Shown one piece after another: positions 1 through 36,631 of a stretch of 36,631 bases of DNA. Each line of letters starts with the position of its first letter. Position 1 is the first letter of the stretch. The translations under genes were made by a program, and so were the position numbers. The DNA is from Pseudomonadota bacterium. GTDB taxonomy: Bacteria; Pseudomonadota; Gammaproteobacteria; Xanthomonadales; Rhodanobacteraceae. Under the pieces are notes generated by a model. That model searched no databases, was not told where the DNA came from, and worked only from the letters and a program-made list of their open reading frames with translations. The stretch covers positions 1 through 36,631 of the forward strand of contig JAJYTG010000010.1 of assembly GCA_021793195.1 (NCBI GenBank), read 5' to 3'.

Positions 1-115
1 AGGCGGTCTCCAGCTCCTCCCAGCCGGGGCGCCCGTAGCGCTCCAGCAGCAGGTCGGTCACGTCGCCGACGCTGACGGTACCGTCGAAATCACAGGCGAT
101 GGTCCAGCCGGGCAC
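1..115 (-). CDS. HAD-family phosphatase, MtnX-like (5' end only)
   Basis: Only the first 38 codons are in the window; the gene continues beyond base 1. The translation begins VPGWTIACDFDGTVSVGDV, which contains the DxDGT catalytic loop of the haloacid dehalogenase superfamily. The first Asp is the nucleophile that forms the phospho-aspartate. The following VTDLLLERYG and a nearby WEELE resemble MtnX-like HAD-IB phosphatases, some of which act in methionine salvage, but the substrate cannot be told from this fragment. I chose the GTG at 113-115 because GAGG lies 6 nt upstream; an in-frame GTG at 128-130 is the alternative. The gene follows the exporter operon on the same strand after about 130 bp, so read-through is possible. 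Family call is good; exact function is open. Confidence 0.7.
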   Translation of the reverse strand, partial: MPGWTIACDFDGTVSVGDVTDLLLERYGRPGWEELETA

Positions 116-243
116 GGCGCACCTCGACACAGGGGAAAAACGGCTGCAGCGTAGCAAGTCGAGCTTGCGGCAGGCTTTGGGCAACCACGGAAGGAGTGCG
201 CCGCAGGCCACTGGGACCCGCCGGCGCGTCCGAAGTTGCGATG

Positions 244-1155
244 TTACTGAACGCCGCGTTCAGTGTCCTTTCGTTCTGTGATGAACTTCACCAGTACCCG
301 CTGTCCGACATGCAGGCCGGCGGCATCCAGCGCCAGCACGCAATCGACGTCATGGGCGTCGGCGGGCTGGTCGTGCTGCGGGCCGAGCCGGGTCGGCCCG
401 TAGACCAGGCCCAGCCGCAGCACATGGGCCGGCCAGGTGCGACCGCCGCCGCCGGCATCCAGCACCACCTCGGCGCGCATGCCGGGCTGCACCCGGTCGA
501 TGTAGGACTCGTTGAGTTCGGCGCGCACGATCAGCGGCCGCTGCGGCTGCAGCTCGAACAGCGGCTGCGCCGCCTGCGCGCTGACCGTCTCGCCCGGCTG
601 CACGTAGCGGCGCACGATGGTGCCGGCCACCGGCGCGCGCAGGCTGCGCAGGTCGAGCTCGTGCCGTGCCTGGGCCAGCCGTGCCTGCGCCAGCGCGACG
701 CTGGCGCGGGCGGCACCGATCTCGGCGCGCAGGCCGGCCAGCGTCGAGGCCGCATCCGCGCTGTCCTGTTGCGACGCCGCGTCGGCCTGGGCCGCCGCCG
801 CCACGCGCTCGGCACGCGTCCGCACGGCCGGCAGCCGCGCGGCCAGTTCATCCGCGCGCGCGCGCGCCTGGTCGAGTTCGGCCCGCGCCATCGTCACCCC
901 CAGCTCGGCAGCGCGCGAATCCAGGGTCAGCAGCAGCTGGCCGCGCCGGACCACGGCGCCTTCGACCACCGGAACCGTCGCCACCACGCCGTCGCGGCGC
1001 GGCAGCAGGCGCAGCAGACCGCCCTCGACATCGACCACGCCGCGCGCCATCGCGGCATACGACGGCGCAGCCACGGCCGGCGCCGCCGGCCGGCCCGAGC
1101 AGGCGGCGAGCGCGAAGGGCAACAGCAGCAGACAGGCAAGGCGCCGCATGGTCAT
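244..1155 (-). CDS. HlyD-family periplasmic adaptor lipoprotein of an ABC exporter
   Basis: This 303-aa membrane fusion protein would bridge the inner-membrane ABC transporter and the outer-membrane channel encoded upstream. The N-terminus MTMRRLACLLLLPFALAACS is a lipoprotein signal with lipobox LAAC, so the mature protein should be lipid-anchored rather than held by a transmembrane helix. Next come a first biotinyl-lipoyl half (RRDGVVATVPVVEGAVVRRG), a long Ala/Arg/Gln-rich alpha-hairpin (about residues 85-170), the second lipoyl half (LRAPVAGTIVRRYVQPGE) and a beta-barrel segment (RAELNESYIDRVQPGMRAEV). It is the last gene of the operon. Its ATG overlaps the stop of the ATPase gene as ATGA (1152-1155), which implies coupled translation. 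A second ATG two codons in is an equally possible start. The exported substrate is unknown. Confidence 0.88.
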   Translation of the reverse strand: MTMRRLACLLLLPFALAACSGRPAAPAVAAPSYAAMARGVVDVEGGLLRLLPRRDGVVATVPVVEGAVVRRGQLLLTLDSRAAELGVTMARAELDQARARADELAARLPAVRTRAERVAAAAQADAASQQDSADAASTLAGLRAEIGAARASVALAQARLAQARHELDLRSLRAPVAGTIVRRYVQPGETVSAQAAQPLFELQPQRPLIVRAELNESYIDRVQPGMRAEVVLDAGGGGRTWPAHVLRLGLVYGPTRLGPQHDQPADAHDVDCVLALDAAGLHVGQRVLVKFITERKDTERGVQ

Positions 1156-1877
1156 GACGAAGACTCCTCGACGGGTGACGAACCGGGCGCGGCGTTGCGC
1201 TGGTCGGACAGGATGCGCCCGTCTTCCATGCGCAGCACGCGGTCGGCGTGGGTGACCAGGCGCGGATCGTGGCTGACACAGAGCACGGTGGCGCCATGGC
1301 CGCGGGCGATGCGATGCAGGATGTCGATCACGGTCTGGCCGCTCTTGGCGTCCAGCGCGCTGGTCGGCTCGTCGGCAAAGAACAGCTGCGGTTGCTTGGC
1401 CAGCGCGCGGGCGATGGCGACGCGCTGCTTCTCACCGCCGGACAGCTCAGCCGGGCGCAGGTGGCGCCGGTGCGCCAGATCGACCTCGTCGAGCGCGTCC
1501 TCGGCGCGGCGGCGCGCGGCGGCGTGGCCCAGCCCCAGGTAACCCAGCGGCAGCATCACCTGCTCCAGCGCGGTCAGCGCCGGAAACAGGTTGAAGCCCT
1601 GGAACACGAATCCCAGATGCTGCAGGCGGAAGCGCTGCAGGCCGGCGCGGTCGAGTTCCCAGACGCGCTCGCCCAGCGCCTCGACGCTGCCGGCATCGGG
1701 GCGCTCCAGCCCGCTGAGGATCGCCAGCAGGGTGCTCTTGCCGCAGCCGGAAGGCCCCGAGATCAAGGTCAGCTCGGCGCTCGTCAGCTCGATCGACAGC
1801 CCTTCCAGCACCTGCGTGCGCACCTTGCCCGACAGGAAGGACTTGGCCACGTGGTCGGCGCGGATCGCGGTCGTCAT
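1152..1877 (-). CDS. ABC transporter ATP-binding protein (MacB/LolD/DevA type)
   Basis: A 241-aa single nucleotide-binding domain that should power the neighbouring permease. Visible motifs in order are Walker A GPSGCGKST, Q-loop FVFQGFNLFP, ABC signature LSGGEKQRVAIARAL, Walker B QLFFADEPTSALD, and the switch histidine in VLCVSHD. Length and spacing match the MacB/LolD/DevA group, which drives mechanotransmission or lipoprotein-type export rather than classical substrate import. The ATG at 1875-1877 lies 5 nt past the permease stop; a GTG three codons upstream would overlap that stop. The 3' end overlaps the adaptor gene by 4 nt. Function as an exporter ATPase is secure; the substrate is not. 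Confidence 0.93.
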   Translation of the reverse strand: MTTAIRADHVAKSFLSGKVRTQVLEGLSIELTSAELTLISGPSGCGKSTLLAILSGLERPDAGSVEALGERVWELDRAGLQRFRLQHLGFVFQGFNLFPALTALEQVMLPLGYLGLGHAAARRRAEDALDEVDLAHRRHLRPAELSGGEKQRVAIARALAKQPQLFFADEPTSALDAKSGQTVIDILHRIARGHGATVLCVSHDPRLVTHADRVLRMEDGRILSDQRNAAPGSSPVEESSS

Positions 1878-1882
1878 CGCGT

Positions 1883-3016
1883 TCACCGCAGCAGCCGCGC
1901 GGGATCGGCGCGGCGCAGCGTGCGTACCGCCATCAGCCCCGACACCAGCGCGATCGCCATGACCAGTCCGGCGCAGACCAGTACTCCCAGCGGACTGAGC
2001 GCCACCGGCACGTCCTGGCCGATCGCCACCGCCAGCACCAGCGCGCTCAGCACGCCGCCCAGCAGCAGACCCAGCGTGCCGATCCAGGTCGCCTGTTCCA
2101 TCACCACCCGGCTGAGCGCCGCGTAGCTGGCGCCCAGCGCGTTGAGCGTGGCGTACTCGGTGACCGAGCCGGCGACCGCGCCCATCAGGGTCTGGCTGGT
2201 GATCACCGCGCCGACCAGGAACACCACCGCCGACATGAACACCACGCCCAGCCCGGCGCCGGTCTCGAACAGCCAGTAGCGCACGGTGCGCGCGGAAAAA
2301 TCCTGCGCCGTCCACACCGCGTAGCGGCGGTGCGTGCCCTGCGGATCGAGCCGCGCCGCCACCGCGGCAGCCTGCTCCGGGTGCCTGAGCTTGATCAGGT
2401 AATAGGCGACCTGGCCAGGATCGTCGACGCCCTGGTTGAGGCGCCGCGCGGTCGCCAGCGAGGTGACGATGTTGACGCCGCCCAGCGCGCGCAGGCCGGT
2501 GGCGGTGCCGACCAGGCGCACGCGCACGCCGTTGAGGACGGCGCGGTCGCCGACGTCGATGCCGAGCTTGGGCAGGTCGGCGCGATCGACGATCACCGCG
2601 CCCGGCTGCTCCAGCAGCAGGCGCAATGCCGGCGGGATGACGTCGGCGAAGGCCAGCCCGCGCGGCGACGGATCGATGCCGGAGATGAACACCGACACGC
2701 TGCCGAGATCGACCGGGCCGTGCCAGTCGCCGTCCACCCACTGGAACGGCTCCACCCGCGCCACCGCCGGGTCCATCAGCAGGCGCATTTCGACGTCGCG
2801 GCCGATCGGGCGGCCGAGATCGATGCTCTGGGTGCCGGGATAGCCCGCCCAGAGATCGGCGCTGGAGCGGGTGATGTAGGTGCTGGCGCTTTCGAAGATG
2901 CCCAGCACCAGCGCCAGCTGCACCAGCAGCAGCATGCCGGAGAACGCCACCGCCAGCGTCGCCGGCAGGAAGCGGCGCCATTCGTAGATCAGCGTCTTGC
3001 GCGCCAGCGCGATCAT
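1883..3016 (-). CDS. ABC transporter permease, MacB/DevC-like (FtsX domain)
   Basis: A 377-aa inner-membrane permease. The N-terminal segment MIALARKTLIYEWRRFLPAT leads into TM1 (VAFSGMLLLVQLALVLGIF). A periplasmic domain of roughly 200 residues contains SSADLWAGYPGTQSIDLGRP. Three C-terminal TM segments follow (near GLGVVFMSAVVFLVGAVI, TLGLLLGGVLSALVLAVAIG and LGVLVCAGLVMAIALVSGL). This 1+3 TM layout is that of the MacB/DevC/FtsX type VII ABC family. The start ATG overlaps the stop of the outer-membrane gene (TCAT at 3013-3016 on the plus strand). The reading frame is open a long way upstream, but the sequence there is a shadow of the outer-membrane gene. Confidence 0.9.
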   Translation of the reverse strand: MIALARKTLIYEWRRFLPATLAVAFSGMLLLVQLALVLGIFESASTYITRSSADLWAGYPGTQSIDLGRPIGRDVEMRLLMDPAVARVEPFQWVDGDWHGPVDLGSVSVFISGIDPSPRGLAFADVIPPALRLLLEQPGAVIVDRADLPKLGIDVGDRAVLNGVRVRLVGTATGLRALGGVNIVTSLATARRLNQGVDDPGQVAYYLIKLRHPEQAAAVAARLDPQGTHRRYAVWTAQDFSARTVRYWLFETGAGLGVVFMSAVVFLVGAVITSQTLMGAVAGSVTEYATLNALGASYAALSRVVMEQATWIGTLGLLLGGVLSALVLAVAIGQDVPVALSPLGVLVCAGLVMAIALVSGLMAVRTLRRADPARLLR

Positions 3017-4479
3017 CGCGCGACTCCGGCCGCCGCGGCGGCCGGCGGCGGTGCGGTCACCGGAGCCGCGCCGCCCTGAGCCTTGTAGAGCGCCACCCAG
3101 GCCACGCCTTCGGCCTCGCGTGCCTGGACGGCGACCAGCGCGGCGCGCAGGGTCGCGGTGTTGGCGCTGTCGCCTTCGAGGCCATCGGCGAGACCTAGGC
3201 GCGTACGCGTGGCCGCGGCCTGCGCGGCGCGCGCCAGTGCCGTAGCCGCCGCCGCGCTCTGCGTCGCGCGCTCGCGCGCCGCGGCCAGCTGTGCCAGCGC
3301 CTGCTCGGTCTCGCCGACTGCGGTCAGCACCGTCTGCCGGTAGCTCAGCACCGCCGCGCGCAGCGCATGGTCGTTCGCGCGCACCTGGGCCTGACGCAGG
3401 CCCCAGTCGAACAGCGGCATGTTGATGATCGGGCCGAAACTGGGAATGCCGCGCAGGCGACCGATCTCGCCGCCGGCGGTGCGTGCCGAGGCGGTCATGG
3501 TCCAGCCCAGCGCCAGCCGCGGGTAGAGATCGGCGCGGGCGATGCCGAGTTCGCCCGCGGCGCGCAGCACCGCGGCTTCGGCGCGCTGGATGTCGGGACG
3601 CGTGCGCAGCAGATCGGCCGGCGGCAGCACCGCCGTGGCGGCCGGCGGTGCCGGCAACGGCGCCACCGCGTACAGCATCGGGTCGGGCTCGACCTCCCCG
3701 AGCAGCACGGCCAGTTGCTGCCGCGCCACCGCGATCGCCGCCGGGGCAGCGCTGGCTTCGGCGCGCGCCGTATCGAGCGCGGCCTGCGCGGCGGCACCGG
3801 TTTCGGGCGCGGCCAGATGCTGCGTGATTCGCACCCGGGTCAGCGCCACCCGGCGCTGCGCCGCCGCCACCAGTTCGGCTTCCAGCGCGGCCTGCGCCTG
3901 CGCGGCGCGCAGGGCCAGGTAGTTGCGCACCACCTCGGCCACCACCGCCACGCGCGCCGCGGCCAGATCGGCGGCGGCGAGGCCGGCATTGCCGGCGATC
4001 ACCCGGCGCTCGCTCTCGGCGCGGCCGAACACCCCCAGCTGCCAGACCGCGTCGAAACCGACCTGGAAATAGCTGGCGGTACTGCCGGGCGTGGGCTGCT
4101 GGTTGGTGTACAGGCTGAGCTGCGGCAGATACCTGGCGGTCACCGTCGGCGCCAGCGCACGCGCCGCCGCCAGGCGCTCGCCGGCCGCCTGCAGATCGAG
4201 GTTTTCGTGCAATGCGCGCGTGACCAGCGCATCCAGTGCGGGGTCGTGGAAGCCGCGCCACCAGTGCGCCAGGTCGGGCCGGGGCCCCAACGCCGGCGCC
4301 TGGGCAAAATGATCCGGCAGCGCGATCCGCGGCCGCGGCACGGTCGGTGCCACCGAACATCCCGCCAGCAGACTCAGCGCCAGCCCCGCGACGACACCCA
4401 GCGCACGGCCGTGACCGGCACGGATCGCCCGCGAGCGGCTGGAGCGGAACGGGGAACGCGCGACAACGGCTTGCTGCAC
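3013..4479 (-). CDS. TolC/NodT-family outer-membrane efflux lipoprotein
   Basis: A 488-aa outer-membrane channel, first gene of the exporter operon. The N-terminal hydrophobic stretch VVAGLALSLLAGC ends in lipobox LAGC, followed by SVAPTVPRPRIALPDHF, a typical start of mature NodT-family proteins. Two OEP repeats follow, with hallmarks LHENLDLQAAGERLAAARA near the front, LLRTRPDIQRAEAAV in the middle, PSFGPIINMPLFDWG, and LSYRQTVLTAVGETEQALAQL near the end. I place the start at the GTG 4477-4479 because AGGA lies 6 nt before it and the frame upstream lacks signal-peptide character; the signal peptide is then about 39 residues. With the permease, ATPase and adaptor it forms a self-contained tripartite exporter. 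Confidence 0.88.
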   Translation of the reverse strand: MQQAVVARSPFRSSRSRAIRAGHGRALGVVAGLALSLLAGCSVAPTVPRPRIALPDHFAQAPALGPRPDLAHWWRGFHDPALDALVTRALHENLDLQAAGERLAAARALAPTVTARYLPQLSLYTNQQPTPGSTASYFQVGFDAVWQLGVFGRAESERRVIAGNAGLAAADLAAARVAVVAEVVRNYLALRAAQAQAALEAELVAAAQRRVALTRVRITQHLAAPETGAAAQAALDTARAEASAAPAAIAVARQQLAVLLGEVEPDPMLYAVAPLPAPPAATAVLPPADLLRTRPDIQRAEAAVLRAAGELGIARADLYPRLALGWTMTASARTAGGEIGRLRGIPSFGPIINMPLFDWGLRQAQVRANDHALRAAVLSYRQTVLTAVGETEQALAQLAAARERATQSAAAATALARAAQAAATRTRLGLADGLEGDSANTATLRAALVAVQAREAEGVAWVALYKAQGGAAPVTAPPPAAAAAGVAR

Positions 4480-4539
4480 GATCGATCCTGGCGTGACGAG
4501 AGCGGGCGCGACGCGACGGCGACCGCGGACGGAAAGTGA

Positions 4540-4545
4540 ATCATA
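4540..4545 (-). promoter_or_regulatory. Possible -10 box for the exporter operon
   Basis: TATGAT on the minus strand, about 60 nt before the GTG of the outer-membrane gene. No convincing -35 hexamer lies 16-18 bp upstream, so this is a weak candidate. Confidence 0.25.
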
Positions 4546-4566
4546 GCCGGCGCGAGGGCGACGCCC

Positions 4567-4609
4567 GCCTTGCCGCCGGCGCAAACAGCGAATGCCGCGG
4601 CGGCAAGGC
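4567..4609. repeat. 12-bp perfect inverted repeat in the exporter/recC divergent region
   Basis: GCCTTGCCGCCG at 4567-4578 is the exact reverse complement of CGGCGGCAAGGC at 4598-4609, with a 19-nt spacer. It lies in the 178-bp gap between the leftward exporter operon (start 4479) and rightward recC (start near 4658). It could be an operator for a dimeric repressor controlling either side, or a transcribed hairpin. No T-tract follows, so a terminator is unlikely. The rest of the gap holds no other clear signal. Confidence 0.5.
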
Positions 4610-4657
4610 AGCGCGGCGCGCCAGTAAAACAGACTAACCTTTACGATCAGCACTGGC

Positions 4658-7600
4658 GTGCGCAAACGGCGTGAAGCGCGGTCGCAGCCGCTGCGATGCG
4701 GTTCCGGCAGGCTGAACGATGTCGATGTCGATGGCTGTGGCGAGGACACGCTACTGATCGAGCAAGGATTCCAACTGCATCGCGCCAGCCGGGTCGAGGT
4801 ACTGGCCGAAGCGCTGTCGGCGCTGCTGACGGCGACGCGGCCGGCGGACGCGCTGGCGCCGCGCGAGGTAGTGGTCGCGCATCCGGGCCTGGGCCGCTGG
4901 CTGTGCCAGTCGCTGGCCGAACGCCGCGGCATCGTCGCCCATCTCGATCTGCTGCAACCGTGGCAGTTCGTCGGTCGCCTGCAGGACCGGCTGCTGGGCG
5001 CGGCAGCGGCCGATCCGCGCTACGAACGCGAGGCGCTGCGCTGGCTGCTGTTCGCCCTGCTGGGCGACGCGGCGCCGGCGGAACTGCGCGACTACCTCGA
5101 CGGTCCGGCGCCGCAGCGGCGCCGCTTCCAGCTCGCCGATCGCCTGGCCGCGGTGTACACGCAATATCTGGTCTATCGCCGCGACTGGCTGGCGGCGTGG
5201 GAAGCCGGCGCCTCGCCGCACTGGCAGGCGGTGCTCTGGCAGCGCGTGCAGGCGCGCGCCGGCGGTCCGCATCGTGCCGCGCGCATGCAGGCGCTGCTGA
5301 CGGCGCTGGTGTCGCCGGCGGCGACGCCGACCGCAGACTCGCCGCTGGCGGTGTTCGGCGTCAATCAGCTGGCGCCGGACACGCTGGCGGTGCTGCAGGC
5401 GCTTTCGGCGCAACGCGCGGTGCATCTGTTCCTCGCCGACCCCTGCTTCGAGCCCTGGGACGACATCGTCACCGAGCGTCGCCTCGTCGCCGCCGGCGCC
5501 GACGCCGCGGCGCTGCATCTGGAGACCGGACATCCGCTGCTGGCCGCCTGGGGCGGTCAGGGTCAGGCGTTTGCGCGGCAGCTGCAGACCGCAGCCGCGG
5601 CCGACTGGCCGCAGGCGCTGGACGCCGAACAGACACCGGCGCCGACCCTGCTCAGCCGGCTGCAGCAGAGCATCCGCCAGCGCGACCCGGACCTGCTGGC
5701 CGCCGCCGATCCCGCCGACGGCAGCCTGCGCGTGCATGCCTGCCACACCCGTCTGCGCGAGCTGGAGGTGCTGCGCGACGCGCTGCTGGGCGCGCTGGCC
5801 GATGCCGACCGCGCCGCGGGCGAGGGCGGCGCGCGGCTGAGTCCGCGCGACATCGTGGTGATGGCGCCGGACCTGGACGCCTATGCGCCGCTGATCCCGG
5901 CCGTGTTCGGCGGCGCCGGCCATGCCGCGGCGCTGCCGTATCACATCGCCGACCAGCCGCTGCGCGCCGTGCATCCGCTGTTCGCGGCCTTTCAGGCGGT
6001 GCTCGACCTGGCCGACACGCGGCTGGGCGTCGTCGCCGTGCTGGATCTGCTCGCCGTGCCGGCGCTGGCTCGCCGCTTCGGGCTCGACGCCGCGCAGCGC
6101 GCCACGCTGGCGCGCTGGATCGCGCGCAGCCACATCGCCTGGGGCCTGGACGAGAACGACCGCGCCGCCGCCGGAGCACCCGCCGATCACGCGCACACCT
6201 TCGCCTTCGGCCTCGACCGCATGACGCTGGGCTATCTCAGCGGCGGCGCCGGCGCGGTCTGCGCCGGCATCCTGCCGCTGCCCGGGGTCGAGGGCCTGGC
6301 CGCCGAATGCGTGGGCGCCTTCGCCGCGCTGCTCGGCACACTCGAACGCCTGCGCGGCGAGCGCGCCACGGCGCGCCCGCCGGCGGCCTGGGTCGCGCTG
6401 CTTGCGCGCCTGCTCGACAGCCTGTTCGCACCCGATCCCGAGGACCCCGGCGAAGCCGCCGCACTGGATGCGCTGCAGTCCTCCCTGGCGGCACTGGCCG
6501 AGCAGGCCGACAGCGCCGGCTGCGACGAGGCGATCGGCTGGGATGCGCTGCGCGAGGCGCTGGACGGCGAGCTGGCGGCGCGGCCGCCACGACAGCGCTT
6601 TCTCGCCGGCGGCATCACCTTCTGCGGCATGGTCCCGTTCCGCAGCATCCCGTTCGGCATCGTCGCGGTGCTCGGTCTCGACGACGGCGCATTTCCGCGC
6701 CGCGCCGACGACGCCGGCCTCAATCTGATGGCCGCGCACTGGCGCGCCGGCGATCGCGACACCCGCGAGGAGGATCGCTATCTGTTCCTGGAAGCGCTGA
6801 TGAGCGCGCGCCAGCGGTTGCATCTGAGCTACATCGGCGAGGGCGTGCGCGATGGCGGTGCGCGCAATCCCGCGGCGCCGCTGGCCGAGCTGCTGCGCCT
6901 GCTGCAGGCGCGGTGGCCGCAGACACCATGGCTGCTGCGGCATCCGCTGCAGCCGTTCGACCGCCGCTATTTCGACGGCAGCGACGCGCGCTTCTTCAGC
7001 TACGCCGCGCCGCCCGAAGCCGCGGCGAGCGTGCCGCCCATGACCCGCCCGCCCGCGGAGATCGCGCGGCCGGCAGCCTGCGAACCGGTCCGCCTCGACG
7101 ACCTGGAGGCGTTCCTGCGCCACCCGGCGCGCTGGTTTTTCCGCCAGCGCCTGCAGCTGCGCCTGCCCGACGACCGCAGCGAGCGCCCGTCCGATGTCGA
7201 ACCGCTGGCGCTGGCGTTGCCGCCACAGGCCGGCGTGGAGGCGGCGCTGTTCGCCGCCGCGCTCGCCGCCGGCGATGATCCGCCGGCGACGCCGCCGCCG
7301 TGGCTGGCGCTGTCCGGACTGCTGCCGTCCGGCGCGCGCGGCGCGGACGCCTATGCGCAGGTGCGCGACAGCGTGATCGGCGTGCTGATCGCATTGCGTC
7401 AGGTCGCGCCCGATCTGCGCGGCGCGGCGCAATCGGTCGCGATCGATCTCGATCTCGGCGACGGCCTGCGCCTCACCGGCGCCGTCGCCGACGTCTGGCC
7501 GGATCAGCGCCTGCTGCTGCTCGCCGACGGGCGCAAGCTGCCGGCGCCGCGCGCCCTGATCCTGCTGCTGCGCGGTTGCGCGCTGGCCGCCGCCGGCGAC

Positions 7601-8008
7601 GCGCCGTGGCGTGCGCTGGCGCTGCCGAAGCCGGACGGCCTGCGCGGCGAACTGGCGCTGCCGCCGGCGGACGCCGCACGCGCGCTGCTGCGGCAATGGC
7701 TGACGCTGTATCGCGATGCCGCAGCCACACCGCCGCTGCTGTTCCCGGCCACCGCCTGGGCCTACCTCGGCGCGCGCGCGGACGGCGTCGCCGCCGCCTG
7801 TGCCGCGGCGCGACAGGTCTGGCTGCCGGGCTACCGCGGCTATGCCGAAAGCCTCGATCCGTATCACGCGCTGGCCGCGCGCGACCGCGATTTCCTCGAC
7901 CCTGACGGCGCCGACCATGGCGTCTTCACGGCGCAGGCCGAGGCCGCGTTCGGGCCGCTGCGGGCCGCCGGCACGACGCTGCCCAAACCCGCGCGAGCGC
8001 CGGCATGA
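4658..8008 (+). CDS. recC: Exonuclease V subunit gamma, RecC
   Basis: RecC splits the DNA strands and reads the Chi site in the RecBCD helicase-nuclease. It has an SF1 helicase fold and a nuclease fold that have both lost catalysis. The 1116-aa product is close to the E. coli length (1122). Hallmark stretches include LQPWQFVGRLQDRLLG near the N-terminus, GMVPFRSIPFGIVAVLGLDD followed by GAFPRR, and EDRYLFLEALMSARQRLHLS. RecC-like sequence starts at about residue 40 (FQLHRASRVEVLAEALSALL). The only canonical in-frame start is the GTG at 4658, because a stop lies at 4625-4627 and no other ATG, GTG or TTG precedes the homologous part. The first 36 or so residues look unlike RecC, so a non-canonical start (for example CTG near 4753) is possible. 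The stop overlaps recB as ATGA. Confidence 0.93.
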   Translation: MRKRREARSQPLRCGSGRLNDVDVDGCGEDTLLIEQGFQLHRASRVEVLAEALSALLTATRPADALAPREVVVAHPGLGRWLCQSLAERRGIVAHLDLLQPWQFVGRLQDRLLGAAAADPRYEREALRWLLFALLGDAAPAELRDYLDGPAPQRRRFQLADRLAAVYTQYLVYRRDWLAAWEAGASPHWQAVLWQRVQARAGGPHRAARMQALLTALVSPAATPTADSPLAVFGVNQLAPDTLAVLQALSAQRAVHLFLADPCFEPWDDIVTERRLVAAGADAAALHLETGHPLLAAWGGQGQAFARQLQTAAAADWPQALDAEQTPAPTLLSRLQQSIRQRDPDLLAAADPADGSLRVHACHTRLRELEVLRDALLGALADADRAAGEGGARLSPRDIVVMAPDLDAYAPLIPAVFGGAGHAAALPYHIADQPLRAVHPLFAAFQAVLDLADTRLGVVAVLDLLAVPALARRFGLDAAQRATLARWIARSHIAWGLDENDRAAAGAPADHAHTFAFGLDRMTLGYLSGGAGAVCAGILPLPGVEGLAAECVGAFAALLGTLERLRGERATARPPAAWVALLARLLDSLFAPDPEDPGEAAALDALQSSLAALAEQADSAGCDEAIGWDALREALDGELAARPPRQRFLAGGITFCGMVPFRSIPFGIVAVLGLDDGAFPRRADDAGLNLMAAHWRAGDRDTREEDRYLFLEALMSARQRLHLSYIGEGVRDGGARNPAAPLAELLRLLQARWPQTPWLLRHPLQPFDRRYFDGSDARFFSYAAPPEAAASVPPMTRPPAEIARPAACEPVRLDDLEAFLRHPARWFFRQRLQLRLPDDRSERPSDVEPLALALPPQAGVEAALFAAALAAGDDPPATPPPWLALSGLLPSGARGADAYAQVRDSVIGVLIALRQVAPDLRGAAQSVAIDLDLGDGLRLTGAVADVWPDQRLLLLADGRKLPAPRALILLLRGCALAAAGDAPWRALALPKPDGLRGELALPPADAARALLRQWLTLYRDAAATPPLLFPATAWAYLGARADGVAAACAAARQVWLPGYRGYAESLDPYHALAARDRDFLDPDGADHGVFTAQAEAAFGPLRAAGTTLPKPARAPA

Positions 8009-11000
8009 ACGCGCTCGACTGGACCACGCTGGCGCTGGACGCTCCCGCGCTGATCGAAGCCAGCGCCGGCACCGGCAAGACGCACACGCTCACCCTGCTC
8101 TATCTGCGCCTGCTGCTGGAGCGCGGACTGAGCGTGCGCCAGATCCTGGTCTGCACCTTCACCGAGGCGGCAACCGAGGAGCTGCGCGCGCGCATCCGCC
8201 AGCGCATCGAGGAAGCCGAGGCGCTGCTCGCCGGCGGCATCGTCGGCGCCGCCGCTGACACCGCCGAAACGGACCCGCTCGTGCGCTGGCTGGCGCGGCG
8301 CGCGGCGGCCGACGGCGATCACGGTGCGACGCTGCGCACGCGGCTGGCGCTGGCGCGGCTGGAACTGGACCAGGCGGCAGTGTTCACGCTGCATGGTTTC
8401 TGCGCGCGCGCGCTGGCGGATTTTCCGTTCGCGGGCGGCGCGCTGTTCGCCCGCGGCGAGCTGCTGGACGCGCGCGCGCTGCGCGCTGCCGTCGCGCAGG
8501 ATCTGCTGCGGCGCACGCTCGCCGTCGCCGATCCCGACCTGCCCGACGAGTTGCGCACGCTCGACGAGGCCGAGCTGGCCCAGGCGATGGACCTGGCTCT
8601 GCAACATCCGGATGCGGTCATCGCCGAACCCGATCTTGCCGCGATCGCCGACTACCGCACGCGCTGGCAGGCGCTGCGCAAGGTCGCAACCGCGCGCGAC
8701 GTCGCCGCGGTACTGGCCGGCGAGCCGGCCGACTACCACCTCAACAAGCCGTTCCGGCTGGCGCTGGAACAGGCGCTGACGGCGCTGCGCGACGGCGACT
8801 GGCGGCGTGCGCTGGCGGCGGCGCTGGCGCCGGGATCGGGCTCGGCGCAAAACCAGACCAAGCTCAGGAGCGGCAAGGTGCCGCTGCTTGAAGACGTACC
8901 GGCGCTGACCGAGCTGCGCGCGCTGGCCGCGCTGCGCCCCGCCATGGTGCGCGCCTGTCGCGCCCGGCTGCTGACGACGGCAATGACCGCGGCGCGGCAC
9001 GAACTGCCGTTGCGCGCGCTGGCGCTGCGCGGCCACACCTACGCCGACCTGATCGGCGGGCTGGCGCAGGCGCTGGCCGGCGCGCGCGGGCACGCGCTGG
9101 CCCGCATGCTGTGCACGGTCTGGCCGGTGGCGCTGGTCGACGAGTTCCAGGACACCGACGGCCGCCAGTACGCGATCCTGCAGGCGATCTACGCCGGCCG
9201 CGGCACGCTGCTGACGATCGGCGATCCCAAACAGGCGATCTACGGTTTTCGCGGCGGCGACGTTTATGCCTACCTGCGCGCGGCGCGGGCGCCGGGACTC
9301 GCGCATCACGCGCTGGATACCAACTGGCGTTCCTCCACCCCGCTGGTCACGGCGCTGAACGCGTTCTATGAAGCCGCCGGGCCGCAGGCGCTGCGCGTGG
9401 ACGGCATCGCCTACGCGCCGGTGAAGGCCGCCGGCAAGGCCGACGCCACACCGCTGCGCCGCGACGGCCGGCCGCTGACGAGCGCATTGCACCTGTGCAC
9501 GGTCACGCCGCCCGAGCGCAGCAAGGAATCCGCGCTCGCGGCCTGCCTCGACGCCTGCGCCGAGACCGTGGTCGCCCTGCTCAACGATCGCGCGCTGACG
9601 CTGGGCGACGCGCCGCTGACGCCGGGCGCGCTGGCGGTGCTGGTGTCGCGCAACCAGGACGTCGCCGCGCTGCGCCGGCGGCTGACCGCGCGCGGCGTAC
9701 CCTGCGTCGGCCCCGGCCGCGCCAGCGTGATGCAGGGCACCTGCGCGGCGGAGATCGAAACCGTGCTGGCGGCGGCGCTCGATCCCGGCGACGCGCGCCT
9801 CCTGCGCGCCGCGCTGGCCACGCGCCTGTGTGGCTGGAGCCTGGACGCGGTCGCCGCGCTCGACGCCGATGCCGGCGTGTGGCAACGCGAGACCGAGGCG
9901 TTCGCCGCGCGCCGGCGCGACTGGATCGCGCATGGCGTGCTGACACTGCTGCAGCCGCTGATCGCCGCCGCCGCGCCGCGCCTGCTCGCCGCAAGCGATG
10001 GCGAACGCATGCTCACCGATCTGCGCCACCTCGCCGAGCTGCTGCAGGCGCAGCAGCCAAGCTGCCACGGCCCGTCCGCCCTGCTCGCCTGGCTGCACGC
10101 CGAACGCAGCGCCGCCGTCGAGGACCGCGGCGGCGATGGCGATGACGAGCGCCAGCTGCGTATCGAAAGCGACGCCGCGCGCGTGCAGATCCTGACCGTG
10201 CACGCCAGCAAGGGGCTGGAGTTCGACATCGTGCTGCTGCCGACGCTCTGGCACGCGCCGCAGCGCATGGGCGTGCATGCGCCCGCGGTCGTGCACGTGC
10301 ATGCCGATGACGGCAGCGCCCTGCTCGATCCGGGCAGCGCCGGCTTCGACGGCCATCGCGCGCGCTGGCGCGTCGAACAGCTGGGCGAGCGTCTGCGCCA
10401 GCAGTACGTCGCCCTGACCCGCGCCCGCCACGCCTGTCACGTGTTCTTTCCAGCGGCGCTCGCGGAAGCGACGACATCCGGCGACAGCGACGCGCTCAGC
10501 GACCATCTGCTGCAGATCCGCGCCCGCTGCGGCACCGACGACACGCTGCAGGCGCTGCGCGCATTGAGCCAGCAACATCCGGCGATCACGCTCGACGCGG
10601 CGGCGGCAATCACCCGCACGCGCCATGTCACCGTGGCGGAGCCGGCGCGCACCCTCGTCGCGCGCGGGGACTGGCCGCTGCCGCGGCCGCCGTGGTGGCT
10701 GCACAGCTATTCCGGACTGACGCACGCCGCCGCGCACGCGCCACTGATCGAACCCGGCCCCGACGATGCCGGCACGAACGAGCCCGCGCCGCCGCCCGAC
10801 AGCGACGCGACGCCGCATCCCGAACTGCTGGTGCTGGCGCACCTGCGCGGCCCGCGCTTCGGCGACGCGATGCATGCCGTATTCGAGCATGCCGGCCCGC
10901 AACCGCTGTGGCCGCAGCAGCGCGCACTGGTGCTGCAGGCATTGCGCCGGCAGGGGCTGACCGAAGCCGCCGGCGAGGCTGGCGCGCAGGCTCTGGCCGC

Positions 11001-11556
11001 GCTGGTCGAGCGCGCGCGGCAGGCCGACCTCGGCGACGGCCTGCGTCTGGGTGCGGTGGCCGCGGCCGATCGCGTCGCCGAACTCGAGTTCCTGCTGCCA
11101 CTGCACGGCGTGCCGGTGGCGGCGATCGAGGCCGCCGCGCAGCGGCACGGCTATCCGCTGCTGTTGCCGGCGGGCGGCGTGCGCACGCTCAACGGCCTGC
11201 TCAAGGGCTACATGGACCTGGTGCTGCGCCACGACGGCCGCTATTACGTGCTCGACTACAAGAGCAACTGGCTGGGTGAGCACGTCGCCGATTACGCGCC
11301 TGCGCGCCTGGCCACAGTGATGCGCGAGCAGCACTATCTGCTGCAGATGCTGCTGTACACGGTGGCGCTGCACCGCTACCTGCGCGAGCGGCTGCCCGGC
11401 TACGACGCCACGCGCGACGTCGGCGGCGCGATCTACCTGTTTGCGCGCGCGGCGGGACTGGCGCCCGCAGCCGGCGTCTATCGCGAGTGTCCGCCCGTGG
11501 CGCTGATCGCGGAGCTCGATGCGCTGTTCGCCAGCGCCGCGGAGCGCGCGGCATGA
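8005..11556 (+). CDS. recB: Exonuclease V subunit beta, RecB helicase-nuclease
   Basis: RecB is the 3'-5' SF1 helicase and only nuclease of RecBCD, acting in double-strand break repair and degradation of foreign linear DNA. The 1183-aa product has Walker A EASAGTGKT (18-26), motif Ia LVCTFTEAATEELR, motif II VDEFQDTD, motif III GDPKQAIYGFRGGD, motif V TVHASKGLEFD and motif VI QQYVALTRAR. The C-terminal nuclease carries D1071 and the D1084-Y-K1086 motif, offset by 4 from the E. coli residues D1067, D1080 and K1082, so the nuclease should be active. It overlaps recC upstream and recD downstream by 4 nt each, as ATGA. The order recC-recB-recD differs from E. coli, where ptrA separates recC and recB. 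Confidence 0.97.
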   Translation: MNALDWTTLALDAPALIEASAGTGKTHTLTLLYLRLLLERGLSVRQILVCTFTEAATEELRARIRQRIEEAEALLAGGIVGAAADTAETDPLVRWLARRAAADGDHGATLRTRLALARLELDQAAVFTLHGFCARALADFPFAGGALFARGELLDARALRAAVAQDLLRRTLAVADPDLPDELRTLDEAELAQAMDLALQHPDAVIAEPDLAAIADYRTRWQALRKVATARDVAAVLAGEPADYHLNKPFRLALEQALTALRDGDWRRALAAALAPGSGSAQNQTKLRSGKVPLLEDVPALTELRALAALRPAMVRACRARLLTTAMTAARHELPLRALALRGHTYADLIGGLAQALAGARGHALARMLCTVWPVALVDEFQDTDGRQYAILQAIYAGRGTLLTIGDPKQAIYGFRGGDVYAYLRAARAPGLAHHALDTNWRSSTPLVTALNAFYEAAGPQALRVDGIAYAPVKAAGKADATPLRRDGRPLTSALHLCTVTPPERSKESALAACLDACAETVVALLNDRALTLGDAPLTPGALAVLVSRNQDVAALRRRLTARGVPCVGPGRASVMQGTCAAEIETVLAAALDPGDARLLRAALATRLCGWSLDAVAALDADAGVWQRETEAFAARRRDWIAHGVLTLLQPLIAAAAPRLLAASDGERMLTDLRHLAELLQAQQPSCHGPSALLAWLHAERSAAVEDRGGDGDDERQLRIESDAARVQILTVHASKGLEFDIVLLPTLWHAPQRMGVHAPAVVHVHADDGSALLDPGSAGFDGHRARWRVEQLGERLRQQYVALTRARHACHVFFPAALAEATTSGDSDALSDHLLQIRARCGTDDTLQALRALSQQHPAITLDAAAAITRTRHVTVAEPARTLVARGDWPLPRPPWWLHSYSGLTHAAAHAPLIEPGPDDAGTNEPAPPPDSDATPHPELLVLAHLRGPRFGDAMHAVFEHAGPQPLWPQQRALVLQALRRQGLTEAAGEAGAQALAALVERARQADLGDGLRLGAVAAADRVAELEFLLPLHGVPVAAIEAAAQRHGYPLLLPAGGVRTLNGLLKGYMDLVLRHDGRYYVLDYKSNWLGEHVADYAPARLATVMREQHYLLQMLLYTVALHRYLRERLPGYDATRDVGGAIYLFARAAGLAPAAGVYRECPPVALIAELDALFASAAERAA

Positions 11557-13427
11557 GCGCCGTGCTGCTGGAAGCGATCCTGCGCGCGCCGGGCGCACCG
11601 TGGCGCGCGCTCGATCGCCACGTCGCGCGCTGGCTGGCGATGCACAGCGGCGAGCCGCTGGTCGCGCTCGCCGGTCTCGCCGCGGCGGCGGCAGAAGCGG
11701 CCGGCAGCGCCTGCGTCCAGCTGCCGGCACTGGCCACGTTGCCGGTCGCCGGCGCCGGCACGCCCGCGTGGCCGGACTGGCCGCGCTGGCAGGCCGCGCT
11801 GATCGCCAGCGACTGGGTCGATGCCGGTTCCGGCGACAGCGCACGCCCGCTGGTGCTGTGCGCGGGCGACTGCTATTTGCGCCGCAACTACGATCACGAG
11901 ACGCGCCTGATCGCGGCGATCCGCGCCCGTTTGCGCCCGTCGCCGGGCCGCGTTGCCGAGGATCGGCGCAGCGATCTGGACGCGTTGTTCGGCGTATCGC
12001 CCGCCGCCCCGGACGAGCAGCGCCTGGCGGCTGCGGCTGCCCTGGACAGTGGCCTGTTCGTGCTCACCGGCGGCCCAGGCACCGGCAAGACCAGCACCGT
12101 GCTGCGCCTGCTGCTGCTGTGGCTGCGCCAGCGCGGCGCGGATGGACGCATCGCGCTGGCGGCACCCACCGGCAAGGCGGCGCAACACCTCGGCGAAACG
12201 TTGGCGCAAGGGCTGCCGCCGCTGCGCGCACGCCTGCCCGCGCTGCCGTGGGCGCCGCTGCTCGACGCGATCGCGGCGTTGCGGCCGCAGACCCTGCACG
12301 CCCTGCTCGGCGCGCGACCCGACCGGGATGCCTTCAGCGCCGGCCCCGATGCGCCGCTGGCGGCGGACCTGCTGGTGGTGGACGAGGCCTCGATGGTCGA
12401 TCTGGCACTGATGCGGCGCACCCTGGAAGCGCTGCGACCGGACGCCGATCTGGTGCTGCTGGGCGATGCCGGCCAGCTGGCTTCGGTCGAGGCCGGCTCG
12501 GTACTGGCCGATCTGGTCGCCGCCGCGGACGCGGATGGCGTGCCGACCGTCGCCGCGGCGGATCACTCGTCCGCATCCGGCATCGCTGCGGCGACGCTGA
12601 CGACCGGCGCAGCGCCGCTGGCCGGTCACGTGCTGCGTCTGCGCACCGTCTGGCGCGCGTCCGGCGTCCTGCTCGATCTCGCCGCCGCGATTCGCGCCGG
12701 CGATGCGGCGCGGGTGCGCGAGCTGGCTGCCGATCCGGCGCACGCGCGGGTACTGCATGCCGCCACCCTTGCCGACACCGCGGCGCTGGCGCGCGCCCTG
12801 CGCGCCGCGATCGATCCGCCGCACGGCACCGGCCTGTTCGATGATCTGCTGCAGGCGGCCAGCCCGATGTCCGCACTGGCCGCGCTGCGCGGCACTCGCG
12901 TGTTGACCGCGCTGCGCTCGGGCGCGTTCGGGCAGCGCGCGATCAATCACCTGATCGATGGCCTGCTGCGGCGACGCTTCGGGCTGGACGCCGAGGACCC
13001 CTGGTACACCGGCCGCCCGTTGCTGATCACCACCGGCGAGCGCGGTCTGGGCCTGGTCAATGGCGATTTCGGCGTGGTTCATGCCGGCGCCGACGGCCTG
13101 CCGCGCGTGTGGTTCGAGAGCAGCGGGAACCCGGAGCCGCGCGCCCTGGCGCCGCTGGCGTTGCCGGCACACGAAACCGCCTATGCGATGACCGTGCACA
13201 AGAGCCAGGGCTCGGAATTCGAGCGCGTGGTCCTGATCCTGCCCGCACTGCCGGGACGCGGGCTCAGCCGCGAGCTGCTCTACACCGGCGCCACGCGCGC
13301 GCGCCGCCAGCTCGAGCTGTGGGCCGGCGGCGGCGTGCTCGAGGCCGCGCTCGACACGCCCATGCAGCGCGCCAGTCGCCTCGCCGAGCGCCTGCGCGCG
13401 GAGGTTGGCGGCAACGCCGGGCGCTGA
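11553..13427 (+). CDS. recD: Exonuclease V subunit alpha, RecD helicase
   Basis: RecD is the fast 5'-3' SF1B motor of RecBCD. The 624-aa product contains Walker A GGPGTGKTST (K179, against K177 in E. coli), motif II VVDEASMVDLALM, motif III GDAGQLASVEAGSVLADL, motif V MTVHKSQGSEFERV and motif VI LLYTGATRAR. The N-terminal part (CAGDCYLRRNYDHETRL) matches the domain that contacts RecC. I chose the ATG at 11553 overlapping the recB stop; the open frame upstream of it is recB shadow. The gene ends 15 nt before the convergent dprA, and no terminator is visible between them. Confidence 0.96.
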   Translation: MSAVLLEAILRAPGAPWRALDRHVARWLAMHSGEPLVALAGLAAAAAEAAGSACVQLPALATLPVAGAGTPAWPDWPRWQAALIASDWVDAGSGDSARPLVLCAGDCYLRRNYDHETRLIAAIRARLRPSPGRVAEDRRSDLDALFGVSPAAPDEQRLAAAAALDSGLFVLTGGPGTGKTSTVLRLLLLWLRQRGADGRIALAAPTGKAAQHLGETLAQGLPPLRARLPALPWAPLLDAIAALRPQTLHALLGARPDRDAFSAGPDAPLAADLLVVDEASMVDLALMRRTLEALRPDADLVLLGDAGQLASVEAGSVLADLVAAADADGVPTVAAADHSSASGIAAATLTTGAAPLAGHVLRLRTVWRASGVLLDLAAAIRAGDAARVRELAADPAHARVLHAATLADTAALARALRAAIDPPHGTGLFDDLLQAASPMSALAALRGTRVLTALRSGAFGQRAINHLIDGLLRRRFGLDAEDPWYTGRPLLITTGERGLGLVNGDFGVVHAGADGLPRVWFESSGNPEPRALAPLALPAHETAYAMTVHKSQGSEFERVVLILPALPGRGLSRELLYTGATRARRQLELWAGGGVLEAALDTPMQRASRLAERLRAEVGGNAGR

Positions 13428-13442
13428 ACGGATCACGGCATT

Positions 13443-14558
13443 TCAACCGACGCGCTGCCAACGGCCACCGGCCAGCCGGGCGACGCGGCCGTCGAGTTCG
13501 AGCAGGGCCAGCTCCGCGGCCAATGCCGCGCTGCCGGCCCCGGTGCGGGCGCACAATTCGTCCAGCGCCGCGGGCAGGTGGCCCAGCGCCTCCAGCAGTG
13601 CCGTGACCGACGCGCCATCGGCGACCACCGGCGCACCGGACACGGGTTCGGCAGCGAGCCGACTGCGCAACTCGGCGCCCAGCGCGCGCGCCGCCGGCGT
13701 GAGCGCGGCGATCACCTCGACGGGGTCTTCGACCAGCATCGCGCCCTCGCGGATCAGCGCATGGCAGCCGCGCGCCAGCGGGTTGCCGATCGCGCCCGGC
13801 AGCGCGAATACCTCGCGATCCAACTCGACCGCGGCGCGCGCGGTGATGCGCGCCCCGGAGCGGACGCCGGCCTCGATCACCAGCACTCCGAGCGCCAGCC
13901 CCGCCAGCACTCGATTGCGTTGCGGAAAGTGCGCCGCCAGTGGCGGACTCGCGGGGACGAAGGGACTGACCATTGCGCCGCGTGCGGCGATCGCCGCGGC
14001 CAGTTCGCGATGATGGAACGGATAGACGCGATCGGCGCCGGTACCGACCACCGCCAGCGTCCCGCCGTCATGCTCCAGCGCGGCGCGGTGCGCGGCCGCG
14101 TCCACGCCCTCGGCGAGGCCGCTGGCGACGGTGAGGCCCGCCGCGGCCAGAGCCGCGGCAAAGCGGCTGGCCAGCGCCAGCCCGGCCGGCGTCGCCGCGC
14201 GTGCGCCGACCACCGCCACCTGCGGCCGTAACAGCAATGCCGCATCGCCGACGACGAACAGCGCGATCGGGGCGCCGGCGCCGGACTGCAGTTGCGGCGG
14301 AAAGTCGGCCTCGTCGCAGCACAGCAGGCGATGCCCCGGCTGCTGCAGCCAGAGCCGATCCGCCGCAAGGCGCGCGCGATCGGGTGCCTCGACCCAGGCC
14401 CGCGCCGGCGCGGTCAGAATGCAGCCGGGCCGCTGCAGCGCCGCGCAGACAGCAGCAGCCGAACCGTGCCGCGCCAGCAGTGCCCGCAGTGTCACGGCGC
14501 CGAGGGTCGGCGTGCGCAGCAGGGAAAGCCAGTCATCGAGATCGGGGCGCAGGTCCAC
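13443..14558 (-). CDS. dprA: DNA-processing protein DprA (Smf)
   Basis: DprA loads RecA onto single-stranded DNA taken up during transformation. The 371-aa product has the N-terminal helical (SAM-like) part, the Rossmann-type core with QVAVVGARAATPAGL, SGLAEGVDAAAHRAALEHDG, GTLAVVGTGADRVYPF, FPQRNRVLAGLALGVLVIEA and ALPGAIGNPLARGCHALIRE, and a C-terminal winged helix (VTALLEALGHLPAALDELCA). The start is uncertain. The frame opens at a TTG (14577-14579), but that codon lies in the T-rich tail of a terminator-like hairpin. I therefore prefer the GTG at 14556-14558; neither has a good ribosome binding site. It is downstream of the LysM gene on the same strand. In many gammaproteobacteria smg and topA follow dprA, but here recD does. 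Confidence 0.93.
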   Translation of the reverse strand: MDLRPDLDDWLSLLRTPTLGAVTLRALLARHGSAAAVCAALQRPGCILTAPARAWVEAPDRARLAADRLWLQQPGHRLLCCDEADFPPQLQSGAGAPIALFVVGDAALLLRPQVAVVGARAATPAGLALASRFAAALAAAGLTVASGLAEGVDAAAHRAALEHDGGTLAVVGTGADRVYPFHHRELAAAIAARGAMVSPFVPASPPLAAHFPQRNRVLAGLALGVLVIEAGVRSGARITARAAVELDREVFALPGAIGNPLARGCHALIREGAMLVEDPVEVIAALTPAARALGAELRSRLAAEPVSGAPVVADGASVTALLEALGHLPAALDELCARTGAGSAALAAELALLELDGRVARLAGGRWQRVG

Positions 14559-14565
14559 GCGCGCC

Positions 14566-14603
14566 AGTCTGAAACGCAAACGGCGCGGCAGCAGCCGCGC
14601 CGT
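14566..14603 (-). terminator. Hairpin between the LysM gene and dprA
   Basis: On the minus strand ACGGCGCGG (14595-14603) pairs perfectly with CCGCGCCGT (14580-14588) around a 6-nt loop, followed by TTTGCGTTTC. It lies 26 nt past the LysM stop and just before dprA, so it may terminate or attenuate transcription into dprA. The T tail is interrupted, so efficiency is uncertain. Confidence 0.55.
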
Positions 14604-14629
14604 GGCGTCGGAATCGGACTACGCCGGGA

Positions 14630-15772
14630 TCAGTCGGGCATGCGCAATTCGGCACCCAGATGGACCGGCTTGATGCCATCCATCACCAGTCCGTAGCTGA
14701 CGTGGTCGAAGGTGCGAAAGATCATCACATGGCCGATGAACTCGGCCGGCAGGGTCACTTCCTGGCCGAAGCTGCGCGCCTGGCTGGACGAGGCCACATC
14801 GTCGTGGATGCGATCGCCCGGCTGATACATCGAATAGGTCTGGCCGTTGTCGACGCCCTCGTCCTTGCCCGCCGACAGCGCCACCACCTGATGCGGGCCG
14901 ACCGCGTCCATGGCATCGCTGAAGGCGATCACGCGCATGTTCGGCGGCAATGCCTTGGGTGCGTGCGGGTAGTAGTCGGAATCGTAGGGATGCGTGTCCA
15001 GCGGCAGGATGCGGTCACCCTTGCGCAGCTCCATCGTCGAGGACACCGCCAGCAGGGTCGAAGGATCGCCCGTGCGCAGCACCTCGACGGTCCCGATCAC
15101 GGTGCCCTCGTAGCCCAGTGCATGCCCGCTCGACAGCCGATCCCGGTCCGCAAAGCCCATCTCGTCGCGATGCCAGGGGCCGGAGTACATCTCGACGTTG
15201 CTGTCCAGCGATTGGCCGATCTGGTCGCGGAAACCCGCGTCCGGATGGAAGGTCAGGAACACGTGACTGGGCCGCACCACCGCGAAGCGTTCGCCGGGCT
15301 TGGCGTCCAGCCCGCGCACATACACGAATTGTCCGGACACGCCACGCAACTGGTTTTCCTCGAAGCCGACCACGTAAGGGGCCTTGGCCAGCGCATCGCG
15401 ATTGGGAAATACCCGGGTGTCGACCAGGAACGGCTTCAATCCGGCCAGCGGCAGCGGCTCGATCGCTTCGCCGAGCTCTGTGCCGCGCACGCGCGGCTCG
15501 AGTCTTACCACGCCTTGACCATTGCCGAGGTAGGCGAGATCGAGCACATCGCCCGGGTAGATGCGGTGCGGATTTTTCACCTGCGGATTGGCCTGCCAGA
15601 TTTCCGGCCACAGCCACGGCTTGCGGAGGAAATGCGCGGAGATGCTCCACAGCGTGTCGCCTTTGCGCACGGTGTAGGAAGCCGGCGCATTGGCGCGCAG
15701 GTCCGAGGTGGCGGCGAAAACGGCCAGCGAGCACAGCATGCCGGCGAGAAGCGCAAGGGATTTCTTAAGCAT
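14630..15772 (-). CDS. Secreted LysM peptidoglycan-binding protein
   Basis: The 380-aa product starts MLKKSLALLAGMLCSLAVFA, a clear Sec signal peptide with likely cleavage after VFA. One LysM domain follows at about residues 33-80 (SYTVRKGDTLWSISAHFL, then PWLWPEIWQANPQVKNPHRI and YPGDVLDLAYL). The remaining 300 residues have no catalytic motif that I recognise; repeated small beta-like segments (GTVIGTVEVLRTGD, GHVMIFRTFDHVSYGLVMDG) suggest a cell-wall-associated binding domain. Homologues sit between dprA and def in Xanthomonadales, and that arrangement is kept here. I chose the ATG at 15770-15772 because the signal peptide starts exactly there and GGGGA lies upstream; the frame extends further but is not protein-like. 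A good sigma-70 promoter precedes it. Confidence 0.87.
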   Translation of the reverse strand: MLKKSLALLAGMLCSLAVFAATSDLRANAPASYTVRKGDTLWSISAHFLRKPWLWPEIWQANPQVKNPHRIYPGDVLDLAYLGNGQGVVRLEPRVRGTELGEAIEPLPLAGLKPFLVDTRVFPNRDALAKAPYVVGFEENQLRGVSGQFVYVRGLDAKPGERFAVVRPSHVFLTFHPDAGFRDQIGQSLDSNVEMYSGPWHRDEMGFADRDRLSSGHALGYEGTVIGTVEVLRTGDPSTLLAVSSTMELRKGDRILPLDTHPYDSDYYPHAPKALPPNMRVIAFSDAMDAVGPHQVVALSAGKDEGVDNGQTYSMYQPGDRIHDDVASSSQARSFGQEVTLPAEFIGHVMIFRTFDHVSYGLVMDGIKPVHLGAELRMPD

Positions 15773-15807
15773 GGCTGGCAATTCCCCGTTCCCCCTAGGG
15801 TTTCTGG

Positions 15808-15836
15808 AGTGTAGCCCAGCCGCATAGCGCGAACAA
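15808..15836 (-). promoter_or_regulatory. Sigma-70-type promoter of the LysM gene
   Basis: On the minus strand TTGTTC (15831-15836) and TACACT (15808-15813) are separated by exactly 17 bp. The -10 box ends about 35 nt before the ATG of the LysM gene. This is the best-matched promoter in the window. Confidence 0.6.
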
Positions 15837-15877
15837 TCGCCATCGGAACCTGCCTCGCGCTGGCTCCGGGACAGGCT

Positions 15878-15883
15878 TACAAT
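15878..15883 (+). promoter_or_regulatory. -10 element upstream of def
   Basis: TACAAT lies about 68 nt before the def ATG. The hexamer 17 bp upstream (TCGCGC) is a poor -35 match. It is placed back-to-back with the LysM promoter in the divergent region. Confidence 0.4.
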
Positions 15884-15951
15884 GCGAAATACTAGGGGTG
15901 GAATCGCTTGCATTCCGCCGATTCGTCCGCAGTTCCGCCCCGGAAACGACC

Positions 15952-16473
15952 ATGACCCAGCTCGCGATTCTCGAATATCCGGACCCCCGCCTGCGCACCG
16001 TCGCGCAGCCGGTAACCGTGTTCGACCTTGCGCTCAAACGGCTCGTGGCGGACCTCTTCGAGACCATGTACGCCGCGCCCGGCATCGGGCTGGCCGCCAG
16101 CCAGGTGGATGTGCATCGGCGCCTGCTGGTCGCCGACGTCAGCGAGGACAAGGACGACCCGCGCGTGCTGGTCAATCCGCGCATCCTCGAGCGCGAGGGC
16201 GTGCAGGTCTACCAGGAAGGCTGCCTGTCGGTGCCCGGCATCTTCGCCGACGTCGAGCGCGCCAACCGCATCGTGGTGCAGGCGCAGGACACCGACGGCG
16301 TGTCCTTCACGCTTGAGACCGACGGTCTGCTGGCGGTGTGCATCCAGCACGAGATGGACCATCTGGAAGGCAAGCTGTTCGTCGACTATCTCTCGCCGCT
16401 CAAGCGCGCGATGGTCCGCAAGAAGCTCGCGAAGCAGCGCCGGCAGGCTGCGCCCGCGGCAGCCTCGGCCTGA
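15952..16473 (+). CDS. def: Peptide deformylase
   Basis: Removes the formyl group from the N-terminal methionine of nascent proteins. The 173-aa product has all three family motifs: [10 protein letters not shown] (motif 1), EGCLSVPG with the metal ligand C91 (motif 2), and [11 protein letters not shown] with H133, E134 and H137 (motif 3). These are offset by 1 from E. coli C90, H132, E133 and H136. The start [15 protein letters not shown] is typical; GGAA lies 7 nt before this ATG, and the 18 extra upstream codons of the open frame lack homology. It is followed by fmt after 8 bp, pairing deformylation with formylation in one transcript. Confidence 0.97.
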
Positions 16474-16481
16474 GGCTTCCC

Positions 16482-17423
16482 ATGCCCAAGCGCCTGCGCG
16501 TGGTGTTCGCCGGAACACCGGAATTCGCCGTGCCCTGCCTCGAAGCCTGCCGTGCCGCCGCCGGCGTCGAGGTGATCGCCGCCTACACGCAACCCGACCG
16601 CCCCGCCGGCCGCGGCCGCCGGCTGGCGGCCAGCGCGGTCAAGCAGGCGGCGCTGGCCGCCGGACTGGCGATCGAGCAGCCCGAATCGCTGAAGACCGCG
16701 CCGGTGCAGCAGCGCCTGCGCGAGCTGGCTCCGGACCTGCTGGTGGTGGTCGCCTACGGCTTGATCCTGCCGCGCGCGGTGCTGGCGATTCCGCGTCTGG
16801 GCTGCTGGAACGTGCACGCCTCGCTGCTGCCGCGCTGGCGCGGTGCGGCACCGATCCAGCGGGCGTTGCTCGCCGGCGACATCGAGACCGGCGTCTGCCT
16901 GATGTGGATGGAGCCCGGCCTCGACACCGGCCCGGTGCTGCTGACGCGGCGCACGCCGATCGCTGACGACGACACCGGCGGCGGCCTGCACGATCGCCTG
17001 GCCGCACTCGGTGCCGCCGTGCTCGGCGAAGGTCTGGCGCGGACTGTGCGTGGCGAAACGCTGGCGGCCCATCCGCAGCCCGAGGCCGGCGTCACCTATG
17101 CGCACAAGCTGGACAAGGCCGAGGCCGCGCTCGATTTCCGTGACTCCGCCGCGGCGCTGGCGCGCAAGGTGCGCGCCTTCGATCCGTGGCCGGTGGCCGA
17201 GGCCGTGCTCGCCGGTGAACGCCTGCGCGTGTGGGCCGCGGTGGCGCTCCCGGGCCGCGCGGACGCGGCGCCCGGCACCCTGCTTGGCGCCGGCCGCGAC
17301 GGTCTCGACCTCGCCACCGGCGACGGCATCCTGCGCATCACGCAGGTGCAGCGCGCCGGCGGCCGGCCACTGCCGGTGGCGGATTTCCTCAACGCGCGTC
17401 CCGACCTGCGCTCGCGCGCATGA
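16482..17423 (+). CDS. fmt: Methionyl-tRNA formyltransferase
   Basis: Transfers the formyl group from 10-formyl-tetrahydrofolate to initiator Met-tRNA. The 313-aa product has the catalytic domain with [14 protein letters not shown], the substrate site [20 protein letters not shown] (N110 and H112), D148 in [11 protein letters not shown], and the C-terminal tRNA-binding domain entered through [16 protein letters not shown]110, H112 and D148 correspond to N106, H108 and D144 of E. coli. The stop overlaps the rsmB start as ATGA (17420-17423). Confidence 0.97.
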
Positions 17424-18736
17424 ACGACCCGCGCGCCCTCGCGGCACGGGCACTGGCCGAGGTGGCACTGCGCGGCGCCTCCCTGCGCGAGGTGCAGGCG
17501 CGCACGGCGCCGGCGCTGGCCGATCCGCGCGATCGCGCCCTGCTGGCGGCGCTGTTGCACGAGGGCGCGCGCTACTGGCTGCGCTACGACGCACTGCTGG
17601 CGCGCCTGCTCGAGCGCCCGCTGCGCACGCGTCTGCCGGCGCTGCACGCGCTGCTGATCCTGGGCCTGGTGCAGATCGAGCGCATGCGCCTGCCGGAGTA
17701 CGCCGCGGTGGCGGCGACCGTGGAGGCCGCGCGCGTGCTCGGCCACGGGCACCAGTCGGGACTGATCAATGCGGTGCTGCGACGCTTCCTGCGCGAGCGC
17801 GCCGCGCTCACAGCCGCGCTCGACGCCGATGCGGTCACCCGCCACGCCCTGCCGCGCTGGCTGCTGGACGCGCTCGCGCACGACTGGCCCGAATCGGCCG
17901 GGTCCGTGCTGGCGACGATCAATGTCGAGGCGCCGCCGACGCTGCGCGTCAACCGTCGCCGCGCCGATCGCGACGCGATCATCGCCGCCCTCGCCGGCGC
18001 CGGTCATGCCGCGCATGCGCACCCCTGGCTGCGCGATGCCGTGCAGCTCGACGCCAGCACCGACGTCACCCGCCTGCCCGGCTGGGCCGAAGGCACGATC
18101 GCGGTCCAGGACGGCGCCGCGCAGATCGCCGCCGACCTGCTCGACGTGACGCCGGGCCTGCGCGTACTCGACGCCTGCGCGGCGCCCGGCGGCAAGGCCT
18201 GTCATCTGCTCGAGCGCGCCGATCTCGATCTGCTGGCGCTCGACCGCGAACCGGAACGCCTGGCCCGCGTGGCCGCCAATCTCGAGCGCCTCGGCCTGAC
18301 CGCGACGCTGCGTGCCGGCGACGCCAGCCAACCCGGAACGTGGTGGGACGGCCGTGCGTTCGATCGCATCCTGCTCGATGCGCCGTGCTCTGCGACCGGC
18401 GTCCTGCGTCGGCAACCGGACGTGCGCCTGCACCGACGCGCGACCGACATTCCGACGCTGGCGCAGACCCAGCGCGCATTGCTGGACGCGCTGTGGCCGC
18501 TGCTGGCCCCGGGCGGACGCCTGCTGTATGCGACCTGCTCGCTGCTGCGCGCCGAAAACGGCAGCGTCGCCGCCGCGTTCGCCGCCGCCCATGCCGACGC
18601 CGAGGGCGTGCCGATCGTGCTGCCCGCGGGCCGCGCCGACGGCCCCGGCTGGCAGATCCTGCCCGGCGAGGATGGCCTCGACGGCATGTACTATGCCGCG
18701 TTCGTCAAGCGCGCCGGCAACGGTCGGGTGCGCTGA
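17420..18736 (+). CDS. rsmB: 16S rRNA (cytosine-967-C5)-methyltransferase RsmB
   Basis: Methylates C967 of 16S rRNA using S-adenosylmethionine. The 438-aa product has the N-terminal NusB-like RNA-binding domain (residues 1-140 or so; [20 protein letters not shown]), then the methyltransferase core with [15 protein letters not shown] (SAM binding), [18 protein letters not shown] holding C323, and [13 protein letters not shown] holding the nucleophile C373. These match C325 and C375 of E. coli. It overlaps fmt by 4 nt and completes the def-fmt-rsmB operon. The next gene, a glycosyltransferase, starts 22 bp later and may be read through. Confidence 0.96.
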
Positions 18737-18758
18737 TCCACGAGGCACGAGCGAGCCG

Positions 18759-19751
18759 ATGCGCGTCAACGTGATCGTCTGGGACAACGGCTTCGGCCTG
18801 ACCCGCCACCTGCGCCTGCTGGGCGGCGCGCTGACCGCCGCCGGTCATCAGGTGCATGTCAGCGCCCTGCGCCGCGGCAAGCTGCGCAAGATCCTGCGGC
18901 CGTGGCAGCTGCGCGCACGCATCGTCTGGCAACGGCTGCGCGGCGACGATCCGCACCGGCGCTACGACCTCAACATCATGATCGAGCACGTGCGCCCCGA
19001 ATACGCGCCGATCGCGCGGCGCAACGTGCTGCTGCCGCATCCGGAGTGGTTCCTCGACAGCGACCGCGCCGCGCTGCCGATCATCGATCACGTGTTCGCG
19101 CAGACCCGACACGCGCTGACGCTGTTCGGACAACTCGGCTGCCGCGTCACCTACACCGGCTTCACCAGCGAGGATCGCCTCGATCGCGCGGTGACGCGCG
19201 AACGCGCATTCTTCCATCTCGCCGGGCGCAGCCAGAACAAGGGCACCGAGCGCCTGCTGGCGCTGTGGCGGCGGCATCCGGAATGGCCGCGGCTGACCGT
19301 GGTGCAGAACCCGCGCACCGCATTGCCGGGCGCCGCGGCGGCCAACATCGACCATCGCGTGGACTATCTCGAGGATGCCGAACTGCAGCGCCTGCAGAAC
19401 GCGCACGTGTTTCATCTGTGTCCGTCGGAGACCGAGGGCTTCGGCCACTACATCGTCGAGGCGATGGGCCTGGGCGCGCTGGTGATCACCCTCGACGCGC
19501 CGCCGATGCACGAACTGGTGACGCCCGAACGCGGCCTGCTGGTAGCCGCCGGCCGCACCGGCACGCAGAATCTGGCGACGACCTATTTTTTCGACGAGGC
19601 CTCGATGGAAGCCGCCGTGGCGCACGCCCTGGCACTGGACGCGGCCGCGATCGCGCGCTTCGGCGCGGCCGCGCGCGCCTGGTTCGAGGGCAACGACGCG
19701 GCGTTCCGCACCCGTCTCGACAGCGCGGTGCGCGCGGTGGCCGCGGACTGA
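18759..19751 (+). CDS. GT-B glycosyltransferase (GT4-like), paralogue A
   Basis: The 330-aa product looks like a retaining GT-B transferase. The C-terminal half has FHLAGRSQNKGTERLLALWR, a typical donor-domain entry, and ETEGFGHYIVEAMGLGALVI, which contains an E-x7-E motif of GT4-like enzymes. The N-terminus (MRVNVIVWDNGFGLTRHLRL) has a distinctive NGFGLTRHLRLLG signature also present in the protein encoded at 21953-22975. No membrane segment or signal peptide is apparent, so it probably acts on the cytoplasmic face. Donor and acceptor are unknown; the neighbouring gmd/rmd pair makes a GDP-6-deoxyhexose a reasonable guess for the donor. It lies 22 bp after rsmB and ends 4 bp before the convergent reductase gene. 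Confidence 0.8.
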   Translation: MRVNVIVWDNGFGLTRHLRLLGGALTAAGHQVHVSALRRGKLRKILRPWQLRARIVWQRLRGDDPHRRYDLNIMIEHVRPEYAPIARRNVLLPHPEWFLDSDRAALPIIDHVFAQTRHALTLFGQLGCRVTYTGFTSEDRLDRAVTRERAFFHLAGRSQNKGTERLLALWRRHPEWPRLTVVQNPRTALPGAAAANIDHRVDYLEDAELQRLQNAHVFHLCPSETEGFGHYIVEAMGLGALVITLDAPPMHELVTPERGLLVAAGRTGTQNLATTYFFDEASMEAAVAHALALDAAAIARFGAAARAWFEGNDAAFRTRLDSAVRAVAAD

Positions 19752-19755
19752 GGTC

Positions 19756-21802
<2,047 letters not shown>

Positions 21803-21854
21803 TCAACCGTGACCCGCGACACGCGTTGATTCAGTCTCGAGACAGGGTTTTCAC

Positions 21855-21869
21855 ATGCCCGCCGGGCAT
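21855..21869. repeat. Short palindrome in the gmd / glycosyltransferase divergent region
   Basis: ATGCCCGCCGGGCAT forms 6-bp arms around GCC, in the 273-bp gap (21680-21952) between leftward gmd and the rightward glycosyltransferase. It may be an operator half-site or chance in GC-rich DNA. The rest of the gap shows no clear promoter pair. Confidence 0.3.
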
Positions 21870-21952
21870 ACTCGAATCCGTGTCAGGGGGAGGGAGCCTG
21901 CCCGCAGACTTTGCGGACAGAGCGCGTTGCGCGATCGTGAAGGAGTCGGCGC

Positions 21953-22975
21953 ATGGCATCCGTCAACCTGATCTTCCGCGACAACGGCTTCGGCCTGTCG
22001 CGCGATTTCCGTCTGCTGGGCGCGGCCTTGCGCCAGCACGGCTGCGATGTGGCAATCACCGCGCTGGGCCCCGAGGATGAACGCCGAAGACGCAGCGGGC
22101 ACATGCGCACCTTTGTGCGCGCGCAACGCTTCGTCGATCGCCTCGGAGCGCGCATCCGGCCACCGCGGCGATTCGATCTCAATGTGATGTTCGAGCATGT
22201 CTGGCCCGATCGCCTGCTGCATGCCCGACGCAATGCCGCTCTGCCGAACCCCGAGTGGTTCGATCGCCGCGACCTCAGCTACCTCGAGCGGATCGACGCC
22301 GTCTGGGCCAAGTCCAGTCACGCGCTGGGCATCTTCGAGCAACTCGGCTGCCATGCCCTGCGTCTGGGTTTCGACAGCGAGGACCGCTTCGATCCAACGG
22401 TGCGCCGCGAGCGTCGCTTCTTCCACCTCGCCGGCGCCAGCCGCACCAAGGGCGCGCGCCGCCTGATCGAGCTGTGGAGCCGGCATCCGGAGTGGCCGAC
22501 GCTGACCGTGCTGCAGGATCCGCGCGAGGCATGGTCTGCGGCGAGCGCGCCCAATATCCGGCATCGCATCGAATACCTCGACCCGGCGCAGACGGCGCAG
22601 TTCCGTGAACTCAAGCGCCTGCAGAACCAGCATGCCTTCCACCTATGCACCTCCGAGACCGATGCCTGGGGCCACTACCTGGTCGAGGCGCTGGGCGTGG
22701 GCGCGGTGACGATGACGGTGGACGCGCCGCCGATGAACGAGCTGGTCACGCCGGAGCGGGGTCTGCTGGTGCCCTACTGCAAGACCGAACCGATGGCGCT
22801 GGCGACGCGCTACTTCTTCGACGAGGCGGCCATGGCCGACACCGTGTGCCGCGCCATGGCGCTCAGCGACGCCGAGATCGCGACCCTGCGCGAGCGCGCC
22901 CGCACCTGGTATGACGACAACCGCCGTGCGTTCGTGCGCCGTGTCGGTGCCGCGCTGGAGTCCACCCTGCAGTGA
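21953..22975 (+). CDS. GT-B glycosyltransferase (GT4-like), paralogue B
   Basis: The 340-aa product is a diverged paralogue of the one encoded at 18759-19751. They share the N-terminal NGFGL(S/T)RxxRLLG signature, a DLNxMxEHVxP segment, FFHLAGxSxxKG, the APPMxELVTPERGLLV stretch and YFFDEAxM. In this copy the first acid of the E-x7-E motif is Asp (DAWGHYLVEALGVG), a change that may alter donor handling. The start is well supported by AGGAG 7 nt before the ATG. It overlaps the following membrane gene as GTGA, so the two are probably translated together. Function in surface glycan assembly is inferred from context; no substrate can be named. Confidence 0.8.
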   Translation: MASVNLIFRDNGFGLSRDFRLLGAALRQHGCDVAITALGPEDERRRRSGHMRTFVRAQRFVDRLGARIRPPRRFDLNVMFEHVWPDRLLHARRNAALPNPEWFDRRDLSYLERIDAVWAKSSHALGIFEQLGCHALRLGFDSEDRFDPTVRRERRFFHLAGASRTKGARRLIELWSRHPEWPTLTVLQDPREAWSAASAPNIRHRIEYLDPAQTAQFRELKRLQNQHAFHLCTSETDAWGHYLVEALGVGAVTMTVDAPPMNELVTPERGLLVPYCKTEPMALATRYFFDEAAMADTVCRAMALSDAEIATLRERARTWYDDNRRAFVRRVGAALESTLQ

Positions 22976-24324
22976 ATCGTGCAATCGCGACGCCGGCGGC
23001 GCGCGCGCATCGTGCCTCGCCGCTGGCGGCGATCGGACTGGCGGTTTGTGCGCTGTTCGCGGCCACGCAGTTCCCGAAACCGCTCAGCGCCAGCTACGGC
23101 GCCGACCTGATGCTGCTGGCGCTGCTGCTCGCCGGTCGCACGCCGTGGCGCGAACTGGCCGCGCATCCGTTCGCGCGACTGCTGCTGCTGTTCGCGGCCT
23201 ATGGCATCGCGCAATCCGTGCTGGCGGCGCAGCGCACTCCCGCCATCGGTTTCGTGCTGCAGCTTTCGACGGTCGCCGAGCCGGTGAAGCTCGGCGCCTT
23301 CGCCTGCGTGATCGGCTGGTGGCTGGCCGAGCGCCCGCGCTGGACCTGGCCGGCGCTGATGCTGATGCTGGCGGGGATGGCCGCATGGACCCTGTCGGAG
23401 ATGCCCTGGCGCGATCTCGGCGCGCTGCTCGACGGCAGCCTGCGCCTGCGCCTGGGTTATGCCGAGAACCTGGTCGGCATGCTGGCCGCGATCGCTGTGC
23501 TGGGGCTGGTACTGCAGATGCAGCGCCGGCAGTGGCCTGCCTCTGCGATCGCGCGCGTCGGCGCTGCCACAGCGCTGACGTCGGGATTGACCCTGTTTGC
23601 GGCGGCACTGCTGTTCGCGCAATCGCGCGGCGCCTGGCTGGCCCTGGCTCTGGTGCTGCCGCTGGCGTCGATCGGCTTGCGGCGCGCCAGCGCAGAATCG
23701 GTGCGCGACAGCGATCGCCGCCTGCGTGCAGCGGTCGGATTGCTGGCGCTGGTTCCGGTGGCGTGGTTTCTCGGCCAGCCGCTGATCAGCGCGCGCCTGC
23801 ACGGCGGCTGGACGCTGATGCAGGCGCTGCTGCATGGCGATCACGCCGTGCTGGCGACATCCTCGGTGGGGCTGCGCCTGGACCTGTACGCGCTGGGCAT
23901 CAAGGCCTGGCTGCAGGCGCCGCTGTTCGGCTGGGGCCTGCGCAGCGTCGGTCCGCTGATCGCGGCCTCCGGGCTGCGCTGGGGCAGCTATGTGCCGCCG
24001 CATCTGCACGACGCCTACCTGCAGATCGCGGTCGGCCTCGGCGCGGTCGGACTGGCGCTGCTGGCGGCGATGTGTGGCGTGCTGCTGCGCGACCTGTGGC
24101 GCGCGCGGCGTCTGTCGCAGCTCGACCCATGCCTGTGCTGGACCCTGCTCGGCAGCCTCGCGATCGTGCTGATCGTCAACGCCTTCGATTTCCTGCTGTG
24201 GAGCAATGGCTACATGCGCACGCCGCTGATGATCCTGTTCGGTGCCGCGCTGGGCGTGTCGTTGCGGATGCGCCGGCGGGCCGCTAGCGGCCCGACTGCC
24301 GTTGCAGCAACCACAGGCGGATGA
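22972..24324 (+). CDS. O-antigen ligase/polymerase-family membrane protein (Wzy_C-like)
   Basis: The 450-aa product has about 10-12 hydrophobic segments spread over its length (for example PLAAIGLAVCALFAATQF, ADLMLLALLLAGR and LVGMLAAIAVLGLVLQM). Two family landmarks are visible: AQSRGAWLALALVLPL, the Arg-containing segment of Wzy_C proteins, and PHLHDAYLQIAVGLGAVGLA after the large periplasmic loop. The protein would polymerise or ligate lipid-linked glycans in the inner membrane. WaaL, Wzy and other members cannot be separated by sequence alone. The start is the GTG at 22972, overlapping the preceding stop. The 3' end overlaps the convergent GT2 gene by 41 bp. Confidence 0.82.
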   Translation: MNRAIATPAARAHRASPLAAIGLAVCALFAATQFPKPLSASYGADLMLLALLLAGRTPWRELAAHPFARLLLLFAAYGIAQSVLAAQRTPAIGFVLQLSTVAEPVKLGAFACVIGWWLAERPRWTWPALMLMLAGMAAWTLSEMPWRDLGALLDGSLRLRLGYAENLVGMLAAIAVLGLVLQMQRRQWPASAIARVGAATALTSGLTLFAAALLFAQSRGAWLALALVLPLASIGLRRASAESVRDSDRRLRAAVGLLALVPVAWFLGQPLISARLHGGWTLMQALLHGDHAVLATSSVGLRLDLYALGIKAWLQAPLFGWGLRSVGPLIAASGLRWGSYVPPHLHDAYLQIAVGLGAVGLALLAAMCGVLLRDLWRARRLSQLDPCLCWTLLGSLAIVLIVNAFDFLLWSNGYMRTPLMILFGAALGVSLRMRRRAASGPTAVAATTGG

Positions 24325-25051
24325 ACTTCTGGCGCACGTAGTTGGCTTCGACGCTGGCGTAGACCAGGCCGCGCCAGCCGTCGCGGAAGCCTCCGCGCAG
24401 CAGGTAGCCGCGCAGGAAACGCCAGGCGGGGTTGATCAGGATGTTGGCGATGCGCGCGCGCCGCCCCGCGACGTGCAGGTGCGCGGCCATCATCCGCGCG
24501 TAGCGGTCCAGGCGCTGCAGCTGATCGTCGAGCGAGCGGTAGGCGTGATGCTCGAGATCGCCGGCCAGCGTCGCCACCGCGCCATCGACCTCGACGTGTT
24601 CGTGGATCTCGCGGTCGCCGCGAAAACCGCCGCGGCGGCGGTCGAACAGCCGCAGCACGCGGTCGGGATAGGCGTTGCCGTGGCGCAGGAAGGCGCCGAA
24701 ATACTCGGTGGCACGCGCGCAGCGGTAGCCGGCGGCGGCAAAACCGGCATCACGCGCGGCCTCGATGCTGGCGCGCAGCGCCGGCGTCACCCGCTCGTCG
24801 GCGTCGAGGAACAGGATCCAGTCATGCGCGGCATTGCGCACGGCATGATCCTTCTGCGTGCGGTAGCCGTCGAACGCCCGCAGCAGCACGCGCGCACCGC
24901 GGGCGGCGGCCAGCTCGCGGGTGGCATCGGTCGAGCCCGAGTCCACCACCACGATCTCGTCGCAGAATGCCAGCGAGTCGAGGCAGGCCTCGATGCGGTC
25001 GGCCTCGTTGAGGGTGATCACGCAGGCGGAGATCGGAGGACGGGAAGACAT
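24284..25051 (-). CDS. Family 2 glycosyltransferase, WaaE/LgtF-like
   Basis: The 255-aa product is a GT-A fold enzyme. The N-terminus ISACVITLNEADRIEACLDS and EIVVVDSGSTDAT bind the nucleotide; WILFLDADERVTPAL holds the DxD metal motif. RHGNAYPDRVLRLFDRR and GDREIHEHVEVDG are characteristic of the WaaE/LgtF group, which adds a sugar to lipopolysaccharide core heptose. I chose the ATG at 25049-25051 because the conserved fold starts right after it; upstream codons in the frame are unrelated. It is divergent from the GT39 gene and overlaps the Wzy-like gene tail-to-tail by 41 bp. Confidence 0.87.
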   Translation of the reverse strand: MSSRPPISACVITLNEADRIEACLDSLAFCDEIVVVDSGSTDATRELAAARGARVLLRAFDGYRTQKDHAVRNAAHDWILFLDADERVTPALRASIEAARDAGFAAAGYRCARATEYFGAFLRHGNAYPDRVLRLFDRRRGGFRGDREIHEHVEVDGAVATLAGDLEHHAYRSLDDQLQRLDRYARMMAAHLHVAGRRARIANILINPAWRFLRGYLLRGGFRDGWRGLVYASVEANYVRQKFIRLWLLQRQSGR

Positions 25052-25078
25052 CGGCGCGACGGTCGGTGCGATGCAGTC

Positions 25079-25084
25079 AGTGTA
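25079..25084 (-). promoter_or_regulatory. -10 element upstream of the GT2 gene
   Basis: TACACT on the minus strand, 28 nt before the ATG. It is identical to the -10 of the LysM gene. No good -35 box is evident. Confidence 0.35.
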
Positions 25085-25114
25085 GCCGCGGCCGGAGCGC
25101 GCGCAGCGCTCGGG

Positions 25115-25120
25115 TAAACT
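25115..25120 (+). promoter_or_regulatory. Possible -10 element upstream of the GT39 gene
   Basis: TAAACT lies 28 nt before the ATG in a 97-bp divergent region. The -35 position (CCGGAG) does not match the consensus. Confidence 0.3.
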
Positions 25121-25148
25121 GCCGCGGCCCCTCCGCAACGAGTGCACG

Positions 25149-26852
25149 ATGCGCTCCCATCCCTACCGTTACGACGCCCTGCGCGCTCTGTGGCCGTGGC
25201 TGCCACTGTGGCTGACGGTCGCGCTGGTCGCGATCTTCCAGCACGGCCCGATGCCGATCTTTTCCACCCGCACGCTGTCGGTGGCATGGGAGATGTGGCA
25301 CGGCCATCACTTCCTGGTGCCCTACCTCAATGGCGCGCCCTACAGCGACAAGGCGCCGCTGCTGTTCTGGTTGATCCATCTCGGCTGGGCGGTGGGCGGC
25401 GTCGGCGACGTCTGGCCGCGCCTGCTCGAGGTGCTGATCGGCGCGGCCGAGCTGGTGCTGGCCACGGTGCTGGCGCGCCGACTGTTCCCCGATCGCCCCT
25501 GGGTCGGCCGCGCGACACCGTGGCTGCTGATGGCATTCGGCTACGGTTTCCTGTTCGGCCTGCAGATCATGTACGAGGTGCTGCTGGCCGCCTGCGTGCT
25601 GGGGGCTCTGCTGGCGCTGACGCCGGGGCCGCGTCGCGAAGCGCCGCGCTTCGGCTGGTTCGCGCTGGCGGTCGGCCTCGGCCTGCTGACCAAGGGCCCG
25701 GTGATGCTGCTGCACGTGATCTTCCCCTGGCTGCTGGGCCCTCTGTGGAACGGCTGGGCGCAGCGCGAGCGGAAGCGCTGGTATCTCGGCGGCGCGGTGG
25801 CGCTGTTGGCCGGCATGGCGATGCTGCTGGCGTGGGCGCTGCCGGCGGCCTGGGCCGGTGGTCCGGTCTATCGAAACCAGCTGCTGTTCCACCAGACCGC
25901 CGGGCGCGTGGTGGATGCGTTCGCGCACGCCAAGCCGTTCTGGTGGTACCTGCCGCTGCTGCCGGTGCTGATCTTTCCGTTCGCGCTGTGGCCGCGGGCA
26001 TGGGCGGCACTGGGTCTGCTGCGGCGGCCGTTCGAGCCGGGGCTGCGCTTTCTCTTTGTCTGGCTGGGTCCGCTGCTGCTGGCGTTTTCGCTGGTCAGCG
26101 GCAAGCAGCCGTATTACCTGCTGCCGGACTACGCCGGCTTCGCCCTGCTGCTGGCGGCGGCGATGGCGCATCTGCGCGAGCGCCACATCGGCCTGGCGCG
26201 CAGCACCTGGCTGACGCCGTGGCCGCTGGCGCTGGCCAGCTTCGCGCTGGCGCTGGCGCTGATCGCGCTGCCGCAGCTGGTCGCCCGCGGGCGGGTGGCC
26301 AATCCCTGGTTCGCGGCGCTGGCGCCGGTCAGTCCCGGCTTCGGCGTGATCTACCTGCTGCTCGGCCTGCTGTTGCTGTTGCGCGGGCGCGGCGAGTTGC
26401 GCCGCATCGCCTTCGCCGGCCTGGTCGGGGCCGCGGCCGCCAACGGCCTGTTCAGCCTGACCCTGTGGCCGGCATTCAATCTGCAGCCGGCGGCCACGCT
26501 GCTGGCGCGCGCCGAGGCGCAGGACCGGCCGATCGCCAATCTCGGCCTCTATGACGGCCAGTACCACTATCTGGGCCGGCTGACGCAGCCGATCACCCGG
26601 CTCGACGATGGCCGGGCGCTCGCGAACTGGGCCGCTGCGCACCCCAATGGTCTGGTCATCGATTACCCGGCGCGACTGCAGCCGGCGGATCTGCGCGATG
26701 CGCTGTACGTGCAGCCGTTTCGCGCGGTCTGGCTGGTGATCTGGCCGGCACCCAGCCTGGCTGCGCTGCGTGCGGGCCGCACGCCGCCCGAACCGCGCTC
26801 GCCGACGGTGCTGTATCCGCCGGACGACGCGCGCTATCGCGCGCTGCGTTGA
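25149..26852 (+). CDS. GT39-family membrane glycosyltransferase (ArnT/PMT-like)
   Basis: The 567-aa product is polytopic, with hydrophobic helices from LPLWLTVALVAIF onward and a soluble C-terminal domain of about 110 residues. The first periplasmic loop has FLVPYLNGAPYSDKAPLLFW, the signature of GT39 enzymes that use polyprenyl-phosphate sugars, and QIMYEVLLAACVLGALLAL and GLGLLTKGPVMLLHVIFPWL are also typical. Members modify lipid A or attach sugars to proteins; the ArnT role (4-amino-arabinose) cannot be assumed, because no arn genes are nearby. It is followed after 13 bp by the small TPR gene. Confidence 0.85.
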   Translation: MRSHPYRYDALRALWPWLPLWLTVALVAIFQHGPMPIFSTRTLSVAWEMWHGHHFLVPYLNGAPYSDKAPLLFWLIHLGWAVGGVGDVWPRLLEVLIGAAELVLATVLARRLFPDRPWVGRATPWLLMAFGYGFLFGLQIMYEVLLAACVLGALLALTPGPRREAPRFGWFALAVGLGLLTKGPVMLLHVIFPWLLGPLWNGWAQRERKRWYLGGAVALLAGMAMLLAWALPAAWAGGPVYRNQLLFHQTAGRVVDAFAHAKPFWWYLPLLPVLIFPFALWPRAWAALGLLRRPFEPGLRFLFVWLGPLLLAFSLVSGKQPYYLLPDYAGFALLLAAAMAHLRERHIGLARSTWLTPWPLALASFALALALIALPQLVARGRVANPWFAALAPVSPGFGVIYLLLGLLLLLRGRGELRRIAFAGLVGAAAANGLFSLTLWPAFNLQPAATLLARAEAQDRPIANLGLYDGQYHYLGRLTQPITRLDDGRALANWAAAHPNGLVIDYPARLQPADLRDALYVQPFRAVWLVIWPAPSLAALRAGRTPPEPRSPTVLYPPDDARYRALR

Positions 26853-26865
26853 GTACCCAGTCGCC

Positions 26866-27192
26866 GTGAACGCCGACGCCATCGCCCGTCTGCGCGCCCG
26901 GTGCGGCGGTCCGCGTGACGGCGCCCTGCTGCGCTTCGCGCTGGGCCAGGCGCTGCTGGCGGCCGGTGATGCCGCGGCAGCGGCGACCGAGCTGCGCGCC
27001 GCGGTGGGCTTCGATCCGCATTACTCGGCCGCGTGGAAGCTGCTGGGCAAGGCGCTGCAGGCGACCGGCGCTGCCGTGGCGGCAGCGGACGCGTGGCGCA
27101 GCGGCATCGCCGTCGCCGAGGCGCGCGGCGACGTGCAGGCGGCGAAGGAGATGCGGGTATTCCTGCGCCGCAACGAGTCGGCGCCGCGCTGA
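26866..27192 (+). CDS. Small tetratricopeptide-repeat protein
   Basis: The 108-aa product begins VNADAIARLRARCGGPRDGA. Two TPR-like helix pairs follow: LLRFALGQALLAAGDAAAAATELRAAVGFDP and YSAAWKLLGKALQATGAAVAAADAWRSGI, seen here as segments with the usual small/large residue spacing and a terminal Asp-Pro. It is probably a soluble cytoplasmic scaffold protein; no partner can be named. The GTG at 26866 is the most likely start, since upstream codons overlap the end of the GT39 gene. Its stop is directly adjacent to the stop of the convergent acyltransferase gene, with no gap. Confidence 0.72.
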   Translation: MNADAIARLRARCGGPRDGALLRFALGQALLAAGDAAAAATELRAAVGFDPHYSAAWKLLGKALQATGAAVAAADAWRSGIAVAEARGDVQAAKEMRVFLRRNESAPR

Positions 27193-28092
27193 TCAGACTC
27201 CGTGCGACGGCACGGCGACAGGCGCATCGGATGGCCGGTCCGACCAGCGCCGATAGGTCCACTGATACTGGGTAAAGGCGCGCTCGACGCAGGCTTCGAC
27301 CCCGCGATTGAGTGCGGTCGCCGCAATGACCGGATCGGCATCGGTCAGGCCATCGGGCGCCGGCAGAAAATGCAGGCGGAACCCGGCCCCGCGCGGCAGT
27401 CGCTGCATGAAGGCGAACAGCACCGTGGCGCCGGTGCGCGCCGCCAGCCGCGGCAGCAGCACCATGGTGTGGGCGGGCGTGCCGAAGAACGGCGCGAAGG
27501 TGCCCTCGCCACGCCCGGGCTGCTGGTCGGGCAGGATGCCCACGACCCCGCCGGCGGCGAGGCGCTTGTAGAGCTTGCGCACGCCGGCGCCGTCGGTGCG
27601 CACCTGTTCCGGCGCGAACTCGCCGCGCGCGCGCTTGAGCAACGGTTCCCACTGCGCGCGCGGTGGCGGACGATAGAGGATGGCCAGCGCGGTGCGCGCG
27701 CCAAGCCAGTGATTGAGCAGCTCCCAGCAACCGAGATGCGGCGCGGCCACGATCAGCCCGCGCCCGTCGCGGCGCGCGGCCTCGTACAGATCCAGGCCCT
27801 CGACCTCGCGCACCAGCGCCAGCGCGCGCCGCGCGCCGCCGCCCCAGACCTTGCCCAGTTCCAGCAGGCCCTTGCCGGTCTCGCGCAGACACGCGCGCGC
27901 CAGCGCGGCGCGGGCCTCGGCATCGAGCCCGGGGCGCGCGATCGCCAGATTCTCCTCGACGTGCCGGCGCTCGCGCCGCTGCAGGCGCCAGACCAGCCCG
28001 CCCAGCGCCGCGCCCGTCGCATGCAGGGCGCGCAGCGGCAGCCTGCCGGCCAGGCGCAGCAATCCGTAGACGAGGGCCACCGTGGGGCGCAT
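27193..28092 (-). CDS. Lysophospholipid acyltransferase, LpxL/HtrB family
   Basis: The 299-aa product belongs to the LpxL/LpxM group that adds secondary acyl chains to Kdo2-lipid A. Seen in order are an N-terminal hydrophobic anchor ([20 protein letters not shown]), [20 protein letters not shown], the catalytic HxxxxE-type block [52 protein letters not shown], and the C-terminal [11 protein letters not shown], all family hallmarks. It acts at the inner face of the inner membrane. GGAG lies 5 nt before the ATG. The surrounding glycosyltransferases fit a role in lipopolysaccharide assembly; which acyl position it modifies is unknown. Confidence 0.9.
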
Positions 28093-28114
28093 GCGATCTC
28101 CGGCGAAAGCCGCG

Positions 28115-28120
28115 AGTGTA
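28115..28120 (-). promoter_or_regulatory. -10 element upstream of the LpxL-like gene
   Basis: TACACT on the minus strand, 22 nt before the ATG. It is the same hexamer as upstream of the LysM gene, the GT2 gene and the tRNA. The -35 region is not recognisable. Confidence 0.35.
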
Positions 28121-28237
28121 GCCGCGCTTGTGCCGGCGGCGGCGCGGTGCTATCACGCCACGTCCCGCTGCCTTGCCGGTTCCATCGATGCCATCCGGCC
28201 CGCTCGTCCTCGCTCCACGTCCCGGCCGTACGCCGGG

Positions 28238-28678
28238 ATGATCGCCCTGATCCAGCGCGTCAGCGAAGCCCGCGTCGAGGTGGACGCCGCGACCGTGGGC
28301 GCGATCGGCGCCGGACTGCTGGCGCTGGTCGCGATCGAGCCCGCCGACGGCGAGGCGCAGGTGACGCGCCTGCTCGAACGCCTGCTCGGCTATCGCGTGT
28401 TCGCCGACGACGCGGGACGCATGAACCGCTCGCTCGCGGATACCGGCGGCGGTCTGCTGCTGGTCAGCCAGTTCACCCTCGCCGCCGATACCCGCAAGGG
28501 CATGCGCCCCGGCTTCGATACCGCCGCGCCGCCGGCGCAGGCACAGGCCCGGTTCGAGCGTCTGGTCGAACGCGCGCGCGCGGCGCATCCCCTGGTCGCG
28601 AGCGGGCGCTTCGGCGCCGCCATGCGCGTGCACCTGGTCAACGACGGACCGGTCACCTTCTGGCTGCAGGCGCGGTGA
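28238..28678 (+). CDS. dtd: D-aminoacyl-tRNA deacylase
   Basis: Hydrolyses D-amino acids from mischarged tRNAs in the cytoplasm. The 146-aa product starts [16 protein letters not shown], the usual DTD N-terminus, and contains [20 protein letters not shown] with the SQFTL active-site motif and [10 protein letters not shown] with the cross-subunit Gly-cisPro motif. Length matches the family (about 145 aa). The open frame upstream of this ATG has no homology. The 145-bp gap before it is shared with the divergent LpxL-like gene. Confidence 0.95.
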
Positions 28679-28717
28679 ACCGCGGCCGCTGCGGCCGGGA
28701 ACATCCGGCTTGATCTC

Positions 28718-28746
28718 TGGTCAGAAAATCACCATCTCGCTATACT
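28718..28746 (+). promoter_or_regulatory. Promoter of rpoD
   Basis: TATACT (28741-28746) is a near-consensus -10. TGGTCA at 28718-28723 is a weak -35 with exactly 17-bp spacing. The -10 ends 29 nt before the rpoD ATG. Confidence 0.5.
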
Positions 28747-28775
28747 GTGCGGTTCAACTCCCAGGCGGTGCCGGC

Positions 28776-30632
<1,857 letters not shown>

Positions 30633-30669
30633 CGCACGGCGTACCCACGGCGTACCTTGAGGACCGACC

Positions 30670-30692
30670 GACGCCCGCGGATTGCGGGCGTC
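30670..30692 (+). terminator. Hairpin downstream of rpoD
   Basis: GACGCCCGC (30670-30678) pairs perfectly with GCGGGCGTC (30684-30692) around a 5-nt loop, 37 nt past the rpoD stop. There is no T-tract after it, so it may act as a mRNA 3'-end stabiliser or a weak terminator. Confidence 0.55.
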
Positions 30693-30710
30693 GTGCTGTG
30701 CGGCAGCCGC

Positions 30711-30716
30711 TACACT
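30711..30716 (+). promoter_or_regulatory. -10 element of the tRNA gene
   Basis: TACACT lies 16 nt before the first base of the tRNA, a usual distance for a tRNA promoter with a short leader. The -35 position falls next to the rpoD hairpin and shows no match. Confidence 0.4.
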
Positions 30717-30732
30717 GTCAGCATCGACATGC

Positions 30733-30808
30733 GGGCCTGTAGCTCAATGGTCAGAGCACGGGACTCATAATCCCTTGGTTCCAGGTTCGAGTCCTGGCAG
30801 GCCCACCA
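30733..30808 (+). tRNA. tRNA with CAU anticodon, most likely tRNA-Ile2 (lysidine type)
   Basis: A 76-nt cloverleaf with encoded CCA. The acceptor stem is GGGCCTG/CAGGCCC, the D stem GCTC/GAGC, the anticodon loop CTCATAA, and the T stem CCAGG/CCTGG with loop TTCGAGT. C4-G69 and C5-G68 in the acceptor stem match E. coli tRNA-Ile2 (ileX), whereas elongator tRNA-Met has other pairs there. E. coli ileX also lies close to rpoD. I therefore favour tRNA-Ile2, which reads AUA after TilS makes lysidine at C34; an elongator tRNA-Met remains possible. The pair 27-43 is C-U and does not close. The last 37 nt are repeated four more times downstream. Confidence 0.93.
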
Positions 30809-31389
30809 TCCCGCCATCAACCCTCCCTGGTGCCGTACTCCGGCCCGGACCTCCCTGTCCGGGCGCTCGATGCGGCGCGCGATGCGTTACTTCGCATCGC
30901 GCAAGCGCCGCGCCTCGCCCCTTGGTTCCAGGTTCGAGTCCTGGTAGGCCCACCATCCCGCGATCAACCCTCCCTGGTGCCGTACTCCGGCCCGGACCTC
31001 CCTGTCCGGGCGCTCGACGCGGCGCGCGATGCGTTACTTCGCATCGCGCAAGCGCCGCGCCTCGCCCCTTGGTTCCAGGTTCGAGTCCTGGCAGGCCCAC
31101 CATCCGGCGATCAACCCTCCCTGGTGCCGCACTCCAGCCCGGACCTCCTTAGTCCGGGCGCTCGACGCGGCGCGCGATGCGTTACTTCGCATCACGCAAG
31201 CGCCGCACCTCGCCCCTTGGTTCCAGGTTCGAGTCCTGGTAGGCCCACCATCCCGCGATCAACCCTCCCTGGTGCCGCACTCCGGCCCGGACCTCCCTGT
31301 CCGGGCGCTCGACACGGCGCGCGATGCGTTACTTCGCATCGCGCAAGCGCCGCACCTCGCCCCTTGGTTCCAGGTTCGAGTCCTGGTAG
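30772..31389 (+). repeat. Tandem array of tRNA 3'-end repeats (about 147-bp unit, 4.2 copies)
   Basis: Each unit begins at base C40 of the tRNA (CCCTTGGTTCCAGG...), runs to the CCA end (37 nt), and continues with about 110 bp of downstream sequence. Units start at 30772 (inside the real tRNA), 30919, 31066, 31214 and 31361, so periods are 147, 147, 148 and 147 bp. The fifth copy stops after 29 nt at ...CTGGTAG. Units 1 and 2 differ at only 3 positions. Each full unit has two hairpins. In unit 1 these are GCCCGGAC/GTCCGGGC (30843-30850 with 30857-30864) and GCGCGATGCG/CGCATCGCGC (30877-30886 with 30893-30902, loop TTACTT). There is no protein gene here. The copies keep the T arm and the 3' acceptor strand but lack the 5' half, so they cannot be tRNAs. 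They are natural attachment-site look-alikes for tRNA-targeting integrases. Confidence 0.95.
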
Positions 31390-32147
31390 CGCTACGCAGA
31401 ATCGAATCAGCCAGCACCGTGGAACAGCACACCGTGCACGTGGGCTGGCGTCTCGTTTGTTTCGCTACGCCATCGCCACGGGTCGTGCCGAACGCAATCC
31501 AGCGACGGAATTGATTGGCGCGCTAAAAAGTCCAACGACGCGGCACTTCGCCAGCAGTACCGATCCGCAACAAGTGGCAGTCCTTCTGCGCGCTATTGAT
31601 GGCTATTCCGGCACGCCGACCGTTGCTGCCGCCCTGAAGTTGGCGCCGCTTCTATCCGTACGTCCCGGTGAATTGCGAACCGCGCGTTGGGCCGATATCG
31701 ATCTGAATGCATGCGAATGGCGGTACATCGCCACCAAGACAAAACCCTGCATATCGTGCCGATTGCTTCGCAAGTCGCCGCGATCCTGCGCGAGCTGCAA
31801 CCGCTGACAGGTCGAGGAAAGTTTGTGTTTCCCGGTATCCGTTCGCAGCGTCGGCCGATGAGCGAAAACACCATAACTGCTGCCCTGCGCGCCCTTGGCT
31901 ACAACGGCGACTCGATGACCGGCCATGGCTTTCGCGCGATGGCCCACACGATTCTGGATGAAGTGCTACACATCCGCCCCGACTACATCGAACACCAGCT
32001 CGCGCACGCAGTACGAGATCCAAATGGACGTGCGTACAACCGCACTGCGCACCTGCCCGAACGCCGAGCGATGATGCAGCAGTGGCCGACTATCTGGATA
32101 CGCTGAAAACTAGCGGGATCGTGGTGCCGATCAGGCGCAAGGCCTGA
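31390..32147 (+). pseudogene. P4-type tyrosine integrase, 5'-truncated and frameshifted
   Basis: This is the C-terminal two thirds or so of a P4/CP4-57-like site-specific integrase. Homologous sequence starts at the junction with the last repeat (LRRIES from 31392), so roughly 155 N-terminal residues (arm-binding and part of the core-binding domain) are missing. The frame is broken three times, each by loss of one base in a short homopolymer: near 31422 (GAAACA to GAACA), in the A-run at 31741-31744, and at 32084-32085 (TGGGCC to TGGCC). Pieced together it reads RGLASRLFRYAIATGRAERN, SVRPGELRTARWADIDL, TGHGFRAMAHTILDEVL, HQLAHAVRDPNGRAYNRTAH. The catalytic Arg (31661-31663), H-x-x-R (31924-31935), His (32005-32007) and Tyr (32035-32037) codons are all still there. 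It is the degraded mobility gene of the island. Confidence 0.9.
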
Positions 32148-32193
32148 TGAATACAGTAACTCCGCACGTTATTCAGCAGCGGAATGCCCTCCT

Positions 32194-32211
32194 GCTTGCC
32201 TGCAGGCAAGC
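32194..32211. repeat. 18-bp perfect palindrome between the integrase remnant and the AIPR gene
   Basis: GCTTGCCTGCAGGCAAGC is its own reverse complement. It lies in the 168-bp gap (32148-32315) between two genes whose 3' ends face each other, so it could form a hairpin at the end of the AIPR transcript or the integrase transcript. No U-tract is present in either direction. A smaller inverted pair (CGAG/CTCG, 32227-32239) follows. The rest of the gap shows nothing else. Confidence 0.55.
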
Positions 32212-32315
32212 GTTTCCACCAAGGATCGAGTGATGCTCGCCTCCGGACAAGTTGGCGAAGCCCAATACTTACAGGTGCATCTGCATCTGCACCCGGCGCG
32301 CTCTGAACCACCAAC

Positions 32316-34370
32316 CTAAACGATGCCTTCCTGACGGGCCTTGCCTAAAATCCCAACTAGAACGGCGCTCTGCCTTTCGGTGGGAACCTTCACAGGTATC
32401 TTCTCTGCAATCCGGAGTATGTCCATCTCCTTCGGAGTCAGAATCCCGCGCGTCGCTCCCTCCTGCAATATCAGAGACCAGCGCGCCGCAGGCACTTCGA
32501 ACACCCGTTTCTGTGCCTCGATCCCATTGTCGATCTTTTGAATCTGACGAGCAGTTTTAGCCACATGTCGATTTTGGTCCGCGGAAGCAAGGTCGTGCCA
32601 GAATTCCTTAGGAATAAGGTCGGCGATTTCATCCGTTCGCTTCGAAAGTCGATCCCAACAGGCTTCCTTTTTGCACCATTCAGAGACATTCGAAATGCCT
32701 TGAGGCGGGCTGGCAATGTCATTGCTCACTGCTTGAGCGATGATGGCAAGCGTCTGCGATAGAACGCCATCAATTCCTTGCGCACCCCAGATACGTTGAT
32801 AGTCCACCGTAAATTTTCGACGCCTAGTAATTTCACCAAGCATCGCAAGCGTGTATGCGACGATGTTGGCGCGATAACCGCCGTTGTACCAAGGTTGGGC
32901 GGACACCAACCTTTCGGTCGCGTGGAACAGAATGCCTCTCGCAATGGCTCTGTGGAAATACAATTCATTGAAGCTGTCTGACGATTTTTCCCATTCTTTA
33001 CCTATCCGCCGCGCATATTGGGCGAAGTTCTTTTGACCACCTAAATTCACCCATCTTGGATGGTCATCGAAGACATTTTCGAATTTGGCGAGATCCGTCT
33101 TCGTGAACATCTGCGTCTTCGGGTATTCCGCCTTGAAGCGCTTCTGCTCGCCAGGCGTGAGCTTTGATTGCGCGTCCATGTACTGACCGCGTGCGCGCTC
33201 AAAGAACCACTTGGTCTCGCGCTGCGCGCCCTGCTGGGCTGGTGCCCACATGCGTCGTGAGAACTCCGCCATGCGCACATGAAAGGGGTGATTGGAGAAG
33301 AAGTCGGCCGCGTTCACCCGATTCTGTGTGTTGGCATATTCCGAAATCCGGGGCACGATCTTCTCGCTCTCGTCGCTATCAATCACTGACAACTTCATTT
33401 GAACGAAGATTTTCGATAGGTCCACCTTGTCCCGCCGCTTGGTGTGAAAGAGCGAGGCCGTGGTCTGCCCACCGTTCACGATCTGGAGATCCGATATACG
33501 ACTGATCTGGAGACCGCCATCCGTCATCTGCGTTTCGACCAGACCGGCAGTCGCAGTAATGCCGTTGTTGTAGGCAAAGAACATCTGGGGTTCATTGAGG
33601 ATTGTCGCCCTGATGCCCTTATTCACCTGAGCCCGAGCCTGGAGAAACGTCCGCACGTTCTGTTCGAACAGCCGAGCACTGTAGTAGCCATAAAGTGTGG
33701 CGAGAATGGTCGCGGGCATGACAATCAGGTAAGACTGGCATGAGTCCGAGCCGAGATTTGCCGACAAGCAGTTGATGCCGCATCCGAACATCTGCACGAA
33801 ATCAATGTTGAGCGGCTCCTTGTGCCCGCGTGAGCTGCGCTGGCGCTGGAAGCGCGCCATATCCCAGATGTGATAGGTCGCGTGGATGCCGCCGATTTTG
33901 TTGTCCGGATACGATTCGAAGCGATCGCTAAGTGCCCTCTCTGAGACAAGATAAAAATTGACTCGGCGAAGCCTCTCGCCGCGATCGGCGATCTGCTGCG
34001 CAAGGCCATATTCAGGCGTGGTGACGTCGGGTTTAAGTTTGCCTTGGAGGCTCGCTTCAAGGAAGTTGGCCGCTCGCTTGAAGCTGCTATCCACCTCCGT
34101 GCGGGTCAGCGCTTCCAGCTCGTGGCGGCAATCGAAATCCGCCACGAAAAGATCGAGCGCATCTTCATCATTGAACCAGAAGCCGTCGACCCGCATCCCA
34201 CGCGGGGTGCGGAAGGGACAATGCTCAAAGCCCTCAACGAATCCGGTTTCGATCAGCTCACTAGAAACGACCTCCATGAAAGCCTCAAGCTGAAACGTGC
34301 TGCTCGCCTCCGCTCCAGCAAGCATTTCCTGTCGAAAGTCATGAAAAAAATCTCCAACTGTCTGTTCCAT
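32316..34370 (-). CDS. AIPR family protein (abortive infection phage resistance)
   Basis: The 684-aa product carries the family's conserved blocks: ARLFEQNVRTFLQ (about 232-244), FFAYNNGITATAG (264-276), ISDLQIVNGGQTTASLF (292-308) and EYANTQNRVNAADFFSNHPF (344-363). AIPR proteins were named from plasmid-borne phage-resistance loci and are frequent in operons with Z1 and PD-(D/E)XK proteins; their biochemistry is not settled. The N-terminal 80 residues include RVDGFWFNDEDALDLFVADF, an acidic stretch of unknown role. The ATG at 34368-34370 overlaps the upstream stop as TGATG, so I prefer it over the GTG one codon earlier. This is the last gene of the operon. Base and codon use are visibly less GC-rich than in the core genes, consistent with transfer. 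Confidence 0.9.
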   Translation of the reverse strand: MEQTVGDFFHDFRQEMLAGAEASSTFQLEAFMEVVSSELIETGFVEGFEHCPFRTPRGMRVDGFWFNDEDALDLFVADFDCRHELEALTRTEVDSSFKRAANFLEASLQGKLKPDVTTPEYGLAQQIADRGERLRRVNFYLVSERALSDRFESYPDNKIGGIHATYHIWDMARFQRQRSSRGHKEPLNIDFVQMFGCGINCLSANLGSDSCQSYLIVMPATILATLYGYYSARLFEQNVRTFLQARAQVNKGIRATILNEPQMFFAYNNGITATAGLVETQMTDGGLQISRISDLQIVNGGQTTASLFHTKRRDKVDLSKIFVQMKLSVIDSDESEKIVPRISEYANTQNRVNAADFFSNHPFHVRMAEFSRRMWAPAQQGAQRETKWFFERARGQYMDAQSKLTPGEQKRFKAEYPKTQMFTKTDLAKFENVFDDHPRWVNLGGQKNFAQYARRIGKEWEKSSDSFNELYFHRAIARGILFHATERLVSAQPWYNGGYRANIVAYTLAMLGEITRRRKFTVDYQRIWGAQGIDGVLSQTLAIIAQAVSNDIASPPQGISNVSEWCKKEACWDRLSKRTDEIADLIPKEFWHDLASADQNRHVAKTARQIQKIDNGIEAQKRVFEVPAARWSLILQEGATRGILTPKEMDILRIAEKIPVKVPTERQSAVLVGILGKARQEGIV

Positions 34371-35338
34371 CACTTACCCCCGTAGATAGCTCCGTTATCG
34401 CACGCGAATGAAGCGATCGCCTCCAGCTTGATGTCGTAGGCGACCTTAGCGAGTCCGGCCGGAAGATGAGATCGGATCAACCGTGGAAAGCCCTCCTCAA
34501 CGCGAAAGCTGCGGACTTCACTGACTGCGAAACGCGGCTCGTCGTAGTCTGGTAGGGGCGCAAAGCCACTCGCTACAAGTTTGCGGTCAAAGGCCTCAAT
34601 AGCTTCTGCCTCTCCAAGCCGCGCCTGTATGGCAGCCACGACTTCATTGAGCGATTGCGCAGCCGATGCTTCCTGCAGGTTGCTCAAGCGATAGATGCGC
34701 AGGAACAGATCATCGTTCAGAGATTCCAGTTGGTCTTCCGAGGAAATTCGGACAGTGCTGCGCTCCGTGCCGGAAAGCGATTTGATCTCAATAGCTGTGT
34801 TGCCGAAGATGAAGTCCTGATGGGATCTCTCGGGCCCAAGCCAGGCTTCGACGGCCGCACCCGATGATTGCAGGCGGCCCATCAGCTCCAGCAGGAACGT
34901 GAGCTCGGCAAAGAGGCCCCGAACCTCCTCAATGGACAAGCGCTGCCCGCCACGACCGGACAGGAAAGTTTTCCAACGGCGGATATGAGCGAGTGCCACA
35001 GCGAGCGAGCTTGAAGAGTCGCTCGCATATTGCAGAGCAGAAATGAGCGTCCGGCAGAGGCTCTCGAAAAGGTCGCGATCCACCTGCTTCTCAAGCGTGA
35101 GAATCAGTCGCTGGTGCCTCGGCTCGCCGGCCCGCAAGTCAACGTCGATGCCATTCACCGATGCGACGTTCTTTCGGTACTGTGTAGTGTGGTTGCCCTC
35201 GAGCTCAATGATGAAGAGGCAGGCGCCGTTCACGTTCCGACCCCAGAAACAGGGAACGGCCATCTTGCCTGCGGCTTGGCGGACATTGAGGTCGGTATCC
35301 GGTATCGCGATGTCATCCCACAGGGAAGCGTTAGGCAT
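34370..35338 (-). CDS. PD-(D/E)XK motif protein (DUF4420 type), putative nuclease
   Basis: The 322-aa product resembles the DUF4420 family of predicted restriction-endonuclease-fold proteins. Around residues 140-187 it has RGLFAELTFLLELM with E145, then HQDFIFGNTAIEIKSLSG, giving D175 and the E184-I-K186 triad of a PD-(D/E)XK active site; the motif looks intact, so DNA cleavage is plausible. The start ATG (35336-35338) is preceded by a strong GGAGGA about 5 nt upstream. It overlaps the end of the Z1 gene by 8 nt, and its stop overlaps the AIPR start by 1 nt, so the three are translationally coupled. In comparative genomics this family accompanies Z1, AIPR, a GHKL (MutL/MORC-like) ATPase and a DNA methyltransferase. 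Confidence 0.88.
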   Translation of the reverse strand: MPNASLWDDIAIPDTDLNVRQAAGKMAVPCFWGRNVNGACLFIIELEGNHTTQYRKNVASVNGIDVDLRAGEPRHQRLILTLEKQVDRDLFESLCRTLISALQYASDSSSSLAVALAHIRRWKTFLSGRGGQRLSIEEVRGLFAELTFLLELMGRLQSSGAAVEAWLGPERSHQDFIFGNTAIEIKSLSGTERSTVRISSEDQLESLNDDLFLRIYRLSNLQEASAAQSLNEVVAAIQARLGEAEAIEAFDRKLVASGFAPLPDYDEPRFAVSEVRSFRVEEGFPRLIRSHLPAGLAKVAYDIKLEAIASFACDNGAIYGGK

Positions 35339-36631
35339 CGTAATCCTCCTCCTCATCAGGGTCGTCCGGGGTGCCCTGCATCCGCTCCAGCCAGACACGA
35401 TTCGCAACCACCTCGATCTCAGTCTCATAGTGACCAGGTGGGAAGCTGACGCCAAAGGCGGCAATCGGCCCCTTTGCGCGGCTGTCGCCGTGTGGGTCTA
35501 GAGAATGGATCATGAGCAGTGGTTTGTTTCGAACTTCGCGGTAGTGTGTGTCCGACGGAGCAACGGGCTTCTCCTCAGCAGCTGCCAGCTTTTCTGCGCA
35601 TTCCTGCTGCTCCTTCGTCAGGCCAAGTTTCTCGTCGCCACGCGACGCGACACGATCTTTGGTCAGCCGCCATGCCGTGCCTTGCAGGTCGCTGGCGATT
35701 CGCGACTGTACGTTCAATTGATACAGCCCGGCGCTTTCGCCGCGAGGTGAAATCAGTAACACGTCGCCAACCGGATGCTTGTCGGCGAGGGTTCGGAGAT
35801 AGGCGACGATATCCGCCTTGCGATCGCCGAATTGGTTATGCGCCTGAAAGGAGATCAGAAGGTCCTCGATCAGGTCTACGGCCACATCGTGGAAGATGTA
35901 CCCCTTGCCGGTATCTTCCGGCGTGAGACCACCAAAGCCGTCGCGCCACGTCTTCTCTATCAGACAAAAATTAGCAGCGTTCACGTCCTGATCTGTGGAA
36001 ACAATGTAGCTTTCCAACATGCGGCCGCTGAAGTTCTGACGGAACGTCACCTTTTCTCCCGTTCGCATCTTGTTCGCGGCAGTGATCAGCAAGCTGTCCG
36101 GGTGAGCCATGATGTAAAGCCCGAACTGACGTGGGCTGAGCCCGTCGCGGCGCATGCGCTTCACCTGCTGAATCAGCTCCTCGGCCGCCTGCGCAATATG
36201 CGAATACCAATTGATGGAGTCGCGCGATAGGTGAACTCGGCACAGATCCTCGAAACCCGGTCTATAGCCGAACCACCGACCCATCTGCATCAGCGTGTCG
36301 TACATCTTCGTGTTGCGGTACATATAGCTGACGGTCAGACCCTCGATGGTCAGACCGCGGGAAAGACTCAGACCACCCACCGCAATGGCGGTAAGCCCAA
36401 CGCCCTCCTTTTCGTACTTTGTGTAGTCGAGAACCTCGTCGCTCCTGCTATTGATGACATAAAGGTGGAGGTGGTCAAACACGTCGTTCAACGCCGTCTT
36501 GACCTGCACCCAGATAAAGCCGGCGTTGGCGTATTCGGCTTCGAACGCCTGTTTCAGGCCTTCCATGTAGATGTTCGCCGATGACACGGATTCCGGCATC
36601 ATGTAGTTGGCGCGCACCGCATCACTGATCT
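35331..36631 (-). CDS. Z1 domain helicase-like protein (C-terminal part)
   Basis: At least 432 residues are visible; the 5' end lies beyond the window, since the frame is still open at base 36631 and reads ISDAVRANYMM. The block IAVGGLSLSRGLTIEGLTVS followed by YDTLMQMGRWFGYRPGFEDL is the hallmark of the Z1 domain and corresponds to motifs V and VI of superfamily 2 helicases, including the Arg of GRWFGYRPG. After the Z1 region come helical sequence (HIAQAAEELIQQVKRMRRDG) and a mixed C-terminal domain ending in the acidic PDDPDEEEDYDA. Z1 proteins are thought to be the motor of a restriction-like system. The ATPase and Walker motifs should be in the missing N-terminal part. Confidence 0.9.
   Translation of the reverse strand, partial: ISDAVRANYMMPESVSSANIYMEGLKQAFEAEYANAGFIWVQVKTALNDVFDHLHLYVINSRSDEVLDYTKYEKEGVGLTAIAVGGLSLSRGLTIEGLTVSYMYRNTKMYDTLMQMGRWFGYRPGFEDLCRVHLSRDSINWYSHIAQAAEELIQQVKRMRRDGLSPRQFGLYIMAHPDSLLITAANKMRTGEKVTFRQNFSGRMLESYIVSTDQDVNAANFCLIEKTWRDGFGGLTPEDTGKGYIFHDVAVDLIEDLLISFQAHNQFGDRKADIVAYLRTLADKHPVGDVLLISPRGESAGLYQLNVQSRIASDLQGTAWRLTKDRVASRGDEKLGLTKEQQECAEKLAAAEEKPVAPSDTHYREVRNKPLLMIHSLDPHGDSRAKGPIAAFGVSFPPGHYETEIEVVANRVWLERMQGTPDDPDEEEDYDA

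Follow-up and report, generated by a model that had tools for sequence, protein, structure and literature searches.

A tandem array of tRNA 3' halves in a Rhodanobacteraceae genome and a dispersed two-hairpin element that adjoins copied gene ends

We analysed a stretch of 36,631 nt (hereafter, the window), positions 1 to 36,631 of contig JAJYTG010000010.1 from a Pseudomonadota bacterium of the family Rhodanobacteraceae (assembly GCA_021793195.1). There, rpoD is followed by a tRNA gene with a CAU anticodon, a tandem array built on the 3' half of that tRNA and the remnant of a tyrosine integrase gene (Table 1). ARAGORN calls the tRNA Met(cat); from its likeness to E. coli ileX, we take it to be most likely a lysidine-type tRNA-Ile2. 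The integrase frame gave a match to positions 62-96 of the 96 of Phage_int_M on ORF 30830-31807 (32.6 bits, cut-off 27) and another to Phage_integrase on ORF 31687-32106, with 25 bits, below the cut-off of 27.1. It is probably a pseudogene. Behind the array, on what appears to be a decayed island, the minus strand carries AIPR, DUF4420 and Z1 genes (window 32316-36617; MzaE, MzaD and MzaC according to PADLOC), part of an Mza-type defence system ended by the contig edge.

Table 1. Positions of the features at the tRNA array, numbered along the window
Feature	Positions	Strand	Basis
rpoD, upstream neighbour of the tRNA	28710..30632	+	Pfam sigma-70 domains
Intact tRNA, anticodon CAU, 3' half duplicated	30733..30808	+	ARAGORN; Rfam tRNA 73.9 bits
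Unit 1: tRNA nt 40-76, short linker (g), E copy 1	30772..30918	+	TRF, unit alignment
E copy 1	30818..30919	+	R1 search, 87.4 bits
Unit 2	30919..31065	+	TRF, unit alignment
E copy 2	30965..31066	+	R1 search, 88.3 bits
Unit 3, 148 bp, one extra base	31066..31213	+	TRF, unit alignment
E copy 3	31112..31214	+	R1 search, 75.1 bits
Unit 4	31214..31360	+	TRF, unit alignment
E copy 4	31260..31361	+	R1 search, 80.6 bits
Trailing truncated tRNA piece, 29 nt	31361..31389	+	unit alignment
Partial tyrosine integrase frame(s) lacking the N-terminal part, directly behind the trailing tRNA piece	31390..32106	+	

The tandem tRNA 3' halves behind the CAU tRNA, described in the initial annotation, are real: successive units start 147, 147, 148 and 147 bp apart and a fifth copy stops after 29 nt. 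TRF scored the array with 1136 (period 147, 4.2 copies, 96% matches); setting aside a second row for the array itself, the best other tandem row in the window scored 65. Relative to unit 1, unit 2 differs at 3 of 147 positions, exactly as had been counted before, unit 3 at 8 plus one gap column, and unit 4 at 6. Since the units carry substitutions of their own, a simple assembly duplication is disfavoured. Unit position 27 is a C in the intact tRNA (unit 1) and in unit 3, and a T in units 2, 4 and 5; T is also the base of the G004 tRNA that has the start of the element described below behind it. Because of this distribution, the array may be older than a substitution that arose in the acceptor stem of the functional tRNA.

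The ‘spacer’ of each unit is a dispersed element of about 101 nt, which we call E, with the layout ACCnTCCnTGG, hairpin 1, hairpin 2 and CTC[G/A]CC. The part of the unit that is not tRNA was found on other contigs of the same genome (1.78 Mb in 97 contigs, 72.9% complete), in some cases in tandem with quite different host DNA. Twenty E copies aligned over 105 columns give two hairpins, whose stems start with G-C pairs, with a loop of about 10 nt in hairpin 2 and compensating changes in its upper stem. In this alignment, 9 of the 24 base pairs changed on both sides and 95.4% of the cells were paired. The covariation value was 0.256, compared with 0.070 in shuffles (0/500 as high) and 0.016-0.069 in six slid controls, for sequences that are related and a structure derived from those same sequences. 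The number of further pair types (20 vs 16.0, with 13/500 shuffles as high) was the weaker one of five measures.

Using a search model for E (R1), with up to 150 candidates scored in each genome, we obtained at least 112 matches (E-value ≤0.01) in 11 of the 13 genomes of the genus, and none in the other two, G002 and G003. In the family, 59 of 197 genomes gave a match (E-value ≤1e-4), distributed over 10 of 26 genera. Rfam 15 returned nothing above the gathering score except the tRNA, and E matches none of its families. The hairpin-1 pattern occurs in at least 119 stretches of named genomes, with many from Luteimonas, Lysobacter, Pseudoxanthomonas, Solimonas and Nevskia among the 80 matches listed. 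Most of these stretches match R1 weakly and may be sister families. The pattern had no exact match in viral contigs, and array units 1 and 2 had no match in plasmids or phages. Regarding published work, neither E nor a long, one-sided duplication of the target by repeats of this type was found described in the open-licence PMC literature, which is weak evidence of absence. Besides, two loci with related patterns were observed. In Luteimonas aquatica (L278, 1814-2184), four units with a spacing of 114 bp have the hairpin-1 core in common and a different second half, and are perhaps a sister family with its own amplification. At L138 (G000:C88, 10903-11208 of the contig), two weak tandem R1 matches with a CTTCGCTGCGCTCAGGATGACAA-type flank resemble another REP family arranged with neighbouring DNA.

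We then compared the left and right flanks around each E, with all copies oriented alike, defining D as the host sequence to the left of E, g as the linker between D and E, and D' as a second copy of D to the right of E. Considering usable flanks, with array members counted singly and rows L038 and L039 left out, 43 sites of the genus scored at least 75 bits. At 31 of them, D' began within 8 nt of the CTC[G/A]CC end of E, and at 27 within 3 nt; at a threshold of 95 bits, D' was present at 15 of 23 sites. The same test gave no D' at 12 of the 43 and 8 of the 23 sites, respectively, two of the 12 being explained by the array itself. Most D' copies span 25-115 nt (141 in one array), g measures 0-52 nt, and units made of D, g and E occur 1 to 15 times, ending in a truncated D'. 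When 100 sites were grouped by flank similarity with single linkage, which merged several genes into one cluster, 16 of 43 clusters had a D' (score of at least 16, start within 3 nt) and three more were borderline (offset 5 or 8, or score 14). As a control, 1 of 2000 unrelated left-right pairs scored, and no cluster had the mirror arrangement only.

Outside the genus, the duplication is less frequent. Twenty chosen sites gave four strong D' cases (accB, and tRNA-Ile2 three times), two weak ones and 14 without. Flanks were also examined at 46 of 85 R1 matches, and seven showed D' at a score of at least 22 from offset 0. Two of the seven were the genus's own G008 and G012 sites, so that outside the genus D' was found at 5 of 44 and was absent from 39 of 44. 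Older copies there may have lost D', or sister families may insert differently.

The junction between E and D' follows a simple rule. In 24 representative loci, the base before D on the strand of E was a C in all 24, and the junction read C|C in 21, compared with a background of 8%. We also considered priming by microhomology with the whole CTCGCC end. The stretch shared at the 24 loci averaged 1.25 nt (background 0.46) and was mostly a single C; therefore, a preference for CC targets is the better reading. The possibility that g is a donor flank carried along with E was likewise rejected, as left flanks matched only among orthologous or tandem sites and other weak repeat groups, the exceptions being a CCCGAGTC-type stretch at three sites and one 16-nt match at an E-value of 0.02.

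The comparison with a site free of E rests on accB; at the window array, the right flank has been replaced by the integrase remnant. E lies at accB in 5 of the 13 genomes of the genus. In G007, which has no E there, the order is upstream-ATG-gene, and in G004 it is upstream-ATG-leader-E-g-ATG-gene. The G007 sequence matches that beside the truncated leader of G004 with a score of 22 of 30, compared with 7 beside the intact gene. Extending this to six E-bearing genomes, the outer side was the better match in five and tied in the sixth, both with G007 and with G002 as reference, in a comparison in which several accB scores were low and 11 of 13 accB loci were oriented alike (G010 and G001 were left out). 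Because the native junction adjoins the truncated leader, the stretch inserted at accB would consist of E, g and one extra D; genomes free of E could also be precise deletions. The leader agrees with the start of its own gene at 66/66 positions in four genomes, and at 65/66 and 61/66 in two, while the gene starts differ between genomes by 3-14 of 66. For this reason, D and D' of accB appear to be homogenised within each genome. The flanks beyond the start codon are mostly not homogenised.

To identify the target genes, we used start- or stop-anchored ORFs on the left side of E together with Pfam, the exact gene names being our reading of the Pfam matches. D was a gene start at genes of the 3-hydroxyisobutyrate-dehydrogenase-like, accB-type biotin carrier, pgk, argC-type, ferredoxin, hisF-type, ubiG-like methyltransferase, murA/EPSP-type, purA, rpe, pdhB-like and trmB-type kinds, and a gene end at VanY-like, CMD and secA genes. 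The 5' gene ends predominate, with E antisense, probably because GG-rich sense codons place CC sites on the antisense strand within genes. The left end of E faces the intact gene in all 16 gene-end targets for which an intact copy was identified (tRNA-Ile2 included; the ORF search covered the left side only). Two or three tandem E copies were found at mmsB-like, trmB, rpe, pgk and ubiG-like genes. In secA, the stop codon is supplied by E. The rluE genes of G000 and G007 contain E together with a repeated PAGRLD segment as an in-frame insert that stays open; in other intragenic pieces, the reading frames end inside E. The truncated accB and pgk copies keep the start codon, and a short leader peptide is predicted to end inside or near E at accB (L038, 1426) and pgk (L048, 1406; L324, 1339). 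At pgk, D' begins at the same codon in three lineages: the genus, a Lysobacteraceae MAG and Luteimonas sp. Y-2-2-4F. Repeated insertion would give this pattern, and so would a single old insertion that was retained, or a functional module.

The tRNA of the window has been hit in relatives too. The rpoD-tRNA pair is common to the window and G011, where 15.4 identical units of 144 bp lie between rpoD and the same tRNA, with sigma-70 domains at the end of the array. The array is thus not confined to the window. In G011 it lies on the 5' side of the tRNA, starts within the 5' half and repeats a 5' piece of the tRNA with its upstream side. G069, G114 and G057 show an almost complete second tRNA copy adjoining an E, as does G037, from another family, so at least three different junctions exist within this one tRNA-Ile2 gene. 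As the initial annotation had anticipated, copy number varies among relatives, with 4.2 units in the window, 15.4 in G011 and one E at this tRNA in each of G069 and G114. In G004, a first part of E stands behind the 3' end of tRNA-Ile2 and is then broken off. A group I intron (Rfam Intron_gpI, 63.7 bits) interrupts the anticodon loop of the tRNA-Ile2(CAU) gene in the same genome (L221, G004:C10, 1338-1577). Finally, a tRNA-Gln gene lies beside E in G004 and G007, with a weaker duplication in G007 (18.0).

According to these results, we read the window array as the product of one insertion of E, a small non-autonomous hairpin element, on the 3' side of tRNA-Ile2, followed by tandem amplification, and we give this reading a probability of roughly 0.74, which the strongest sites that lack D' (8 of 23) lower slightly. 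The trailing tRNA piece is read as the right-hand copy of the target duplication. In the mechanism that we propose, E would insert in one step and duplicate about 25-115 bp of its target (141 in one array). An insertion just inside a gene end would then leave an intact gene beside a truncated copy, and insertions with no such rescue would be lost, which may be why duplications are seen at gene ends, mostly the 5' ends of housekeeping genes. The direct repeats could afterwards recombine or slip, leading to expansion, contraction and homogenisation. From the variable length of the duplication and the precision of one end, we suspect a nick before CC, followed by displacement synthesis through D and an imprecise joint at the other end. 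E itself is probably selfish.

One could argue that E belongs instead to a vertically kept cis-regulatory or RNA module, made of a truncated gene start, hairpins and the real gene, which would act as a leader or, as in rtT, as a source of small RNA. The recurrence of E at accB, pgk, tRNA-Ile2 and, weakly, trmB in different genera speaks for it, together with the constant orientation towards the intact gene and the start codons retained in the accB and pgk leaders. Nevertheless, we consider a module unlikely: the distribution is patchy within the genus, as the accB counts show, E is found at 5' ends, at 3' ends, inside rluE and beside tRNAs with no common pathway, and the copy number at a single tRNA goes from 1 to 15.

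Movement of E by a RAYT/TIRYT-type HUH (Y1) transposase acting on single-stranded DNA is, in our opinion, quite unlikely. To our knowledge, insertion of the IS200/IS605 type makes no target duplication. We searched for the enzyme family Y1_Tnp and found it in 34 of 59 E-bearing and 93 of 138 E-free genomes of the family, that is, with no association with E; it was absent from G069 (99% complete, 13 E matches) and from G004 (87% complete), both of which carry E. At 8 of 23 Y1_Tnp places examined there was no strong R1 match, the single one being weak (26.8 bits) and about 1 kb away. In favour of such an enzyme, E is palindromic, and the CTCACC variant, read on the other strand together with the host Gs, ends in GGGGTGAG, which fits GGGGWSAS, the TIR motif reported for TIRYT genes (PMC3733652). 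The CTCGCC variant, the commoner one in the 20-copy alignment, gives GGGGCGAG.

One precise end, one variable end and target duplications of variable length are also what a SINE-like retrotransposition with target-primed reverse transcription would leave. This alternative is very unlikely: RVT_1, the second enzyme family searched, turned up in 4 of the 13 genus members but in none of the E-rich G000, G004, G007 and G009, which are 73-91% complete, so that no resident reverse transcriptase was seen in E-rich genomes that are themselves incomplete. G011 has fifteen RVT_1 matches, several with identical scores.

The 3' ends of tRNA genes are classic integration sites, and a partial integrase frame is joined to the last tRNA piece of the window. 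Both facts would suit decoy attachment sites, in which the tandem 3' halves divert the integrases of genomic islands from the real tRNA. The initial annotation had put forward decoy integration sites and RNase processing substrates as possible roles. Neither holds as a general explanation, because the same element and layout are found at many protein genes, and the view of the array as a tRNA device is not supported, the tRNA probably being one landing site of a dispersed element. Besides, G011 repeats the 5' piece of the tRNA with its upstream side, which is not the usual attachment core, and the N-terminal part of the integrase is missing exactly at the junction, presumably as after a deletion. 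Altogether, we hold decoy sites to be highly improbable. Least credible is a single event of replication slippage that duplicated the unit in tandem and involved no mobile element. Slippage can yield tandem units with small differences and a fractional copy, but this reading is already contradicted by the dispersed copies of the ‘spacer’, and slippage alone does not place a trailing D' against the native flank, the arrangement seen at accB.

Beyond the insertion and amplification of E at this tRNA, E might represent an undescribed mode of bacterial transposition, with a precise end before CC, an imprecise other end and a target duplication of about 25-115 bp, so that it could land in essential genes, leave them intact and later multiply together with the duplicated gene end. 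We put this forward tentatively and regard it as possible but rather doubtful. If insertion with a long duplication is confirmed, we can understand how small hairpin elements enter compact genomes at essential genes while the cell survives. Loci prone to recombination, at which up to 15 units were seen, would also become available for strain typing. Also, the spread of palindromic repeats with no transposase of their own becomes a question that can be tested directly.

E belongs among the small palindromic repeats generally, with an unusual junction rule. Mycobacterial MIRUs are, like E, interspersed and tandemly variable elements at gene junctions; unlike E, we know of no copy of a gene end in each of their units. 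GTAG-type REPs are palindromes of 20-40 bp with a GTAG tag at one end and an associated RAYT (Y1) transposase gene, whereas E does not have this architecture and shows no association with Y1_Tnp in the family. The CGTC-tagged REPs are also palindromic and dispersed, with no associated transposase found, and are described as having stems of 8-9 bp starting with A-T, loops of 4-5 nt, a CGTC tag and a CCA tail (PMC3733652), whereas the stems of E start with G-C pairs, its loop has about 10 nt and its ends are different. Rickettsia palindromic elements, of about 100-150 bp, are closer in size, and many of them lie in frame inside genes (PMC10969869; PMC3733652), as E does at one gene (rluE, in two genomes); in its other intragenic pieces the frames close within E. 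Neither long target duplications nor tandem amplification are mentioned for them in the accessible parts of these papers, while E copies with a D' are located mainly at gene ends.

The array of the window had been likened in the initial annotation to the rtT repeats of E. coli, and the parallel holds in layout. At tyrV-rttR, the tRNA is followed by 3.1 units of 178 bp, each containing the tRNA 3' end, with palindromic spacer segments and a trailing tRNA 3' piece before unique DNA, just as in the window. Its sequence differs from that of E, and its products include an annotated small RNA and tpr; one source lists rttR as bearing a REP (PMC12306157). The closest precedent for the E arrays is found in SMAG, a GTAG-type REP of Stenotrophomonas maltophilia, which belongs to the same bacterial order as the window organism. 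SMAG arrays likewise consist of a short palindrome that recurs in tandem along with neighbouring DNA; they occur at several loci, with unit numbers that differ among strains (PMC2613905). SMAG measures about 23 bp and has a GTAG end, whereas E has about 101 nt, two hairpins and no GTAG. In that paper, no rule was discerned in what is amplified (PMC2613905), and REP-like tandem arrays with flanking DNA, as well as the rtT array of E. coli, have so far had no rule for what gets copied. In E arrays, unlike those of SMAG, each unit is bounded by the CTC[G/A]CC end before C(C), and the DNA that accompanies E is the copy of a gene end, so that a rule becomes visible here, in which the element end is fixed, the target is CC and the copied gene end varies in length. 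If E does represent an undescribed mode of transposition, the tyrV-rttR and SMAG arrays may have arisen in a similar way.
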